Part shown: positions 1 through 64,000 of the stretch, piece after piece
How the letters are laid out: each line of letters starts with the position of its first letter
How positions within the stretch are numbered: position 1 is the stretch's first letter
DNA from: Spirochaetae bacterium HGW-Spirochaetae-1
GTDB taxonomy: Bacteria > Spirochaetota > UBA4802 > UBA5550
Length of the DNA stretch: 64,000 bases
NCBI GenBank assembly: GCA_002839375.1
Contig: PGXY01000011.1
Coordinates: 186,001 to 250,000 of the forward strand
Direction: 5' to 3'
Translations under genes and position numbers: made by a program
The notes under the pieces: generated by a model
The model's database searches: none
What the model was told of the DNA's origin: nothing
What the model saw: only the letters and a program-made list of their open reading frames with translations

Positions 1-3000
1 TGGGTCGAGTCTGATGGAGATCTCATAACCGATTATGACGAAATGGTTTCCGGCACCAATACGGGGCTTGGTAATATGGTGAAGGGACTGGTCTCCCTTG
101 TTCAGGGTCTTTCCAAAGTCATGATGTATGATCCCGTGGCGAAGGAATATCTTTTCGATATAATCCGCGAAGGCGCGTCCCTGGTTTCGGAAAACAACGC
201 CGTAAAACTGGAGAAGCTTGCATGCAACCTGGAAAGCCACTTTACCAAAGGCGGTGACATTTACGAAAGCAGTGACTATAATAATCCCAACGAAGACGGC
301 GACGGAATTTATGTCAATGCTGAACTGGGCAATACCCTGCGGGAGATGTGGCCCGGTCTGCTGAAGCTTTTTATCAGCGCCGATAAGGATGAGTACTCGA
401 TCTATAAAAATGACAGCGGCGTATCTCCACTGGAATACATAGTACAGAAAATCGGATATCTGAAAGAAATCGGTATTGATTTCTCCTCGGCCGATTACGC
501 CAACGGTGAACTGGAGCAGTCTGTGCTCGATATGTTTACCAGGGACGGCATGGGACGTCTTCGCAAGACCGATTCCGAAGCCTATGATGTTTCATATATC
601 GATCATCTCCTCTTCGCCCTTGTTGCCTCGTATAATTTCGGTTACCTGGCCTCCGACAGCGATGATGATGATCCTGTTTCCAACCACGGATTCGGCCACG
701 GGGAAGTCACGGATGGGATTATAACGACCAATGACTGCATGTATTCCCTGGGTAACGGCTATCTTCTGCTGGAGGATATGACCAACGCGTATGAACTGGC
801 CCTGGCGAAACGGATCGATCAGTCCGGTCATATCGGACGGAGCCACAGTTCTTTCAGGTCTCCGGGAGAAGACGAGGAAATGTCAAGAAAATTCTATATG
901 GGTGCTGATTATCCTCCCATGCTCCTTCTTCCCCCTACCTGCGCCGGCGATTCCGGTATACCAAACGGAGGAAATTCCGGTATAATCCCCACTTCCGATG
1001 AGACCGTTGTGGGAGGGGATAACGATTATCGAACCTATTATCCCCGTACCGGCAATGGTACGGGCGAACTGAATACGGCCCGCTGGGTCATGGGTTGGAT
1101 AGCCCGGGCCTGCTGGGAAGGTGAAGGTCCCTATTATTATGCTCCCGAAAAGGCCGGAAACTCCGCGCCGACCCTGACCTATGATTACGACCGGGACGGC
1201 ACAGCCGAGCTCTTCCGCCTGTATAATAAAGCCAACGGCGACGTTTATGCCATGGTCCACAAACCGGACCCCAGCGACGCCTCTACCTGGGTATATCTCT
1301 ATCCCACGAACGACTCTGACGGTGAGGAAGTGGGTGATTATTATGCCGATGAAAACGATATTTCCAATAAAGGAAAGGTGCTGGCAGAGGAAGTGGCAAT
1401 TAACGGAACAACGGTATCTCACCGGCTGTATAATACTCCCGTGGTACCCGGTTCGGTGAAGATCGAGCGCACGGAGAAAAATACGCACGACTTTAATTCC
1501 GGTGACATTACCTGGACGAACAACGGAGAGGGGAACAGGTCTGTGCTTATAGACAGCCAGTTGTCAAATCATCCGGTGATAGAGGGCAGTATCAATCGTA
1601 TCCGTGTTAAAGAGGCTTATAATCTTTTTAATCTTTATAACGATTCCGCTGACATTTATTTCAAAGTGAATGCCGATGGTACCCTGACACAGACCTATGA
1701 AAACGGCACAGCCGTTTCTTCAGCTCACAATTGCATTGCGGCATCCGGTTTTAATTATGCGACCGGCGAATTCTACCTGCTGCTTTCAAATCCCTACTCC
1801 TGGGCTGATGAAAATGGAGACGGTCTCATCGAAGAAGACGAAAAGGAATATCTAAATTATAAAGTAACTCATGCCGAGACCTGGTACGAATCCACAAGCG
1901 CCAGCGCCGTCGATGATGGAAGCGGTAATATAACCGGAACCGCCTTTTCCGGGACCGGGCATATCGATTACGGAACGGGCAGGATAACCGGTACCCTGAC
2001 CTCAACTGCACTGGTTTACTGTGATTATTCCATTGCAACGATATCGGCTCCAGGTATGGCCTTCGACGGTAAACGGCAGCGTACAAACCGCTACAGGGCC
2101 ACCTGGAAAAGCGATTATTATCTGCTGGAAGAAGGAACTAAAGGGAATTACTGTCGGCCTCCTATGACGGAGAACGGCTCTCGATATGTTGAGGGAACAA
2201 GCGGTGATGACAAGTATCTGCTTCTTCCCGGTGAACAGCGGGCCAGCCGATTTACCTTTACGGAAAAAATTGCCGAGAATGACGACGTGCGGGAATGTTC
2301 TTCCCAGGAAGAGGCCATGGTCCGTAACTTCCAGTGGCTCATGCTGGAGAAGAAGTACACTTTTATCATCCCCATGTGGGTATATGCTTTAAATATGATC
2401 CACTCGGGGGCCTTCATTGTAATTGAAGGTAACGGCGTGCTTGGACTGTCCAATGCGAAACCGGGCGACTGGACCGGTAAGTGGCTCTATGACCGGGCCA
2501 ATGACGGGGAAGGCTCCAGGGAAACGGGAAGATCTCCTGAATACTATGAGTCGGATGTGCCCGGAGACGCCAGGATTATCGTCCTGATGCGGGAGCATAA
2601 TCTCATCGATATGTTGGGCCTGGCTGTAGGGATGAATCTCGATGTTATCTGGAACAACATTCTTGGCCGCGGTCATGTGCTTCCCGACGCCGTCGCTTCC
2701 AATATCCCTCCAATTCCGCGTATGGCCTTTTTACAGGAAAAACTCGTGCCCTCCGATGCGACAGGGAATGAAGTTGAAACCTATTACAATGCTTATGATG
2801 AAGATGCGGGGACGTGGCAAAGCGGATCATGGGGCGAGGCATGGTCTCACAGAAGCAGGCTCTTCCCGGCTATTGTTGCCCTGGCCGGGTCGTTGCATGA
2901 AACCACCTATTATGAGCCCGCGGCGACCGGTCATGATTATAACTGGGGAGGAAATCATAAATATCCTTTTAAAGATCTTCTTGGAAGCCTGGTGCCGCCG

Positions 3001-4512
3001 CTGGCGAAACCCATGATGCGCTACCTTGATGTTGAAGGCGGACGCTGGGTCGGACGGATCAATCAGGGGTATGACTCCGGTACGGAGGAAGGTGCACTGG
3101 AATATCTGACGCCGATCTGCACCGCTCCCGGCCTTTCAGGCCAGTCGAATGTGGATCCTATCGACATCGACCATCGTCCCCGGCGCGGCCTGCGGATGCT
3201 TACCAGCTTCCTGGCCGAAAACGAGACGAAGCAGTGCGACGGGCTGGTGCCGGCCATGGCGGAGAAATCAATTGTGACGAAACTTCTGGCTATGCTTCAG
3301 CGCATGGGTGACAGCAGTCTGCTCAACGGTCTCTACAGCAATGCCGACGGTAAAAAACATGCCACCCATGACCTTTTCAGCGGTCTTGAACAACTGGCGA
3401 CTGCCGTCAAGACCACTAAGGGTGAAGTTATCGAGAAAGAATGGAATGACCAGGGTTTCAATGACAATAAGTGGAAATGGATGTTTGCCGAGGGTGAGGA
3501 CCTTAATGACGAAGGTGAATACGATAATTTCAGCGGTGTTCGCGATGTTGATATAGTGCTGGATGATCTGATCTATGCTCTGGTGGGTCATGATTATGTC
3601 GACGGTTCCGGGTATGAAGGCAAGGGCCTGGCTGCGCTTCCCGATGACGGTCAGAGAGAGCTGGATGAACGCCTTGCTCTTAATGGATTTGTAGTCCAGG
3701 ACAGTCTGGCCAATGATCCGGTTCCGGGAACTCTGTCTATTACAGTCGAAGGTGTCGGAACTGCTACGGATAACGGAAGCGGCGTTATCACCGGTGATTT
3801 TCTGTCGAGCAACGGCACAGTCGATTATGATACCGGTGATATCTATTTCGTTCTGGATAGCAATGTGGTGGGTGATGATGCTTCCGTTCTTAAAGTGAGG
3901 TGTGCCTATACTTTTAACAGGAACTGGAATGATTTCTATGAGGATGTGGCCGATATGGAGGAATTCCTCTCAGCCGACGGAAAATACGCCATAGTGGAAA
4001 ATCTTATCAATGTCCTCGATGGCGCTCTCGCCATCAACGAGGAATTTACCGATAAGGAAGTGGCCGGTTTACTGTATACCGTGGGTAAGCTTTTGGCTCA
4101 GTATGATGGCGATTCGGGGAAATGGATATACCACGGAGAGGAGGGCTTTGATTACCTCTATACGATTCTGCACGATTACCTGCCCGTGATACATGAGACG
4201 ATTAAAGATCCGACGGGCCACAATTACGGTGCAATGATGACGCTCCTGGCGGACATGCTGAAGCCCGGCGGACTTATGGGAGCGGTTATGGATTCGGCTT
4301 ATAGTTCAGCTGAATATGAAGAGATATTTGATGATCTGCACAATTTTCTCATTGAGGCCTCAACGCCGGGAACCTCGATAAATAGAAATATCTGGCCTGT
4401 ACTGGTTGACCTTCTGGAGGATCTTGGGAAGGTGGTGCAGGAGACTAATGAGGGCGGCGAAGAAGCCGTTAAAGAAGTATTTGAAAGCTACGGTTTTCAA
4501 TATAACGGTTAA
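1..4512 (+). CDS. Giant surface/secreted-type protein, 5' end outside window
   Basis: The frame is open from base 1, so the gene starts upstream; about 1,500 residues are visible and the first internal ATG at 43 is probably not the start. I do not recognise the family. The protein is rich in Asp, Gly, Asn and Tyr and almost free of Cys, as expected for an exported protein. A canonical EF-hand-type calcium loop (DENGDGLIEEDE) lies at 1807-1842. A short beta-type motif of the form DxGxGxITG...DYxTGxI recurs at about 1888-2030 and 3740-3915, with a weaker copy at 1675-1803 (NYATGEFYL). The C-terminal third is helical. A FadL-like outer-membrane protein follows 74 bp downstream on the same strand, so the two may be co-transcribed and act at the outer membrane. 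The function is unknown. Confidence 0.75.
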   Translation, partial: WVESDGDLITDYDEMVSGTNTGLGNMVKGLVSLVQGLSKVMMYDPVAKEYLFDIIREGASLVSENNAVKLEKLACNLESHFTKGGDIYESSDYNNPNEDGDGIYVNAELGNTLREMWPGLLKLFISADKDEYSIYKNDSGVSPLEYIVQKIGYLKEIGIDFSSADYANGELEQSVLDMFTRDGMGRLRKTDSEAYDVSYIDHLLFALVASYNFGYLASDSDDDDPVSNHGFGHGEVTDGIITTNDCMYSLGNGYLLLEDMTNAYELALAKRIDQSGHIGRSHSSFRSPGEDEEMSRKFYMGADYPPMLLLPPTCAGDSGIPNGGNSGIIPTSDETVVGGDNDYRTYYPRTGNGTGELNTARWVMGWIARACWEGEGPYYYAPEKAGNSAPTLTYDYDRDGTAELFRLYNKANGDVYAMVHKPDPSDASTWVYLYPTNDSDGEEVGDYYADENDISNKGKVLAEEVAINGTTVSHRLYNTPVVPGSVKIERTEKNTHDFNSGDITWTNNGEGNRSVLIDSQLSNHPVIEGSINRIRVKEAYNLFNLYNDSADIYFKVNADGTLTQTYENGTAVSSAHNCIAASGFNYATGEFYLLLSNPYSWADENGDGLIEEDEKEYLNYKVTHAETWYESTSASAVDDGSGNITGTAFSGTGHIDYGTGRITGTLTSTALVYCDYSIATISAPGMAFDGKRQRTNRYRATWKSDYYLLEEGTKGNYCRPPMTENGSRYVEGTSGDDKYLLLPGEQRASRFTFTEKIAENDDVRECSSQEEAMVRNFQWLMLEKKYTFIIPMWVYALNMIHSGAFIVIEGNGVLGLSNAKPGDWTGKWLYDRANDGEGSRETGRSPEYYESDVPGDARIIVLMREHNLIDMLGLAVGMNLDVIWNNILGRGHVLPDAVASNIPPIPRMAFLQEKLVPSDATGNEVETYYNAYDEDAGTWQSGSWGEAWSHRSRLFPAIVALAGSLHETTYYEPAATGHDYNWGGNHKYPFKDLLGSLVPPLAKPMMRYLDVEGGRWVGRINQGYDSGTEEGALEYLTPICTAPGLSGQSNVDPIDIDHRPRRGLRMLTSFLAENETKQCDGLVPAMAEKSIVTKLLAMLQRMGDSSLLNGLYSNADGKKHATHDLFSGLEQLATAVKTTKGEVIEKEWNDQGFNDNKWKWMFAEGEDLNDEGEYDNFSGVRDVDIVLDDLIYALVGHDYVDGSGYEGKGLAALPDDGQRELDERLALNGFVVQDSLANDPVPGTLSITVEGVGTATDNGSGVITGDFLSSNGTVDYDTGDIYFVLDSNVVGDDASVLKVRCAYTFNRNWNDFYEDVADMEEFLSADGKYAIVENLINVLDGALAINEEFTDKEVAGLLYTVGKLLAQYDGDSGKWIYHGEEGFDYLYTILHDYLPVIHETIKDPTGHNYGAMMTLLADMLKPGGLMGAVMDSAYSSAEYEEIFDDLHNFLIEASTPGTSINRNIWPVLVDLLEDLGKVVQETNEGGEEAVKEVFESYGFQYNG

Positions 4513-4586
4513 TTTATGCGACTTTTTTTGAGAAATATGAGAAGGACATACAGAAGCAAAAACTATGGGAGACACCTGGAGGAGTA

Positions 4587-6023
4587 ATGAATTACAGGTT
4601 TAGAAGAGTAACAGTTAGTTTGGTTGCCATTGTCATGGCTTTTACCGGTCATGTATTTGCCAGCAGTTTCGCCGATACACACGGCTATTCAGCAAAGGGT
4701 ATCGGGATGGGGAATGCTATGACCGCCATTGTGGATGACTGGTCATCTGTTTATTATAATATGGCCGGTTTGGGAAAAACGAAGCAACTGAAGGGTTCCG
4801 CTGACGGACAAAAAGGTGGATCTGACAGCGGTATGGGACTCAAGAAAAAGGGAGCAAAAGAGGCTACATCTGCTGTTTCCAGTGAAAGCAAGGCCCTTCT
4901 TAACGAGGTCTATCTGGGTTTCATGTATACCCTGCCCATGCTCTCTATCAATGAAAACAAGAGTATTTCGACTCTTGATGTAGTGGGAGATAAGGACCTT
5001 GGATATAGCATCATTACCCTGGGTGTGGCCCTTGATCTGAATATCTTTGTTTCCATGCCGTCATTTATCTCGTCGGCTCGGCTTGGTATCGGGCTGGGAA
5101 CACCCGCCGATGGCAGTGTGGCTAAGGTTAATGATATAAATCTGGATACACATGATTTTATACGATATGGCCGTGAGGCCCAGATGGCCAAGATAATGGT
5201 GGGACTGGGATTCGGTTTCCTTGACGATCTTTTCGGTGTTGGAGTGGGAGTGAACGCTTCATTCGCCGGAAAGGGATCTATGATAATGGGTGATGTCAAT
5301 ATAACAAATGATGAGCAGACTCCGCTTGCTGAAACCAAAATGGATCTGGCTATCAGTCCAAGTATGGTCGCCGGTGTTTATGTCAATCCCGGAAAACTCT
5401 TAAGCATTTTGCAAGGACTGGAGTTCGGAGCGTCATATCGGCAGGAGACCGCGATGGAAATTAAACCATTTAACGCTGCCGCGGTAGTCCCTGCGACAAT
5501 GAATATGAGCCTGAGTCTTGCGATATCTGATTATTACGCACCGCATACGGTAACTGCCGGTGTGGCATATAATATCCTCGGCATGGTCCTTGTATCGGCT
5601 GATGTGGAAGTACAGCTCTGGAAATATTACAAGGTATCGCCTGTTATGAATTACCTGTACGCGTCACAGCTTCCTGATGCCAACAATGTTATCATGCCTA
5701 AACTGGGAGTGAAGTATGATCCTCTGAGCTGGCTATCCGTTATGGCCGGTGCTTCGTATCGCACTGCAATATTCGATGCCAAAGAAATGAGCGGTGATGT
5801 CGATTTGCTTGACGGTCCGACAATTTCAGCTTCCGTCGGTCTTGGATTCAAACTTCCCAGTCTTCCCGGTCTGAAAGGGAATGTTGATATTATTGTTGCA
5901 TATCAGTACCAGTATATGCTTGAAACATCTGTTAAGAAAGATACCGAGGAAGCGCTGGAACCTAATTATACTTTTGGCGGCATGTGTCATGCCGTTTCTA
6001 TGGGGTTGTCACTGCACATATAA
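4587..6023 (+). CDS. OmpP1/FadL-like outer-membrane protein
   Basis: 478 aa with an N-terminal signal peptide (hydrophobic stretch to about residue 25, cleavage near VFA-SS). The mature N-terminus reads FADTHGYSAKGIGMGNAMTA followed by WSSVYYNMAGL. This is the conserved opening of the FadL/OmpP1 (TodX) family, in which an N-terminal segment plugs a 14-stranded barrel. The rest alternates short Gly/aromatic amphipathic strands and ends in an aromatic-rich strand with a final Ile. FadL proteins carry long-chain fatty acids or other hydrophobic compounds across the outer membrane; the substrate here cannot be read. The start is supported by GGAGGAG just upstream. A strong terminator follows at 6075. 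The gene is probably co-transcribed with the giant protein before it. Confidence 0.8.
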   Translation: MNYRFRRVTVSLVAIVMAFTGHVFASSFADTHGYSAKGIGMGNAMTAIVDDWSSVYYNMAGLGKTKQLKGSADGQKGGSDSGMGLKKKGAKEATSAVSSESKALLNEVYLGFMYTLPMLSINENKSISTLDVVGDKDLGYSIITLGVALDLNIFVSMPSFISSARLGIGLGTPADGSVAKVNDINLDTHDFIRYGREAQMAKIMVGLGFGFLDDLFGVGVGVNASFAGKGSMIMGDVNITNDEQTPLAETKMDLAISPSMVAGVYVNPGKLLSILQGLEFGASYRQETAMEIKPFNAAAVVPATMNMSLSLAISDYYAPHTVTAGVAYNILGMVLVSADVEVQLWKYYKVSPVMNYLYASQLPDANNVIMPKLGVKYDPLSWLSVMAGASYRTAIFDAKEMSGDVDLLDGPTISASVGLGFKLPSLPGLKGNVDIIVAYQYQYMLETSVKKDTEEALEPNYTFGGMCHAVSMGLSLHI

Positions 6024-6074
6024 CAGCAGGGATATCTGGATAATTAGCCTCGGGAGGATTCCAATAGTTACATC

Positions 6075-6117
6075 AAGCTCAGAGTATCTGAATGATACTC
6101 TGAGCTTTTCGTTTTAA
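6075..6117 (+). terminator. Rho-independent terminator after the FadL-like gene, REP-like stem
   Basis: A perfect 14-bp stem (6075-6088 paired with 6094-6107, loop TGAAT) is followed by TTTTCGTTTT. The stem contains GCTCAGAGTA, the core of the REP family that fills the next 3.5 kb. Confidence 0.85.
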
Positions 6118-6207
6118 GTTCGATTTGAACATTATCTTGTAATTTTTTAGAGGAGGGTGCATTGAAACGCAGGCTCCTTTTTTCGTTCCTTAATCATTTA
6201 TAGCTCA

Positions 6208-6219
6208 TGCTCAGAGTAA
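6208..6219 (+). repeat. REP core copy (TGCTCAGAGTAA)
   Basis: A single core copy just before the large inverted repeat. It belongs to the family TTGCTCAGAGTAA described at the other REP entries. Confidence 0.6.
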
Positions 6220-6224
6220 GGTGC

Positions 6225-6294
6225 TTTTGCTCTGCTTTTGCTCAGAGTAAATTTACGGAACAGTAAATTTACTCTGAGCAAAAGCAGAGCAAAA
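6225..6294. repeat. 32-bp perfect inverted repeat built on the REP core
   Basis: Arms 6225-6256 and 6263-6294 are exact reverse complements around a 6-base loop (GGAACA). Each arm holds TTTTGCTCTGC, then TTTTGCTCAGAG, then TAAATTTAC. It lies about 200 bp downstream of the 3' end of the RAYT transposase gene and could be a substrate for that enzyme, or a very stable RNA hairpin. Confidence 0.9.
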
Positions 6295-6490
6295 TATTTT
6301 TCCAAACAGGAGTATCCAGAATTAAAACATATAATTAAGATAACACTGAAGGCAGTATCCAAGTAAATCGAAGGTATTGTTGCAGAGATAAATGGACATA
6401 TCGATTAATTTTATAATAGTGCATCAAATATGATTGCTACTGCAATAATATTTTTTCATTTAGAGAAGTACTGAAGCGGCATTACAATTG

Positions 6491-7084
6491 TCACAAAAAA
6501 TTCAGGCACAGCCTTTTTCTGTATATATCCTCATACTCGAGAAATATCTTTGATCTTTCATGAAATGTTTTTCCCAACTTAAGAAAATATTCATGGTGGG
6601 TAATTTTTACCGGTGGTCTGTAGTTTTCATCAAGATAGGAAAGAATACTGCAATATGCATACTTTCTTGGATCATTGACTTTATGTGCACGTACACTATT
6701 GTATCCCATATACCAGTTTAACCAGTGAAAATAAAATTCCGGATCTTCAGTTAACTCAATTATTACATCACCAAATCGTTCATTCCAGAAGGAGCCGGTT
6801 CTGTTGGCAATTTTGTTATATCGTCGGGCAAATTGAGCTTTGATGAATTGCATAATGCGGGAAATTGTTGGTCCATCGGTGAGAGTCCTGATCAAGAAAT
6901 GGAAATGATTATCCATTATAGCAAAGGATATTAGTTCAAAATTATATTTCTCCAGGGCAAGATTTAAAACATCAAACATTAATACTTTCATTTTATCCGG
7001 TTGAAGGTAATGCTGTCGATCATGACAGCGAGAAAATGTGTGGTAAGTGGAGTTTGGTATACAAATTCGTTTTCTATTGGACAT
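6491..7084 (-). CDS. REP-associated tyrosine transposase (RAYT, Y1/HUH family)
   Basis: 197 aa, close to the usual length of IS200-like Y1 transposases of the RAYT class. The HUH metal site is H60-F-H62 in MDNHFHFLI, and a candidate catalytic tyrosine is Y89 in QFARRYNK. The family-typical GSFWNERF and NWYMGYNSVRAHKV segments follow. RAYTs are single-copy, domesticated relatives of IS200 transposases thought to mobilise REP palindromes by single-strand cleavage. Here the gene is flanked on both sides by copies of one palindromic repeat (6208-6294 and 7151-7198), the expected arrangement. The start is supported by GAGAGG upstream. The gene is AT-rich compared with the loci on either side of the island. 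Confidence 0.9.
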   Translation of the reverse strand: MSNRKRICIPNSTYHTFSRCHDRQHYLQPDKMKVLMFDVLNLALEKYNFELISFAIMDNHFHFLIRTLTDGPTISRIMQFIKAQFARRYNKIANRTGSFWNERFGDVIIELTEDPEFYFHWLNWYMGYNSVRAHKVNDPRKYAYCSILSYLDENYRPPVKITHHEYFLKLGKTFHERSKIFLEYEDIYRKRLCLNFL

Positions 7085-7150
7085 GTAATCCTCTCATCGT
7101 TTGGGGCTTTGCTTATAATACGAATGAGAGGGGTGATTAAGAAAAAAATT

Positions 7151-7198
7151 TTACTCTGAGCAACGAAGTTTAAGCAGAGTAAAAATTACTCTGAGCAA
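7151..7198 (-). repeat. REP pair upstream of the RAYT gene
   Basis: Two exact TTACTCTGAGCAA copies (7151-7163 and 7186-7198), with a partial copy (AAGCAGAGTAA) between them, in the gap between the RAYT start and the 3' end of the hydrolase gene. Confidence 0.85.
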
Positions 7199-7212
7199 GG
7201 GAAGTTTCTAGG

Positions 7213-8280
7213 TTACTTGATTGATACATCTCCAGCAAACAGTTCGTCAAAAAAATATATCATATATTTCAATTCATTATACAGTCCGGAAACCGTTGTT
7301 TTATTCTGGCTATGTTCGAACAATTCCGTTCCAAGAAAATTTACATCAGCGCCCTTTTCCTTTAATGAATCAGAGAGAGCACGACCTTCCGAGAATGGAA
7401 TTATACTGTCGTTTCGTGAGTGCATGATATGGAATTTGGTCTTTGAGAATTTTGCCAGGGCAGTGGATTGCTTTATATCCAGAATCTGAAAATCCTTTGG
7501 ATTAAACTGAACTATTGATATATTTTTAAACAAGCCAGCGCCCAGGATTTGTTTCATTTTTGATTCATCGGTTCGTCCTGGTTTTGATGACATCATTGCT
7601 TTCTGGATCAGTGACTTTTCTTTTTCAGAATATATATCCATATTGGACGATATTACCAGTTTGACAATGAAATCAATATCAGATGAATTTTCATCCTTAA
7701 AAAAGGAGTTAAGTTCTTTCCCGTCATTATACGGTCCAAAGAGAAATAGTTTTTCCGGCATTATATCGGCAGGAACATCACGAAATGAAGAAACCAGAAA
7801 TGTAGCTCCAAGGCAAGCTCCAAAGGCGCGATATTTCCCAGGATATTTCTGTGCAAGTGTTGTATATATAACACCAATTTCTTTGTTTATTTCTTGAAAA
7901 TTTTTTCGATCCTTCTTGAAATATGATGGTATATAGGGAATAAACACATTAACGCCTGTTGCGTCACATAACGAAGCAGCCATGAGATGTATTTTTTCGT
8001 GTTTGTGGGCCTGGGGGGCAAAGCCATGGATCAGAACATAATAAACGTCAGATTTTACTTTAGGATGATGATAGAACATGACCGGTATGGTTGTATCGTC
8101 AATATTTACGGATATTTCCTGCTGAATATAATCCGTTGCTTTAAAATAACCCGCCTGATCCAGGATAAAAGTCAAAGCAGCTTTGTGTGAATGATAGTAT
8201 GATATACTCACTACAATTAAAACTGCAAAAGCAATAAGCACAAAAAGAACTATTCCCCGGAGCAATTTTTTTATATTCAT
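7213..8280 (-). CDS. Membrane-anchored alpha/beta hydrolase with a cysteine at the nucleophile position
   Basis: 355 aa with one N-terminal membrane helix (about residues 7-27) and no obvious cleavage site, so it is likely anchored with the hydrolase outside the cytoplasm. The alpha/beta-hydrolase landmarks are an oxyanion-type LIHGFAP, a nucleophile elbow GACLGA, an acidic residue in HSRNDSIIP, and a late histidine in FEHSQN. The elbow has Cys where most family members have Ser; dienelactone hydrolases are the known Cys exception. Substrate unknown. The gene is bracketed by REP copies at 7186-7198 and 8370-8382 and is AT-rich, suggesting it came with the island. Confidence 0.65.
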   Translation of the reverse strand: MNIKKLLRGIVLFVLIAFAVLIVVSISYYHSHKAALTFILDQAGYFKATDYIQQEISVNIDDTTIPVMFYHHPKVKSDVYYVLIHGFAPQAHKHEKIHLMAASLCDATGVNVFIPYIPSYFKKDRKNFQEINKEIGVIYTTLAQKYPGKYRAFGACLGATFLVSSFRDVPADIMPEKLFLFGPYNDGKELNSFFKDENSSDIDFIVKLVISSNMDIYSEKEKSLIQKAMMSSKPGRTDESKMKQILGAGLFKNISIVQFNPKDFQILDIKQSTALAKFSKTKFHIMHSRNDSIIPFSEGRALSDSLKEKGADVNFLGTELFEHSQNKTTVSGLYNELKYMIYFFDELFAGDVSIK

Positions 8281-8369
8281 TTATATTCTAACCTGCTCTA
8301 ATTGAATATTGTAACTTTCTTATTCTCCCGCACAATCAATGAAATTGTCCAAGAGAAAATATATTTGAG

Positions 8370-8422
8370 TTGCTCAGAGTAAATGGATCAGGTATCAATT
8401 AAGATATCGTTGCTCAGAGCAA
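8370..8422 (+). repeat. REP pair between the hydrolase and the next gene
   Basis: TTGCTCAGAGTAA at 8370-8382 and the variant TTGCTCAGAGCAA at 8410-8422, which is a perfect palindrome around its central base. Confidence 0.8.
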
Positions 8423-8467
8423 ATCTTTAACATAAATCTTTAAAAACTGGATGATATAATTTGACGA

Positions 8468-9295
8468 TTACTTCTTGAGGGTTACTATCTCTTTTTTCAT
8501 TTCATTGAATTTTTTCAGATACAAATCATAAATCTCCGCGGGGGACATGAGTTTCAGCTTGCCATCTACATTAGTCAACTGCTTGGAGAGTTTCTTTTTT
8601 TTCAGTAGAAGATACACGGCTTCAAGTATCCCCAGGGACTGGCATGCCCTCATGGTGATATTCTGATAGGTATACCGGGAATATCCGAACCCCTGGAGAC
8701 CCAGGCTTTCCAGTACGGCTGCATCCTGATTATCCTCTCCCGTATTCATCTTTTTTTCATAATAGTAATCGATGAGAAAATAGTATGTGGGCCTCATGGC
8801 GTTGAGAATTTCCATCGATTTGTTGTAAAAATTCTCCAGATTTTTTACTTCAGCATACTCCGGATCGGCGTCTTCAATGAAGTGTTCCTTGACGAGTTGT
8901 ACGTTCTCTATCTGGTTGACAAAGCTGCCCGCACCGGGATAATATTTATCAAGCATTTTCGTATACCTGTCGAATGAGTGGAGAAATTCCTGATATGCCT
9001 TGTTACGCTTCAGAAAATTTTTCCATACGCTGCCGAGCCACTTGAATACTTCAGGGGTCAGCTGCAGCTCCGATTTTGTTTTCAGGTTATAAATTATATT
9101 GGAAATATAGAAGAGGACATAATTGCTCCCCACGGACTTGAAGTATTCTTCGCATTGCTTCAGGTTGTCCTGGTCGGTGAGCAGTGTATCGATGAGATCG
9201 ATTACATTATCAATTTCTTTAACGGGGTAGCATTCATAGCTTATGGAAGCCAGTACTGTTTTCCCTATCCTGTCAAGGCTTTGCTGTATATCCAT
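8468..9295 (-). CDS. Hypothetical helical cytoplasmic protein
   Basis: 275 aa. I do not recognise it. There is no signal peptide or membrane segment. The sequence is predicted mostly helical, rich in Lys, Tyr and Leu, with a charged C-terminal helix ending in a Lys-rich tail. It stands alone on the minus strand between two REP pairs (8370-8422 and 9539-9579) and diverges from the HD-GYP gene at 9632. The gap to that gene carries only REP copies and AT-rich sequence. No function is proposed. Confidence 0.7.
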   Translation of the reverse strand: MDIQQSLDRIGKTVLASISYECYPVKEIDNVIDLIDTLLTDQDNLKQCEEYFKSVGSNYVLFYISNIIYNLKTKSELQLTPEVFKWLGSVWKNFLKRNKAYQEFLHSFDRYTKMLDKYYPGAGSFVNQIENVQLVKEHFIEDADPEYAEVKNLENFYNKSMEILNAMRPTYYFLIDYYYEKKMNTGEDNQDAAVLESLGLQGFGYSRYTYQNITMRACQSLGILEAVYLLLKKKKLSKQLTNVDGKLKLMSPAEIYDLYLKKFNEMKKEIVTLKK

Positions 9296-9538
9296 GTAAA
9301 ACCCTCTGGAGAAAAATCTATAATACTGAAATATTCAGTCAAGTATAATAAGCCTTCATGGTTCTTGTGGATAAATAATTATTGACCGTATGTTATTATC
9401 AGGCTACAGTGCTGTCAAGAAATATAAAAAATAGACTAAACATATAGGTTCTCGTGTAAAATTATCAATAAATCGTTTTCAGAGAGTGACACTATGTTAA
9501 TATTTTTATATTTTTAATAGATGTCCCGTTGGAATTGT

Positions 9539-9579
9539 TTGCTCAGAGTAAATAATTTTCTGATTGTTGCTCAGAGTAA
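9539..9579 (+). repeat. REP pair upstream of the HD-GYP gene
   Basis: Two exact TTGCTCAGAGTAA copies, 9539-9551 and 9567-9579, in direct orientation 28 bp apart. They lie in the 336-bp gap 9296-9631, where nothing else distinct was seen. Confidence 0.85.
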
Positions 9580-9631
9580 ACTGTTTGTTGAAGAAAAGCA
9601 CTTTTTGTACCGATGTCAATGACAGAAGATC

Positions 9632-11695
9632 ATGAAAAGAACAATTGTTTTATCAAAGAAAAGTGAAGCGTATATCGGGACATGTCCGGAGAGTGATTAC
9701 GCCGTTGTGAGGACCGATGACCCGGCTGAGGAAATCGGCCAATTCCTATCCTCTCCCGAAAGAGAAATGGTGCTGGTCCTTTTCTTTATTCACGTCAGCG
9801 AGTACGAGAAGCTGTTTAAGACCCTCAGGAAAATCACAGAGAACAGTCTGTTCTATACCATGGTTGTCTTCGGATCGGTGCAGGATATGCAGTCGGACCG
9901 GTTCAGCAAGCTCCATCATATTTCTGAATTCAGAAGCACGGCCCTTGTCCCCGAAGAGATTGGATTCATAATCGAGAAATCTTTTTCCATAGCTGATGCC
10001 TACTGCAATGACCGCCAGGTGCAGGACGAATATTTCGCCAAGCTCGTCGATACCAAGCAGGACCAGGATGATCTCATCAATATTGGCAGATCGCTTTCCA
10101 GCGAAAAAGACCCGGAGAAGCTCCTCTTCCTGATTCTATTCCTGAGCAAGAAAATCACCGGTGCCGATGCCGGCAGCATATATCTTGTTGAAACCGATGA
10201 AAAGGGGAAAAAAAGGATGCGTTTTAAGACCTCGCACACCTTTTCACGGGAGATTCCCCTGAACGAGTTTGTCATGGATCTGGACAAGAAGTCAATAGCA
10301 GGATATGTGGCTGTCACGGGCGAGGTTTTGAATATCCCCGATGTCTACAAGCTTCCGGAACAGGAGGCCTTTTCCTTTACCCACAATTCATCGTTCGACA
10401 GAACCCACAGCTATTATACGCGGTCCATGCTCGTGGTTCCCATGCGGAATTATCAGGATGAAATTATCGGTGTTATCCAGCTCATCAACAGCAAGGAGGA
10501 TCTGCATAACCGGGAGAATACGGGGAACGAGGCTTTTACGCTAAAACTCGAGACTATGGATGATTTTGACCAGTATGTCGTTCCCTTTGACGACAAGTAC
10601 GATAGTCTCCTGGAGGCCATTGCGGGGCAGGCGGCTATCGCCATTGAGAATAACCGCATGATAAAGCAGATTCAGAATCAGTTTGAGGAGTTTGTCAGGG
10701 CGTCGGTAACAGCCATAGAATCCAGGGACCCGGCCACGTCGGGTCATTCATTCCGGGTCGCTGAAATATGCAAGGCCATGGTCCTGGCCATCAATGATAT
10801 CCAGGAAGGATACCTGAAGGACTTCCATTTCTCCGAGACGGCGATCCGGGAGATAGAGTTTGCCGCGCTGCTTCATGACTTCGGCAAGGTCTATGTGGAC
10901 CTCAACATATTCAAAAAGGAGAAAAAGCTCTATCCGAAAGACCTGGAAAATCTCATGATACGACTTGATTATCTCTTCAGGTTCGTCGAACTACAGTACA
11001 ATCTCAGGGAAAGCAGAATACTGCAGGAGATAAATGAGACAGGGAATACGGCACTTCGCAGGGAGTATGTGGACGTGGCCCTGGAAAAGGAAAGGATGCT
11101 TATCAAGATCAAGGAGATCAAGGAAAGGGTACGGGTACTCAATGAGCCCACTATAATGGAAAGAAATCCCGTAGAGACCGTTGACACCATAATGAATGAC
11201 ATCAACAGCATTCACTGTATCGACATTGACGGCAACATTATGGATATCATCACCGATTATGACAGGACCAATCTCATTATACAGCGGGGCAGTCTGAATC
11301 CCGTTGAGCGAAAGGAAATAGAGAGTCATGTGGTGCACACCTATAATTTTGTCAGTAAAATCCCCTGGCCGCCGGAATATAAAAATATTCCGGAAATAGC
11401 GCTGCGCCATCACGAAAAGATAAACGGGACCGGATATCCCGACGGACTGAAAGGCCGGGAGAGCACCCTCATCCAGGCCAGGATCATGGCCATTGCCGAC
11501 ATATATGATGCCCTGGCAGCCCCTGACCGTCCATATAAAAAAGCCGTTCCCCGCGACAAGGTGCTTTCTATTCTCCAGGAAGAAGTGGAGCGTGGAGTGC
11601 TTGACAAAGATCTCGTCGATGTATTTATTGAAAAAAGGATATTTGAAAAAGTTAATATGGATTTATTTCGATATGAAGTCACTCCTCCAGCTTAA
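9632..11695 (+). CDS. GAF / HD-GYP cyclic-di-GMP phosphodiesterase-type regulator
   Basis: 687 aa in three parts. Residues 1-125 resemble a degenerate receiver. Residues 145-340 are a GAF-like sensor (DAGSIYLVE, AGYVAVTGE, MLVVPM, AIAIENN). Residues 350 onward form an HD-GYP domain with SGHSFRVAE (H372), LLHDFGK (H415-D416) and HHEKINGTGYPDG at about 593. HD-GYP enzymes hydrolyse cyclic di-GMP and often control motility, which fits the flagellar genes in this window. About 110 extra residues, largely helical, separate the HD and GYP motifs. The next gene starts inside the 3' end (11673), so translation may be coupled. Confidence 0.88.
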   Translation: MKRTIVLSKKSEAYIGTCPESDYAVVRTDDPAEEIGQFLSSPEREMVLVLFFIHVSEYEKLFKTLRKITENSLFYTMVVFGSVQDMQSDRFSKLHHISEFRSTALVPEEIGFIIEKSFSIADAYCNDRQVQDEYFAKLVDTKQDQDDLINIGRSLSSEKDPEKLLFLILFLSKKITGADAGSIYLVETDEKGKKRMRFKTSHTFSREIPLNEFVMDLDKKSIAGYVAVTGEVLNIPDVYKLPEQEAFSFTHNSSFDRTHSYYTRSMLVVPMRNYQDEIIGVIQLINSKEDLHNRENTGNEAFTLKLETMDDFDQYVVPFDDKYDSLLEAIAGQAAIAIENNRMIKQIQNQFEEFVRASVTAIESRDPATSGHSFRVAEICKAMVLAINDIQEGYLKDFHFSETAIREIEFAALLHDFGKVYVDLNIFKKEKKLYPKDLENLMIRLDYLFRFVELQYNLRESRILQEINETGNTALRREYVDVALEKERMLIKIKEIKERVRVLNEPTIMERNPVETVDTIMNDINSIHCIDIDGNIMDIITDYDRTNLIIQRGSLNPVERKEIESHVVHTYNFVSKIPWPPEYKNIPEIALRHHEKINGTGYPDGLKGRESTLIQARIMAIADIYDALAAPDRPYKKAVPRDKVLSILQEEVERGVLDKDLVDVFIEKRIFEKVNMDLFRYEVTPPA

Positions 11696-12620
11696 AAAGA
11701 ACATGCTGCTGCTCATGGCATTACTGGCGGTATTCATGGTTCCCATGGATATATCTGCCCGTGAGTTGGTCACCATCGTTTACACCAATTCGCTCAACGG
11801 CTATCTCGATTACTGTCAGTGCAGGGAGGAGCCCAAGGGCGGACTGGTGAAACGCGCAACGGCGCTGCGCGGACTGCGAACTAAATATCCCGGCATGGTG
11901 CTGGTTGATACGGGCGATTTTCTCACCTTCGAGGAGGATGCGCTGCTGGCTGAATACGTCGTCAGGGCCTACGGATATATGAAGTACGACGCCATCGCCC
12001 CGGGTGACCAGGAGTTTTCCGGCGGGATTGACCTGTACCTGGATGTGCAAAAGCGCCTTCCCCTGGTCTGTGATAATCTCATGATTAAAGGAAATGCAAA
12101 GGCGGGACGGGCCGCGGTTCGATATAATATAGTAAAACGAAACGGCCTTTCCATCGGTATAATAGGCACCATGTCTCCCGAAGCGTTCAGGTATTACCCG
12201 CAGACCCTTACGAAAAAAATATCCCTGACAGACCAGGCAGCTGAAATACAAAAAGATATTGATTATCTAAAGAAACAGGGTGTGGCAATTGTTATCCTTC
12301 TGTCTCATTCGGGATATGACCGCGACGTGGAACTTGCCGGGATGCTCCCCGATATAGACGTTATCGTGGGAGGACATTCCCAGACACTGTTGAAAAAACC
12401 CCGTATAAAGGGAAGAACGGTGATAGTTCAGGCCGGTGCCAATGGTGCACATATCGGGATCCTTGAGATCAGCGTCGACAAGGGGAAGGTTGCTGTAATA
12501 AGTAATAATTTTCAGCTTCCCGACGACCGTCACCCTGAAGACGATCCCGTTATACGAAAGCTTATCAAGGAGTATGAAGCCGAAGTGCAGAAGAAATATC
12601 GAAAACTGAGGTTGAAATAG
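11673..12620 (+). CDS. Secreted UshA/5'-nucleotidase-like protein with altered metal site
   Basis: About 315 aa with a signal peptide (cleavage near ISA-RE). The fold is that of calcineurin-like UshA/CpdB proteins: YTNSLNG, GGLVKRATAL, LVDTGDFL, GDQEFSGG, SHSGYD and GGHSQ. Several metal or catalytic positions differ from the family: the usual DxHG is SLNG followed by CQC, GNHE is GDQE, and GGHSH is GGHSQ. It may bind a different metal or have lost phosphatase activity. The start at 11673 overlaps the HD-GYP gene by 23 bp; ATG 11703 is an alternative. The rhodanese gene follows after 1 bp, so the three genes to 13623 look like one unit. Confidence 0.75.
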   Translation: MKSLLQLKKNMLLLMALLAVFMVPMDISARELVTIVYTNSLNGYLDYCQCREEPKGGLVKRATALRGLRTKYPGMVLVDTGDFLTFEEDALLAEYVVRAYGYMKYDAIAPGDQEFSGGIDLYLDVQKRLPLVCDNLMIKGNAKAGRAAVRYNIVKRNGLSIGIIGTMSPEAFRYYPQTLTKKISLTDQAAEIQKDIDYLKKQGVAIVILLSHSGYDRDVELAGMLPDIDVIVGGHSQTLLKKPRIKGRTVIVQAGANGAHIGILEISVDKGKVAVISNNFQLPDDRHPEDDPVIRKLIKEYEAEVQKKYRKLRLK

Positions 12621-12621
12621 A

Positions 12622-13101
12622 ATGAATCCGATAAGGTCCATAATAAAACAGGCCTTCATAATTGTCATTTTTTCATTTCTTACAGGTATGCTTATCAATG
12701 CCTTTCATCCGAAGGGGTATGTCATGGTTGGCGCTTCACGGATGAAGGAAAAGAAAATTGTTTATATTACGGCCGACGAGGCAAAGATCAAGTATGACGG
12801 GGGGAGCGTTCTCTTCGTGGATTCCCGGAGTCCCGGGGAATACAATGAAGGGCATGCTGCCGGAGCGGTGAATATTCCCTCGCACCCTGCGTCGGCCATG
12901 ATGCGCGGTATCGAGGAGAACATGCCTTTTATAAACGGGCCGCGTGAGCTGGTTATTTACTGCTCGGCTCATTCCTGCGATTCATCGGACGTTCTGGCAG
13001 CAGAAATATCAGGACTCGGTTATTCCCGAAATATTTATATAATTGAAAAGGGATTTCCCGAGTGGAGCGGGTCGGGATTTCCCGTATCGTCATCGAAGTG
13101 A
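12622..13101 (+). CDS. Membrane-anchored rhodanese-like protein
   Basis: 159 aa with an N-terminal membrane helix (about residues 8-27), then a single rhodanese domain: FVDSRSPGEYNEGHAAGAVNIP followed by the active-site loop CSAHSCDSSD. The first Cys of that loop sits at the catalytic position. Rhodanese domains carry persulfide sulfur. Anchored outside the membrane beside a MauE/DoxX protein and an unusual calcineurin-like protein, it probably takes part in periplasmic sulfur or thiol redox chemistry. The gene starts 1 bp after the preceding stop codon. Confidence 0.85.
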   Translation: MNPIRSIIKQAFIIVIFSFLTGMLINAFHPKGYVMVGASRMKEKKIVYITADEAKIKYDGGSVLFVDSRSPGEYNEGHAAGAVNIPSHPASAMMRGIEENMPFINGPRELVIYCSAHSCDSSDVLAAEISGLGYSRNIYIIEKGFPEWSGSGFPVSSSK

Positions 13102-13113
13102 AAAGAGGTCCCT

Positions 13114-13623
13114 ATGGAAGAAGATAGAAGCGGAATGCTGAAACGTATATTGTACGGAAATTATATTACAGCTGTTATACGAATATTCATGGGGTGTCTC
13201 CTTATATTTTCAGGATTTTTCAAGGTCCTGGACATTGAGTCTTTTGGAAACGTCATCGGCATGTATGACCTGGCGCCGCAGTGGGCCATCCCCTATGCTG
13301 CCGTCACGCTTCCAGTCCTGGAGATCGTTATCGGCACGTTTATCGCCCTGGGGATCAGAATCCAGGCATCATCGTTGCTGGCAGCCGGTCTCATGGTTGT
13401 ATTCGCCGGTATTATCGCCATCAGTGTTGCGCGGGGCCAGACCTTTGAATGCGGCTGTTTTGAACTGAACCGCCTGGGCATCGGCATCGATGAGCGTGTC
13501 AGTCTTTCTCTGGTGGCGAGAGATCTCGTTTTTGCCGCGCTGTATCTGGTGATTATGATGGCGAAAAACAACCTGTTGTCCCTGGAACGGTTCTTTGAAC
13601 GTTTGAGGCTGAGGTATCTCTGA
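13114..13623 (+). CDS. MauE/DoxX-type redox-associated membrane protein
   Basis: 169 aa with four predicted membrane helices. FSGFFKVLDIESFGNVIGMYDL at the first helix-loop, and later FECGCFELN, are typical of the MauE/DoxX family. The CGC pair in the loop before the last helix is a likely redox-active thiol site. MauE was first described in methylamine dehydrogenase maturation, where it supports disulfide chemistry. Here the partners are a rhodanese and a secreted calcineurin-like protein. AGAGG precedes the ATG. It is the last gene of the unit; the next gene converges from the other strand 14 bp away. Confidence 0.8.
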   Translation: MEEDRSGMLKRILYGNYITAVIRIFMGCLLIFSGFFKVLDIESFGNVIGMYDLAPQWAIPYAAVTLPVLEIVIGTFIALGIRIQASSLLAAGLMVVFAGIIAISVARGQTFECGCFELNRLGIGIDERVSLSLVARDLVFAALYLVIMMAKNNLLSLERFFERLRLRYL

Positions 13624-13637
13624 TTGGCCTGCAAAGG

Positions 13638-14522
13638 TCAGTCTGCGGGATAGCGCAGAAAAGCTATGCTTCCTTCTGAAAGTGTCGTCATCGCAGAAAC
13701 GGGACTGCATTTTACCTTGAAAAGAAAATAGAGATGTGTCGATTTACCCGTATAATACTGCAGATTTTCACCGAAGAGAGTCTCGAAATTTCCCTGGCCC
13801 TTTAAAATAATCAGATCAGCTCCGGAGAAGGCGTGGAGAAATTCATCGGAAGACCGGGAAAAAACAATTCCCGGTGTACTGTCGCCCGTGTCGATCACCC
13901 GGGCAAGGGTGTCAATTCCTGCCAGGCGGGCATCCTCGCGGGTTGCGTCGTTGATAATGGGAAGGCCACGCACAGCGTATGTAACGGATTTTTCCCGCAT
14001 CTGTTCTATGAGAAAACGATCAAAGACTATCTCTCCGGCGTTATCGCCGACAACCAGTATCTGCCGTGAATGTGAAAGTTCTTTTTTAAAGGCGCCATAC
14101 AGTGCTTCATCCAGGGGCGTATCAAGGGCATGAAGCAGGGATTTTTTTATATCGACCCTATCGCTGCTTCCCGGTGCGCCATAATCTATAATGTTGCCGC
14201 TTATGGATATCTGCAGGGCTGTCTTCAGCGGATCTTTGCTTTGAGCTAAAATATTTTTTATTTCCGGTACCAGGGAAAGGGCCGCATCATTACTCTTTTT
14301 TTTCTGTTCAGCATAGGGATCACTGTCGTTTATAAGTTTTTTAAGAAGAGTATGGATCTCCCTTCCATAATTGGGAGGCGGCAGTTCCGGATCCATGGAT
14401 GATGCACAGGCTATAATTTCACGGAGTATGGCGGTCTTTCTGATCCGTGGCAGATCCATGCCGTTGAGTAGTTTTTCCATCTGGCATATGAGACAGCCGT
14501 AGCAGGTCATTTCAAGCTTCAT
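13638..14522 (-). CDS. DUF89 / ARMT1-type metal-dependent phosphatase
   Basis: 294 aa. The N-terminal Cys-rich signature (MTCYGCLICQ) and the metal-site loop VVGDNAGEIVFDRFL mark the DUF89 family, whose studied members are metal-dependent damage-control phosphatases acting on sugar phosphates and related metabolites. DLIILKGQGNFETL is also family-typical. The ATG at 14522 has GAGGAG upstream. The reading frame stays open for another 1.2 kb upstream, but that part is antisense to icd and is not coding. Confidence 0.85.
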   Translation of the reverse strand: MKLEMTCYGCLICQMEKLLNGMDLPRIRKTAILREIIACASSMDPELPPPNYGREIHTLLKKLINDSDPYAEQKKKSNDAALSLVPEIKNILAQSKDPLKTALQISISGNIIDYGAPGSSDRVDIKKSLLHALDTPLDEALYGAFKKELSHSRQILVVGDNAGEIVFDRFLIEQMREKSVTYAVRGLPIINDATREDARLAGIDTLARVIDTGDSTPGIVFSRSSDEFLHAFSGADLIILKGQGNFETLFGENLQYYTGKSTHLYFLFKVKCSPVSAMTTLSEGSIAFLRYPAD

Positions 14523-14617
14523 TTCTGTACTCCTCGAGGTAACATTATGCCGATGAAACGGTTGATCCCCATAGGGGGAAATCCCGGTGTCAAAAATATG
14601 TGATATTTTCAATAGGA

Positions 14618-14654
14618 TTTGACAAAAATTATTACCGATTTGATATTTGTCAAA
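14618..14654 (+). promoter_or_regulatory. Candidate icd promoter overlapped by an inverted repeat
   Basis: TTGACA (14619-14624), a 17-bp spacer and GATATT (14642-14647). An inverted repeat TTTGACAAA (14618-14626) / TTTGTCAAA (14646-14654) overlaps both boxes, as an operator would. It leaves a leader of about 95 nt before icd. Confidence 0.5.
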
Positions 14655-14747
14655 TAACATTGACGTAATTGTTAAAATCGGCGCAGATATGACGTTGTTA
14701 TGCGCCTTTTTTAGAATCACTATATCAATTATTATAAAGGAGTTTTT

Positions 14748-15962
14748 ATGAGCGGCAGCAAAATTCAATACAGCAATGGAAAAATTACCGTACCGGAAAA
14801 TCCCATAATTCTCTTTATAGAGGGCGACGGCACCGGTCCCGATATCTGGAGGGCCACCAGAATCGCCCTCGATGCGGCAGTGGAAAAAACATATAAAGGT
14901 CAGCGGAAAATTCACTGGAAAGAGGTCCTGGCGGGAGAAAAGGCCTTTAATCAGACCGGGGAATGGCTCCCGCAGGAAACGCTCGACGCCATAAAGGAAT
15001 ACAAGGTGGCCATCAAAGGTCCTCTCACCACGCCTGTGGGAGGCGGCATCCGAAGTATCAATGTGGCGCTGCGGCAGATGCTCGGCCTCTACGCCTGTGT
15101 CAGGCCCGTCAGGTATTTTCTTGGAGTACCGTCGCCGGTGAAGCAGCCCGAAAAAGTGGACATGATTATTTATCGCGAGAACATGGAGGACCTCTATGCC
15201 GGTATTGAATGGAAGGAGGGCTCCGATGATGTTCTCCGTGTTATACGGTTCCTGAATAAAGAGATGGGCCGTGACATCCCGGAAGATTCCGGTATCGGTA
15301 TTAAACCCATCAGCATTACCAATACCAAGAAGCTGGTGCGCCGGGCCATTCAGTACGCCATCGACAATAAAAGGAAAAGCGTGACCCTGGTTCACAAGGG
15401 CAACATCATGAAGTTCACCGAAGGGGCCTTCAAAGAATGGGGATATGATCTGGCCAAGGAGGAGTTCCGTGGTTTCATTGTAACCGAGGATGAGCTCTGG
15501 GACCAGTACAACGGCAAACAGCCCGAAGGGAAGATTCTCATCAAGGACCGCATTGCCGATGCCATGTTCCAGCAGATCCTGCTCAGGCCCGACGAATACG
15601 ATATCCTTGCCACACCCAATCTTAACGGTGACTTTATCTCCGACGCCCTGGCTGCACAGGTCGGCGGTCTGGGCATGGCTCCCGGCGCCAATATCGGCGA
15701 CAACGAAGCGGTCTTCGAGGCCACGCACGGCACTGCCCCGAAATACGCCGACCTCGACAAGGTTAATCCCGGGTCCCTTATCCTTTCCGGTGAGATGATG
15801 CTCCGTTTCCTGGGATGGACCGAGGCGGCAGACCGGCTCATCGAGGGACTGCAGAAGACAATCGGTCAGAAGAAGGTCACCTATGATCTGGAACGCCAGA
15901 TGGAAGGTGCGACGCTTCTCAAATGTTCCGAATTCGGAAAGGCCGTGGCGGATAATATTTAA
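14748..15962 (+). CDS. icd: NADP-dependent isocitrate dehydrogenase
   Basis: 404 aa, full length. It converts isocitrate to 2-oxoglutarate and CO2 in the TCA cycle. The substrate loop [12 protein letters not shown] carries the serine that kinase-regulated enzymes phosphorylate. [14 protein letters not shown], the lysine-containing [10 protein letters not shown], and [23 protein letters not shown] are all present. The Lys-Tyr after HGTAP are the residues that select NADP over NAD in the E. coli enzyme. AAAGGAG lies 8 bp before the ATG. It is monocistronic, with a candidate promoter at 14618-14654. Confidence 0.96.
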
Positions 15963-16038
15963 TTATTTTTAGAATTTCCCAGGAAGGCGCAAAGAGAAAA
16001 CCCCGGCGAAGATATTAAAACCGGGCATACATGGACGG

Positions 16039-16134
16039 TCGCCACCCCTGGGAGGGGTTTTAAAATAATCTCGATCCTTTTAAACTACTCTCGGGTAATT
16101 AAGGGAGTCCCAGGCCCCCTTGAGGGGGCGGCGA
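16039..16134. repeat. Imperfect inverted repeat in the icd-rluD gap
   Basis: TCGCCACCCCTGGGAGGGG (16039-16057) is an imperfect reverse complement of 16115-16134, which reads CCCCCTTGAGGGGGCGGCGA. Each arm is itself palindromic. This looks like a small non-autonomous element or a degenerate convergent terminator between icd and rluD. Confidence 0.45.
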
Positions 16135-16188
16135 GAGCCGATATCGGTATTCAATTAATATTTCCGCCGGGGGGGCTTACTTTTCCTT

Positions 16189-17130
16189 TTATTGTGCCTG
16201 CTGGTCAAGTTTATCTACGAAGGCCTTCATGTGCTCCGGGAGGTTTATGCTGAAGCTCATTGTCTTGCCCGTTTCGGGATGCGTGAAGGACAGGGTTGTA
16301 GAGGCCAGGAGCAGGTAGGGGACTTTATGCCGTTCCCATTTTTTCGAGTAGATAGGGTCTCCCACGATGGGCATGCTCTCCGAAGAAAGATGAACGCGGA
16401 TCTGGTGTGTGCGGCCCGTATGGATTTTTATGTCCAGGAGCGAAAAGAGCTGGGTCCCCGTGTTCCACATCCGCTTCAGGGTATATTCCGTGATGGCCTC
16501 CTTTCCGTCTTCGACCACGGTCATTTTATGCCGATACTTCCGGTGCCGTGCCAGGGGCTTGCTGATCACATCGTGTTCCTTTCCGGGTCTTCCCGTCACA
16601 ATTGCCGTATAACCCTTGAAAACGGTACGACCGGCGAATGCCTCAACGAGATTCCGGTGGGCGATGTCATTCTTGGCGATGATCATGAGGCCCGTGGTGT
16701 CTTTGTCCAGGCGATGGACTATACCGGGCCGTATAGCCCCTCCTATGGATGAGAGATCATGACAGTGGAAAAGCAGGGCGTTCACCAGGGTCCTGTTCCA
16801 ATTGCCGGGGCCCGGGTGTACTACCAGTCCCGGTTGTTTGTTTATGACGGCCAGGGACGAATCCTCGTAGACAATGTCGAGGGGGATATCTTCGGGCTCG
16901 AGGGCCAGTTCTTCCGGTTCCGGCACGGTGATGAGTATGGAATCGTCGAGCTTTACCTTATAATTGGCCCGTATATCATCGCCGTTAACTTTTATATCGC
17001 CGTTTTTTATCAGTTTCTGGATATAACTGCGGGAAAAGTCCAGCTCCAGGGCGTGGACAAGGAATTTATCGATCCTTTCAAGGTGATATTCTTCCGGTAC
17101 GGCCAGTTCTATGATGCTTCCATGTTCCAT
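16189..17130 (-). CDS. rluD: RluD-type 23S rRNA pseudouridine synthase
   Basis: 313 aa. An N-terminal S4-like RNA-binding segment (about residues 16-80; RIDKFLVHAL...GDIKVNG) is followed by the RluA/RluD catalytic domain. The motif HRLDKDTTGLM contains the catalytic Asp, and GRTHQIRVHL lies further on. RluD modifies helix 69 of 23S rRNA; RluC-type specificity cannot be fully excluded from sequence alone. AAGGAG lies 14 bp before the ATG, slightly far. The gene is monocistronic. Confidence 0.9.
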   Translation of the reverse strand: MEHGSIIELAVPEEYHLERIDKFLVHALELDFSRSYIQKLIKNGDIKVNGDDIRANYKVKLDDSILITVPEPEELALEPEDIPLDIVYEDSSLAVINKQPGLVVHPGPGNWNRTLVNALLFHCHDLSSIGGAIRPGIVHRLDKDTTGLMIIAKNDIAHRNLVEAFAGRTVFKGYTAIVTGRPGKEHDVISKPLARHRKYRHKMTVVEDGKEAITEYTLKRMWNTGTQLFSLLDIKIHTGRTHQIRVHLSSESMPIVGDPIYSKKWERHKVPYLLLASTTLSFTHPETGKTMSFSINLPEHMKAFVDKLDQQAQ

Positions 17131-17190
17131 GCGTTACTTTATATCTCCTTTGGGGGGAGAGAATCAATATAAGGATGAAATCATTATTAA

Positions 17191-17371
17191 TGCAACCACA
17201 GAGGCACAGAGACACGGGGGAAGAGAGAGCGTTGATGATATTATAGTATCCACTATTAATGATAAAAATTGGATAATGAATACCAAAAAACCATCATAGA
17301 AAAGATGTTGTACAATCAATACGTTTTTGTGTTCGACTAACTCTCTGCGCCCCTGTGTCTCTGTGGTTGCC
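17191..17371. repeat. MITE-like element with ACCACAGAG termini
   Basis: A roughly 180-bp segment bounded by GCAACCACAGAG (from 17192) and its reverse complement CTCTGTGGTTGC (to 17370). GCACAGAGACAC-type motifs lie inside each end. The interior is AT-rich and non-coding. Repeats of this kind recur in many environmental bacterial genomes. It occupies most of the 405-bp gap 17131-17535. Confidence 0.6.
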
Positions 17372-17535
17372 TTTTTCCTTATTTATGCTTAAAATAGATT
17401 CTTTCCCACGATATTAACACTCTCCCGGGGAAAGATGTAATTGACAAGAAATAAATTTATTTTTAATCTATCGGGTAATCTGCGGCACGGTGCCGTTGTA
17501 ACAATTGAGAGGTCCGGTGATACGTATAACATGAA

Positions 17536-17973
17536 ATGCATGTGTTATTTTCCCGAATTCCCATGATGCCAGAAAAATGGAACATTGATCACCTGAAAGA
17601 GCATATCCCCCTCGTTGCTCCCTATCTTGTCACGCTATATTATTTTGAGATCATATTCATCATGCCCGTCATGTATTTCGTCGTCGGAAAGGCCGGCGCT
17701 GTTCTGACAGGGCTGACCCTGGCAATTCTTCTTACGCTGCAGGTCCTGGCGCTCTACTTTAAAAAAGAGATAAACCGGCGTATACAGCTCATTATAACCG
17801 ATATCCATTTTGCCTATGTCCTGGCGACCCTGGTTAATTTCGGCATGCATGATTTCGACGGGCATACCATAGACATCGCCATGTACGGCATCCGGTTTAT
17901 AACCATTCTCGCCGATATCCCCCTTATCTGGTTTCTCACCGATGAGAAAGTGAAACTGGACTATTCGGCGTAA
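17536..17973 (+). CDS. Hypothetical four-helix membrane protein
   Basis: 145 aa with about four predicted membrane segments (residues ~32-50, 54-74, 86-104, 118-136). I do not recognise the family. The short loops and a conserved-looking HDFDGHTID segment suggest a small integral inner-membrane protein. No good ribosome-binding site precedes ATG 17536; ATGs at 17563 and 17566 are alternatives. It is monocistronic, about 110 bp before the hydrolase gene. Confidence 0.55.
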   Translation: MHVLFSRIPMMPEKWNIDHLKEHIPLVAPYLVTLYYFEIIFIMPVMYFVVGKAGAVLTGLTLAILLTLQVLALYFKKEINRRIQLIITDIHFAYVLATLVNFGMHDFDGHTIDIAMYGIRFITILADIPLIWFLTDEKVKLDYSA

Positions 17974-18082
17974 AAACCAAAAAAATTATTAAAATCAGTC
18001 CTGCGCGACTTATTGTGTTTGAAAAATAATGCCCCACGGTCAATAAAAGGGTGCGGAAATTTGACATGGAGAAGGGATACCT

Positions 18083-19252
18083 ATGATTAAAAAATCTGTG
18101 TGCCTGGTTATGATATTGTTTTTTGTGCCAGTGACACTGCTCGCCGCCGCGAGGTCTCTGGAGAAAAAACCCCGCGTGGAGTCTCTTACTGTCCGCTTTA
18201 ACGGTGATTATCTTAAGGCGTTGTATCTCTATCTCGATGCCCGTACTCCCGAAGAAAAAAACGAGGATGAAAAAAATAAACGGCTTAAGGGACCGGTCAT
18301 AGTATTTTTTCACGGACATAGCCAGCGACCCGGCGACGGGTATAATTTTACCAGGGAACTGGCCCTGCGTTCCCGTTCCGGCATTGTCATTGTTCCCGTA
18401 TGCGATACGCCCTTCGGCAGGGATGGAAAGTTTCGCGGCGATGAAGGAAAGGATGTCATTCTCATGGAGGTGGTGAGGCGCCTTCTTGAAAAAAATGCCA
18501 TATCCATTGATGGCTATGCCACTGATACAGCCATGCCTGTTATTATTGATCCCTGTACAAAGGAGAAAGAGGGGCAGGATATAACCGCGGCGAAACTTGT
18601 CGTCGTGGGATGGTCCCACGGGGCCCTCCTGGCACGGCGCATAGCCGGCCGTTATCCCGGAGCAATAATAGCCCTGGGGCAGATGGCCCCGGCGGGTTTT
18701 CGGGAATGGGGAGGATACAACTGTGTTGCTCCCGGATGCCTCCTGGCCAGTTTTTCCTGGGAGGGGATGCGCGTCGGCACCGGTATATTCCGCGGTGAGG
18801 CCGGTCACATCTGGGATTCAGGATCGGGCATAATCAAGGGACAGGCCGGGGATAACTTTCGTTCCTGTTCTTCGTGCATAAGCGGTAATTTCCATGTCGG
18901 CAAGGCCTTCAGAGCCTACAGGGATCTGCAGGAATGTACACGGTATGCCACTGATGCTGATCGCCCAGTCGGGGGCGTGCGGAGTATCGTGGTGATTTTT
19001 GGTGACAATGATTCTCTCTTCCGGTATGATAAACTTGCCGGTGTGAAAAAATCGGGGAACGTGACCACGGAAGAGCAGGAGGCCTTTTTCGCGAAGTTTT
19101 ATCCCGGTTCCGTGAAAGCCGGGGCCCGCTGCCGTCTCCTGGTGCTTCCCGGCAACCATATTGGGCCCCTTGTGCATAATGAGAAATGGGTGGAGGCCGT
19201 TCTGGACGGGATTGACCGGAACGGGAACACAGGGGAAGTGCTGGAAAAATAA
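18083..19252 (+). CDS. Secreted alpha/beta hydrolase
   Basis: 389 aa with a signal peptide (cleavage near LLAAA). The landmarks are FFHGHSQRPG (oxyanion region), the nucleophile elbow GWSHGA (Ser), GDNDSLF (acid) and GNHIGPLVH (His), so a complete Ser-Asp-His set is visible. A Cys-containing insertion (about residues 210-290) may form a lid. The substrate is unknown; an esterase or lipase-like enzyme is likely. DUF362 follows after 14 bp with its own GGAGG, so the two genes are probably co-transcribed. Confidence 0.78.
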   Translation: MIKKSVCLVMILFFVPVTLLAAARSLEKKPRVESLTVRFNGDYLKALYLYLDARTPEEKNEDEKNKRLKGPVIVFFHGHSQRPGDGYNFTRELALRSRSGIVIVPVCDTPFGRDGKFRGDEGKDVILMEVVRRLLEKNAISIDGYATDTAMPVIIDPCTKEKEGQDITAAKLVVVGWSHGALLARRIAGRYPGAIIALGQMAPAGFREWGGYNCVAPGCLLASFSWEGMRVGTGIFRGEAGHIWDSGSGIIKGQAGDNFRSCSSCISGNFHVGKAFRAYRDLQECTRYATDADRPVGGVRSIVVIFGDNDSLFRYDKLAGVKKSGNVTTEEQEAFFAKFYPGSVKAGARCRLLVLPGNHIGPLVHNEKWVEAVLDGIDRNGNTGEVLEK

Positions 19253-19266
19253 AAAGGAGGCATCCC

Positions 19267-20706
19267 ATGCCAGAAAAAGTGATCATCCGAAGCATTATAA
19301 GTCCTCACCAGAGGGAGTCCTTTACGCAGTTTATCCCTCTGAGTCCTGACATGACGCGCGAGATAGGCAGAACCGTAAAGGAAATCTTTGACAGCCTGGG
19401 AGGGGCCGCTCTTCTCAAGTCGAGCCGAGATGTGTATGTGAAGCCCAACGGCATCGATGCCAAGGCGTACTGCTATACCAGGCCCGAGGTAGTGCGGGCC
19501 GTCATCGAATACTGGCAGAGTGCCGGGGCACGCCAGGTCTATCTCATGGAAAATTCAACCCAGGCCAATTATACCCGGGTTGTCTTCGAGGTAAACGGGT
19601 ATCGCGACATATGCCGCGATACCGGCGCCATTCCCCTGTATCTCGACGAGGAGAAAACCATCGGTTTTGAATTTACCGGGAGAAAGAGCATCTATGACGG
19701 CGATCCGCGGGGCTATGACCGCAGCCATTGTGAGATGCCCGTAACCGTGACGGAGAAACTGATCCGCCGTAGGGATGAAAACCTCTATGTGAACGTACCC
19801 AAACTCAAGACGCATTCCATGGCGGGAGTTACGCTGGGCATAAAAAACCAGTGGGGTTTTCCGGTCCACACCAGCCGCGGTCATGATCACAATTATAATC
19901 TTCCCTACAAGCTGACCGATGTGCTCTCCCTGCTGCGGCCCGACGTGACCCTTATCGAGGGGATTGAAGGCACCGTGTACGGCCACTATCCCGTAACCGC
20001 CCTGGCGGACCGCTGCGTGAAACCCTTCCGCGTCCTTATCGGAAGCCTGAATGTTGCCGCCGCCGACCTGGCCGGTGCGAAAATCCTGGGCCTGGACAGG
20101 GCCGATGTGGCCCATCTTGATCAGGCTATTAAACGTAATCTCACCGGCGGCGTCACGGGTCTCGATGACATTGAACTGGAAGGGGACTTTTCCACCCTGG
20201 AAAATATAGACATACTGGGAGACAAACCTTCGTCAGGCAAATATCCTGCCGATCTTTTTGACTTTTTTCCCTGGGATGTGAAGGTCTTGAAAGGTAAGGA
20301 GCTGGCCTGCCGCGAGGGATGCGTCAACAATCCCCTGACGCTCCTGCAGGTTCTCTTTCACGATCACAACGGCCGGGGCGGATGGACCCTGGTCATGGGA
20401 AAGGGATTTGATCCCGATGAAATAGACGAGATACAGGGCCGGGTCCTGGTGGCGGGACATTGCGCGATAGAAGAGGTTGCTGAAAGGCTCGTGAAGCGCC
20501 TGGGAAAAAAGAAGGTGTATCTCAGCGGCGAATGCAATGACCTGGCAGCCACGGCCGAGGCCATGTTTCATCTCATGAAGGTAAATCCCGTGAGCTTCCT
20601 GCCGCGCCGGAGAGGTGCGGCGGTGCTGGCCTTTCTCATGGCCAGGCTTCACGGTTCAAAGTCACGGGTTCCCAACCCGCTGTCGCACCTGATAAAGATG
20701 GTGTGA
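19267..20706 (+). CDS. DUF362 domain protein
   Basis: 479 aa. The DUF362 hallmarks are YVKPNGID...TRPEVVRAVIEYW, YVNVPKLKTHSMAGVTLGIKN and DVTLIEGIEG. The C-terminal part (CREGCVNNPL) has two Cys, but no complete 4Fe-4S ferredoxin motif is visible. DUF362 proteins are thought to be redox-related, with few characterised members. AAAAGGAGG lies directly before the ATG, and the gene follows the secreted hydrolase in the same orientation. A biochemical function cannot be given. Confidence 0.85.
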   Translation: MPEKVIIRSIISPHQRESFTQFIPLSPDMTREIGRTVKEIFDSLGGAALLKSSRDVYVKPNGIDAKAYCYTRPEVVRAVIEYWQSAGARQVYLMENSTQANYTRVVFEVNGYRDICRDTGAIPLYLDEEKTIGFEFTGRKSIYDGDPRGYDRSHCEMPVTVTEKLIRRRDENLYVNVPKLKTHSMAGVTLGIKNQWGFPVHTSRGHDHNYNLPYKLTDVLSLLRPDVTLIEGIEGTVYGHYPVTALADRCVKPFRVLIGSLNVAAADLAGAKILGLDRADVAHLDQAIKRNLTGGVTGLDDIELEGDFSTLENIDILGDKPSSGKYPADLFDFFPWDVKVLKGKELACREGCVNNPLTLLQVLFHDHNGRGGWTLVMGKGFDPDEIDEIQGRVLVAGHCAIEEVAERLVKRLGKKKVYLSGECNDLAATAEAMFHLMKVNPVSFLPRRRGAAVLAFLMARLHGSKSRVPNPLSHLIKMV

Positions 20707-20712
20707 CAGCGG

Positions 20713-21684
20713 TCAGTTGTATTTCAGGCCCACGGCCGTCTTGATTTTATCCAGGGTCACGGCTGCCACGACGCGTGTCTTGTCCGCGCCCTTTTTCAGT
20801 ATGTTGAAAACCTCGCCGGGGTCGCCGGCATAGCGCTGCCGCTGCTCGCGGAAGGGTGCGAAGAATTCCCAGATCATGCCGTTGAGTTCCTTCTTGACCT
20901 CACCGTATCCGATGCCGCCCTTCAGGTAGCGTTCCTTCAGTTCGGCGGTTTTCTCCGGTTCGGCAAAGAGTTTATACAGGGCGAAGAGGTTGCAGGTTTC
21001 GGGATTTTTCGGTTCCTCCACGGGAGTTGAATCGGTTACGATGCGCATCACCTTTTTTTTCAGGGACTTTTCATCCTCGAAGATGTTTATGGTGTTGTCG
21101 TAGCTTTTGGACATTTTTTGCCCGTCGACGCCGGGGATAACGGCCAGGTCCTCGGAGATGAGCGGCTCGGGTATGGTGAAAATATCGCCGTAGGTGTTGT
21201 TGAAGCGCAGGGCCACGTCGCGGGTGATCTCCAGGTGCTGCTTCTGGTCTTTTCCCACGGGCACTATCTGGGCGTTATAGAGCAGGATATCGGCGGCCAT
21301 GAGAATTGGATAGGTGTAGAGACCGGCACTGGGAGTGATGCCCTTGGCCACCTTATCCTTGTAGCTGTGACTTCTTTCCAGCAGCCCCAGGGAGGTATGG
21401 CAGGAGAGTATCCAGGTCAGCTCAGTCACCTCGGGTACGTCGGACTGCACCCAGAAGTGGCACTTGTCGGGATCGAGACCCAGGGCAAGGAAATCAATGG
21501 CTGCCTCCAGGGTGTTCTTCCTGAGGTAGTCACCGTCCTCCACGCTGGTCATGGCATGGTAATTGACAATAAAACAGAAGAGTTCATGATTTCTCTGGAA
21601 CTCTATCATGGGCTTCATCATGGCGAAGTAGTTGCCTATGTGCAGGGTGCCCGAGGGCTGTATTCCCGAAAGTATGCGTGACAT
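20713..21684 (-). CDS. trpS: Tryptophanyl-tRNA synthetase
   Basis: 323 aa class I aminoacyl-tRNA synthetase that charges tRNA-Trp. The ATP-binding motifs are HIGN near the N-terminus (ILSGIQPSGTLHIGNYF) and KMSKSYDN. PVGKDQKQHLEITRDVA is typical of TrpS. The ATG at 21684 is preferred because GAGG lies 7 bp upstream; an ATG two codons earlier abuts that site. It converges on the DUF362 gene and is monocistronic. Confidence 0.96.
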   Translation of the reverse strand: MSRILSGIQPSGTLHIGNYFAMMKPMIEFQRNHELFCFIVNYHAMTSVEDGDYLRKNTLEAAIDFLALGLDPDKCHFWVQSDVPEVTELTWILSCHTSLGLLERSHSYKDKVAKGITPSAGLYTYPILMAADILLYNAQIVPVGKDQKQHLEITRDVALRFNNTYGDIFTIPEPLISEDLAVIPGVDGQKMSKSYDNTINIFEDEKSLKKKVMRIVTDSTPVEEPKNPETCNLFALYKLFAEPEKTAELKERYLKGGIGYGEVKKELNGMIWEFFAPFREQRQRYAGDPGEVFNILKKGADKTRVVAAVTLDKIKTAVGLKYN

Positions 21685-21836
21685 AATCATCCTCGAATTT
21701 AATGGTATTTTTGTTTACATCAAATCACCAAAAAAAATAGTCAATACAAAAATTCTACTTGCAGATTAAATCCCGCATTTAATAATTACAGGCAGATTCA
21801 TGTAATCATGAAAAGTCACGATAAAGAGGTTTTGTT

Positions 21837-22079
21837 ATGCAACAGAATGTGGGAAGAGCCGACAGCTACATCAGGTTCATGCTGGGCCTGGCATTTTTAC
21901 TCAATATCTACATCCTCTCACCGGGCGCGATCGGAACGATCATAGCCCTTGCCATTGGAGTATCGATGTGGGTTTCCTCCTGGACCCATTATTGTCCGCT
22001 GTATACACTGCTGAAAATAAGCACAGTGGAAGACGGCGGTCCGAAAGAACCGGCGGAACCCGTTTCTCATTCACATTGA
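21837..22079 (+). CDS. DUF2892 (YgaP-like) small membrane protein
   Basis: 80 aa with two predicted membrane helices. The opening MQQNVGRADSYIRFMLG and the motif WTHYCPLYTLLKI are characteristic of DUF2892, the membrane part found in YgaP-type rhodaneses. The Cys in HYCPLY is the conserved family Cys. No fused rhodanese is present. AGAGG lies upstream of the ATG. Confidence 0.85.
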   Translation: MQQNVGRADSYIRFMLGLAFLLNIYILSPGAIGTIIALAIGVSMWVSSWTHYCPLYTLLKISTVEDGGPKEPAEPVSHSH

Positions 22080-22271
22080 TGCCGCATATGCCGCTCCTTA
22101 CGGGATGAAAGGAATTTCGCCCCATAAGGAGCGATCCCTTCCACTGCCTGCAGTAAAAAGAAAATCAGCCGTCATAAATATACTGGACATTTTTTCTTTC
22201 AGGCTTTTCCCTGACCGCCATTGACCCTTTCGGGTCAGGTACTGTTATCGTATAATAAGCAGGATAATCAT

Positions 22272-22532
22272 ATGCCTTTCAACTTCACTGAAATTATAGG
22301 CCTTGCGGCCGGAATCGCCACAACGGCATCTTTTGTGCCCCAGGCATACCGCGTGTATAAAACAAAGAAAACAGGAGATCTTTCGGCGGGGATGTTCATG
22401 CTGCTGAACTGCGGGCTCTGTTTATGGATCGTCTACGGCATTCAGAGTATGTCCATTTCCATTATCCTGGCAAACTGCGTTACGCTTGTCCTGGCCCTGT
22501 ATATCCTGGTGATGAAAATCAGGCACGGGTAG
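22272..22532 (+). CDS. SemiSWEET sugar transporter
   Basis: 86 aa with three predicted membrane helices, the exact size of a bacterial SemiSWEET, which works as a homodimer to move sugars. The PQ-loop signature ASFVPQAYRVYKTKKTGDLS lies between helix 1 and helix 2, and LLNCGLCLWIVYGI forms helix 2. The ATG at 22272 has AGGA upstream; the open frame before it is not needed. It ends 1 bp before the stop of the convergent histone-like gene. Confidence 0.88.
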   Translation: MPFNFTEIIGLAAGIATTASFVPQAYRVYKTKKTGDLSAGMFMLLNCGLCLWIVYGIQSMSISIILANCVTLVLALYILVMKIRHG

Positions 22533-22533
22533 G

Positions 22534-23136
22534 TTAGCCTTTTACATCGTATGTATTGATCACCGCATTATAAATGGTGGCCAGGGCAATGTCTCCCGGC
22601 CCCTTAATATCCGTATTTTTCAGCACGTCGGAGCGGTTCCGGTCGAACCAGGTGTAGAGCCTGCGCATGCCGTCCTTCTCGTCGCCGGCAACGTGGCACA
22701 GGGCAACGATTTTTTTAAACTCGTCGCGGGAGAAGAAATTACGCTCCGTTCCCACGACAATGATGAAATGGCTGCCGTCCTTTCCTTCTACGAATTCTAT
22801 TTTTTCTTTTTCCAGGGCCGGAAGCTGGAATTCTTTGGCCGTCATGGTCCGGTGCTCATAGGTCACCGATTCCGTAGTCTCCTTCAGCCTTTTCCTTATC
22901 TGTTTGTTTTTTGCGAATACCTGGGCCTGCTTGATCAGGAAGGCCACCTCTTCATTATCAAGCTGCTTTGCCAGTTCCAGCAGGTTCTTTGTCAGCGGTG
23001 AGGGGGCCGATTTTTTTGAGGGTGTCTTTTTTGCCGCGCTTTTGGGAGGGACGGTTTTTTTCGCTGCCTTTTTTGCGGGTGATCCCTTTTTCGATGATTT
23101 TTTTGCGGTGCTTTTACCTGTTTTTTTAACGGCCAT
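22534..23136 (-). CDS. Histone H1-like Lys/Ala-rich tail fused to a globular domain
   Basis: 200 aa. Residues 1-48 are a Lys/Ala/Ser/Pro-rich tail (AKKAAKKTVPPKSAAKKTPSKK) like the basic tail of bacterial histone H1-like proteins, suggesting DNA or RNA binding. Residues ~50-200 form a folded domain I cannot assign (LTKNLLELAKQL...KEFQLPALEKEKIEFVE...TWFDRNRSDVLKNT). GGAGG precedes the ATG. It is monocistronic and convergent with SemiSWEET. Confidence 0.75.
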   Translation of the reverse strand: MAVKKTGKSTAKKSSKKGSPAKKAAKKTVPPKSAAKKTPSKKSAPSPLTKNLLELAKQLDNEEVAFLIKQAQVFAKNKQIRKRLKETTESVTYEHRTMTAKEFQLPALEKEKIEFVEGKDGSHFIIVVGTERNFFSRDEFKKIVALCHVAGDEKDGMRRLYTWFDRNRSDVLKNTDIKGPGDIALATIYNAVINTYDVKG

Positions 23137-23178
23137 TGTATTCCTCCCTCCTGTTGATTTTAAATAGTATCACGGTTT

Positions 23179-23640
23179 TCATTCGTTAAAATAGGATACG
23201 ACTCCGGCAAAACGGTCTTTCCAGTAAGGGGCCTTCAACGAACTCACCATTACCTTCTTGCCGGAACTGGGGGCGTGGATGAATGTATCATCACCAAGGT
23301 ATATTCCCACGTGCGAGATGCGGTTTTTCCGGATATTGAAAAATACAAGGTCGCCCGGTCTGGCTCTGTCAATGGGTACTTCGGTTCCATTTTTAAATTG
23401 TCCCGTTGTTGTTCGCGCCAGGCTGATTCCGTGAAGGCTGAAAACATGCATGGTAAAACCGGAACAATCGAATCCCCGGGAGCCCGTATCGCCGTAACGA
23501 TACGCCGTGCCCAGGTATTCACGGGCGGTCCTGATAATTTCTTCGCGCAACGCTGCACTGTCGGAAGCGCTTGTAGTTTGCAGCGGGAGCATGATCGTGC
23601 ACATGAGAGTTGCAAGGAATGCCCTGGTTCGGTTTTTCAT
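23179..23640 (-). CDS. Secreted NlpC/P60 peptidoglycan endopeptidase
   Basis: 153 aa: a signal peptide (about residues 1-25) followed directly by an NlpC/P60 cysteine-peptidase domain. The Cys is in GFDCSGF, the His in SHVGIYLG, and the third polar position in IHAPSSGK. Such enzymes cut within peptidoglycan stem peptides. There is no extra cell-wall-binding domain. It lies 42 bp upstream of the histone-like gene on the same strand. Confidence 0.9.
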   Translation of the reverse strand: MKNRTRAFLATLMCTIMLPLQTTSASDSAALREEIIRTAREYLGTAYRYGDTGSRGFDCSGFTMHVFSLHGISLARTTTGQFKNGTEVPIDRARPGDLVFFNIRKNRISHVGIYLGDDTFIHAPSSGKKVMVSSLKAPYWKDRFAGVVSYFNE

Positions 23641-23742
23641 ATGCTATTTGCCAATATCATAAAAACACACTGCCGCATCATGCGGCAAAATCAAGAGAAT
23701 ATACAATAAAACAGGAGCAACGTCAAGCCGGTTTTTATTTCC

Positions 23743-24195
23743 TTAAATAATTGCCAGCACTTCTATGGCATGCTCGTCCGGTTTCACTTTCGGGAAAACC
23801 TTGATGACCTTTCCATCTTCATCGATTATGAAGGTGGACCTGATCAGGCCTTCCGATGTTTTACCGTACATCTTTTTCTCGCCCCAGGCGCCGTATTTTT
23901 CCGCAATCTTGTGATCTTTATCAACGAGGAGGTAGAAGGGGAGGCCGAACTTCAGTTTGAATTTCTGGTGCGATTCGGCCGAATCGGTGCTTATACCCAT
24001 TACCACGGCTCCCCGCGCCATGATCTCATCATAGACATCACGGAAACCGCAGGCCTCCTTCGTGCATCCCGGCGTATTGTCGCGGGGATAGAAATACAGC
24101 ACAACTTTTTTCCCTTTAAAATCGGAGAGTTTGATGCTGCTGCCCGTGTCGTCCTTAAGGGTGAATTGAGGTGCTTTTGATCCTTCTTTTATCAT
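23743..24195 (-). CDS. bcp: Bcp/PrxQ-type peroxiredoxin
   Basis: 150 aa thiol peroxidase that reduces hydroperoxides. The active site is [13 protein letters not shown]: the peroxidatic Cys is C44 and the resolving Cys C49, the spacing of atypical 2-Cys PrxQ enzymes. LYFYPRDN and [10 protein letters not shown] are also typical. AGGA precedes the ATG. It is monocistronic. Confidence 0.95.
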
Positions 24196-24325
24196 GATAG
24201 TCCTACCGTTTCCAGAGTATATATTTAGAAATGATATTCTTCTATTATGGCATTTTCATTGTATGCTGTTACAGTGGAAAGGAAAAGCAAAATATGTAAA
24301 ACTCTCATAAAATACACAGAATTTC

Positions 24326-24353
24326 TTGACACGAACATTTCCATGCGTATTGT
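24326..24353 (+). promoter_or_regulatory. Candidate promoter for the SDR gene
   Basis: TTGACA (24326-24331), a 16-bp spacer and TATTGT (24348-24353), about 80 bp before the SDR start codon. Confidence 0.35.
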
Positions 24354-24432
24354 TAATCATCCTTAATTTTTCACAGCAGGATATTGTCCCGGTACGGGAA
24401 GGTTCCGTATATGAAGGGAATATTTGGGGGTG

Positions 24433-25284
24433 ATGAAACAAGTGAAGCTGCAGGACGCCGTCATTTGCATAACCGGGGCCTCTTCGGGAATAGGATGGGC
24501 GGCGGCGAAGGCCTTTGACAGGGCTGGAGCCCGGCTGTCCCTTGTTGCACGCCGGAAGGAGCGTCTGGCTGAACTGGCCTCGGAGCTTCGTGATGCCATA
24601 ATAATTCCCGCCGATATGAGTGACGCATCCCGCGCGGCCTCAATGATCGAGGAAACGGTGAGGCATTTCGGCAGGATCGACATCCTTGTTAACAATGCTG
24701 CGGCTATTATCGTCTCCCGTGCCGATGAAACCGGTCCTGATGATCTGCACCGGTCTTTTGCCACTAACCTTGTGGGTCCCCTTGTGGCGGTGAATACGGC
24801 TCTGCCCTATATGCGGCGGCAGGGATACGGTCATATCATCAATGTCGGTTCGCCGGGGTTCCTCATCGGTGTTCCCTGCTATACATCCTATGTGTGTTCC
24901 AAGGCCGCCATGTCGGCCTGGACACGCACGATACAGGCCGAATGGGCCGATACGGGTATTGTGGTGAGTGAATATTTTCCCGGTTATATCAAAACGGATT
25001 CTCCGCCGGAATCGCGGTATACCGGTGTGGAACAATCCCTGGTCATCGATCCCGATGCCAATGCGGTGACCCGTTTTTTTACCCGGCCTAAAAGCGCCGA
25101 CGATGTGGCCGGGCAGCTGGTAAAGCTGGCGCAAAGGCCCCGCCTCCTGAAGCATTCAGGCATCTTTGTTCCCCTGGGCGCTGTGTTGTCACTGATTCCC
25201 CGTATACGGCTGTCCATAGCCAGGGATATGGCCGTATCCGTGAGAAAGCGCCTCGGACTTTCCATTTTCAGCACAGAAGAATGA
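24433..25284 (+). CDS. Short-chain dehydrogenase/reductase (SDR)
   Basis: 283 aa classical SDR. The cofactor motif TGASSGIG is at residues ~14-21, followed by NNAA, the active-site serine in INVGSPG, and YxxxK in TSYVCSK. LSLVARRKERL after the glycine motif has the Arg pattern of an NADP binder. The substrate is unknown; a C-terminal hydrophobic stretch may lie at the membrane. ATG 24433 is the simplest start; GTG 24430 and TTG 24424 are alternatives. The EXPERA gene follows 68 bp later and may be co-transcribed. Confidence 0.85.
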   Translation: MKQVKLQDAVICITGASSGIGWAAAKAFDRAGARLSLVARRKERLAELASELRDAIIIPADMSDASRAASMIEETVRHFGRIDILVNNAAAIIVSRADETGPDDLHRSFATNLVGPLVAVNTALPYMRRQGYGHIINVGSPGFLIGVPCYTSYVCSKAAMSAWTRTIQAEWADTGIVVSEYFPGYIKTDSPPESRYTGVEQSLVIDPDANAVTRFFTRPKSADDVAGQLVKLAQRPRLLKHSGIFVPLGAVLSLIPRIRLSIARDMAVSVRKRLGLSIFSTEE

Positions 25285-25352
25285 TTCTTGCAAACGGTCC
25301 GTGATAAACGTGATTGTTTAGAGATAAAACTTGATGTAAAGGGAGCGAGCGT

Positions 25353-25871
25353 ATGAGACAGGTTATACCGTTGAAAAAAAGACCCATTGACATTGTGCTT
25401 CTCATTTTCTTTTTTATCAATATTTCCTTCATTACCTATATCGTGGATGTGGAGCAGCTGGTAATTGCCGACCCGAATAATTTTCAATATCCGTTGTGGC
25501 CGCTGCCCTTTCTGGTGGACCTGGTTCACTGGTGGGGGAGGACCTTTGACCCTGTTCTTCTGGCCCGGCCGGCCTGGTGGAAGGCGACGATCTGGCTTGA
25601 TTCGATCCTTTTCGGCCCCTATTATATTGCGGCCATCTATGCCTTCATCAAGGGGAAGGAATGGATACGCATTCCCAGCATTATTTTTGCCTCTATCCTG
25701 TTCACCAATGTCTTTATAATACTCAGCGAGGAACTTTTCGGCATTCACAAAACACCCGAGACAGGGATGGTGCTTCTGGCCAACGTGCCGTGGCTGATAT
25801 TTCCTTTCATCATCATTTACCGTATGTGGCGCAGCGAGCATCCATTTACTGAAGATAGTACGGAAAATTGA
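25353..25871 (+). CDS. EXPERA-domain (emopamil-binding-like) membrane protein
   Basis: 172 aa with four predicted membrane helices. RPIDIVLLIFFFINISF followed by IVDVEQLV, then WLDSILFGPYYIAAIYAF and a Glu in ILSEELFG, match the EXPERA fold of TMEM97 and emopamil-binding sterol isomerases. Bacterial members have no settled role; lipid or sterol binding is the usual guess. GGGAG precedes the ATG. A bidirectional terminator separates it from flgE. Confidence 0.7.
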   Translation: MRQVIPLKKRPIDIVLLIFFFINISFITYIVDVEQLVIADPNNFQYPLWPLPFLVDLVHWWGRTFDPVLLARPAWWKATIWLDSILFGPYYIAAIYAFIKGKEWIRIPSIIFASILFTNVFIILSEELFGIHKTPETGMVLLANVPWLIFPFIIIYRMWRSEHPFTEDSTEN

Positions 25872-25886
25872 AGTGCTTATGTGAAA

Positions 25887-25918
25887 AAAAAGCGTTTAAC
25901 CTATGTTAAACGCTTTTT
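25887..25918. terminator. Bidirectional terminator between the EXPERA gene and flgE
   Basis: A perfect 14-bp stem (25887-25900 with 25905-25918, loop CTAT), A-rich on the left and T-rich on the right, serving both convergent genes. Confidence 0.9.
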
Positions 25919-25951
25919 CAGTATATAGTCAGGATGCAATCATTTTAGTGC

Positions 25952-27325
25952 TTAACGTTTGAGATTGATAAGCTCCTGGAGCATCTGGTCCGATGTCGTG
26001 ATTGTTCTTGAATTGGCCTGGAAACCGCGCTGTGTTACGATCATGTCTGTGAACTGCTCGGAAAGGTCAACGTTTGACATCTCCAGAGATCCTGCCACGA
26101 TCTTGCCGCGGCCTGCCTGTCCCGCAGGGCCGATATTGGCCATTCCCGAGTTATTGGAAACCTCGAAAAGATTATCGCCCACGGCCGTGAGTCCCTGGGG
26201 ATTGGTGAAAACTGCCGTGGATACCTGTCCGACGAACTGTTTTGTTCCGTTGGAATACACGCCGGTGATCATGCCGGAATTGTCTATGTTAAAAGATTCC
26301 ATGTATCCCATGGTATACCCATCCTGCTCCACGGCCTTGGTCGTCGATTCCGATGAGAACTGCGTAATGCCCGTCATGAGATTGGATTTTCCCAGGTTGA
26401 GGGCGATGGTCCGTACATTGGGATCTCCTGCAACGCGGTAGTTGGCGTTCACCATTAAATCTCCCTGGTTCAGTTCGTCCGGTGAAGATTCGTCGGCTAC
26501 GGAAACGAGTCGTCCGTCAGGGGAGAATCTAAGGTTGATTTTTGCACTGGGATTGCTCTGGTTTGTCTGTCCGCCGCCTGCCGGAACATCCAGTGTCATG
26601 GCGGTATTCGTGTCGGCTATGGCGGCCGATGCGGTCCACTGGTTTGGTTCTGTTTTCCAGAATATCATAGTGAGACGGTGGGCATTTCCCTGCTTGTCAT
26701 AGACGTCTATGTTGGTCGTGACACCGGCCGAGGCTCTCATTCTTCCTGTTGCGTTGGGCGGAACAACTGAACTGCGGGAGTCCAGGTTGCATTTATATCG
26801 TATGTTATTCGTTTCACGTGCTTCTATCTTTCCGAATATGGGGACAATAATGTCTTCCGTTGATCCGCTGGGATTGACTACCATCTGGCCCGATTCATTA
26901 CGTGTGGCCATCCATCCCTGGACCTTGAGGCCGTTTCCGGGGTTTACCAGCATGCCGTCTTTGTCGAGTCCGAAAGCACCGGCGCGCGTATAAAACTTTT
27001 TGTCCCCGTCGGCCACAACGAAAAATCCGTCGCCGGACATGGCCAGGTCGGTCTGGTTTCCCGTGGTCTGAAGGCTGCCCTGTGTGAAAATCCTGTCAAT
27101 GGAAGCAATGGTCATACCAAGTCCGACCTGTTTCGGGTTGACGCCGCCCTTGTTCTCTTCAGGCTTTGCTGCTCCGGCTATCGTCTGTGAAAGCATATCC
27201 TGGAAGGAAACCCTGCTGTATTTGAAGCCATAGGTGTTGACATTGGATATATTGTTACCAACAACATCCATCCTGGTCTGATGGTTTTTTAAGCCCGAAA
27301 CGCCGGCAAACAATGATCGCATCAT
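25952..27325 (-). CDS. flgE: Flagellar hook protein FlgE
   Basis: 457 aa. The N-terminal MMRSLFAGVSGLKNHQTRMD and NNISNVNTYGFK, and the C-terminal NVDLSEQFTDMIVTQRGFQANSRTITT, are the coiled rod/hook regions of FlgE. ALA-type residues in the middle form the hook surface. A Lys at 166 and a Cys at 179, followed by Asn, sit within one residue of Lys165 and Cys178 of Treponema denticola FlgE, which form a lysinoalanine cross-link between hook subunits. This supports a spirochaete and periplasmic flagella. It is the last gene of fliK-flgD-flgE. Confidence 0.96.
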   Translation of the reverse strand: MMRSLFAGVSGLKNHQTRMDVVGNNISNVNTYGFKYSRVSFQDMLSQTIAGAAKPEENKGGVNPKQVGLGMTIASIDRIFTQGSLQTTGNQTDLAMSGDGFFVVADGDKKFYTRAGAFGLDKDGMLVNPGNGLKVQGWMATRNESGQMVVNPSGSTEDIIVPIFGKIEARETNNIRYKCNLDSRSSVVPPNATGRMRASAGVTTNIDVYDKQGNAHRLTMIFWKTEPNQWTASAAIADTNTAMTLDVPAGGGQTNQSNPSAKINLRFSPDGRLVSVADESSPDELNQGDLMVNANYRVAGDPNVRTIALNLGKSNLMTGITQFSSESTTKAVEQDGYTMGYMESFNIDNSGMITGVYSNGTKQFVGQVSTAVFTNPQGLTAVGDNLFEVSNNSGMANIGPAGQAGRGKIVAGSLEMSNVDLSEQFTDMIVTQRGFQANSRTITTSDQMLQELINLKR

Positions 27326-27392
27326 AGTGGTATAACTCCTGAATTTTAATTGCTATAGTATTAATATCGAGTATTATCCGATTCTCTTTAGA

Positions 27393-27857
27393 TTAATTAT
27401 TCTCTTTCTCCGCCGGATTTCGCACGGCATGAACGGCATTGATTGATATTTCATTTGCCCCTATTTTGAGTTTGATCTGCTCATCGGCATAGAAGACCGA
27501 TGATACGGGACCGGAAATACGAGTATTGGTTACCGGATCAAGAGCGTCCACTACCTTGCCGAGCATATTGAAGGCCTGGGTTGATTCGGAACTTCTGATG
27601 AGTGAATGTATTTCCTTGTTAAGATTTGTAATTTGTTCCAGGGATGAGAACTGAGCCATCTGGGCTACAAATTCCTTGTCTTCCATGGGCCTTGTGGGGT
27701 CCTGGTGGCGCAGTTCCGTGACAAGCAGTTTCAGAAAGGAATCCTTGCTCATCTGGTTTTTTTCACCCTCGAAATTGACGCCGATTTTTTTATTCGCCTC
27801 GTTTACCTGTATCTTCGCTCTGCTCAACTCCGTGGAGTTCATCATAAATTCACTCAT
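27393..27857 (-). CDS. flgD: Flagellar hook-capping protein FlgD
   Basis: 154 aa. FlgD caps the growing hook and is needed for FlgE assembly. MSKDSFLKLLVTELRHQDPTRPMEDKEFVAQMAQFSSLEQITNLN is the conserved N-terminal FlgD region; the short C-terminal part lacks the large Ig-like domain of enterobacterial FlgD, as is usual in spirochaetes. It lies 9 bp after fliK and 67 bp before flgE on the same strand. Confidence 0.94.
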   Translation of the reverse strand: MSEFMMNSTELSRAKIQVNEANKKIGVNFEGEKNQMSKDSFLKLLVTELRHQDPTRPMEDKEFVAQMAQFSSLEQITNLNKEIHSLIRSSESTQAFNMLGKVVDALDPVTNTRISGPVSSVFYADEQIKLKIGANEISINAVHAVRNPAEKENN

Positions 27858-27866
27858 GTTTTTCTC

Positions 27867-29297
27867 CTATATGACTATATTCAAGGCGCCGTTGTGCATT
27901 GCCGATGAATTCACTGCATATGAACCGCTCATCTCTTCCGCTTCCTGGGGAAGATAGACAAGGTTTCCGTTGTTCTTTTGGCTTTCGCCGGTGTTCTCTT
28001 TATTGTCTCGTACGTTGACCTGGAATTCGCCCACGCTTATACCGGCGTTTTCAAGCTGCTCCTTTACAAATGAGAGGTTTTCCAGAAGAAGCTGTTTCGC
28101 TTCATTGGTTTCGACAAGGAAGCGGCCGTTGATGGTTCCCTGATCGAGGCCGAGATGCACGTTTACATTTCCCAGCTCCTTGGGGTTCAGTTTTATATCA
28201 AAAGTGCCATTGCGGCTGTCCCTGACCGTTACTTTCGCTTTATCGATGACATCCTGGAGCTGTTCCCGGAAAAGGTTGTTCCGTTGAGCCGCTGCATGGT
28301 TGTGCGGGGACTGCAGGGATTGAGGGCTGCTGCTCCTGTCAAATTGAAAATCCAGGCCCGTACGTGAATCGGAGGATACGGTTATTTTTATCCCCTCGTT
28401 GTGCTTGTCCGTATTGTTTAGCACGGCATTTTCCGCGGTATCGGGACGTTGATTATTTTTCTTGTCAAGAGATGCCGTCTCTACGGTGTGATGCGGGGCG
28501 GAATTGTTTCTGCCTTCGGATTTTTTTGCCATTCCCTGGAGAAGCTTTTCAAAATCGGCAACGAGGTTTTTCAGGTCCGGTTTCTGCGCCTTCAGTTTCT
28601 CATCGAGGCTGTTAAGAAGCGACTTCAGGTGAGCCAGGAGCTGTGTCTGGACATCCTTCTTGTTATGCTGTTCATTGCCGAGAGATATATCCTTAAGCTG
28701 TTTTCCAAGTTCTTTCAGCGATGACTTCAACGCATCAGTTTCCTGTTTTCCCGCCAGGTTCATGGTGCCGAGTATGGCTGTCAGGGCAGCTAATTTATCC
28801 AGGAGTTTTTTGGATTCACTTATGGTGTTACCGATAGAAGTCTTGATATCCTGATTCTTGTCGTGAATAAATACCGGTGTTGGTTTCTGTGCCAGTCCCA
28901 GGTTGTCTTTCTGTACTTTCTTTTCAGCAGTGGTAACTGGTGCGGATTTACGGGTATCATCGGTTTTTTTCGTATTATTGCCGGCTTGGATCGTGTCATT
29001 TTCATTTTTCTGCGGGAGTCTGTCCGCGCCGGATGTAGGGGGCTGACTATCATTGCCGACGCGGCTGTCCTGGACGGGCCTGCTCAGGGCGGCATTGTCT
29101 GTAGATTGTCTGTCCGGAACGGGATTGTCTGTCCGGAGCTGGTTGTTGAATGAATCATCCACATTCCTGATCTGGTTGTTCAGGATGTTGTCGAATGTAC
29201 CGGGATCCATGCTCCGTTCACTGTTATTGAGCAGTGTCTGCCCCATGGGCATATCAATGCTTCTTTTTAGTTCATGTATTATTGCAGGATTCATCAT
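27867..29297 (-). CDS. fliK: Flagellar hook-length control protein FliK
   Basis: 476 aa. The long, polar, Asn/Asp/Gln-rich N-terminal two-thirds acts as the molecular ruler. The conserved C-terminal domain is visible at about residues 350-440: LNPKELGNVNVHLGLDQG followed by LLLENLSFVKEQLENAGI, the Flg_hook region that switches the export apparatus. Homology in the linker is low, as normal for FliK. It is the first gene of the minus-strand operon fliK-flgD-flgE. Confidence 0.88.
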   Translation of the reverse strand: MMNPAIIHELKRSIDMPMGQTLLNNSERSMDPGTFDNILNNQIRNVDDSFNNQLRTDNPVPDRQSTDNAALSRPVQDSRVGNDSQPPTSGADRLPQKNENDTIQAGNNTKKTDDTRKSAPVTTAEKKVQKDNLGLAQKPTPVFIHDKNQDIKTSIGNTISESKKLLDKLAALTAILGTMNLAGKQETDALKSSLKELGKQLKDISLGNEQHNKKDVQTQLLAHLKSLLNSLDEKLKAQKPDLKNLVADFEKLLQGMAKKSEGRNNSAPHHTVETASLDKKNNQRPDTAENAVLNNTDKHNEGIKITVSSDSRTGLDFQFDRSSSPQSLQSPHNHAAAQRNNLFREQLQDVIDKAKVTVRDSRNGTFDIKLNPKELGNVNVHLGLDQGTINGRFLVETNEAKQLLLENLSFVKEQLENAGISVGEFQVNVRDNKENTGESQKNNGNLVYLPQEAEEMSGSYAVNSSAMHNGALNIVI

Positions 29298-29463
29298 AGC
29301 TCATCCCTGAATTTGAAAATACGTGCCGAAACTCCATTTTACATTTATTAGTATCGTGCGATTTATCATTTTACTGAATGGAAATTTACATTAATTCTTA
29401 TGTGAAAAAATTATAATGGATGTACAGTGTTAAAAATAACATATATAAAATAATATTTTTTTC

Positions 29464-29492
29464 TTGACCAGTTGCCGGTACAGTTATATTTT
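29464..29492 (+). promoter_or_regulatory. Candidate promoter of the small cytochrome gene
   Basis: TTGACC (29464-29469), a 17-bp spacer and TATTTT (29487-29492), 35 bp before the start codon. Confidence 0.45.
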
Positions 29493-29526
29493 ATGTTTGC
29501 TCTAAAGTATATTTGAGAGGTAGTGT

Positions 29527-29757
29527 ATGAAAAAGGGTATTGTAGTATTAACTTCATGTATTTTTCTTTTTGCCGCCGTTTCACTGTTTGCCAACGGCAA
29601 GCTCATGACAGCCCACAAGAACTATAAGGGCTTCAAAGTCATAGCAAAGTGCACGGATTGTCATAACACAACAACAAAGCTGGAAAAGAAAAAAGGGCAG
29701 GATTTTAAAGCGCTTTTAAAAACTGCAAACTGCGCGGGAGCCGGCTGCCACAAGTAA
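29527..29757 (+). CDS. Small periplasmic c-type cytochrome
   Basis: 76 aa with a signal peptide (cleavage near LFA-NG) and a mature part of only about 54 residues. There is one canonical haem c motif, CTDCH, and a second, C-terminal CAGAGCH, in which four residues separate the cysteines, a known variant haem site. Two haems are therefore possible. It would act as a periplasmic electron carrier; the partner is not evident. GAGAGG precedes the ATG, a candidate promoter lies just upstream and a strong terminator follows. Confidence 0.8.
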   Translation: MKKGIVVLTSCIFLFAAVSLFANGKLMTAHKNYKGFKVIAKCTDCHNTTTKLEKKKGQDFKALLKTANCAGAGCHK

Positions 29758-29760
29758 GAT

Positions 29761-29792
29761 AAAAGCCTCCGGTACGACCGGAGGCTTTTTTT
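29761..29792. terminator. Rho-independent terminator after the cytochrome gene
   Basis: A 13-bp perfect stem (29761-29773 with 29777-29789, loop ACG) followed by a T run. Confidence 0.9.
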
Positions 29793-29844
29793 ATGGTTTT
29801 TACACTTGCCGCATACATCCACACGGCATTTCTCCTCGTTTTAA

Positions 29845-29858
29845 GGGGCTCTGACCCT
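29845..29858 (+). repeat. GGGGCTCTGACCC repeat copy
   Basis: One copy of a second short repeat family, also present at 54210-54249 and 55515-55530. Confidence 0.45.
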
Positions 29859-29912
29859 CATTTAGCTGAAATGTATTTGACATTGATTATCCGCCTTGCA
29901 TGAGTTATTCCC

Positions 29913-30467
29913 ATGGCTGAACAAATCGTTAAACTGACCCATGAGGAGATAAAATCTGCTCGTCCCGCCCTGGAGGACCTGAAACTCCTGGAACGGCTTC
30001 CCGTGTCGGTCATAGCCGAGAATATAAGGAGTCTTTATAACGTGGGGTCTCTCTTCAGAACCTCGGACGGGGCCGGCGTGGAGCACCTCTATCTCACGGG
30101 CTATACGGGGTATCCTCCCAGGAAGGAGATAGATAAAACGGCCCTGGGGAGCGTTGAAAGCGTTCCCTGGACGCATTGTCCCGATACAGCCGGGTCAATT
30201 CTCAATCTGAGGGCACAGGGATATCAAATTGTAACACTTGAACATACGGACAGGAGCGTTCCCTATACCGAGGCTCCATACCGCTTTCCTCTCTGCCTTG
30301 TCCTGGGAAATGAGGTATCGGGTATAACCGATGATATAGTAGCAAAAAGTGATCTCTCCGTGGAAATTCCCATGTTTGGTGTCAAACAATCGCTCAATGT
30401 TTCTGTCGCCTACGGGATAGTTGTTTATCACCTGGTGCAGGAGTATAAGGGAATCTCTAATAACTAA
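29913..30467 (+). CDS. SpoU/TrmH-family RNA 2'-O-methyltransferase
   Basis: 184 aa SPOUT methyltransferase. The three motifs are NIRSLYNVGSLFRTSDGAG (motif 1), LVLGNEVSGI (motif 2) and SLNVSVAYGIVVYH (motif 3). These enzymes methylate the 2'-hydroxyl of tRNA or rRNA using S-adenosylmethionine. Without an N-terminal RNA-binding extension it resembles TrmH/TrmL-type tRNA enzymes, but the target base cannot be told. There is no strong ribosome-binding site at ATG 29913. Confidence 0.9.
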   Translation: MAEQIVKLTHEEIKSARPALEDLKLLERLPVSVIAENIRSLYNVGSLFRTSDGAGVEHLYLTGYTGYPPRKEIDKTALGSVESVPWTHCPDTAGSILNLRAQGYQIVTLEHTDRSVPYTEAPYRFPLCLVLGNEVSGITDDIVAKSDLSVEIPMFGVKQSLNVSVAYGIVVYHLVQEYKGISNN

Positions 30468-30501
30468 ATTTGGGAAGCTCCCTTGTGGGCACAAATAGCA
30501 G

Positions 30502-30577
30502 AAAAACCAGGTTTAATCCCCACTAACTCCCCCTATTAGGGGGAGAATGAAAGAGGGGGTTGTAAAACCTGGTTTTT
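30502..30577. repeat. Nested inverted repeat, MITE-like
   Basis: Outer arms AAAAACCAGGTTT (30502-30514) and its exact reverse complement (30565-30577); inner arms CTCCCCC (30527-30533) and GGGGGAG (30539-30545). It may be a small mobile element or a structured 3' end for the SpoU gene. A REP-like TTGCTCTGAGCAGG follows at 30597. Confidence 0.5.
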
Positions 30578-30741
30578 AGAGATGCCCATAAAAAAGTTGC
30601 TCTGAGCAGGTAAAATTGATTTTTTTGTTGTTGCAATGAAACAATTTAATGATTTTAGTGTACATTAAAATAACTGATGTTTAAGTACAGTGATCAGGGT
30701 CTGAAATCACCGGTGTTATGGTGAAAGAATGGAGGCAGGAT

Positions 30742-31587
30742 ATGTGGGATTATACTGATAAAGTAAAGGAATTATATATACACCCCAAAAACGTTGGGAA
30801 AATTGATAACGCCGATGCTGTTGCCGAGGTGGGAAGCATTGTCTGCGGAGATGCCCTGAAGCTGTATCTTAAAATAGATGCGAATCATGTGATCACCGAA
30901 GCTAAATTCGAAACCTTCGGGTGCGGCAGTGCCATTGCCTCGTCCTCGGCCCTCACTGAGATGGTTGTCGGCAAGACCGTGGAAGAGGCGGAAAAAATTA
31001 CCAATCAGGATATCGCCAAATTTCTTGGGGGACTTCCCGAGGAGAAAATGCATTGCTCGGTCATGGGCAATGAGGCGCTGGAAAAGGCCATCAAGTCATG
31101 GCGGGGCGAGGATATTTCCCACGATGAAGACGTGGAGGGTGAGATCGTATGCCAGTGTTTCGGCGTAACCGATCCTCTCATAAGAAAGGTCATCCGGGAA
31201 AATAATCTGAAGTCCATCGAGGATGTGACGCACTATACCAAGGCCGGCGGTGCCTGCGGTGCCTGTATCCATAAGATCGAGGATATTCTCAATGAAGAAC
31301 TGGACCAGGCAGCTGTCACGGCTAAAAAACCCGATTCACGCAAGCCCCTGACGAATATCAAGCGGATGCAGCTCGTCGAGGAAACCATAACGGATGTTAT
31401 ACGCCCCGAACTTCAGAAAGACGGCGGCGATATTGAGCTGGTGGACATGGACGGGAAAAAGGTTTTTGTTGCTCTCAGGGGGAGCTGCTCCAACTGTGTG
31501 GTGTCCAGCGTGACACTGAAGAACCTGGTGGAAGCGAAACTCCGCGAGTTCGTCGAAGAAGATATTGAAGTGATAGAGACGCGGTAA
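30742..31587 (+). CDS. nifU: NifU, three-domain Fe-S cluster scaffold
   Basis: 281 aa with the full NifU layout. The IscU-type scaffold (residues 1-125) has Cys at ~35, 61 and 105. A central BFD-like [2Fe-2S] domain has CQC at ~137-139 and CGAC at ~172-175. The C-terminal Nfu domain contains GSCSNCV. It receives sulfur from NifS and passes Fe-S clusters to apoproteins. The start at 30742 has GGAGG 7 bp upstream; an ATG at 30718 lacks a site. nifS follows after 27 bp. No nitrogenase gene is in the window, so this pair may be a general Fe-S system. Confidence 0.93.
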   Translation: MWDYTDKVKELYIHPKNVGKIDNADAVAEVGSIVCGDALKLYLKIDANHVITEAKFETFGCGSAIASSSALTEMVVGKTVEEAEKITNQDIAKFLGGLPEEKMHCSVMGNEALEKAIKSWRGEDISHDEDVEGEIVCQCFGVTDPLIRKVIRENNLKSIEDVTHYTKAGGACGACIHKIEDILNEELDQAAVTAKKPDSRKPLTNIKRMQLVEETITDVIRPELQKDGGDIELVDMDGKKVFVALRGSCSNCVVSSVTLKNLVEAKLREFVEEDIEVIETR

Positions 31588-31614
31588 CCGGGCATATCCG
31601 GCAAGGAGACATAG

Positions 31615-32805
31615 ATGGAAAAGGTCGTGTATCTGGATAACAACGCAACAACCATGGTTGACCCGGAAGTGGTCGATGCCATGCTCCCCTTTCTCTCGAA
31701 GAGATATGGCAATCCCTCAAGTATGCACAGCTTCGGCGGAGATGTGGGAAGGGATGTCGTCAGGGCCAGGGAACAGGTGGCCCGCCTGCTTGGTGCCGAG
31801 CATGATTATGAAATTGTGTTTACCGGCACGGGTACCGAGAGTGATAATTATGCCATCATGGGAACTATTTCCTTCTATAGGGACAGGCGTCATATCATAA
31901 CCTCCCGCGTCGAGCATCCGGCCATACTCTCGCTTTGTAAAAAGCTGGAGCGTGATGGATACCGCATAACCTATGTACCCGTGGACAGGGAGGGGAACCT
32001 GGACGTTCAATTTCTGAAATCATCCGTTGATGACGATACGGCCATTGTGTCGATTATGTACGCCAACAATGAAACCGGAGTCATTTTTCCCGTGGAGGAG
32101 ATCGGTGCATTTTTGAAAGAGAGGGGCGTCCCCTTTCATATAGACGCCGTTCAGGCAGCGGGAAAGATTCCTATCGACGTCAATAAAATCAACTGTGATC
32201 TCCTCTCCATTTCCGGACATAAATTTCACGCGCCCAAGGGAATCGGCGCACTGTATGTGCGCAGGGGGACCAGGATGCGGCCTATGATGTACGGTGGCCA
32301 CCAGGAAAAGGGGAGGCGTCCCGGAACGGAAAATGTACCGGGAATAATAGCCCTGGGCAAGGCCGCGGAGCTTGCCATGGAGCACCTGAAAGATGACAGG
32401 GAGATGCAGCGTCTCCGCGACAAGCTCGAGAAGGGACTGCTGGCGAAATTCGGCAACTCACATCTCAACGGAAACCGCGACAGGAGAGTTCCCAATACAA
32501 CGAACATCGGATTTGAATATATCGAAGGCGAGGCAATTTTGCTGCTCATGAACGAGTTTGGTATCGCCGCTTCCTCAGGCTCGGCCTGCTCATCGGGGTC
32601 TCTGGAGCCTTCCCATGTGCTTCGTGCCATGGGCGTTCCTTTTACTTCCGCACACGGCTCCATCCGCTTCAGCCTGAGCCGCTTCAGCGTTGAAGAGGAG
32701 ATAGATCATGTCCTGTCAGTCATGCCGGAAGTAGTCAACCGCCTGCTGGAAATTTCACCCTACTGGGACAATGAAAAGAAACAGGGTCTGCCCATCAATC
32801 TCTGA
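31615..32805 (+). CDS. nifS: Cysteine desulfurase NifS
   Basis: 396 aa PLP enzyme that removes sulfur from cysteine and hands it to NifU. The N-terminal YLDNNATT, the PLP lysine in SISGHKFHAPKG (about residue 204) and the catalytic loop SSGSACSSGSLEPSHVL with Cys near 327 are all present, as in group I (NifS/IscS) desulfurases. AAGGAG precedes the ATG. It is co-transcribed with nifU. Confidence 0.95.
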   Translation: MEKVVYLDNNATTMVDPEVVDAMLPFLSKRYGNPSSMHSFGGDVGRDVVRAREQVARLLGAEHDYEIVFTGTGTESDNYAIMGTISFYRDRRHIITSRVEHPAILSLCKKLERDGYRITYVPVDREGNLDVQFLKSSVDDDTAIVSIMYANNETGVIFPVEEIGAFLKERGVPFHIDAVQAAGKIPIDVNKINCDLLSISGHKFHAPKGIGALYVRRGTRMRPMMYGGHQEKGRRPGTENVPGIIALGKAAELAMEHLKDDREMQRLRDKLEKGLLAKFGNSHLNGNRDRRVPNTTNIGFEYIEGEAILLLMNEFGIAASSGSACSSGSLEPSHVLRAMGVPFTSAHGSIRFSLSRFSVEEEIDHVLSVMPEVVNRLLEISPYWDNEKKQGLPINL

Positions 32806-32865
32806 CGCGAATTGAGTCGTATCCTCAGGCTTTGGAGAAATGCCGGTGGCGAGAGGCCTTAATTT

Positions 32866-33444
32866 TCAGCTGATGGCGAGGCGGAGATACGGTGTATCTC
32901 CATCGCAGCTCCGGCACCGGCTGCCGTCTTTTGTCGGGTATGCCTCGCCGCAATCGGGGCACAGTGCAACGGGTCCCATTTTTTTTCGGCGTAATTTTTC
33001 CGGTTCAACGCGCACTTTCTGTATGCTGAGAAGGTCATGGCCGGCCTGCTTTATCTGACCCATCAGAAGATCGTAATCCTGCTCCTTTTTCGTTTTCAGC
33101 TTGAGGAACCAGCTGTTCACCTCGGGCCAGTTTTTCAGCTTGTCCATATCAAGATATACCCGTATTCCTTCACCGCTGTTCTTTTCGAACAGGGTCACAG
33201 CGAATTTTCCGAAGCCGAGGACGGTGAGCCAGCCGTTACCGATGGTGCATGGCGTGAGCAGCTGAATGGCGTCGGGGAGACATACGGGCGTTTCGCATAT
33301 GGCATCGAAGAAATCGCCCTCTGGAAGGTTTTTAAGGGCCAGGTCCACCATGAATCCGCCGATGATGAGGCCCGGGGCGGCACTGCCGTGAAAAGATGTG
33401 ACGATTCTGACATACTCTTCATAGGAATAGGTGCCTATATTCAT
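32866..33444 (-). CDS. FmdE-family protein with C-terminal zinc ribbon
   Basis: 192 aa. The FmdE opening SFHGSAAPGLIIGGFMVD is followed by a C-terminal zinc ribbon (CPDCGEAYPTKDGSRCRSCDG; four Cys). FmdE was named from tungsten formylmethanofuran dehydrogenase, but in bacteria it occurs without that enzyme and near molybdate/tungstate transport genes. Here it sits directly downstream, on the same strand, of the remains of such a transporter (33465-33921). AAAAAGGAG precedes the ATG. Confidence 0.85.
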   Translation of the reverse strand: MNIGTYSYEEYVRIVTSFHGSAAPGLIIGGFMVDLALKNLPEGDFFDAICETPVCLPDAIQLLTPCTIGNGWLTVLGFGKFAVTLFEKNSGEGIRVYLDMDKLKNWPEVNSWFLKLKTKKEQDYDLLMGQIKQAGHDLLSIQKVRVEPEKLRRKKMGPVALCPDCGEAYPTKDGSRCRSCDGDTPYLRLAIS

Positions 33445-33464
33445 AAATTAAAACTCCTTTTTAG

Positions 33465-33921
33465 TTAATACACCAGGGACAGCCGGGGTTCCCTCGCTGC
33501 TCTGGCCATTGGGGCATCCGATACCGGGCGACTCACGGTCTGCTTCATCCAGTCCGTGTCAATCTTACCCTGGACAATGCGAAGTATTTCATCGGCCAGA
33601 TACAGTGCCTCATTAATGTCATGTGTGACATATATGATGGTAACAGCCCTTGCTGTCCACTTCGGAGTAAACCGCCGACAGGGCGCAGAATGACGCATCT
33701 ACGAATTCACTCGAGGCATACTGAAAGGACCGTGCTATATCCTGTGCGGTAACCAGCGTGATGTCGGTATTTTTTCCGAATTGTGCAGCCAGTTCTTTAA
33801 AGGGCCTGATAAAATTGGTTGCCGAGGGTATGCTTATTTTTTCCTGTGCAGGGGAAGCAGGGTGATCAGTAAGAACAGCTATGGCAAGTAGGAATTGCCA
33901 CATTCTAAACGGTTTGTTCAT
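33465..33921 (-). pseudogene. Decayed molybdate/tungstate ABC transporter (modA-modC remnant)
   Basis: Two out-of-frame fragments lie head to tail. The upstream part (about 33650-33921) begins with a signal peptide and ATNFIRPFKELAAQFGKN, the mature start of a ModA/WtpA-type binding protein. It then jumps to AQDIARSFQYASSEFVDASF, so the middle of the gene is missing. The downstream part (33465 to ~33650) reads IIYVTHDINEALYLADEILR, the H-loop end of an ABC ATPase; its Walker A, Walker B and signature motif are absent. No permease remains. This looks like large internal deletions in a modABC-type operon. Confidence 0.75.
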
Positions 33922-33986
33922 GTCTTCTTGCTTCGCTTTCATTGATATAATTACATATGCCAAAAATAACATAATAAATAATTATG

Positions 33987-35342
33987 TCAATAATTAATCA
34001 ATTCACTCCGGTGCCGGTGAAGGGCATGCTGTATTTCAGGACTCATGAACTTCCTCATCATGGGGCCCGACAGGTGAGTGTGGACATCGATGCCTTCCTT
34101 TCGCGTTGAATCGGGCATGAAAAGCAAGGACCAGGGGACGGGATAGGTGCCGATGGTGATCCAGAAGGGAGCGCCGCTCCCGAAGTCGGCGCCATAGCCA
34201 TTATACGGAGCATCGCTGGAGATGAAGAGGTCGTCCCTGAAGGGATCATAGTCGGCGAATACCCTGAGAAGCTCACCCTTGCGGAAGCGGTGACGGAGCC
34301 AGGCCATCTGTTCGTTGATGGCGCCCTGGTCTATGGCATTCACCTGCTTTCTGCTGATAGCGGCGACCTGCGAAAGGGGCGCCCGTACCAGGGTTTCGTG
34401 GTCCAGGTCCAGGATCATGTGGAGTGATGCATTGCCGAAAAAATGTTCCGGAAGCGGGGGATGGCATTTTTTCCGTATATTGGCCACGAAGAGCAGCCTG
34501 CGGCGGTCTTTGTCTTTGTCCTTTAACGAGGCCATGACCTGCCAGAGATGGCCGCAGAGCGCGTCGTTGGTGGAAATCCGCTGCGTTTCGCCCGTATCTG
34601 ACCGGGATGCTGCCTTTTTCATATTATCAAGTTCCCCTCGCGTGAAATGAATTATTTCACTGTGTATGCTTCTCTTGCTGCGGAGAAACTGCACGGCCGA
34701 GCGCAGCATGCCGCTCCGGGAGAGGACACGGAATCCGCGGTGATGCCGGGGATAATTCTCCAGGGCCATTTCATTTTCAAGAAGCATGCGGTCATGGCAG
34801 GGCGGCTCAAAGGGCAGTCCCCGATGGGTCCGTGCCCAGGAGTCTATAAAGTGGAAGTAGCTTTCTCCGTCGGCGATGCTGTGGAGAATGCTCACGCCCA
34901 GTACGGAGCCTCCTCCCTGCATGTGTGTCAGTTTGATTGTAGCCAGGGGATAGTTCCTGTTTTTTACCTTCCAGGGGACAATATCATCGATGAAACGGCG
35001 GGATATATCCTTGGCGTGATTGGCTGGACCGTAATCTGCCATGGGCATGACGGAATGAGCTACGGTGAAGCGAAGGCCGTGGTCATTGCAATGGACATAC
35101 TGTTGCCCTTTTCTTTTATCGTTCCGGAGTCTTCCCGTGAGCACGGGGAATTCCTTCAGTGTTTTCACAAGGGACGCCTTCAGGGATTTCTCATCCAGGC
35201 TGTTCCGGAAAAAAAAGGCGAAGCCTATGGCGTATATTCCTTCGTATATGTCAAGAGAGGTCAGAGGGACAATTCCTTTGTCGTCCGTATCTCCTCGTAT
35301 CAATTCGACCACTGTTTTCATTGACGTCTTCCCGGTGACCAT
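33987..35342 (-). CDS. BAHD-like acyl-CoA-dependent acyltransferase
   Basis: About 451 aa, the usual BAHD length. The catalytic HxxxD motif is H154-SIA-D158, followed by G. A second motif DFGSG about 230 residues later matches the structural DFGWG of plant BAHD enzymes. These transfer an acyl group from CoA to an alcohol or amine. BAHD proteins are mainly known from plants and fungi, with bacterial relatives less studied. It is coupled to the previous acyltransferase (the ATG follows 2 bp after that stop codon). It is the last gene of the left biosynthetic arm. ATG 35342 is preferred over TTG 35348; ATG 35321 is possible. Confidence 0.75.
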   Translation of the reverse strand: MVTGKTSMKTVVELIRGDTDDKGIVPLTSLDIYEGIYAIGFAFFFRNSLDEKSLKASLVKTLKEFPVLTGRLRNDKRKGQQYVHCNDHGLRFTVAHSVMPMADYGPANHAKDISRRFIDDIVPWKVKNRNYPLATIKLTHMQGGGSVLGVSILHSIADGESYFHFIDSWARTHRGLPFEPPCHDRMLLENEMALENYPRHHRGFRVLSRSGMLRSAVQFLRSKRSIHSEIIHFTRGELDNMKKAASRSDTGETQRISTNDALCGHLWQVMASLKDKDKDRRRLLFVANIRKKCHPPLPEHFFGNASLHMILDLDHETLVRAPLSQVAAISRKQVNAIDQGAINEQMAWLRHRFRKGELLRVFADYDPFRDDLFISSDAPYNGYGADFGSGAPFWITIGTYPVPWSLLFMPDSTRKEGIDVHTHLSGPMMRKFMSPEIQHALHRHRSELINY

Positions 35343-35344
35343 GA

Positions 35345-36691
35345 TCAATCGATAGTATTCAAGATGAGAGACACAGCATGGTCGGCGATGCTTTCCAGGT
35401 GTTTTCTTGAGTAGAGCGGGTCAGTGGCGACAAAGTTCCAGGTCATGCAACGGTCCGTCATTGCAATGATGGAATAGATCATTCCCGAGGCCCGGCTCGA
35501 CGAGGCGAAGCCCAGGCTCTCGATATTCAGATTGCTTCGTGTTGTCCCCATGTCGATCCTCCCCATGTTACTCACAATGGTCATTTTCTGTTTGAAACCG
35601 GCATAGAAACGGTCCAGCGACCGGGCCGCGAAATTGTCGTGGCCTATCCAGCGTATGATGCCGTCGTAGAGGTTCAGGCCCAGGAGATGGAGCATGGGCT
35701 CTCGGGCCTCAATGCTTTCCAGAAGGTCACTCCGGTGTTCACGGGCCAGTTCCCAGAGGCTGCCACGGATATCGACACGGTGAACCGTGTTGCATGAGCC
35801 GGCAAAGTTGCCCATATCACCGTCTGCCGCTCCGGAGAGTATGTTGCGCAGGTTTACTGCCGACATGAGGGCCATGGAAACGGGTTTCCGGTGGTCAAGG
35901 TCGTGGGCAAGGGCCATGAGGTGCGCTGCCGTGAGCGCGCTGTTAACGGTTGTGCCTTCACTTCTGGCTTTTTCTGAAAGTTTTTTCACCGTTGTACCGT
36001 CAATCTGACGTGGGACTATCTGTATCCATCGTTCATGGAGGGGAGCCTGGCCGTCATACTCCGGCATTATGGAACCGCCTGATTCTCTGAGATGCTTCAT
36101 GTAATGGTGGTTGATTTTCATATAAGCCAGAGCTCCCGGGATACCTCTTGTTTTCCGGGGGAAATAGGCCTCCATCTTTTTTTTGAGTATCAGGGGCTGG
36201 ATATCCATGATTGTTTCATCATTAATGAAAGCAAGGAGATCGCGCATCATGCCGGCACCCGCCATGCCGTCGCCTATGGTATGGGAATAGGTGATCAGTA
36301 TTGTTGACCTGCTATTGCCATGTGTCGCAAGGACACAGCGGAGCAGGGGGCCCCGGTCAATGGGAAGGGGTGTGTTCAGTTCACTTTCCGCGACGGTATG
36401 CCAGGATTCCTCGGGCAGGGATATTACTCTCAGCGGTATCGCGGGCACGCCGCCGCTCATAAACCGTGGTCCTGAACGCCGCCTGTCGATTCTGACCGTC
36501 ATGAGGGGGTGCCGTTTCTGCAGCAGGTCCAGGGGCCGGCGGAGCATATCCTCCGTGATGTGACCGGCCACCCGGGCATGGACCACAACATTGGTGTGGA
36601 GAAAATTCTGGAGCATGAGATGGTACCGTTCGAGTCCCCCGAGCTTTCTCGCGACAGTTTCTTTTGTTTCCGTAGCGTTTTTTCCATTCAT
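35345..36691 (-). CDS. Condensation-domain / PapA-like acyltransferase
   Basis: 448 aa stand-alone condensation-fold protein. The HxxxDG motif is H137-TIG-D141-G, in ITYSHTIGDGMAGAGMM. Later segments (AHLMALAHDL, NMGRIDMG) fit the wax-ester-synthase, PapA5 and alcohol-acyltransferase group rather than a modular NRPS domain. It probably esterifies a hydroxyl on a lipid or glycoside. It lies 36 bp after the FkbM gene and overlaps the region of the BAHD start, so the two acyltransferases appear translationally coupled. Confidence 0.78.
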   Translation of the reverse strand: MNGKNATETKETVARKLGGLERYHLMLQNFLHTNVVVHARVAGHITEDMLRRPLDLLQKRHPLMTVRIDRRRSGPRFMSGGVPAIPLRVISLPEESWHTVAESELNTPLPIDRGPLLRCVLATHGNSRSTILITYSHTIGDGMAGAGMMRDLLAFINDETIMDIQPLILKKKMEAYFPRKTRGIPGALAYMKINHHYMKHLRESGGSIMPEYDGQAPLHERWIQIVPRQIDGTTVKKLSEKARSEGTTVNSALTAAHLMALAHDLDHRKPVSMALMSAVNLRNILSGAADGDMGNFAGSCNTVHRVDIRGSLWELAREHRSDLLESIEAREPMLHLLGLNLYDGIIRWIGHDNFAARSLDRFYAGFKQKMTIVSNMGRIDMGTTRSNLNIESLGFASSSRASGMIYSIIAMTDRCMTWNFVATDPLYSRKHLESIADHAVSLILNTID

Positions 36692-36727
36692 GGTGCGTTT
36701 CCCTTCCGGTGCAGGACCGCCGGTGTT

Positions 36728-37573
36728 TCACCTGCGGGCGTATAGATTATAGGTGGGTGATTTGATCACTTCGCACCAGTGCGGTTGTTCGGCAACTACA
36801 TGGGCAAAGCCCTTCTTTTTCAGCAGATCCGATACCGCTGCGAGCCGGCCGTCAATATCATGCACTTCCATGACTATCTGCCGGATTTTCGGCCAGTCGC
36901 CGTCGGCGATTCCCCTCAGGATGTCCAGTTCGGCGCCTTCAGTGTCAATTTTCAGGAGATCTATGGTTGTTACGGAAAATTCCCGCATAACCGATGAAAG
37001 GGAAGTAAGGGGACATTTCACTTCACGCGCCGCCAGGGACTTTTCAATTTTATTCCGTATGAGCCATCGTCGTGCGGGGTAGAGAATCATGAGAAGAAAG
37101 TAAACGGCGGGATTGGTCTCTTTCAGCAGATGCAGTACATCATCGGGATCGGTGTCATGGTACATTTTTTCTTTTTCAGCCCTGTTCATGGTGGAATTGC
37201 CGCTCATGGCGGTATAGCAGGTAAAGACCGCTTCACGGGGCCCATCGAGGCGGGTCAGTCCCATGTTGAATAATTTGATGCGGCCTCTGTGATCCAGGGC
37301 GTCAATATTTTTTTTAAGAATTGAAAATGTCTCGGGTATGGGCTCAAAGGCGTACATGGAGATGTCATTACCGCATTCACGGGAGGCAAAAAGGGAAAAC
37401 ATGCCTATATTGGCCCCGGCGTCGAAGACCGTATCGCCGTGTTTCAGGGTGATGCCGTGGCGCAGGTATTCTTTTTTAATGAAAATCTCATCATATATGA
37501 AACGTGCTTCCTCGATGGTGTGAAAATAAATCTTTCCCTGGTCCGGGAATATAAGGTAATTTTTTTTATTCAT
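36728..37573 (-). CDS. FkbM-family SAM methyltransferase
   Basis: 281 aa. The SAM-binding glycine motif is VFDAGANIGMFS (about residues 49-60), followed by YAFEPIPETFSILKKN and the FkbM signature LLKIDTEGAELDILRGI. FkbM enzymes O-methylate sugars and polyketide hydroxyls. AGAGGA precedes the ATG at 37573, which lies 1 bp after the glycosyltransferase stop codon. The frame is open further upstream, but that part is antisense and out of context. It likely methylates the sugar added by the glycosyltransferase. Confidence 0.82.
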   Translation of the reverse strand: MNKKNYLIFPDQGKIYFHTIEEARFIYDEIFIKKEYLRHGITLKHGDTVFDAGANIGMFSLFASRECGNDISMYAFEPIPETFSILKKNIDALDHRGRIKLFNMGLTRLDGPREAVFTCYTAMSGNSTMNRAEKEKMYHDTDPDDVLHLLKETNPAVYFLLMILYPARRWLIRNKIEKSLAAREVKCPLTSLSSVMREFSVTTIDLLKIDTEGAELDILRGIADGDWPKIRQIVMEVHDIDGRLAAVSDLLKKKGFAHVVAEQPHWCEVIKSPTYNLYARR

Positions 37574-37574
37574 T

Positions 37575-38873
37575 TTACAATCCTCTGGAAAGGGATATTT
37601 CGTTGTCAGGTTTTTCATGGTGGAACAAGAACCGGTTATTGGATAAGCGGGCGTTGATAATTTCGGCGGCAATGGCGGCGCCGTTATTTTCAGCATGCAT
37701 GGTTTCTCCCAGGGCCCTGGCCCTGACAGCCATGCCGCTGTCGTTGAGTATCCGCCGTATGCCCGCGGCGAGCAGCCGGGACGAGAACTTTTTACGGTCC
37801 ATAGATCGCGGTGCCACACCTATATCCTCCAGCACCCTTCCGTAATATTTCTGATCGGCAATGTGATGGACCACCAGTGACGGAACGCCGGCCCTGCATG
37901 CCGCGTAGGACGTACCTGCGCCGCCGTGATGAACAACCATCCTGACATTTTTAAACAGATAATCATGGGGGACATAGTCGACAAAATGGACATTGTCGGG
38001 ACACGACGCTGCTTCGATCATGCCCCAGCCGCGTTGTATTACGGCGCTGATGCCCGTATCGGCGATTGCCTCGAGGAATATTTTCGCAACGATATCCCCA
38101 TCCTCGCCGCCCATGGAGCCAAACGTGAAGGCTGCCTCGGGCTTGCGTGTCCTGATAAAATGTTCAAGATTTTCGTCGATCACCGGGGATTCGCCTTCAC
38201 GCAACCAGGGACCAGTGGGAATGAACGAGGCCGGCAGGTCGGGATAGACTTTACCCAGGTAGCGGGATCCGGCTATGAAATTGAGATCCGGAGAGTAATT
38301 GCCGAATACGCTTGATTTTCTTTTTCTGCCGTCGAGTCCGCAAAGGAAGCTGCTCACATGCCGGTCCAGGGGCGCCATGCTTTTCTGCGCCACTTTCCAT
38401 AACAGGGAGTTTACCACGGTTCCCATATCGGGGATGTCCATGGGGCCGTGGTATTTTGTGGGGATCATGCCGGGGCAGAGAATGACCGACGCCCAGGGCA
38501 GGTTGTTTGCCGTCACGGCATGCTGTCCTGTCACGTCGAAGGTGTGACAGACGGCGAAGTCGGCTCCCCGTGACGCCTGTACGCAGTCATGATAGCGTTT
38601 TTCCCCGTCGGCAAGTATCACCTCGTTAACGATGTGCCGGTACTGTCGGATCCGGTTCATGTGCCTGGTTCTCTCCATGAGGCTGCGGATCTTATCCAGG
38701 TCCAGGGGATCGCCGGCGGCATGGAAGGGAATGCCCCGGGATTCAAAGAGATGCCGATATATGTGGCCCGATATTACTTTTACCTCGTGACCTTCTCTGA
38801 GGAGTTCCCGGGCAAGTGGAATGAAGGGCTCCACGTCTCCGGTGCTGCCCACTGTTGTAATTGCTATTTTCAT
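37575..38873 (-). CDS. GT1/UGT-like glycosyltransferase
   Basis: 432 aa GT-B enzyme of the UGT/MGT (GT1) type. The opening MKIAITTVGSTGDVEPFIPLA is typical of sterol and rhamnolipid glycosyltransferases. The donor-binding loop VVHHGGAGTSYAACRAGVPSLVVHHIADQ is nearly complete, and TFGSMGGEDGD lies before it. Such enzymes attach a sugar from a nucleotide sugar to a lipophilic acceptor. It is the first gene of the left arm, which reads away from the OleA-like genes across 38874-39260. Confidence 0.85.
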   Translation of the reverse strand: MKIAITTVGSTGDVEPFIPLARELLREGHEVKVISGHIYRHLFESRGIPFHAAGDPLDLDKIRSLMERTRHMNRIRQYRHIVNEVILADGEKRYHDCVQASRGADFAVCHTFDVTGQHAVTANNLPWASVILCPGMIPTKYHGPMDIPDMGTVVNSLLWKVAQKSMAPLDRHVSSFLCGLDGRKRKSSVFGNYSPDLNFIAGSRYLGKVYPDLPASFIPTGPWLREGESPVIDENLEHFIRTRKPEAAFTFGSMGGEDGDIVAKIFLEAIADTGISAVIQRGWGMIEAASCPDNVHFVDYVPHDYLFKNVRMVVHHGGAGTSYAACRAGVPSLVVHHIADQKYYGRVLEDIGVAPRSMDRKKFSSRLLAAGIRRILNDSGMAVRARALGETMHAENNGAAIAAEIINARLSNNRFLFHHEKPDNEISLSRGL

Positions 38874-39260
38874 GAAGAATATGCCCCGGCTGCAGGTTTT
38901 TGTCCAACTGGTTTTATTTACTCGTTTAGCGCTAAATTCAGATACCTTTTTTATGCATAGCCACTATCTGTCAAGTTTTATGTTGTATCATGGAGTTTAT
39001 GTGAGTTATAAATCACTAATTTATACTATTTTTCGTAAAAAATCATTGACGTTATTAGTGCATAATATACTTCAGTCAACCTGACATAAAGAAAATTGAG
39101 TTGGAAAAATTTATATAAATAAATATACTAAATTGCACATAAAAATTCATACAACCTTCTCCTGAAAATTCAACTGATACAACTGTTACATAGCAATATG
39201 ATGGCAGTCTCCTGAAGGTAGTATTTTCTGCGCACTTTAAAACAAACCGGAGGGACGTCT
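38874..39260. other. Divergent intergenic region between the two biosynthetic arms
   Basis: A 387-bp AT-rich gap between the diverging glycosyltransferase and OleA-like genes. It must hold the promoters of both arms. A TTGACG at about 39047 and several TATA-like stretches are present, but no pair has good spacing, so no promoter is called. No coding potential was seen. Confidence 0.5.
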
Positions 39261-40304
39261 TTGAACAGAGCACGAATTGAGAGTATCGGTTTATATCTGC
39301 CCGAGACCGTGGTCTCCACAGAGGAATTGGTATCGAGGATGAATACCAAGCCAATTTTTGATCTTGAAAAAATCACGGGCATCAAAAATCGTCGGTTCCG
39401 CAGCGACAGCAAGGGTGAAGATACCAGCACCCTGGCCCTCAACGCGGCCAGGGACTGCCTGGAGAGATCGGGCTATGATGCGGCAGATATGGACATTATA
39501 ATAAATGCTTCAATTTCGAAATACAACGGCAGCCATGTCTGCTATTTTGAACCGACACTGAGCCATTTTGTCAAAAACGGGCTGGGAGCCCATAACGCCA
39601 TCAACTTCGATATAGCCAACGCCTGCGCCGGCATGAATACGGGCGCCATGATTTTAAACAACATGATCCGGTCCGGTGCGGTCAGGCGGGGCATGGTGGT
39701 GAGCGGGGAATGCATCACGCCTATCGCCGACACTGCCATTAAAGAAATCAGCGAGCCCATGGACGACCAGTTTGCCTCACTCACCGTGGGGGACTCCGGG
39801 GCGGCCTTCATAATGGACGAGTCGCCCGACGGGAAAGAGGGTTTTGATTTTATCGATTTCACCACCGTGGCCCATTACGCGGAGCTCTGTTTCGGAATGC
39901 CCAGTGAAAAGAATCCCGGCATCGCCATGTATACCAGGAGCAAGGAAATGCACAACAAGGACCTGGTGAACACATGGCCCCGACTCCTGGCAGACCATTT
40001 TGAAAAAAAGGGGACGATGTTCAATCCTCTGGACTACGATTACATCATCACCCATCAGGTGACTGTAGGGGCCATCAAGACATATCTGAAGGCCGGGAAA
40101 GAGTATTTTGACACCGATATGCCGGCCACTCTGACCAGCGTGGAAGAGTATGGCAACACCTCCACCACCACGCACTGGGTTGTGATATACAACGCCCTGA
40201 AGGAGAAAAAAATCAAACCGGGAGACCGTATTCTTCTTCTGTCATCGGCATCGGGTATTGCAATCGGTTTTCTTTCTTTCACAATCGGGAACATTGAGGT
40301 TTAA
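39261..40304 (+). CDS. oleA: OleA-like thiolase, catalytically complete subunit
   Basis: 347 aa KAS III/OleA-type enzyme. The catalytic triad is intact: C122 in NACAGM, H265 in ITHQV and N299 in EYGNTS. E97 in CYFEPTL lines up with the Glu that OleA uses to activate its second acyl chain. OleA joins two fatty acyl-CoAs head to head, giving a 2-alkyl-3-ketoacid. A TTG start at 39261 has GGAGGG 7 bp upstream. The following gene encodes a second, degenerate thiolase, so the pair probably forms a heterodimer, as proposed for LstA/LstB and NltA/NltB. It is the first gene of the right biosynthetic arm. Confidence 0.82.
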   Translation: MNRARIESIGLYLPETVVSTEELVSRMNTKPIFDLEKITGIKNRRFRSDSKGEDTSTLALNAARDCLERSGYDAADMDIIINASISKYNGSHVCYFEPTLSHFVKNGLGAHNAINFDIANACAGMNTGAMILNNMIRSGAVRRGMVVSGECITPIADTAIKEISEPMDDQFASLTVGDSGAAFIMDESPDGKEGFDFIDFTTVAHYAELCFGMPSEKNPGIAMYTRSKEMHNKDLVNTWPRLLADHFEKKGTMFNPLDYDYIITHQVTVGAIKTYLKAGKEYFDTDMPATLTSVEEYGNTSTTTHWVVIYNALKEKKIKPGDRILLLSSASGIAIGFLSFTIGNIEV

Positions 40305-40305
40305 C

Positions 40306-41196
40306 ATGGGAACAGTAATACGATCGACATTTGTCAGTATGGATAAAAATATACACAGCTCCATAGAACACGCGACCTGTGCAGCCCGGGAGTGTATTTC
40401 CGGTGCCGGAATAGATAAGGATGATATCCAGCTCATCATAAACACCGGCGTGTACCGCGACCATAACATTGTGGAACCCGCCATTGCGGCCCTGATACAA
40501 CAGAGACTGGGCATCAACCCGGAGTTTAAAAACGGGAAGAAAACTTTCGGCTTTGATCTCATCAACGGGTCCTGCGGTTTTCTCAACGCCGCGCAGATTG
40601 TGAAATCAATGTTCGACAACGGGGATATCCGATATGCCCTGGTTGTCTCGGGCGACGTGCATCCCTCGAAGCAGGAAACGGAAGAATTTCCTTTTACCCA
40701 CAGCGGTTCCGCCGTGCTTTTCGAGAACACCGGCGATGAAAAGGGGTTTCAGGATTTCATGTTCAGGACGACTCAGGATATATACGAGGGATTTAAATCA
40801 GTCGTGGATGTACGGATCTACGGCAGCCAGGGAAGAGGAAATATTGCTTTTGATATAGACAAAGACTATCCCGATCACCTTGCCGCTTTCACCGGTGAGT
40901 CCCTGCAGCGTTTTTATGACGAAAACAGCCGGCTCAGGGAGATCGATCGTGCCGCGGTCAAGCTTGTCACATCACAGCCAGTGAAAGGATTTGGAGAAAA
41001 GATTCTTGCCGGGGCAGGGATTGATTCCATTTCCGCCATCTGTGTCCATGATAAGTACGGAGACTCTCACAGTTCCAGTCTGCCCCTGGCCTATCATGAG
41101 GGCAGGGAGAACGGATTCATCGGTGATGACAACAGGATCATGTTCGTCGGGGCCGGAGCGGGGCTTACCGTTGGGCTGGGTTATTATATCTCGTGA
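40306..41196 (+). CDS. Degenerate OleA-like thiolase, partner subunit
   Basis: 296 aa, shorter than a normal KAS III because the first ~40 residues are missing. The Cys is kept (C90 in NGSCGF) and so is the EP Glu (E57 in VEPAIA). The catalytic His position reads VTSQPV (Ser213) and the Asn position reads KYGDSH (Asp243). It therefore should not work alone and most likely pairs with the gene before it. GAGG precedes ATG 40306, 1 bp after the upstream stop codon, so the two are tightly coupled. Confidence 0.75.
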   Translation: MGTVIRSTFVSMDKNIHSSIEHATCAARECISGAGIDKDDIQLIINTGVYRDHNIVEPAIAALIQQRLGINPEFKNGKKTFGFDLINGSCGFLNAAQIVKSMFDNGDIRYALVVSGDVHPSKQETEEFPFTHSGSAVLFENTGDEKGFQDFMFRTTQDIYEGFKSVVDVRIYGSQGRGNIAFDIDKDYPDHLAAFTGESLQRFYDENSRLREIDRAAVKLVTSQPVKGFGEKILAGAGIDSISAICVHDKYGDSHSSSLPLAYHEGRENGFIGDDNRIMFVGAGAGLTVGLGYYIS

Positions 41197-41245
41197 GGAG
41201 ATCAGGATCGGGGCGGAGCCACATTGCTTCAAAAACGGGAATCAT

Positions 41246-41557
41246 ATGAATAAAAAAAACAATAGTAACGATGAAAATGCAGACAAGGGCAGGAAAAGAA
41301 TTTTTGCTTATTCCTCCATGGCCGTGGCCCTCCTTCTTCTGCCCGCCGGGATGTATGGTATCGCAGTGATTTCGGGCCGGCCCCTTTGGGGACTATCGGC
41401 CTTTCTCGTGACCCTGGCCCTTCATCTTCCACAGCTTCCCGGGGCCTATAGGATAGGCAGGAAAAAAAATCTTTCCACGGCAAGGATAGTGTTCATGACG
41501 GTATTTTTCGGCGCTTCGTGGTGGAAACCACTTGAAAAAGGGATCATAGACAGATAG
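41246..41557 (+). CDS. Small membrane protein in the OleA-OleD gap
   Basis: 103 aa with a charged, Lys/Asn/Asp-rich N-terminus (about 20 residues) and two membrane helices (~26-46 and ~48-68), then a basic C-terminal tail. Family unknown. It lies between the thiolases and the OleD-like gene in the same orientation (15 bp to OleD), so it is likely part of the pathway, perhaps as a membrane anchor or product exporter accessory. Confidence 0.6.
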   Translation: MNKKNNSNDENADKGRKRIFAYSSMAVALLLLPAGMYGIAVISGRPLWGLSAFLVTLALHLPQLPGAYRIGRKKNLSTARIVFMTVFFGASWWKPLEKGIIDR

Positions 41558-41572
41558 AGCGGGGCTGATGAA

Positions 41573-42604
41573 ATGAAAGTTTTGATCACCGGTGCAAGCG
41601 GATTTCTTGGAAGCCACATTGTCGATGCCTGTATCGAACGGGGCGACATGGTTCGCGTCCTGGTCCGTGCATCCAGCGATATATCCTACCTTAAGAAATA
41701 CGACAATATTGAATATGTCCCGGGAAGTGTTGAGGATGGCTCTTCGCTGCGAAAGGCTGTAGATGGCATTGAGGCCGTGTACCATTCCGCAGCCCGATCC
41801 GCTGACTGGGGGACCCGCAGCCAGTTTTACGAAGCTAATTACCTCGGGACGAAAAACATGCTGGATGCCTGCAGGGCCGGCCGTGTGAAACGGCTGGTAT
41901 ACGTGAGCAGCCCCAGTGTCGTTTTCGATTATCACGATGAAAACTTTATAGACGAGGCGCAGCCGTATCCGCGCCGGTATGCCAATGTCTATTCCGAGAC
42001 CAAGGGCGAGGCGGAAAAACTTGTCCTGACGGAAAACGGCGCAGGTGGGCTTACCACCGTGGCACTTCGTCCCCATGCCATATGGGGCCCCCGGGATCGC
42101 ATAGGTTTTTTCCCGCAGATTCTTTCACAGATACGGGCCGGGAAATTCAAGGACCTCTCGGGCGGCCGTAAGATACTCGTTGATCTTTGTTACGTCAAGA
42201 ACGCCGCCCGGGCCTGTATCCTGGCCGCCGAATCATCGCGTGCCGAAGGCAGAGTCTATTTTATTACCGATAACGAGCCGCAGGGCATCAGGGAATTCGC
42301 TGCCCGGGTCTGCGCCCTTTTTGATCTGCCCGAACCGGTTGGTTCCGTCAGCCCCCGAACAGCCATGGTTGCGGCTCGTCTCATAGAAACAATCTGGAGG
42401 CTTCCTGGCCTGGCCGGGAAAAAACGGCCTCCCTTCACGCGCTATTCCGTAGGAATACTCACCTGTTCCACGACATATTCCATCGAAGCGGCGCAGCGTG
42501 ACCTGGGATACAATCCCGTTATAGATGTATCAACGGGATTACGCATTCTGAAGGAGTGGATAGATGAAACGGGAGGTGTTGATGAGTTCCTTAAATATAC
42601 CTGA
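41573..42604 (+). CDS. oleD: OleD-like NAD(P)H-dependent 3-ketoacid reductase
   Basis: 343 aa extended SDR. The cofactor motif is TGASGFLGSH (residues ~6-15), then YHSAARSADWG, the serine region YVSSPSVVF, and YxxxK in NVYSETKGEAEKL. LRPHAIWGPRD is typical of the OleD/3-beta-HSD-like branch. In the Ole pathway OleD reduces the 2-alkyl-3-ketoacid made by OleA to a 3-hydroxyacid, the substrate for OleC. The oleC-like gene overlaps its 3' end. Confidence 0.8.
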   Translation: MKVLITGASGFLGSHIVDACIERGDMVRVLVRASSDISYLKKYDNIEYVPGSVEDGSSLRKAVDGIEAVYHSAARSADWGTRSQFYEANYLGTKNMLDACRAGRVKRLVYVSSPSVVFDYHDENFIDEAQPYPRRYANVYSETKGEAEKLVLTENGAGGLTTVALRPHAIWGPRDRIGFFPQILSQIRAGKFKDLSGGRKILVDLCYVKNAARACILAAESSRAEGRVYFITDNEPQGIREFAARVCALFDLPEPVGSVSPRTAMVAARLIETIWRLPGLAGKKRPPFTRYSVGILTCSTTYSIEAAQRDLGYNPVIDVSTGLRILKEWIDETGGVDEFLKYT

Positions 42605-44255
42605 TGTTCGCGAGATCGTCAATATATCGGTTCATCTGAAAAAACATGCCGCCACGGACCCAAACCGGAAGGCCATAATCGTGCCGATGCTGCGCGGCGG
42701 CGACGGACGTCGTTCCTATGATCATTACACTTTCGCATGGCTCGACGGGAAGTCAGATAATTATGCCCGGGGTTTTATCTCGGCAGGAATACATCGCGGT
42801 ACAAAAACCATAGTCATGGTACGCCCCGGCATCGATTTCATTGCCATTACATTTGCACTCTTCAAGATCGGTTCCATACCGGTATTTGTTGATCCCGGCA
42901 TGGGAATAAGGCGCATGCTCCACTGTTTTAACGAGACCGGGGCCCAGGCCTTTATCGGTATTCCCATTGCCCATGTCATACGTGTTCTGGGCAGGGGATA
43001 TTTCCGAACCCTGAAGTCATGGATCACTGTGGGCCGGCGTTGGTTCTGGGGCGGATTTACGCTGGAAGATATGGACATAGATGAAAAGGATGAGTTTGTC
43101 ATTGCTGAAAGCGATCCAGACGAACTGGCCGCCATTTCCTTTACTACGGGAAGCACCGGTCCGGCCAAGGGGGTTTCCTATACCTGGAAAAACATGGACG
43201 CTATGCTCAGGCAGCTTAAGGAACAATTCAATCCCGGACCGGGTGATATAGACTGTCCCACGTTTCCGCTCTTTGCCCTGTTTGACGCAGCATCGGGCTG
43301 TACCGCGCTTCTTCCCGACATGGATCCACAGAAGCCGGCCCAGGTCAATCCCGATAATATAATTGAAGCAGTCCGTGACTACAGGGTGTCCATGATGTTT
43401 GCTTCACCGGCCCTGCTCAACCGTGTGGGGCGCTATTGCAGGGATCGGGACATATCACTTCCCTCCCTGCGCACCGTTATCTCGGGCGGTGCTCCTGTCT
43501 CGGGTGCTATCATGCGCTGTTTCAAATCAGTCATGGCCGATGAAGGGGAGCTCTATGCCACATACGGCGCCACGGAATGCCTGCCTATATCATCCATCGG
43601 CAGCCGCGAGCGTCTTGAGCCTGCCATGGACTCTATGACAAACAGCGGTATGGGAACCTGCGTAGGACTCCCCTGCGGGCTCGATGTAAAGATAATCGCC
43701 ATTACCGATCTGCCCGTGGACTCGTTATCTGAGGATATCCTTGTGCAGGGGAGGGGTATCGGGGAGATAATAATTTCCGGAGATCACGTGAGTCCCTGTT
43801 ACTATGAGAGGGCCGCCGACGATGCACTGGCAAAAATTTATGACCGCAACAAAACCTGGCACCGCACCGGTGATCTGGGGTGGATTGATGCCCAGGGGCG
43901 CATCTGGTTCTGCGGCAGGAAAAAACATCGTGTCGTCACGGACGGGGGAACCCTCTACAGTATTCCCTGCGAGGCCGTATTCAATACACATCCCGCTGTT
44001 TTCAGGAGCGCCCTGGTGGGAGTCCCCCGGGACGGATACCAGAAACCGGTCATGTGCATAGAACTGGAAAAAGCACACCGGGAGATGAATACCGACAGAC
44101 TTGAGAGAGAGCTGCTGCAGATAGCACGGAGAAAAGAGATCACGAAGAATATCGATACGATACTATTTCATCCGTCATTTCCCGTGGACATCCGCCACAA
44201 CGCCAAGATATTCCGTGAGAAGCTGGCACTGTGGGCCGCGGCACGGCTGAAGTAG
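42582..44255 (+). CDS. oleC: OleC-like beta-lactone synthetase (ANL adenylating enzyme)
   Basis: 557 aa AMP-forming ANL enzyme. The A3 loop is SFTTGSTGPAKGVSYT, then YATYGATECLP, TGDLGWIDAQGR and, near the end, NAKIFREKLA with the catalytic Lys. FVDPGMGIRRMLHCFNETG near residue 115 matches OleC proteins. OleC closes 2-alkyl-3-hydroxyacids to cis-beta-lactones. In olefin pathways OleB then removes CO2; no OleB-like gene lies beside it, so the lactone may be the end product. ATG 42582 has GGGAGG 5 bp upstream; ATG 42564 with AAGGAG is an alternative. It is the last gene of the right arm. Confidence 0.83.
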   Translation: MSSLNIPDVREIVNISVHLKKHAATDPNRKAIIVPMLRGGDGRRSYDHYTFAWLDGKSDNYARGFISAGIHRGTKTIVMVRPGIDFIAITFALFKIGSIPVFVDPGMGIRRMLHCFNETGAQAFIGIPIAHVIRVLGRGYFRTLKSWITVGRRWFWGGFTLEDMDIDEKDEFVIAESDPDELAAISFTTGSTGPAKGVSYTWKNMDAMLRQLKEQFNPGPGDIDCPTFPLFALFDAASGCTALLPDMDPQKPAQVNPDNIIEAVRDYRVSMMFASPALLNRVGRYCRDRDISLPSLRTVISGGAPVSGAIMRCFKSVMADEGELYATYGATECLPISSIGSRERLEPAMDSMTNSGMGTCVGLPCGLDVKIIAITDLPVDSLSEDILVQGRGIGEIIISGDHVSPCYYERAADDALAKIYDRNKTWHRTGDLGWIDAQGRIWFCGRKKHRVVTDGGTLYSIPCEAVFNTHPAVFRSALVGVPRDGYQKPVMCIELEKAHREMNTDRLERELLQIARRKEITKNIDTILFHPSFPVDIRHNAKIFREKLALWAAARLK

Positions 44256-44280
44256 TCTGAAAGACGGGGATCACGGTTTC

Positions 44281-45123
44281 TCAGAAATGATACCGGGCGG
44301 CCCATATCATTCCGTCCGGACCAGCCGTTACTACCGCATCAATGGCACCGTAATAATCATGAGAGCGCGGGGTGAATATCCAGTATGCAAGGTTGCCAAT
44401 CACCATACCTACCAGGGAACCTGTCAGTACATCGGTAAAATAGTGTTTATGGTTGCGTACACGAGCAAAGGCTGTCAGGGCTGCCATTCCGTAGAGTGCC
44501 GTACCGGGCATTATATATCCTGCCATTATCCTGACCGGGGCAGACGATGAACGCAACGGTCCCGTCGAGAGCACGTCTCCAGCATAACCTGTGAGGAAAG
44601 AGGCGCAGTAAAAACCCGAGGATGCATGGCCTGAAAAAAATGAAGCGTTGTCAGAGCCGTCGGGCCTGGGCCTTTGAACCGATATTTTGGTTAACTGTGT
44701 CGTCAAGGCCGTGGCGGCATATCCCTCCCAGAAGCGCATCAATATGATTTTTCGCCGTATCCTCTCCTGGCCCTCGGCATTAAAGGCACTGAATGCCATG
44801 AAGGAAAGACCCGCGATAGGTGCCCCCCAGTTGAATGCATCTGCTGTTATTCCCAACGGACGGTTAATGCGCAATGGAAAGTGATGGTCAATCCGGTAAT
44901 CGATAGTGTTGCTATGTTCATCGGGGGGCGTATTTTTCTCATAGCCGAAAAACCTGATGAACAGGGAGGCCGCGGTTATGCCTGCCGTTGTGATTATTTC
45001 GGCATAGGTCGGTTCTATCAGTTTCGTTTCTCCGGGGTTGCCGGCGTTAGAAGGGATGCTCAGGAGGCAGATTGCCGCCGTGATGCACATAACGTATGAT
45101 AATCTGTAGCGAGCGCTTATCAT
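44281..45123 (-). CDS. PAP2-family phosphatase
   Basis: About 280 aa with an N-terminal membrane or signal segment. The three PAP2 motifs are present: KISVQRPRP (motif 1), FFSGHASSGF (motif 2) and RVRNHKHYFTDVLTG (motif 3). These membrane phosphatases act on lipid phosphates such as phosphatidate or undecaprenyl diphosphate. The gene converges on the oleC-like gene 25 bp away and is probably not part of that operon. ATG 45123 is preferred; 45168 would add a Cys-rich stretch. Confidence 0.82.
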   Translation of the reverse strand: MISARYRLSYVMCITAAICLLSIPSNAGNPGETKLIEPTYAEIITTAGITAASLFIRFFGYEKNTPPDEHSNTIDYRIDHHFPLRINRPLGITADAFNWGAPIAGLSFMAFSAFNAEGQERIRRKIILMRFWEGYAATALTTQLTKISVQRPRPDGSDNASFFSGHASSGFYCASFLTGYAGDVLSTGPLRSSSAPVRIMAGYIMPGTALYGMAALTAFARVRNHKHYFTDVLTGSLVGMVIGNLAYWIFTPRSHDYYGAIDAVVTAGPDGMIWAARYHF

Positions 45124-45206
45124 GGTAATTATATGAAACGTGCCGCAGCACAGGAATGGCCGCGGCACGTTTTTTATTGCATTATATCAAGCCCCTACGC
45201 AAGCCC

Positions 45207-46043
45207 CTACCGTATAACATCGTTAATGAGCTTGCCGAGCGTCTGGTCATGGGTTGTGATAGTTTTCTGATTGGCCTCATAGCTTCTCTGAACCTCGATC
45301 ATATCCACCATTTCCCGTATGATATTGACATTGGATTTTTCCAGGAATCCCTGGCGCACCATAACTTCAGCGGGAGGAAGGGGCGGTCCCGAGAATTCCG
45401 TTTCACGGTACATGGAATCGCCCTCTTTTTTTATCTCGCGGATATTCTCAAAGTCGACAATTTTCAACCGGTCCAGAACTACCGGTTCACTCCAGTTATT
45501 GTTGGCCATGTTCACCATATCACGGGGGTCGCGGGACAGATCATCGTTGATAAGAATCTCCCCGCGCTCGTTTATCATGAAATTGTTTTTCTGTACAGTT
45601 ATGGGGCCGTTCTCACCCAGGACTGGGTTGCCGTTATGAGTTACCAGTATGCCGTCCTGGTTTATGGTAAAAGAACCGTCACGGGTGTAGCGTTCTCCGC
45701 GTTCCGTGAGTACCGTGAAGAAACCGTGCCCCTCCAGGGCCAGGTCAAAGCTGTTTTCAGTCCTCTGAAGCGAGCCCTGCTCGAATTCCGTAAAGACTTC
45801 GTTGACTTCAACGCCTGTACCGAGCTTGCCCACGTAGGGCATGCTGTCGTAGGAACCTGCCGGGGTTATGCCCACGCCGCTCTCATCGGTGCGGCGGATG
45901 ATCATGTCGGGAAATGCCTTGAAAACGGCCAGATCCTTTTTAAATCCTGTTTTGTCAACATTGGCAAGATTGTTGGCCACAACATCAAGGCGGGCCTGTT
46001 GTGCTATCATGCCGCTTGCGCCGGTATATATTCCTCGAAGCAT
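45207..46043 (-). CDS. flgF: Flagellar rod protein FlgF/FlhO type
   Basis: 278 aa. The N-terminal [20 protein letters not shown] and [14 protein letters not shown], and the C-terminal [29 protein letters not shown], are the rod-protein ends shared by FlgF and FlgG. A middle segment, [14 protein letters not shown], separates them. Length and the RGIYT opening fit the spirochaete FlhO (FlgF-like) protein; a FlgG role cannot be excluded because no partner gene is next to it. GGAGG precedes the ATG. A second rod gene (flgG/flhP) would be expected just downstream but is absent here. Confidence 0.88.
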
Positions 46044-46242
46044 AGTGTTCCTCCACTTATATATTAATATCGTCAGGGAGGGACATAATATGAATTATTT
46101 TTGTCGCTGGGGGAAAAATCCCCGGTTGTTCCGGGAATATCCTGCTTATTTTATTTGTTTCATGACATTTATATGGAGCAATGAAATGTCCCATGTTTTA
46201 GTTTATTGACTGATGTTTAGCTGCTTGCATGTACGGGGTTTG

Positions 46243-46698
46243 TTACCCTGGAAGAAAGGGTTGCGCGGCTTTGTCCAGGGCTTCAGGCAGAGTCATGATG
46301 TATGCCTCTATCTCGTCACAGACCCGTCGATAATGTACCAGGGCCTCTTCCTCAGAAACAGCGTCTTGTGCCAGGACCGGCGGGTCTTCGAATCCCTGGT
46401 GGACCACCCTGGTTTTTCCCGGGAAGAAGGGGCATGTCTCGTTGGCATGGCCGCACACGGTAACCACATAATCAAATGAAATATTCATGAGTTCGTTGAC
46501 ATGCTTTGACCGGCCGCTGCTGATATCGATTCCCTTTTCTTTCATCACCAGTACCGCCCTTGGGTCCAGGGCCTTGGGTGCAGTTCCTGCCGAATATGCA
46601 TCGATACTATCAGTCTTGAGGTGTCTTGCCAGGCCTTCAGCCATCTGGCTCCGGCATGAATTTCCGGTGCAGAGAAAAAGAATGCGCAGTTTATTCAT
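46243..46698 (-). CDS. arsC: Thioredoxin-coupled arsenate reductase ArsC
   Basis: 151 aa low-molecular-weight phosphatase-type arsenate reductase. The P-loop is C10-TGNS-C15-R16, with C82 and C89 at VCGHANETCP. These are exactly the positions of the three redox cysteines in the S. aureus pI258 enzyme, so reduction by thioredoxin is expected. It converts arsenate to arsenite, which Acr3 exports. ATG 46698 has GGGGAGG upstream; the long open frame before it is not coding. It is the last gene of the arsenic block, 127 bp after the radical SAM gene. Confidence 0.93.
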   Translation of the reverse strand: MNKLRILFLCTGNSCRSQMAEGLARHLKTDSIDAYSAGTAPKALDPRAVLVMKEKGIDISSGRSKHVNELMNISFDYVVTVCGHANETCPFFPGKTRVVHQGFEDPPVLAQDAVSEEEALVHYRRVCDEIEAYIMTLPEALDKAAQPFLPG

Positions 46699-46825
46699 GG
46701 TAATATCCTCCCCAGAAGAATGATGTTGGTATCGTTGATTTGGTTTATTGTCATGAGAATAGTATCGTATTATAATGATACTGTCAGGAAACTGTAAATA
46801 AAATATAAAGAAAAGATGCAGATGG

Positions 46826-47902
46826 CTACGGGCACAGCACAATTCCTTTTGCCCAGAGGCACTCACCACAGGGCGTTTCATTCCAGTAGCAATCCTTATT
46901 GTCCACTGTACGGTGCCAGCAGAGGTCGGGGCTGCTGCAGGCCGAACAGTCGGGGAATTCAAAGTATTCAAATTTGTTTCGGAAATCAGTGAATGCCCGT
47001 GATTGCCACGAGTCACTGAGATTCGCAGTTTTAATGCTGCCGAAATAACAGCTGCGGTGGAGCCGTCGTGATCCGAAGTACCATGCCGGATGGGTATAGG
47101 CCAGTTCCGGGCATGGTGCCATGTCGCCATGGGCCGTGATGAATACGGTCCCGGCTTTGATGAAGGGACAGGAGCGGAGAACATCGGCCTGCTGCCGTGC
47201 GATACGCAGTTCGGAAGAGCCCGGCTTCCCTCCCATGAGTTTGACCAGATTAATCCCGGGCTCTTCAAAAATAGTGTAGAGTATTTCGTCATTCATGGAT
47301 TCGGAGTAGGGAAAGATGTTCGATAGTATGAACCGGTCGATTCCCGCCTCCCGGCCGAATTTCATAATGGATGAAAGTGCTTTATAGTTTGACTTCATGG
47401 CCACAATTTCCATCCCCAGACGGGGAAGCCCGGTGCCCGTTGCGGAGCGTGCTTCCCGTATCATTGCAGCCTTTTCAATGAAGGTGGCAGCATCGGCGCC
47501 GCGCCGGTTATGAGGAGCTGTCCGCGGATCGTCGTCCCAGGAAAGCCACAGTTCGTTCACGGGCAGTGAAGCCAGGAATGCCGATATTTCACGGTCAAGG
47601 AAATGGGCGTTGGATACCATTACCATGTCGGCACCGCACTTTCGGAGCTCCTTCATATGAAAAGCAAAGTCGGGATTGCACAGGGCCTCGCCGAATCCGA
47701 GAAGAACGATGCGCCGCAGCGCCGGCAGGGATTTCAGCATGGGTATAAGCCGGCGCATGAAATGCCTGGTGAAATGGCAGGGACTGAAGTCTTCAATGGA
47801 ATTTCTGACACAGGTGCGGCAGTTCAGGTTGCAGTGCGTCGTGAGTTCCACGTAGACCTGGGTTATTTCCCCTGAAACGAACTGACGTTCCGTGCGCTCC
47901 AT
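46826..47902 (-). CDS. Radical SAM / SPASM protein in the arsenic block
   Basis: 358 aa. The radical SAM cluster motif is C24-NLN-C28-RT-C31 (CxxxCxxC), after an N-terminal strand VYVELTTH. A C-terminal Cys-rich region (CSACSSPDLCWH, then YWNETPCGEC and LCP) is of the SPASM type for auxiliary Fe-S clusters. It is not the known ArsS arsenosugar enzyme. SPASM proteins often modify peptides or cofactors. It lies between acr3 and arsC on the same strand; whether it acts on arsenic is unknown. There is no clear ribosome-binding site. Confidence 0.8.
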   Translation of the reverse strand: MERTERQFVSGEITQVYVELTTHCNLNCRTCVRNSIEDFSPCHFTRHFMRRLIPMLKSLPALRRIVLLGFGEALCNPDFAFHMKELRKCGADMVMVSNAHFLDREISAFLASLPVNELWLSWDDDPRTAPHNRRGADAATFIEKAAMIREARSATGTGLPRLGMEIVAMKSNYKALSSIMKFGREAGIDRFILSNIFPYSESMNDEILYTIFEEPGINLVKLMGGKPGSSELRIARQQADVLRSCPFIKAGTVFITAHGDMAPCPELAYTHPAWYFGSRRLHRSCYFGSIKTANLSDSWQSRAFTDFRNKFEYFEFPDCSACSSPDLCWHRTVDNKDCYWNETPCGECLWAKGIVLCP

Positions 47903-47949
47903 CCAGGAGAAGAGTTTGTTTTTATGCGGCTTGTTCAGGACTGTAACCG

Positions 47950-48996
47950 TCAGTCCGTAAAATATTTCTTTCTGAAATACAGGGCCACGTTCACCAGGCC
48001 GATAAGCACTGGTACTTCCACTAATGGTCCGATGACCGCCGCGAATGCCGCGCCGGAGTTGATGCCAAAGACTGCTACGGCAACGGCGATGGCAAGCTCG
48101 AAGTTGTTGCTTGCCGCAGTGAAGGAAAGGGTCGCTGCAACGGGATATCCCGCACCGATTTTTCTGCTCATGTAGAAACTGACAAGAAACATGAAAACAA
48201 AATAAATGAGAAGAGGTATGGCAATGCGCACGACGTCCATGGGTATTTTTACAATGTATTCGCCCTTGAGGCTGAACATGACTACAATGGTGAAGAGTAG
48301 GGCGATAAGCGTCATGGGGCTCACCTTGGGGATGAATTTCGTCTCATACCAGTTTTTCCCCTTCAGGGCAATGAGCCCGAATCGGGAAGCAATACCCGCT
48401 ATGAAGGGGATGCCCAGGTAGATGAACACGCTCTCGGCGATCTGGCCGATGGTGATGGTTACCACGCTTCCCCTGAGTCCGAAAAGGGGCGGCAGCACCG
48501 TGATGAAAAACCAGGCATACACGCTGAAAAAGAGGACCTGGAAGATACTGTTGAAGGCCACGAGGCCCGCGGCGTATTCCGTGTCGCCTTTTGCCAGATC
48601 GTTCCACACGATGACCATGGCAATACAGCGAGCCAGGCCGATCATGATGAGGCCCACCATATATTCGGGATAGCCGCTCAGGAAGGTGATGGCGAGGAAA
48701 AACATGAGTATGGGACCTACGATCCAGTTCTGCACGAGAGAGAGGCCGAGGACTTTCCAGTTTTTAAAGACATCACCCAGCTCTTCGTATTTGACCTTCG
48801 CCAGGGGCGGATACATCATGAGGATGAGACCGACCGCGATGGGGATATTTGTAGTTCCGGACTGGAACCGGTTCCAGAAATCGCTCGTTCCGGGATAAAA
48901 ATATCCCATGGCCACGCCGGCGGCCATGGCTGTAAATATCCATAAGGTAAGAAAGCGATCGATAAAGGAAAGTTTTTTAGTGATATGCTCGGCCAT
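47950..48996 (-). CDS. acr3: Acr3 arsenite efflux permease
   Basis: 348 aa with about ten membrane helices. The Acr3 signature [19 protein letters not shown] contains the conserved Cys of transmembrane helix 4 needed for arsenite transport. [25 protein letters not shown] is the other conserved block. Acr3 exports arsenite using the proton gradient. AGGAG precedes the ATG. It lies 118 bp after ccdA in the arsenic block. Confidence 0.95.
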
Positions 48997-49114
48997 ATGA
49001 ATTTCTCCTCGTTGGAATTGTATGATTTGCCTTTATTTTCACAACTCATGTATGCCGCATCGTGTCATTGCTGTGCAGCGTATTACAGGTTCCGGTATAC
49101 ACGATACACTACTA

Positions 49115-49822
49115 TTATGATTGGGCTGTGTATACAAGATAAATTCCTCCCAGAATCACCAGGGAGCCGCATATTTTTTTCACGATAATGGTACCCTTTG
49201 AGTTTTCGCTCCAGTTCAGGTACTTCTGGAGGTACTCCGTAAAGGTCCCGGCGAAAATAATTACGGAACAGTGCCCCAGGGCATAGGCTGTTACCAGCAT
49301 TATGGCCAGGACCAGATTCGATGAAGCAACACTGAAGGCCACGCCCAGCATGGGCGCCATGTAGGCGAAGGTGCAGGGTCCCAGGGCGATGCCGAACACC
49401 AGCCCCAGCATGAAGGCGGCCAGGGCGCCCTTTTTCTTTACGCCCGGTGTAGCGGCGTTTTCCAGGAAGGGAAGGGGTATTACTCCCAGTAAGTGCAGCC
49501 CTACGATGAAAAATATAACCGCCACGGAATAATTTCCTATTTTCCCCAGGTCGCCCAGCATGCGGCCCATAAGGCCCGTGATGAGGCCGATGACGGCGAT
49601 AGTGATGAGTATGCCGCCGGAAAAGAGGGTCGACAGGGCAAAGGCCCTTTTGGTGGTCATGTTCTTCTGCCCGTCTATGAATCCCACGATAAGAGGGATG
49701 CTGGCCAGGTGACAGGGGCTTAAGAGTACACTCAGGATTCCCCAGATCAGCGAGGCCAGGAGCGCCGCGTGGGACGAGGTATAGAGCATTTCTGAAAGCC
49801 TTGTGAAAATCTCCAGCACCAT
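49115..49822 (-). CDS. ccdA: CcdA/DsbD-type thiol transporter
   Basis: 235 aa with six predicted membrane helices. SPCHLASIPLIVGFI and GPCTFAYMAPMLG carry the paired Cys of CcdA, each next to Pro. CcdA passes electrons from cytoplasmic thioredoxin to extracytoplasmic thiol proteins. The start overlaps the stop of the thioredoxin lipoprotein gene (TAATG), so the two are coupled and likely partners. Confidence 0.9.
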   Translation of the reverse strand: MVLEIFTRLSEMLYTSSHAALLASLIWGILSVLLSPCHLASIPLIVGFIDGQKNMTTKRAFALSTLFSGGILITIAVIGLITGLMGRMLGDLGKIGNYSVAVIFFIVGLHLLGVIPLPFLENAATPGVKKKGALAAFMLGLVFGIALGPCTFAYMAPMLGVAFSVASSNLVLAIMLVTAYALGHCSVIIFAGTFTEYLQKYLNWSENSKGTIIVKKICGSLVILGGIYLVYTAQS

Positions 49823-50268
49823 TATTCCACTCCGCCCTTTTTCAGGACCTGCTCCAGTTGCTCGAAAGGGAAAAAACCCTCGTGTCTGAAATATTCTTTA
49901 CCCGAGGCGTCGAGAAAGACCTGTGTGGGGATGACGCGGATTCCGTACTGTTGGCCGTAGGGACGTCCTTCAGCGGTCCAGACATCATAAAAAACGACTT
50001 TCACCTGGTCGCCATATTTTGACTCAACCTCTTTCATAACGGGCTGCATCATTTTACAGGGGATACAGTTTACAGAACCGATCTCCACGAAGGTAACCTT
50101 CAGTGATATTTTCTTTTCAGATTTATTTTTTATCGTTATTTCCGGAGCTGCCCCTTTTTTCTGTGCTGCCTGGGTGCTGTTTGTTGAGCTGTCGTTGCCG
50201 CATCCCAGGGCTGTTACCAGTGCGAGAGACAGGATTATTTTTAATGTATACATTTCTTTCGTTCTCAT
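49822..50268 (-). CDS. Thioredoxin-like lipoprotein
   Basis: 148 aa. A lipoprotein signal (LALVTALGC, lipid Cys at 23) is followed by a Ser/Thr/Lys linker and a thioredoxin fold with the active site C68-IP-C71 and VIPTQVF (cis-Pro). It should be held at the membrane outside the cytoplasm and receive electrons from the adjacent CcdA. ATG 50253 would also give a good lipoprotein signal. Confidence 0.87.
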   Translation of the reverse strand: MRTKEMYTLKIILSLALVTALGCGNDSSTNSTQAAQKKGAAPEITIKNKSEKKISLKVTFVEIGSVNCIPCKMMQPVMKEVESKYGDQVKVVFYDVWTAEGRPYGQQYGIRVIPTQVFLDASGKEYFRHEGFFPFEQLEQVLKKGGVE

Positions 50269-50297
50269 TTATCCGTTGTCCTGTTTAAATTACTTTT

Positions 50298-50702
50298 TCA
50301 GCAACCGCATCCGCAGCCGTCCCCGGTCTGTTCTCGGATCGCTATGCCGATCTTTTCCTTTACGGCCTTATGTATTCTATCGATTATTTCGACTGTCACG
50401 GACGTTTTTCCTTTTTCAAGACCCATGTCCGTAAGGATGTAAGACTGCGGTGTTACGCCGACACGTTCCATGGACTTTCTGGCACAGGCCAGGGGGCATC
50501 CATCAATAGTGATATTTATATCCGCACCTTTAGCCGAGGCAATGAATCCCGGTATTTCCGCGCCTATGGCGGCCAGGCATGTTTTTGTCGCGAAGCCTTC
50601 ACTCCACAGTTTTCGCGCCACCCGGTCCGTGACCTCGCCTACGTCGGAAGCTCCCGAGCAGGGATAGAGCAGTGTTGTTCCCCCATTACAGCATTCAGCC
50701 AT
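50298..50702 (-). CDS. DGC-type putative metal-binding protein
   Basis: 134 aa. CCNGGTTLLYPCSGASDVGE, ITIDGCPLACARK and the Cys-rich tail DGCGCGC mark the DGC (putative zinc-binding) family. Members are common next to ArsR regulators and permeases, but have no proven function; the clustered Cys suggest arsenite, zinc or Fe-S binding. ATG 50702 sits 8 bp after AAGGAG; ATG 50708 is only 2 bp from it. Confidence 0.78.
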   Translation of the reverse strand: MAECCNGGTTLLYPCSGASDVGEVTDRVARKLWSEGFATKTCLAAIGAEIPGFIASAKGADINITIDGCPLACARKSMERVGVTPQSYILTDMGLEKGKTSVTVEIIDRIHKAVKEKIGIAIREQTGDGCGCGC

Positions 50703-50718
50703 GACCATGTCTCCTTTT

Positions 50719-50949
50719 TTATGACAATAATTTTTTAATGTCTTCAACCGACGGGACTTTTCCCGCCACCTTGACTACTCCGTCCACCACGAGGGCCGGC
50801 GTGATCATGACGCCATAGGCCATGATTTTGTCGATCTCTTTCACCTTGAGCACTTCGTAATCTACGCCCAGCTCGTCAGCAGCCTTGCGGGAGAGTTCTT
50901 CCAGCTTATTGCACTTGGGACACCCCGTGCCCAGGATTTCTATTTTCAT
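50719..50949 (-). CDS. Small arsenic-associated thioredoxin
   Basis: 76 aa redox-active thioredoxin with C10-PK-C13 and the cis-Pro segment ITPALVVDG. This size class is often found with ArsP-like permeases and DGC proteins. It may reduce ArsC or the DGC protein. AAGGAGA precedes the ATG, and the DGC gene follows 16 bp downstream. Confidence 0.9.
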   Translation of the reverse strand: MKIEILGTGCPKCNKLEELSRKAADELGVDYEVLKVKEIDKIMAYGVMITPALVVDGVVKVAGKVPSVEDIKKLLS

Positions 50950-50975
50950 CTCGTTTCTCCTTTATTGTATTACAG

Positions 50976-51776
50976 CTATATCATTTTTTCAATGATTCCT
51001 TTTAAATCAGTGAGGCGGTATCCCTTTATATCGGGAAGTTTTTTATAATTTGAATACATGACAAGAGGTACCCGGTAATCGTCGCGATGGTCCGTGCCGT
51101 GGAGTTTGTCGTGGCCGCCGTGGTCGCTGGTGATGATGATTGTGTACTTCTTTCCATCGGTCGATATGGCGGAGAAAAGCGGCATCAGCTTTCTATCGAT
51201 TGACGACAATTCATTGAGATATTCCTTTGACATCCAGCCGTATTCCATGCCGGCGTACTCAAGGCCGCTCACATGCAGGAATACAAAGGTATTTTTATGA
51301 ATACGGATAAAGTCCAGAGCGGAGTCAATGCTGTATTCCTCTGAAAACTCATGCTTTATCACCGCATCATTGACCAGGTAACCCAGTTTGGCCTTGGAAT
51401 AAAAATAGCCTGTTGCCAGGCCCTTTGAACGGGCCAGGGTAAAAATAGTGGGGCTCTTTACATGTTCATCGCCCTCATACCATGAGTTGTCCTTTTTTCC
51501 TGACTCTTCGGGAGTCAGTCCCGTGAACATCGCTGTGTGGGCAATAAGCGTTTTGGGCGGATGAACACTGCTGCCTTCGATGTATTTTCCTTCTTTCGCC
51601 AGGGCACTTATGTTCGACGCTCTTTCCGGCGAAAGTGCATCGGGGCGCAGGGAGTCTATGGAAACAACAAGAAATAAATCAGGCGCTCCGGATGCGGGCC
51701 TGGGCGTACAGCCAGGGAGTATGACTGCTGAAATGAATAGAGTGACCAATATGGGAATTTCTATTGTTTTTTTCAT
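50976..51776 (-). CDS. Alkaline-phosphatase-superfamily lipoprotein
   Basis: 266 aa with a lipoprotein signal (ILPGC, lipid Cys ~22). SIDSLRPDAL, HTAMFTGLTPEESG, ITSDHGGHD and HGTDHRDD are metal-binding blocks of the nucleotide pyrophosphatase/phosphodiesterase family. The usual nucleophile Thr/Ser near PPKTLIAHTAM is present as Thr. It probably hydrolyses phospho- or sulfo-diesters outside the cytoplasm. It lies in line with the arsenic genes but has no obvious arsenic role. The ribosome-binding site is weak. Confidence 0.78.
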   Translation of the reverse strand: MKKTIEIPILVTLFISAVILPGCTPRPASGAPDLFLVVSIDSLRPDALSPERASNISALAKEGKYIEGSSVHPPKTLIAHTAMFTGLTPEESGKKDNSWYEGDEHVKSPTIFTLARSKGLATGYFYSKAKLGYLVNDAVIKHEFSEEYSIDSALDFIRIHKNTFVFLHVSGLEYAGMEYGWMSKEYLNELSSIDRKLMPLFSAISTDGKKYTIIITSDHGGHDKLHGTDHRDDYRVPLVMYSNYKKLPDIKGYRLTDLKGIIEKMI

Positions 51777-51881
51777 AAATTTATCGTCCAGGCAAAGCTG
51801 TTGATATCGGCTTGCGTGCCGGAGTTAATACGCATGCATCATCATGTGCGCATGCGGAGAATGATGCCGTATGCCCTTATA

Positions 51882-52307
51882 TTATTTCCAGCGATTTCCC
51901 CGTCCGGACCATTTGGGGACGCCCGTATCATCGCGCAGTACAACAAGAGTCTCATTTTTTTGTACCGATTTCGCTATGATGACATCACTGCCGTTTTGAT
52001 TTATACGTGAACCGACGGCCGTTATGGTGTCTCCCTTCGAGATGATTATTTTATCCTTTAAAAACCATTCAGGGCCCAGATGCACATTTATTGTTTCTTT
52101 TTCAGTTTTTACCGTCACATGCAATCCCCATGCACCGGTGGTGTTCATTTCTATAACTGTCCCCTTTATCGTTTCTACTGTAGCGGGATTATAATTGCGG
52201 TTTGCAGCGTTATAGCCTTTCCCGCCTGCACGCTGTGCAGATACATTGGCAGCAAACATGACCAGAATTGCCGTCGCACATGCAAATAGTAATGAATACT
52301 TTTTCAT
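51882..52307 (-). CDS. Small secreted beta-rich protein
   Basis: 141 aa with a signal peptide (cleavage near VSA-QR). The mature part is a compact beta-rich domain (TVETIKGTVIEMNTTGAWGLHVTVKTEKETINVHLGP, then KGDTITAVGSRI), the pattern of an OB-fold of the kind found in secreted DUF5666-like proteins. The function is unknown. GAGAGG precedes the ATG. It lies between the ArsP permease and the phosphodiesterase. Confidence 0.75.
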   Translation of the reverse strand: MKKYSLLFACATAILVMFAANVSAQRAGGKGYNAANRNYNPATVETIKGTVIEMNTTGAWGLHVTVKTEKETINVHLGPEWFLKDKIIISKGDTITAVGSRINQNGSDVIIAKSVQKNETLVVLRDDTGVPKWSGRGNRWK

Positions 52308-52403
52308 ATTGAGCCTCTCTTCCTGTTGATATTTTCTTCCTGCCGGATTATTTTCCCGGCTTTATTCTGAGACCCTGATTTTTTACAAAAAGTTTCCTCA
52401 GGG

Positions 52404-53702
52404 TCAGAAAAACATGCCGAATATCATCCCCGATATCGTTGCCATGACCACTACGAGTAAACAGTACACTATGGTTTTCTGCGTGCCGATGTAGCTGCGG
52501 ATGACCAGCATATTGGGCAGCGACAGCGCCGGGCCGGCAAGAAGAAGTGAAAGCGCAGGTCCCTTGCCCATACCGCTTCCCAGGAGTGCCTGCACGATGG
52601 GCACCTCCGTCAGCGTGGCGAAATACATGAAGGCGCCCACGACTGAGGCGAAAAAGTTTGCTGCCAAAGAATTGCCGCCCACGGCCCACTGGACCCATGC
52701 AGCGGGAATTACGCCCTCATTCCCGGGTCTGCCGAGAAGAAAACCCGAGATCAGTACTCCTCCCAGAAGTAACGGTGTAATCTGCTTGGCGAAATCCCAG
52801 GTAGAGGTGAACCATTCCCCAGGCTCGCCAGTGTCAGTACTCGTGATAATAGCCAGTCCCAGGGCGCCAGCCGAGAAGGGAACAATGGGATACTCGCCGA
52901 ACAAGAAGGACAGGGCTGCCACGATAAGGACTACTGGCGTCATCTTCCACCATTTCACATCATACCACAGGACAAGAAACAGGGCGAAGGCTGCGCCAGA
53001 CACGGCTGTGATTATCCATTTATATGAATATACTAGATAGAAAAATCCCGAGGTATCATCGGATTTTCCCCAGTTGGCAAAAACAAGAATGGCCACCATG
53101 GAGGCGAAGTAAATTGTGTCTTTCCACAGAGGCCGCTTGGTCTCGGCTGCGGGCATGTTCATAGTCGCGTTGACTTTCTGTTTTTCTTCGTTACGATAGA
53201 TGAAATGCATGATGCCGCCGATGACTACGCTGAAGAGTATGGCACCCACAGCCCGGGCTATACCGATATCCACACCGATAACCCGCGCCGTGAGAATGAT
53301 GGCCAGGACATTGATAGCCGGGCCTGAGTACAGAAATGCGATGGCCGGTCCCAGTCCCGCTCCCATGCGGTAGATGCCGGAAAAGAGCGGCAGCACCGTG
53401 CAGGAGCACACTGCCAGTATGGAACCCGATACGGAGCCCACGCCGTAGGCCAGGACCTTGTTGGCCGCGGGCCCCAGGTATTTCATGACTGCTTCCTGTC
53501 GAACAAAGGTGGCGATGGCCCCGGCAATGAAAAAGGCAGGAACGAGACAGAGGAGCACATGTTCTTGAGCATACCATTTAGCAAGGTGCAGTGCCTCGAA
53601 TACGGCGTTATCGAAGCGGGGAACTCCCACGGGCATGTAATAGAGGGCGGCAAAAAAGGCCCCGATCCAGAAGAGCGGTTTCCATTCATTTTTCCAGAAC
53701 AT
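52404..53702 (-). CDS. ArsP/YraQ-type permease
   Basis: 432 aa with about ten membrane helices. SVSGSILAVCSCTVLPLFSGIYRMGAGLGPAIAFLYSGPAIN is the conserved block of the DUF318/YraQ permeases that include ArsP, an exporter of methylated or organic arsenicals. The CSC pair in it is a likely arsenical or metal site. AAGGAG lies before the ATG. A palindrome resembling the arsR operator sits 47-66 bp upstream. Confidence 0.85.
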   Translation of the reverse strand: MFWKNEWKPLFWIGAFFAALYYMPVGVPRFDNAVFEALHLAKWYAQEHVLLCLVPAFFIAGAIATFVRQEAVMKYLGPAANKVLAYGVGSVSGSILAVCSCTVLPLFSGIYRMGAGLGPAIAFLYSGPAINVLAIILTARVIGVDIGIARAVGAILFSVVIGGIMHFIYRNEEKQKVNATMNMPAAETKRPLWKDTIYFASMVAILVFANWGKSDDTSGFFYLVYSYKWIITAVSGAAFALFLVLWYDVKWWKMTPVVLIVAALSFLFGEYPIVPFSAGALGLAIITSTDTGEPGEWFTSTWDFAKQITPLLLGGVLISGFLLGRPGNEGVIPAAWVQWAVGGNSLAANFFASVVGAFMYFATLTEVPIVQALLGSGMGKGPALSLLLAGPALSLPNMLVIRSYIGTQKTIVYCLLVVVMATISGMIFGMFF

Positions 53703-53748
53703 TTATTTTTCTCCTTAATTGTGTGATGTGGATAATTCCTATTTGCAC

Positions 53749-53768
53749 ATTTGGTAAAAAAGCCAAAT
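53749..53768. promoter_or_regulatory. Likely ArsR operator upstream of the ArsP gene
   Basis: ATTTGGT, six bases (AAAAAA), GCCAAAT: a 7-6-7 palindrome in the gap between arsR and the permease gene. It matches the site in front of arsR in both half-sites and spacing. Confidence 0.75.
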
Positions 53769-53810
53769 AATAGAATTAACCACCATCTCACCAGCACAAA
53801 CAGATATTTT

Positions 53811-54146
53811 TCATCTTAGTTTGCAGCTCGCCACAACCTTTGCCTGACGGTCCGCCGTGGTTGCCAGTACCGATTCGATACAGCCGATAAAATCCAGGAT
53901 GCAGGGACAGAGCAGGCTGTAATAAACTGTTGTGCCTTCCTTCTCATCCACCACCAGTCCTGCATTTTTAAGGACGCTCAGATGCTTGGATACTGTAGAG
54001 GTGTCGGCGCCTACCATATCTGTGAGCTCTCCTACGGAGCGCCTTTTCTTTTTAAGTTCCTCCACAATGAAAAGCCGTGTGGGGTGGGCCATGGCCTTGA
54101 TGATGTCAGCCCTGGCCTCGAAACGCAGTTTTGTTTCCCTGTCCAT
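53811..54146 (-). CDS. arsR: ArsR-family metalloregulator
   Basis: 111 aa winged-helix repressor. TSTVSKHLSVLKNAGLV is the recognition helix and GTTVYYSL the wing. The classical ELCVCDL metal site is not in the recognition helix; instead Cys lie at 80 and 82 (CPC), 89 and 108, a different arsenic-binding layout known in other ArsR branches. It should leave its operators when arsenite binds. GAGGATGATACC precedes the ATG. It probably controls itself and the permease through sites at 54165-54184 and 53749-53768. Confidence 0.9.
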   Translation of the reverse strand: MDRETKLRFEARADIIKAMAHPTRLFIVEELKKKRRSVGELTDMVGADTSTVSKHLSVLKNAGLVVDEKEGTTVYYSLLCPCILDFIGCIESVLATTADRQAKVVASCKLR

Positions 54147-54164
54147 ATGGTATCATCCTCAACT

Positions 54165-54199
54165 ATTTGGCAAAATAGCCAAGGATATGGAAATGTCAA
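54165..54199 (-). promoter_or_regulatory. arsR promoter with ArsR operator over the -10 box
   Basis: On the minus strand, TTGACA (54194-54199), a 16-bp spacer and TATTTT (54172-54177). The palindrome ATTTGGC-AAAATA-GCCAAGG (54165-54184) covers the -10 box and the adjoining spacer, so a bound repressor would block polymerase. Confidence 0.7.
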
Positions 54200-54209
54200 G
54201 TATTTTCCA

Positions 54210-54249
54210 GGGGTCAGAGCATGTTTCTCTGTTGTGGGGCTCTGACCCC
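54210..54249. repeat. GGGGTCAGAGC inverted repeat
   Basis: GGGGTCAGAGC (54210-54220) and GCTCTGACCCC (54239-54249) form an 11-bp inverted repeat. Single copies occur at 29845-29858 and 55515-55530. Confidence 0.6.
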
Positions 54250-54417
54250 GCGATGCAGTTTTCCAGGTAACTGAAAATAGCAACGATTATGGAATTCTAA
54301 TGGACATTGATATGGCACTGTGATAGTTTTCAGGCATATGGTATTTCCACCCGATGGATAACAGGGACGTCAGTTATGAACATGCCGGAAAATTGATTTT
54401 ACTCACAGGAGGATTCC

Positions 54418-55464
54418 ATGAAACCGTTCAGCGTTTTCTTTCTGCTCATCTGTGCCGCGTCTTTTCTGCATTCCCATGACTCGAGTGCCGGGACAAAGGT
54501 CTGGCTCATTGAAAGCAGGCCCAACAAAACTGTTGCGGTTAAAGGAGACCTTTCCACAGGTTTTGAAATCAATGACCTGTCCTGGGCCTGGAACAGTTCC
54601 GTTGCCTGCTTCCCGGCGACGCAGCAGAAGAAGTTTACGGGAAAACATGTCCTGTATAAGACGAATATTCCTCCCCATGCTGAGATGACCGTAACGGTCG
54701 TTCCCGATGATAAAGGGGCCAACTTCAGCCTGTATGGATACCAGGTAGGGGCCGGGAAAAGCGTCGTGGTGCCCGATCTTACCACCTGTATCACCTGTGA
54801 GGCCGATCATAAGTGGGACTATCCCAAGGTGGGGAAAAAACAGGATCACACCCGGACCATTGAGTTCAATGCCATAACCGAATCATATACCATCTATATC
54901 GGCGTGACCGGTGCTGATGGCCTTAAGTCGGGCGGATATACGCTGAAGGTAAGCCTCAATACGGGAGATGCGGGTACCGGCGAGCAGAAGCCACTGAAAA
55001 TCTACGGAGCAAAGGCCCAGAAGGGTAAAATCATTTCCTATTCCGGCGATCTGAAGGACGGTGTCCCCGTCAATGACCTGTCCTGGGCCTCGAAGAGTTC
55101 CGTGGCATGTTTCCCCGGGACGCAGAATGAAAAGTTCAGGGGCAACCATATCATTTATGTCACAGAACTCCCTGCGCAGTCGAAGATGACTATCACAGTG
55201 ATTCCGCAAAATGTCAATGACAACATGAGCATCTATGCATATACTACGGCCGTGGGAAACAAAGCCATGGTACCGGACCTGAACTCCTGTGTCGAATGCG
55301 AGGCCGAGCATAAATGGGACTATCCCAAGCGTGGTAAGACCCAGGACCATACCCGGTCCGTGTACCTGGAATCCATGGATAATCCTTACCGCGTGGTAAT
55401 CGGTGTTGCCGGGGCAAAGGGGGTGTTTTCCGGGAAATTTATCCTTAAAATCGCCGTTGAATGA
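54418..55464 (+). CDS. Secreted protein with two tandem copies of an unknown domain
   Basis: 348 aa with a signal peptide (cleavage near SSA). Two copies of a ~140-residue domain (about 30-175 and 200-346) share DLSWA..SSVACFP, then C..CEA(D/E)HKWDYPK.GK.QDHTR, then a C-terminal strand GVxGAxGxxSGxxxLK. Each copy has three Cys and a His, with CxxC close to HKWD, which could bind a metal or form a disulfide. I know no family with this pattern. It stands alone on the plus strand between arsR and the FG-GAP gene. Confidence 0.78.
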   Translation: MKPFSVFFLLICAASFLHSHDSSAGTKVWLIESRPNKTVAVKGDLSTGFEINDLSWAWNSSVACFPATQQKKFTGKHVLYKTNIPPHAEMTVTVVPDDKGANFSLYGYQVGAGKSVVVPDLTTCITCEADHKWDYPKVGKKQDHTRTIEFNAITESYTIYIGVTGADGLKSGGYTLKVSLNTGDAGTGEQKPLKIYGAKAQKGKIISYSGDLKDGVPVNDLSWASKSSVACFPGTQNEKFRGNHIIYVTELPAQSKMTITVIPQNVNDNMSIYAYTTAVGNKAMVPDLNSCVECEAEHKWDYPKRGKTQDHTRSVYLESMDNPYRVVIGVAGAKGVFSGKFILKIAVE

Positions 55465-55474
55465 TAATGGACCC

Positions 55475-55506
55475 TTGCTCAGAGTAAAACATGGTACTCA
55501 GAGCAA
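55475..55506. repeat. REP pair, inverted orientation
   Basis: TTGCTCAGAGTAA (55475-55487) and an inverted partner TACTCAGAGCAA (55495-55506), directly after the tandem-domain gene. Confidence 0.7.
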
Positions 55507-55541
55507 CTTTTTCAGGGGGCTCTGACCCCGGCAGGAATAAA

Positions 55542-55567
55542 AAAGGCATCCAGTAATGGATGCCTTT
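55542..55567 (-). terminator. Terminator of the FG-GAP lipoprotein gene
   Basis: A 10-bp stem (55542-55551 with 55558-55567) followed on the minus strand by a T run. Confidence 0.8.
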
Positions 55568-55593
55568 CGATAATTAAGATATTGTTTGAGATA

Positions 55594-56952
55594 TCAATAT
55601 GCGTAAAAATAGGCGTCAAGCTGCCAGGAGGCTGAGCTTGCCATGCCTGATCTGGTACTCCTGAACCAGTAGGCTCTGCCGATGTATTCAGCGTCCGGTG
55701 TTTCCCAGGGACATCCCTGGGCCAGCACATAGAGATCGGCACGGCCATCGCCACTGAGGTCCGAAAGGTACACGATGGAACCGAAGTAATCAGTGTCTCC
55801 TCCGGTCGATTCATTTTCACCCGTCTTTGTCCATGATGCCGTTGCCGATACTCCCGAGTTGCTGCCGTTATGGATGTATACCACACCCCGACGGTCGCTT
55901 GTGCCGCCGCCACCGTAAACATTGGCGCCGAGAGCCAGGTCCGCATAACCGTCATCGTTGACATCGCCGGTGGACATGGTCATGCCCAGAGCATAGTAGT
56001 CCGATGATCCCGTGATCGCCCGGTCCGCCGCGGCATCGGTTGTTATGCCCGTTGATGTGCCGTGGAAGATGTAAACCCTGCCGCAGTTGGTGATGGCGGG
56101 GCTGGTTGCATCATAAAAGACTGCCGCCACGACGAGATCGGCAAAACCATCATGGTTAAAATCACCCGTTACCATAGTGCTGCCGAAATAATCCGCGCTC
56201 GTTTCACCGTTCAGCGTGGTACCGGCCGTGGTGCTGATACCGGTGTCGCTGCCGTAAAAGAGGCTCACCTGTCCTGCCATGGAATTGATACCGCTGGCGC
56301 TTACGGCCAGATCGGTGTAGCCGTCGCCGTTGATGTCGCCTGTGGCAAGGCTTGCACCGAAGAAATCACCGGTATTCGTTCCCGTCAGGGTGAGGTCTGC
56401 CAAAGTGGAAAGGCCGCCTGTTCCCGATGAATAGTAGAACAATACACCGCCCCTGCCGGAGCTGTATCCCGTATTCCCCATGGCCAGGTCCATGATGCCG
56501 TCGCCGTTGAAATCCCCGGCGCACAGGGAATTGTTTGCAACGGTTATCGTGGTATCGGGTGTCGATGAAAGTCCCGAAGCACCGCCGTTGAAAATATACA
56601 CGAAATCACCGTCGCTTACGGCAAGATCGGCATAACCGTCATCATTGAAGTCTTCCATGACCTGTGTTTCCAGATTGCCCTCGATTTCGGTCAGTGAAAT
56701 GATCTGGTTTGCCGGTTCGCTTACAGCCGCCTTTCCGCCGTAATACACATGGATGCGCGGATCTGTGCTGCCGTCACCACTGTCAAATCCATACATGCCT
56801 TCCACCACGGCCAGGTCGGCGTAGCCGTCACCGTTGACATCGGGCCACCCCGCCACAGGCGCATCGGAGCTGGTGCCGCCGCAGCCAATAAAGGTGCCGG
56901 TGCATAATAATATTGTCGATACAAGGATGTCTTTTACTCTTTCCCGCTTCAT
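55594..56952 (-). CDS. FG-GAP / VCBS-repeat lipoprotein
   Basis: 452 aa with a lipoprotein signal (TFIGC). At least seven FG-GAP repeats follow, each with a calcium loop of the form D-x-N-G-D-G-x-x-D-L (DVNGDGYADLAV, DFNDDGYADLAV, DFNGDGIMDLAM, DINGDGYTDLAV, DFNHDGFADLVV, DVNDDGYADLAL, DLSGDGRADLYV). These form a beta-propeller like the integrin alpha head, usually for adhesion or ligand binding at the surface. The ATG at 56952 has GGAGG upstream. Its terminator is at 55542-55567. Confidence 0.88.
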   Translation of the reverse strand: MKRERVKDILVSTILLCTGTFIGCGGTSSDAPVAGWPDVNGDGYADLAVVEGMYGFDSGDGSTDPRIHVYYGGKAAVSEPANQIISLTEIEGNLETQVMEDFNDDGYADLAVSDGDFVYIFNGGASGLSSTPDTTITVANNSLCAGDFNGDGIMDLAMGNTGYSSGRGGVLFYYSSGTGGLSTLADLTLTGTNTGDFFGASLATGDINGDGYTDLAVSASGINSMAGQVSLFYGSDTGISTTAGTTLNGETSADYFGSTMVTGDFNHDGFADLVVAAVFYDATSPAITNCGRVYIFHGTSTGITTDAAADRAITGSSDYYALGMTMSTGDVNDDGYADLALGANVYGGGGTSDRRGVVYIHNGSNSGVSATASWTKTGENESTGGDTDYFGSIVYLSDLSGDGRADLYVLAQGCPWETPDAEYIGRAYWFRSTRSGMASSASWQLDAYFYAY

Positions 56953-57078
56953 GAAACCTCCGGAATAATCAGTAATCCCCGCACGGTTTTTGTAGAGTGC
57001 TGCAGCGGGCCGATACATGTTTATTGTATGACTATAAAGTGCGGTCTGTATTTTCTGGATATTTATGCCTGTGCCCTA

Positions 57079-57120
57079 TTGCTCGGAGTAACTTTCTCTC
57101 CTTACGGTTACTCTGAGCGA
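57079..57120. repeat. REP inverted pair upstream of the FG-GAP gene
   Basis: TTGCTCGGAGTAA (57079-57091) and TTACTCTGAGCGA (57108-57120) form a hairpin with a 16-base loop, in the gap between murA and the FG-GAP gene. Confidence 0.7.
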
Positions 57121-57138
57121 GGGTATTGTAAAAAACTA

Positions 57139-58407
57139 TCAGGGATTCCCTCCCGGGACTCTCTTGATATTAGCCCCCAGGGCGATAAGCTTTTCCGTCA
57201 TTTTCTCATAGCCCCGGTCAGCGTGATAGATTCGCCGTATCTCCGTGGTTCCCTTTGCCTGCAGGGCGGCGATGACCAGGGCAGCGCCTGCCCGCAGGTC
57301 CGACATCATGACCGGTGCCGAGGAAAGGGACTTCACTCCGCGGATGATGGCCACGTTTCCCTCGATTGTTATATCGGCACCCATGCGCCGCAGTTCCGGA
57401 ACGTGAGTGAACCTGTTCTCAAAAATGGTTTCCGTTACCGTGGAGATGCCCGGCACGGTTGTGGCCAGGGACATGATGGGCGCCTGAAGGTCCGTAGGAA
57501 AACCGGGATAGGGGAGGGTCTTGATGATGGTGCCCTGGAGTTTTTTCGGTGTCTTTATACCGACCCAGTCTTTCCCCGATTCGAGGGTAAAACCCATCTG
57601 CGCCAGCGTTTCTATGAGGGCCTGCACATGTTCCGGTGCCGTGTTTTTCAGTGTCACGGCTCCCCGCGTGATGGCCCCGGCAATGAGGTAGGTCCCGGCT
57701 TCGATGCGGTCCGGCATGATGTTGTAGGTGACAGGGACAAGTTTTTTCACGCCCTCCACTTCGATGCGGTCCGTTCCCAGCCCTTTTATATCAGCTCCCA
57801 TTTTAATAAGAAAGTTGCCAAGATCCACCACGTCGGGCTCCATGGCGCAGTTTTCCAGGATGGTTTTTCCTTTCGCCAGGACGGCACCCATGAGCAGGTT
57901 TACCGTGGCTCCCACGGAGACCTTTTTCATGGAAAAGGTACTGCCCTCGAGCTTTTTCGCCCGGGCCTTTATATAGCCATGTTCAAGATTGATTGACGCC
58001 CCCAGGGCCTCGAAGCCTGAAAGGTGGATGTCCACGGGCCGTTCGCCGATGGCGCATCCTCCGGGCAGCGACACGTCGGCCTCGCCGGTCCTGGCCAGGA
58101 GGGGGCCCATGACATACACCGAGGCGCGCATGGTTTTCACCAGTTCGTAGGGGACCTCGTTGTTTCTAATTTTATTGACGCGTATTTTCAGGATATTATC
58201 CTGTTTGTTGAATTCGGTCCCGGCTCCCAGGAATTCTATAACCTTGATGATGGTTCGTATGTCCATGAGGTCGGGAACGTTTTTCAGGACGGTCTCACCG
58301 TCGGCAAGCAGGCTCGCTACAATAATGGGCAGTGCCGCGTTCTTGGCTCCCGAGATGGTCACCTCGCCGGAAAGTTTTTTGCCGCCCCTGATTATATAAT
58401 AGTCCAA
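57139..58407 (-). CDS. murA: MurA, UDP-GlcNAc enolpyruvyl transferase
   Basis: 422 aa. MurA adds enolpyruvate to UDP-GlcNAc, the first step of peptidoglycan synthesis. The active-site loop LPGGCAIGERPVDIH keeps the catalytic Cys (residue 118), which predicts the fosfomycin-sensitive type. SGAKNAALP and the C-terminal ADRGYEKMTEKL are also typical. The start is a TTG at 58407 with AAAGGAGA 5-6 bp upstream. tatA ends just before that site, so tatA-murA are co-transcribed. Confidence 0.95.
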   Translation of the reverse strand: MDYYIIRGGKKLSGEVTISGAKNAALPIIVASLLADGETVLKNVPDLMDIRTIIKVIEFLGAGTEFNKQDNILKIRVNKIRNNEVPYELVKTMRASVYVMGPLLARTGEADVSLPGGCAIGERPVDIHLSGFEALGASINLEHGYIKARAKKLEGSTFSMKKVSVGATVNLLMGAVLAKGKTILENCAMEPDVVDLGNFLIKMGADIKGLGTDRIEVEGVKKLVPVTYNIMPDRIEAGTYLIAGAITRGAVTLKNTAPEHVQALIETLAQMGFTLESGKDWVGIKTPKKLQGTIIKTLPYPGFPTDLQAPIMSLATTVPGISTVTETIFENRFTHVPELRRMGADITIEGNVAIIRGVKSLSSAPVMMSDLRAGAALVIAALQAKGTTEIRRIYHADRGYEKMTEKLIALGANIKRVPGGNP

Positions 58408-58418
58408 AGCAGTCTCCT

Positions 58419-58580
58419 TTACTTTTTGGTGATATCTTTTATATCATCCACTTCTTTTTTAATTTTATAAATGCCCCTGCCGGCGCTTTTCAGTGAGTTC
58501 ATGGCCTTATCGCCGCCGAAAAGAACGGCGATTATCACGATAATAATAACTATTTCCCAGCCGCCTGGTATTTGAAGCAT
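58419..58580 (-). CDS. tatA: TatA/E twin-arginine translocase subunit
   Basis: 53 aa, short for this family. GGWEIVIIIVIIAVLFGGDKAMNSLKS is the TatA membrane helix, FG hinge and start of the amphipathic helix; a Lys/Asp-rich tail follows. TatA forms the pore-like ring that moves folded proteins with twin-arginine signals. It ends 11 bp before the murA start codon. No tatB or tatC is adjacent. Confidence 0.88.
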   Translation of the reverse strand: MLQIPGGWEIVIIIVIIAVLFGGDKAMNSLKSAGRGIYKIKKEVDDIKDITKK

Positions 58581-58805
58581 GGCGTTTCTCCTTCGGTAAT
58601 ATTGTGGAATAACATGGAAAAATCATGTACATTTGTCAATTCTTTATATGTTTTGATTTTTACCCGCTTTTTCTGACTTTTCCGGAACAATGAACCTGTA
58701 CAGTGCTGGTTTTAAGACTCTTTCAGGGGCGGCGGAAACCGGTTTTATGAGAGAACAGGTTTGATCGCCTGTGTTCGGCGGTATTTTCTTTGATTTCTTA
58801 ATTAA

Positions 58806-59966
58806 TCAATGGGGGATGTAGATAATCCGTCCCGGCTGGATGGTGCGGGGATTCTTGATATTGTTAAACCGGATGATTTCCGATGTCTTTTTATTATGAC
58901 GGCGGGCGATTGAGGAGAGGCAGTCTCCCTCCTTAACACGGTAAGTCGTGACGCGGCGGTTCTGATGTTTGTAGATCTGGTCTTTTTTTCCCACGAGTTT
59001 TTTTATCCCATCTTCGGGCAGTCTGAGTGTGTAGGCACCGGAATAGGGAGGGGTGAGATCGAGTTTTAGTTCGGGATTGTACCGGCGGATGACATCTATG
59101 GGGACGCTGGAAAGCCGTGCTATATGGTTCACATTGACCGGCCCTGTAAGCGTGAAGAGAGCGGTGTTGAGCGTGGCCGGCTTTTCGATCTCATTTTTGA
59201 GGCCGAAGAGATTCTGGTTTTGATATATGAGTGTCAGGGCAATAAACCGCGGTACGTATTCACTGGTTTCCCGCCGAAGGGCGCCGCTGGAGCTCAAGCC
59301 CCAGAAATCATTCTGCCCTGTTTTTATCATGGCGCGTCGTACATGGCCGGCCCCTCCGTTGTAGGCGGCCAGGGCAAGCTCCCATGACCCGAAGATGCTG
59401 TGAAGACCCCGCAGGTGGCGGAGTGCGGCCCTTGTGGATTTTTCAATGTCGCGCCTCTCATCGACATAACGGTTTCTTTTCAGTCCCAGGGGGTCTGAGG
59501 TGTTCTGGACAAACTGCCACATTCCCACGGCCCTGCTCCGGGATACGGCATAAGGATTGAAGGCGCTTTCGATAAGCGGAAGCAGAGACAGTTCCGGTGG
59601 AATGTCGGGATATTCCCTGAATATGGCATTCACTATATCCCCGTATATCAGGGAATTAATTATTCCCCTTTTTGCATAGTCTCTTCCCGAGGTAAGATAG
59701 ATGAGAACATATTTGCGCACATCGTCCCTCTGGCAGATGGATAGGTCTTTCATTGATTCAAAGAGATCTTTATTGTCAAGCCCGGAAGGGCATTGAATGT
59801 CCCTGTTGCGATGAGCGTCTGGAATAGAATCAATTTCCCCGCGGCCATATTGCGCGCCGGTGGAGAAGTCGAAGATTCCCCAGGAAAAGAGGTTTTCGTT
59901 GATGCCGAAGATCGACAGGAGGATTGTGCCCATAATAATGATTTTTGATATTCTGACTGGTTTCAT
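58806..59966 (-). CDS. MltD-like lytic transglycosylase with one LysM
   Basis: 386 aa with a signal/membrane segment at the N-terminus. A lysozyme-like SLT domain (about 130-260) contains LSLLPLIESAFNPYAVSRSRAVGMWQF with the catalytic Glu in IES, and AAYNGGAGHV. A single C-terminal LysM (TYRVKEGDCLSSIARRHNKKTSEIIRFNNI) binds glycan. MltD-type enzymes cleave peptidoglycan during growth; here it may also make room for the periplasmic flagella. Monocistronic. Confidence 0.9.
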   Translation of the reverse strand: MKPVRISKIIIMGTILLSIFGINENLFSWGIFDFSTGAQYGRGEIDSIPDAHRNRDIQCPSGLDNKDLFESMKDLSICQRDDVRKYVLIYLTSGRDYAKRGIINSLIYGDIVNAIFREYPDIPPELSLLPLIESAFNPYAVSRSRAVGMWQFVQNTSDPLGLKRNRYVDERRDIEKSTRAALRHLRGLHSIFGSWELALAAYNGGAGHVRRAMIKTGQNDFWGLSSSGALRRETSEYVPRFIALTLIYQNQNLFGLKNEIEKPATLNTALFTLTGPVNVNHIARLSSVPIDVIRRYNPELKLDLTPPYSGAYTLRLPEDGIKKLVGKKDQIYKHQNRRVTTYRVKEGDCLSSIARRHNKKTSEIIRFNNIKNPRTIQPGRIIYIPH

Positions 59967-60221
59967 AATGTCCTGTCCGGTTGATAAACCCCTGCTTCAA
60001 CAGGGGACATAATAACAATATTGGGCAACATGACCATAGAGGTCAAACATAATTTCTGAATCTGCACCTGCAGTGTTCCCCCGGATGCTTCCTGAACTCA
60101 TTTCCAATTCTGTCATAAAATTACCGGTCGGGCAATAATTTATTGGAAAGGCCGAGAATAAATTCTTGTAAAAAAATATTCACATGACTCAATTGGCATC
60201 AATCTGTAATAGGAGTACGTT

Positions 60222-60488
60222 ATGACGATGAAGGTTGCACTGCATATAAAGGACCACTGCGTGGAAACAGAGGCTAAAAACGAATTGAAACGGCTCATGG
60301 ATCGATATTTTTCCGAAGATGATGTGGAAGGGGTGCTCGAGGATCAGATAGAAATTCTCCGGGAATTCATTGAAACCAGCGATTTCTCCGGCCTGCGTTC
60401 CTCCGATCCCAGGCTTTCCGGCGATACGGAATCTACAGTGGTACTGCAGAAAAACGGGCAGGGGAAAATATCCCTGCAATTTTCCTAG
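60222..60488 (+). CDS. Hypothetical acidic small protein
   Basis: 88 aa, family unknown. An acidic, helical N-terminus (KNELKRLMDRYFSEDDVEGVLEDQIEILREF) is followed by a Ser/Asp-rich middle and a short beta end. There is no signal peptide or Cys cluster beyond one Cys. GGAG-like TAGGAG lies before the ATG. It stands alone in front of the coiled-coil gene. Confidence 0.65.
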   Translation: MTMKVALHIKDHCVETEAKNELKRLMDRYFSEDDVEGVLEDQIEILREFIETSDFSGLRSSDPRLSGDTESTVVLQKNGQGKISLQFS

Positions 60489-60657
60489 AAATCGGTGATG
60501 ATTGGTAAAACAGTGTCGGGACAGAGACGGTTTCGGTACAGGGGAACAGCTATTCTTCAGAAAAAAATAGTTGTATTATTTGCCCCATGCGCTATTAATA
60601 TGATATATGTTTCCTTATAATATAATGATAGCAGAAGGCAGTAAAAAGGATAATTCG

Positions 60658-61554
60658 ATGGAACAGGTAACAATATGGTATCTCGCCGACAATGAGCATG
60701 GCGAAAAAATTTACCATGCCATTAAGAGCATGGGGCTTACAATAAACTATATAGACAGCTTTGATTTCAGTCGCACCAACATACTTCGTGAAGAAATAAA
60801 TATTTTTATATTCGATATAATGCATAAAAATCCCAGCGATATTCTGAAGGCCCTGGCCGATGAATCGCGCATACGGAGTTTTTTGAAGTTCGTCATTCTT
60901 TCGAAGAAGGAGATCAAGGAGGCTGTCAAGGTATCTTTTAACCTGCTTCACCTTGAATTTGTCGCACGTCCCCTGGATACGCCCGAGTTTCTTCTCCTTC
61001 TGGAAAAGTCCATCATAGTGGAACGGTATCGCGAGATCATGAAATTCATATCAAAGGAAGCCGAGACCCGCATCGAAACATACGAAGGCATGATGAATAT
61101 AAACAGGAAAAATGTTTTCGAATCGGAAAGGGAGAAGGAAGCTTTTGCCAAGATACTTGAATATGAAAAGAATCTAATCAAAGAGCAGTCAAAATTGAAC
61201 AAGGCCATGCGGGATTTTACCATCATGCGTCATGAGGAAGCCTTCGAGCTTAAAAGCAGGATACGTGCCGAGGAGATGCTTTCCGATCTGCGGCGCAGGG
61301 AAATGATCGATGCCAATAATATTATCCATGCCCAGGAATCGGTGATTGATTTTTCCTCTTATAAACTGGATGAAACCAAGAAAATACTGGATGCTTCGGA
61401 GAAGGTTGCCGAGCTGAGCAGAAACGAGGCTCTGACCCTTCATGAAACGCTCACCAAGGAGAGGGAGATGAACAAGTCCCTTTCCGAAGAGATAGACCGG
61501 CTGTTGAAAGAGAATGAGAACCTGAAAATAAAAATACAGGGATCAAAACTGTAA
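60658..61554 (+). CDS. Pseudo-receiver and coiled-coil protein
   Basis: 298 aa. Residues 1-130 resemble a response-regulator receiver: a central Asp in IFIFDIMHKN, VILSKKE and, at the usual Lys, VARPLD with Arg, so phosphorylation is doubtful. Residues ~135-298 are a long heptad-rich coiled coil (EREKEAFAKILEYEKNL, then LHETLTKEREMNKSL). Such proteins may act as scaffolds or partners for histidine kinases or motility proteins. The partner is unknown. ATG 60658 is preferred over 60607. Confidence 0.7.
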   Translation: MEQVTIWYLADNEHGEKIYHAIKSMGLTINYIDSFDFSRTNILREEINIFIFDIMHKNPSDILKALADESRIRSFLKFVILSKKEIKEAVKVSFNLLHLEFVARPLDTPEFLLLLEKSIIVERYREIMKFISKEAETRIETYEGMMNINRKNVFESEREKEAFAKILEYEKNLIKEQSKLNKAMRDFTIMRHEEAFELKSRIRAEEMLSDLRRREMIDANNIIHAQESVIDFSSYKLDETKKILDASEKVAELSRNEALTLHETLTKEREMNKSLSEEIDRLLKENENLKIKIQGSKL

Positions 61555-61684
61555 CAAAGGGGCCGTGACGGTAAAATAACGGTAATCACCGGGCGGTGAG
61601 CGTCCGATACTGTAAGCGATATCGCTGGAATGCCCCCGGTGCGGCGGTAAAGACGGATCATCTTAGTTGGAGCGGAATTATATA

Positions 61685-61951
61685 ATGGAATGGGAAAAAA
61701 TTTTAGCTGACGCCGTGAAAGACGGACAGATAAAAGAACTTTATCTCAGGAAACTGCCGGTTCTCAGGACCACGACGAACTGGAAAAAGGTGGAGCTCGT
61801 GGGCTGGATCGATCATCAGTTTAAATATACTCACTATAAAGGCGGCCTTGTGCGGATAAATGAGAAGTTATATTTTGTCCAGGAAAAGACGATCAAGGCC
61901 CTTCAGGAATTCATGGACTGGAACTTCCCCCGGAAAATAGTCGTTATCTGA
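61685..61951 (+). CDS. Hypothetical small protein
   Basis: 88 aa, family unknown. MEWEKILADAVKDGQIKELY is a helical start, then a beta-rich part (VELVGWIDHQFKYTHYKGGLVRI) and a final helix. It is cytoplasmic, basic, with no Cys. GGAG lies about 13 bp upstream; a TTG at 61667 would add six residues. It converges with the helicase-associated gene at 61974. Confidence 0.65.
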   Translation: MEWEKILADAVKDGQIKELYLRKLPVLRTTTNWKKVELVGWIDHQFKYTHYKGGLVRINEKLYFVQEKTIKALQEFMDWNFPRKIVVI

Positions 61952-61973
61952 AACACGGCCCCCAGGGCCGGCC

Positions 61974-63836
61974 TTATTCCCCCTCAAGGTTTTCGAAGAG
62001 GGAAATAACCACATCATGCTTTCTTGCTATTTTTACGATATCATCGAGATATTTAATATCTATTATGGCGTAATTAGGTGACAGCTTTTCGATGAGCCCG
62101 CTCTTCTTTTTGCTGAAAGCCAGTTCATCGAGAAAGGTGGGATGGCTCGTTTGAAGCAGCACGGCCTCGGTAACGGTTATTCTCAGGGTCTGTCGTGACC
62201 ATTCATTGAGCAGAAACTTCATATTCTGGGGTATCTGATTTTTAGAATAGGCATTCAGCGTGTCGATGAATGTCTTCAACGGCAGGCCGCGTTTATGTGC
62301 CGTAACAATGGATGACCGGGTTATCATGGCGTTGAGGATGACATCGTCCCTGGTGATTTCCGTGTGTGTCATGATATGATAGAGGCTCAGCGACGAAATC
62401 TCCTCCGAGGGAATGATGAGGCTGAAATCCGGGTTTATATAGATGCATTTTTGGGGCTCGGGAATCGTGACGGTGGTTTTTACCCTGGCGGTGCGTGATG
62501 CGATTTCAATCCCGATCTCGGAAAGCTGGGCATGGCCTTTTATGATGTCGATAATGCCGGTGACGCACAAAAGGTTCAGTGCTGACATGAACTGTTCCGA
62601 CATGCTCTGGCGGAGATCAATTGTTTCCTGCAGGGAATTGCGCGCCGGTGCTGAAGCCAGGAGTCCCGTAACGGTGATGATCCTGAGATGCTCCAGTGTC
62701 GCCTCGGGAAGCTTTGTCATTGTTTTCAGGATAGATGAAATTACCCTGTAAGACGGTATGTCTGTCATGGGAAGAAAAAGCTCGTTGAAATTATCAGTCA
62801 GTTCCAGGCTGTGGAGTATTTTCATCAGAAGCGATTGCGGTTCCTCGAAATCGTCTTTAAGTGATGAGATGGAAATGGAGGCCACGTCCTTGTGCATGGA
62901 CAGGCATTTCATCCTGTTGAGGAAGAACAGCGCCAGCTGTGCCGTCTCTTCGGGGTCGATATTTTTTCCCGTTATCTCTTTGATTGCTATCATGGAATCG
63001 GTGATTCTTTTCTGGTCTATTTTCCTGAACTTCATCTGCTTGGTGAGGAACAGACCAAAGGTGGATATGGCGTCATAGGTATAGAGGATGTTCAGAACGA
63101 AGCGGTACTGGTTACGGATATCATCCGTCGAGGGAACGTCGTGTTTTTTCAACTCCCCGATTATCGACGGCGCAAGTTTTTCGTTCAGAATGATAAAAGT
63201 GCGGAATTCAGGAGATATTGTGTGTACGATTGATGCCAGGCGCTCCTGTACTATGTAGCTCATGGTTTTATTGAATGATGACGGTGTTATCAGCGCCGTG
63301 GCCTCTTCAAAGGATAGGATGCCTCCCGCCGCGGCAAGGTGCCTGAGAAACTGCACTATCTTCGCGTCGGGAATTTTCTGCAAAAGGCCGGCATCGCCGG
63401 CCCTGGTTTCCAGAGCGGTTTTAATTTTTTTCAGCCTTTCATGTACATCGGCGGTGTCTTTAATATTGATGAGTTCGGCAATCTCGCTAATGCCGTAGAT
63501 TTTATCAAGCTTATTGGTGAGGAGCTGCCTGTTTTTGATCACATAAAGGAGAAGTTTCTGTGAAAGGTTCGTGGTATGGATTTCCAGTTCCGGAACCGTT
63601 GTATGTGTCGCCTTTTCCAGTTCGCCCAGGGTGGCTCCATCACCGTCGTCATAGACGGATTTAATTATTTCCAGTTCCTTCGCGTTCAGGGACTTCAGTA
63701 CGGCATGGATGCCGGCCGCCGACAGGATGGCCTGCTGGATATCCTTTTCATTGTCGGGTTTACAATGGAGGATTTTTGCGATTTCATTTTTTTTATCGCC
63801 GCTTAGTTTTTTCTGGATGTCTGATAGTGATTTCAT
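61974..63836 (-). CDS. Helicase-associated (XPB C-terminal-like) domain protein
   Basis: 620 aa. The C-terminal region (about 455-560) contains CIYINPDFSLIIPSEEISSLSLYHI, then TRSSIVTAHKRGLPLKTFIDTL and IPQNMKFLLNEW. This is the pattern of the 'helicase conserved C-terminal' domain found beside XPB-like helicases. No Walker A, DEAD or SF2 helicase motif is present, so the protein is not itself a helicase. The N-terminal ~450 residues are helical and unassigned. A role in DNA repair or transcription is only a guess. Monocistronic. Confidence 0.65.
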   Translation of the reverse strand: MKSLSDIQKKLSGDKKNEIAKILHCKPDNEKDIQQAILSAAGIHAVLKSLNAKELEIIKSVYDDGDGATLGELEKATHTTVPELEIHTTNLSQKLLLYVIKNRQLLTNKLDKIYGISEIAELINIKDTADVHERLKKIKTALETRAGDAGLLQKIPDAKIVQFLRHLAAAGGILSFEEATALITPSSFNKTMSYIVQERLASIVHTISPEFRTFIILNEKLAPSIIGELKKHDVPSTDDIRNQYRFVLNILYTYDAISTFGLFLTKQMKFRKIDQKRITDSMIAIKEITGKNIDPEETAQLALFFLNRMKCLSMHKDVASISISSLKDDFEEPQSLLMKILHSLELTDNFNELFLPMTDIPSYRVISSILKTMTKLPEATLEHLRIITVTGLLASAPARNSLQETIDLRQSMSEQFMSALNLLCVTGIIDIIKGHAQLSEIGIEIASRTARVKTTVTIPEPQKCIYINPDFSLIIPSEEISSLSLYHIMTHTEITRDDVILNAMITRSSIVTAHKRGLPLKTFIDTLNAYSKNQIPQNMKFLLNEWSRQTLRITVTEAVLLQTSHPTFLDELAFSKKKSGLIEKLSPNYAIIDIKYLDDIVKIARKHDVVISLFENLEGE

Positions 63837-63985
63837 AGTAAAAAAGTTGTGGACACTGTAATGAGGCTATTTTATATAGACCCAGTTATTTGTGCAATAA
63901 ATTTTGTATTCTGTTTGTCGTAAATTACTGAAATATCCGATTTTGATTAGAAAAATTTGGTGTTCTGCCGAAAAAGGAGCAATAT

Positions 63986-64000
63986 ATGGTCCAATTTTTT
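63986..64000 (+). CDS. Possible gene start running off the window
   Basis: ATG at 63986 preceded by AAAAAGGAG with good spacing; only five codons (MVQFF) are visible. No product can be proposed. Confidence 0.3.

Follow-up and report, generated by a model that had tools for sequence, protein, structure and literature searches.

Does a spirochaete gene cluster that resembles those of lipstatin and olefin biosynthesis make a long-chain beta-lactone, or does it lead to a membrane hydrocarbon or a mycolate-like lipid? Long-chain beta-lactones are covalent serine-hydrolase inhibitors, and lipstatin is the lead for orlistat; to our knowledge, the described lst and nlt producers are actinobacteria. 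The cluster lies at 39261-44255 of the window, by which we mean the whole 64,000-nucleotide stretch analysed here, part of a 387-kb contig in a 5.2-Mb assembly that is 96.5% complete. A sequence-only reading of this DNA had recognized two adjacent thiolase genes, an extended SDR gene and an OleC-type ANL gene, all co-oriented, and coordinates and family scans bear this out; the same reading overlooked a fifth gene, which encodes a 103-aa membrane protein. It had also named no described case in the phylum as known to it, and in the literature searched, with most subscription journals outside its scope, we found no described spirochaete Ole pathway or lactone; papers that mention both beta-lactones and spirochaetes appeared, by title and abstract, to be surveys.

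The five genes form a single operon on the + strand, in the order A-A'-membrane protein-D-C, with flagellar hook and rod genes flanking the cluster on either side. OleA, an LstA-type KAS-III and the predicted catalytic subunit (39261-40304), starts at a TTG codon preceded by GGAGG and is followed after 1 bp by OleA', an LstB-type KAS-III homologue (40306-41196). The small membrane protein gene (41246-41557) sits between OleA' and OleD, the latter an LstD-type extended SDR of the 2-alkyl-3-oxoalkanoate reductase kind (41573-42604). OleC, a predicted LstC-type ANL beta-lactone synthetase, has no OleB domain and extends to 44255; its reading frame opens at 42564, and the ATG at 42582, preceded by GGGAGG, is the better start. 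Upstream, an AT-rich divergent intergenic region (38874-39260) likely holds the promoters of both this operon and a second one on the - strand.

The KAS-III pair

Both OleA and OleA' matched PF08541/PF08545 (KAS-III) in the family scan. OleA carries the full Cys-His-Asn triad (C122, H265 and N299) and E97 within an E-P motif, whereas OleA' has lost the triad, with S89, S223 and D253 in its place, and retains E57 of the E-P motif. The LstA protein of lipstatin biosynthesis has the triad C128, H271 and N305, and E60 of its partner LstB is essential, as the E60A substitution abolishes activity (PMC12141560). The numbering of the three OleA residues runs 6 below that of LstA throughout, and retention of Glu-Pro together with loss of the triad was found in 18 of 18 OleA'-type partners. 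An AF2 model of OleA' (pLDDT 84; input rows for the AF2 jobs were free of plasmid-derived sequences) matched FabH and OleA in a fold search, placing it in the thiolase/FabH fold. OleA and OleA' should therefore work as an LstAB-type heterodimer, as we infer from these residues. In the OleA tree the window protein falls with LstA and NltA, opposite the canonical olefin OleA (99/98), to which it is about 25% identical, and the closest relatives of both OleA and OleA' in the trees are pairs from sister spirochaetes, some linked to OleBC. No canonical FabH was seen in the source genome, where OleA as query matched only OleA and OleA' (E<0.001).

The sequence-only reading had counted the two OleA-like genes as evidence for a lactone, and this argument fails. 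Two same-family genomes, G019 and G017, encode OleA, OleA', an OleBC fusion and OleD, so we rejected two OleA copies as a beta-lactone marker; because the KAS-III pair also occurs with OleBC, support for a lactone has to come from elsewhere. Proteins of the OleA' type scored strongly in four genomes, and OleC proteins above the family cut-off were found in three of the 393 Spirochaetota genomes, all of the same family, with the source genome as the only one lacking OleB.

Same-family pairs also occur with other partners. G017 has three more OleA/OleA' pairs, none with OleC or OleD adjoining. Five loci of the family that hold such pairs (L076, L077, L078, L079 and L080) include one adjoined by an acyl-carrier-like 95-aa ORF (L077) and one with aconitase X, OleD and an FMN/FAD oxidoreductase nearby (L079). 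These varied partners suggest several different products. In Nocardia colli (L064:7582-13040), a pair lies between a wax ester synthase-like protein and a luciferase-like monooxygenase, again with no OleC adjoining.

OleB, OleC, OleD and the small membrane protein

The same-family genomes that join this type of KAS-III pair with an OleBC fusion raise the possibility of an olefin pathway, in which OleB is missing from the assembly or is replaced by another hydrolase and the lactone is decarboxylated to a membrane hydrocarbon, the outcome expected in the sister genomes with OleBC. We searched the whole genome with a profile of seven OleB proteins and with a single OleB query, and OleB was found neither in the cluster nor elsewhere in the 96.5%-complete genome, which upholds and extends the earlier observation that the cluster has no OleB. 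Among sixteen OleB proteins taken from OleB-containing loci, the scores span 223-508 bits and HDWGG is always present, whereas the best hydrolase of the source genome reaches 117 bits and has a Ser nucleophile. The genome does encode many alpha/beta hydrolases, and a lone one has an Asp nucleophile (GHDWGA, HGFP; 80 bits), which together with the incompleteness of the assembly leaves some room for the olefin route; however, no hydrolase of the source genome bears the OleB signature, HDWGG plus HGNP[ST]WS.

OleD and OleC, like OleA, were compared with references drawn from 321 gammaproteobacterial genomes, 297 actinobacterial genomes, plasmids, and Nocardia and Myxococcales loci, in which lactone type and olefin type were sorted by the presence of OleB in the locus and not by known product. 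OleD contains the motifs GASGFLG and YSETK, and its best NCBIfam matches, scoring 237 and 234 bits, are the two models for 2-alkyl-3-oxoalkanoate reductase (OleD); the next family reaches 131. Its tree places it with lst, nlt and Myxococcales proteins in a nine-row set (100/100), although moving the window protein alone to the olefin type was not rejected (p-AU 0.095). OleC contains FTTGSTGPAKG and RHNAKI and passes NF006754 (677 bits against a cut-off of 478), and on two olefin beta-lactone synthetase models it scores 544-555 bits, under their cut-offs of 850-900. Sixteen olefin-type proteins form a clade (100/99) that excludes the window OleC; its grouping with the lactone clade has moderate support (72/76), and forcing it into the olefin clade was not rejected (p-AU 0.098). 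A kinship with lst/nlt proteins is thus supported for OleA and OleD; OleC stands outside the olefin clade in the best tree, with the join to the lactone clade less firm. The sequence-only reading had named a grouping of OleC with ordinary acyl-CoA ligases as fatal to it; the tree shows no such grouping, and OleC lies far from the acyl-CoA ligases of its own genome.

The OleBC fusions of two spirochaete genomes (L043:4141-6843 and L044:6938-9610) deserve mention in their own right, as their OleC part groups with gammaproteobacterial OleC and not with actinobacterial OleBC. An OleBC fusion in Granulosicoccus has been reported as the first outside Actinobacteria (PMC7064751, 2020). More distant OleC-like ligases, in G018, G015 and three other spirochaete genomes, score under the family cut-off, and those of G018 and G015 were set aside as OleC candidates, being outside the OleC clade in the tree; in two sister genomes (L045 and L046), distant OleC-like ligases lie in a conserved neighbourhood unlike the Ole cluster.

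The gene overlooked earlier adds a further line of evidence. An HMM built from seven lst, nlt and Myxococcales clusters found the window ORF with E=7e-9 among 8334 ORFs, and the small-protein family is present in all seven lipstatin/nocardiolactone-type clusters examined, whereas none of about 16 OleB-containing clusters was matched. Nine alignment columns are invariant, including H60, Q63 and W92-W93. No Pfam family or PDB fold was matched (best E 3 in the fold search), and we do not claim a PQ-loop-like identity, for which a sub-threshold Pfam match was the sole basis. The protein is free in Nocardia-type and Rhodococcus loci, and in Streptomyces and Myxococcales it is joined to the C-terminus of OleC; because homologues are fused to OleC, we suggest that it works with OleC. 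The link of the window cluster to lipstatin and nocardiolactone appears strengthened by this common component. Taken with the missing OleB signature and with best trees that place OleD and OleC outside the olefin clades, its presence makes us regard the olefin pathway as very unlikely for this cluster.

The divergent operon and the predicted product

We consider it likely that an LstABCD/NltABCD-type pathway leads here to a long-chain alpha-alkyl beta-lactone. By residue identity with LstAB, OleA and OleA' would form a heterodimer in which Cys122 of OleA carries one fatty acyl group while Glu57 of OleA' helps to take a proton from the alpha-carbon of the second acyl-CoA, so that an alpha-alkyl beta-keto acid results. 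As expected from their families, OleD would reduce the ketone to a beta-hydroxy acid, and OleC, with ATP, would adenylate the acid and close the beta-lactone ring; fusion and neighbourhood point to the small membrane protein as the membrane partner of OleC. Because there is no OleB, within the limits of genome completeness, the lactone would escape decarboxylation and be an end product or a late intermediate.

The weakest step of this scheme is possible glycosylation, methylation and acylation of the lactone by the adjoining operon. This tight four-gene operon begins 387 bp upstream of the Ole operon and encodes, according to family scans and motifs, a macrolide-type glycosyltransferase (PF06722; 37575-38873) as its first gene, an FkbM-type O-methyltransferase (36728-37618), a PapA/condensation-type acyltransferase with HTIGDG (35345-36691) and a BAHD acyltransferase with HSIAD and DFGSG (33987-35348), all on the - strand. 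The BAHD gene is the sole PF02458 match in the 393 Spirochaetota genomes and has no match among the plasmids, and the PDB proteins that it most resembles are plant hydroxycinnamoyl transferases (6.6e-28). Membership of these genes in the pathway is putative, and they may decorate its product.

The same operon suggests another reading, in which OleA, OleA' and OleD make an alpha-alkyl beta-hydroxy acid that OleC merely activates, as an AMP derivative or a transient lactone, before the acyltransferases of the divergent operon move it to a sugar, yielding a mycolate-like glycolipid. A glycosyltransferase, two acyltransferases and a methyltransferase next to the cluster, including a BAHD gene unique to the source genome among the 393 Spirochaetota genomes, would suit such a product. 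However, the membership of OleC in its family, its score over the NF006754 cut-off and its distance from the acyl-CoA ligases of the genome all argue against this reading, and the co-function of the two operons is itself putative; genes of the divergent operon were not found next to the other loci, whether with a KAS-III pair or of the lactone type, except for a weak glycosyltransferase match (25%) at one Streptomyces locus. We therefore think this glycolipid unlikely.

Together, the trees, the absence of OleB and the small membrane protein support the long-chain beta-lactone predicted by the sequence-only reading, which we regard as well supported but unproven. The spirochaete is thus probably the producer of a new lipid enzyme inhibitor. 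A more far-reaching proposal, which we advance tentatively and hold to be doubtful, is that the product is a glycosylated, BAHD/PapA-acylated long-chain beta-lactone of a type unknown in any organism, and that the small membrane protein serves generally as a hitherto unrecognised subunit, attaching lactone-type OleC/LstC, the lipstatin enzyme included, to the membrane and helping to keep lactone production apart from olefin formation. Restricted in our sample to lactone-type loci, the small membrane protein points to a testable and overlooked part of lipstatin biosynthesis.

Comparison with known clusters

The locus would bring an LstAB-type heterodimer into Spirochaetota, and thus a known kind of cluster into a new phylum. 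The lipstatin cluster lstABCDEF of Streptomyces toxytricini likewise combines a triad-bearing LstA and a triad-less LstB with an essential Glu, an LstC-type ANL enzyme and an LstD-type reductase, with no OleB in the cluster; it differs in phylum and gene order and in having the LstE NRPS and the LstF formyltransferase, in whose stead the window has the operon for a glycosyltransferase, acyltransferases and a methyltransferase. NRPS and formyltransferase genes are a lipstatin hallmark. None adjoins the cluster in the window, whereas they are present in the lipstatin look-alikes of Streptomyces and Rhodococcus plasmids (L098-L100); on the Rhodococcus plasmid the same gene set as ours adjoins them, with the small membrane protein free as here, and in Streptomyces that protein is fused to OleC. 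Nocardiolactone-type nltABCD clusters (Nocardia; look-alikes L092 and L128) share two KAS-III proteins, OleC, the small membrane protein, OleD and the lack of OleB in the cluster, but belong to a different phylum, have the order A-B-C-membrane protein-D and are about 35-48% identical. Olefin clusters of the oleABCD or oleA-oleBC-oleD kind (Xanthomonas, Shewanella, Micrococcales) share the OleC and OleD families and the predicted chemistry up to the beta-lactone; they differ from the window cluster by the presence of OleB, by having only one OleA, of about 25% identity, and by the small membrane protein, which was not found in them. The OleA-OleA'-OleBC-OleD clusters of same-family spirochaetes (MAGs Zod_Metabat.1046 and.30) share the type of OleA/OleA' pair (51-52% and 42-44% identity) but have an OleBC fusion and an olefin-type OleD. 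Such sister genomes, in which the same type of heterodimer goes with an OleBC olefin module, offer a natural comparison for the choice between lactone and olefin.
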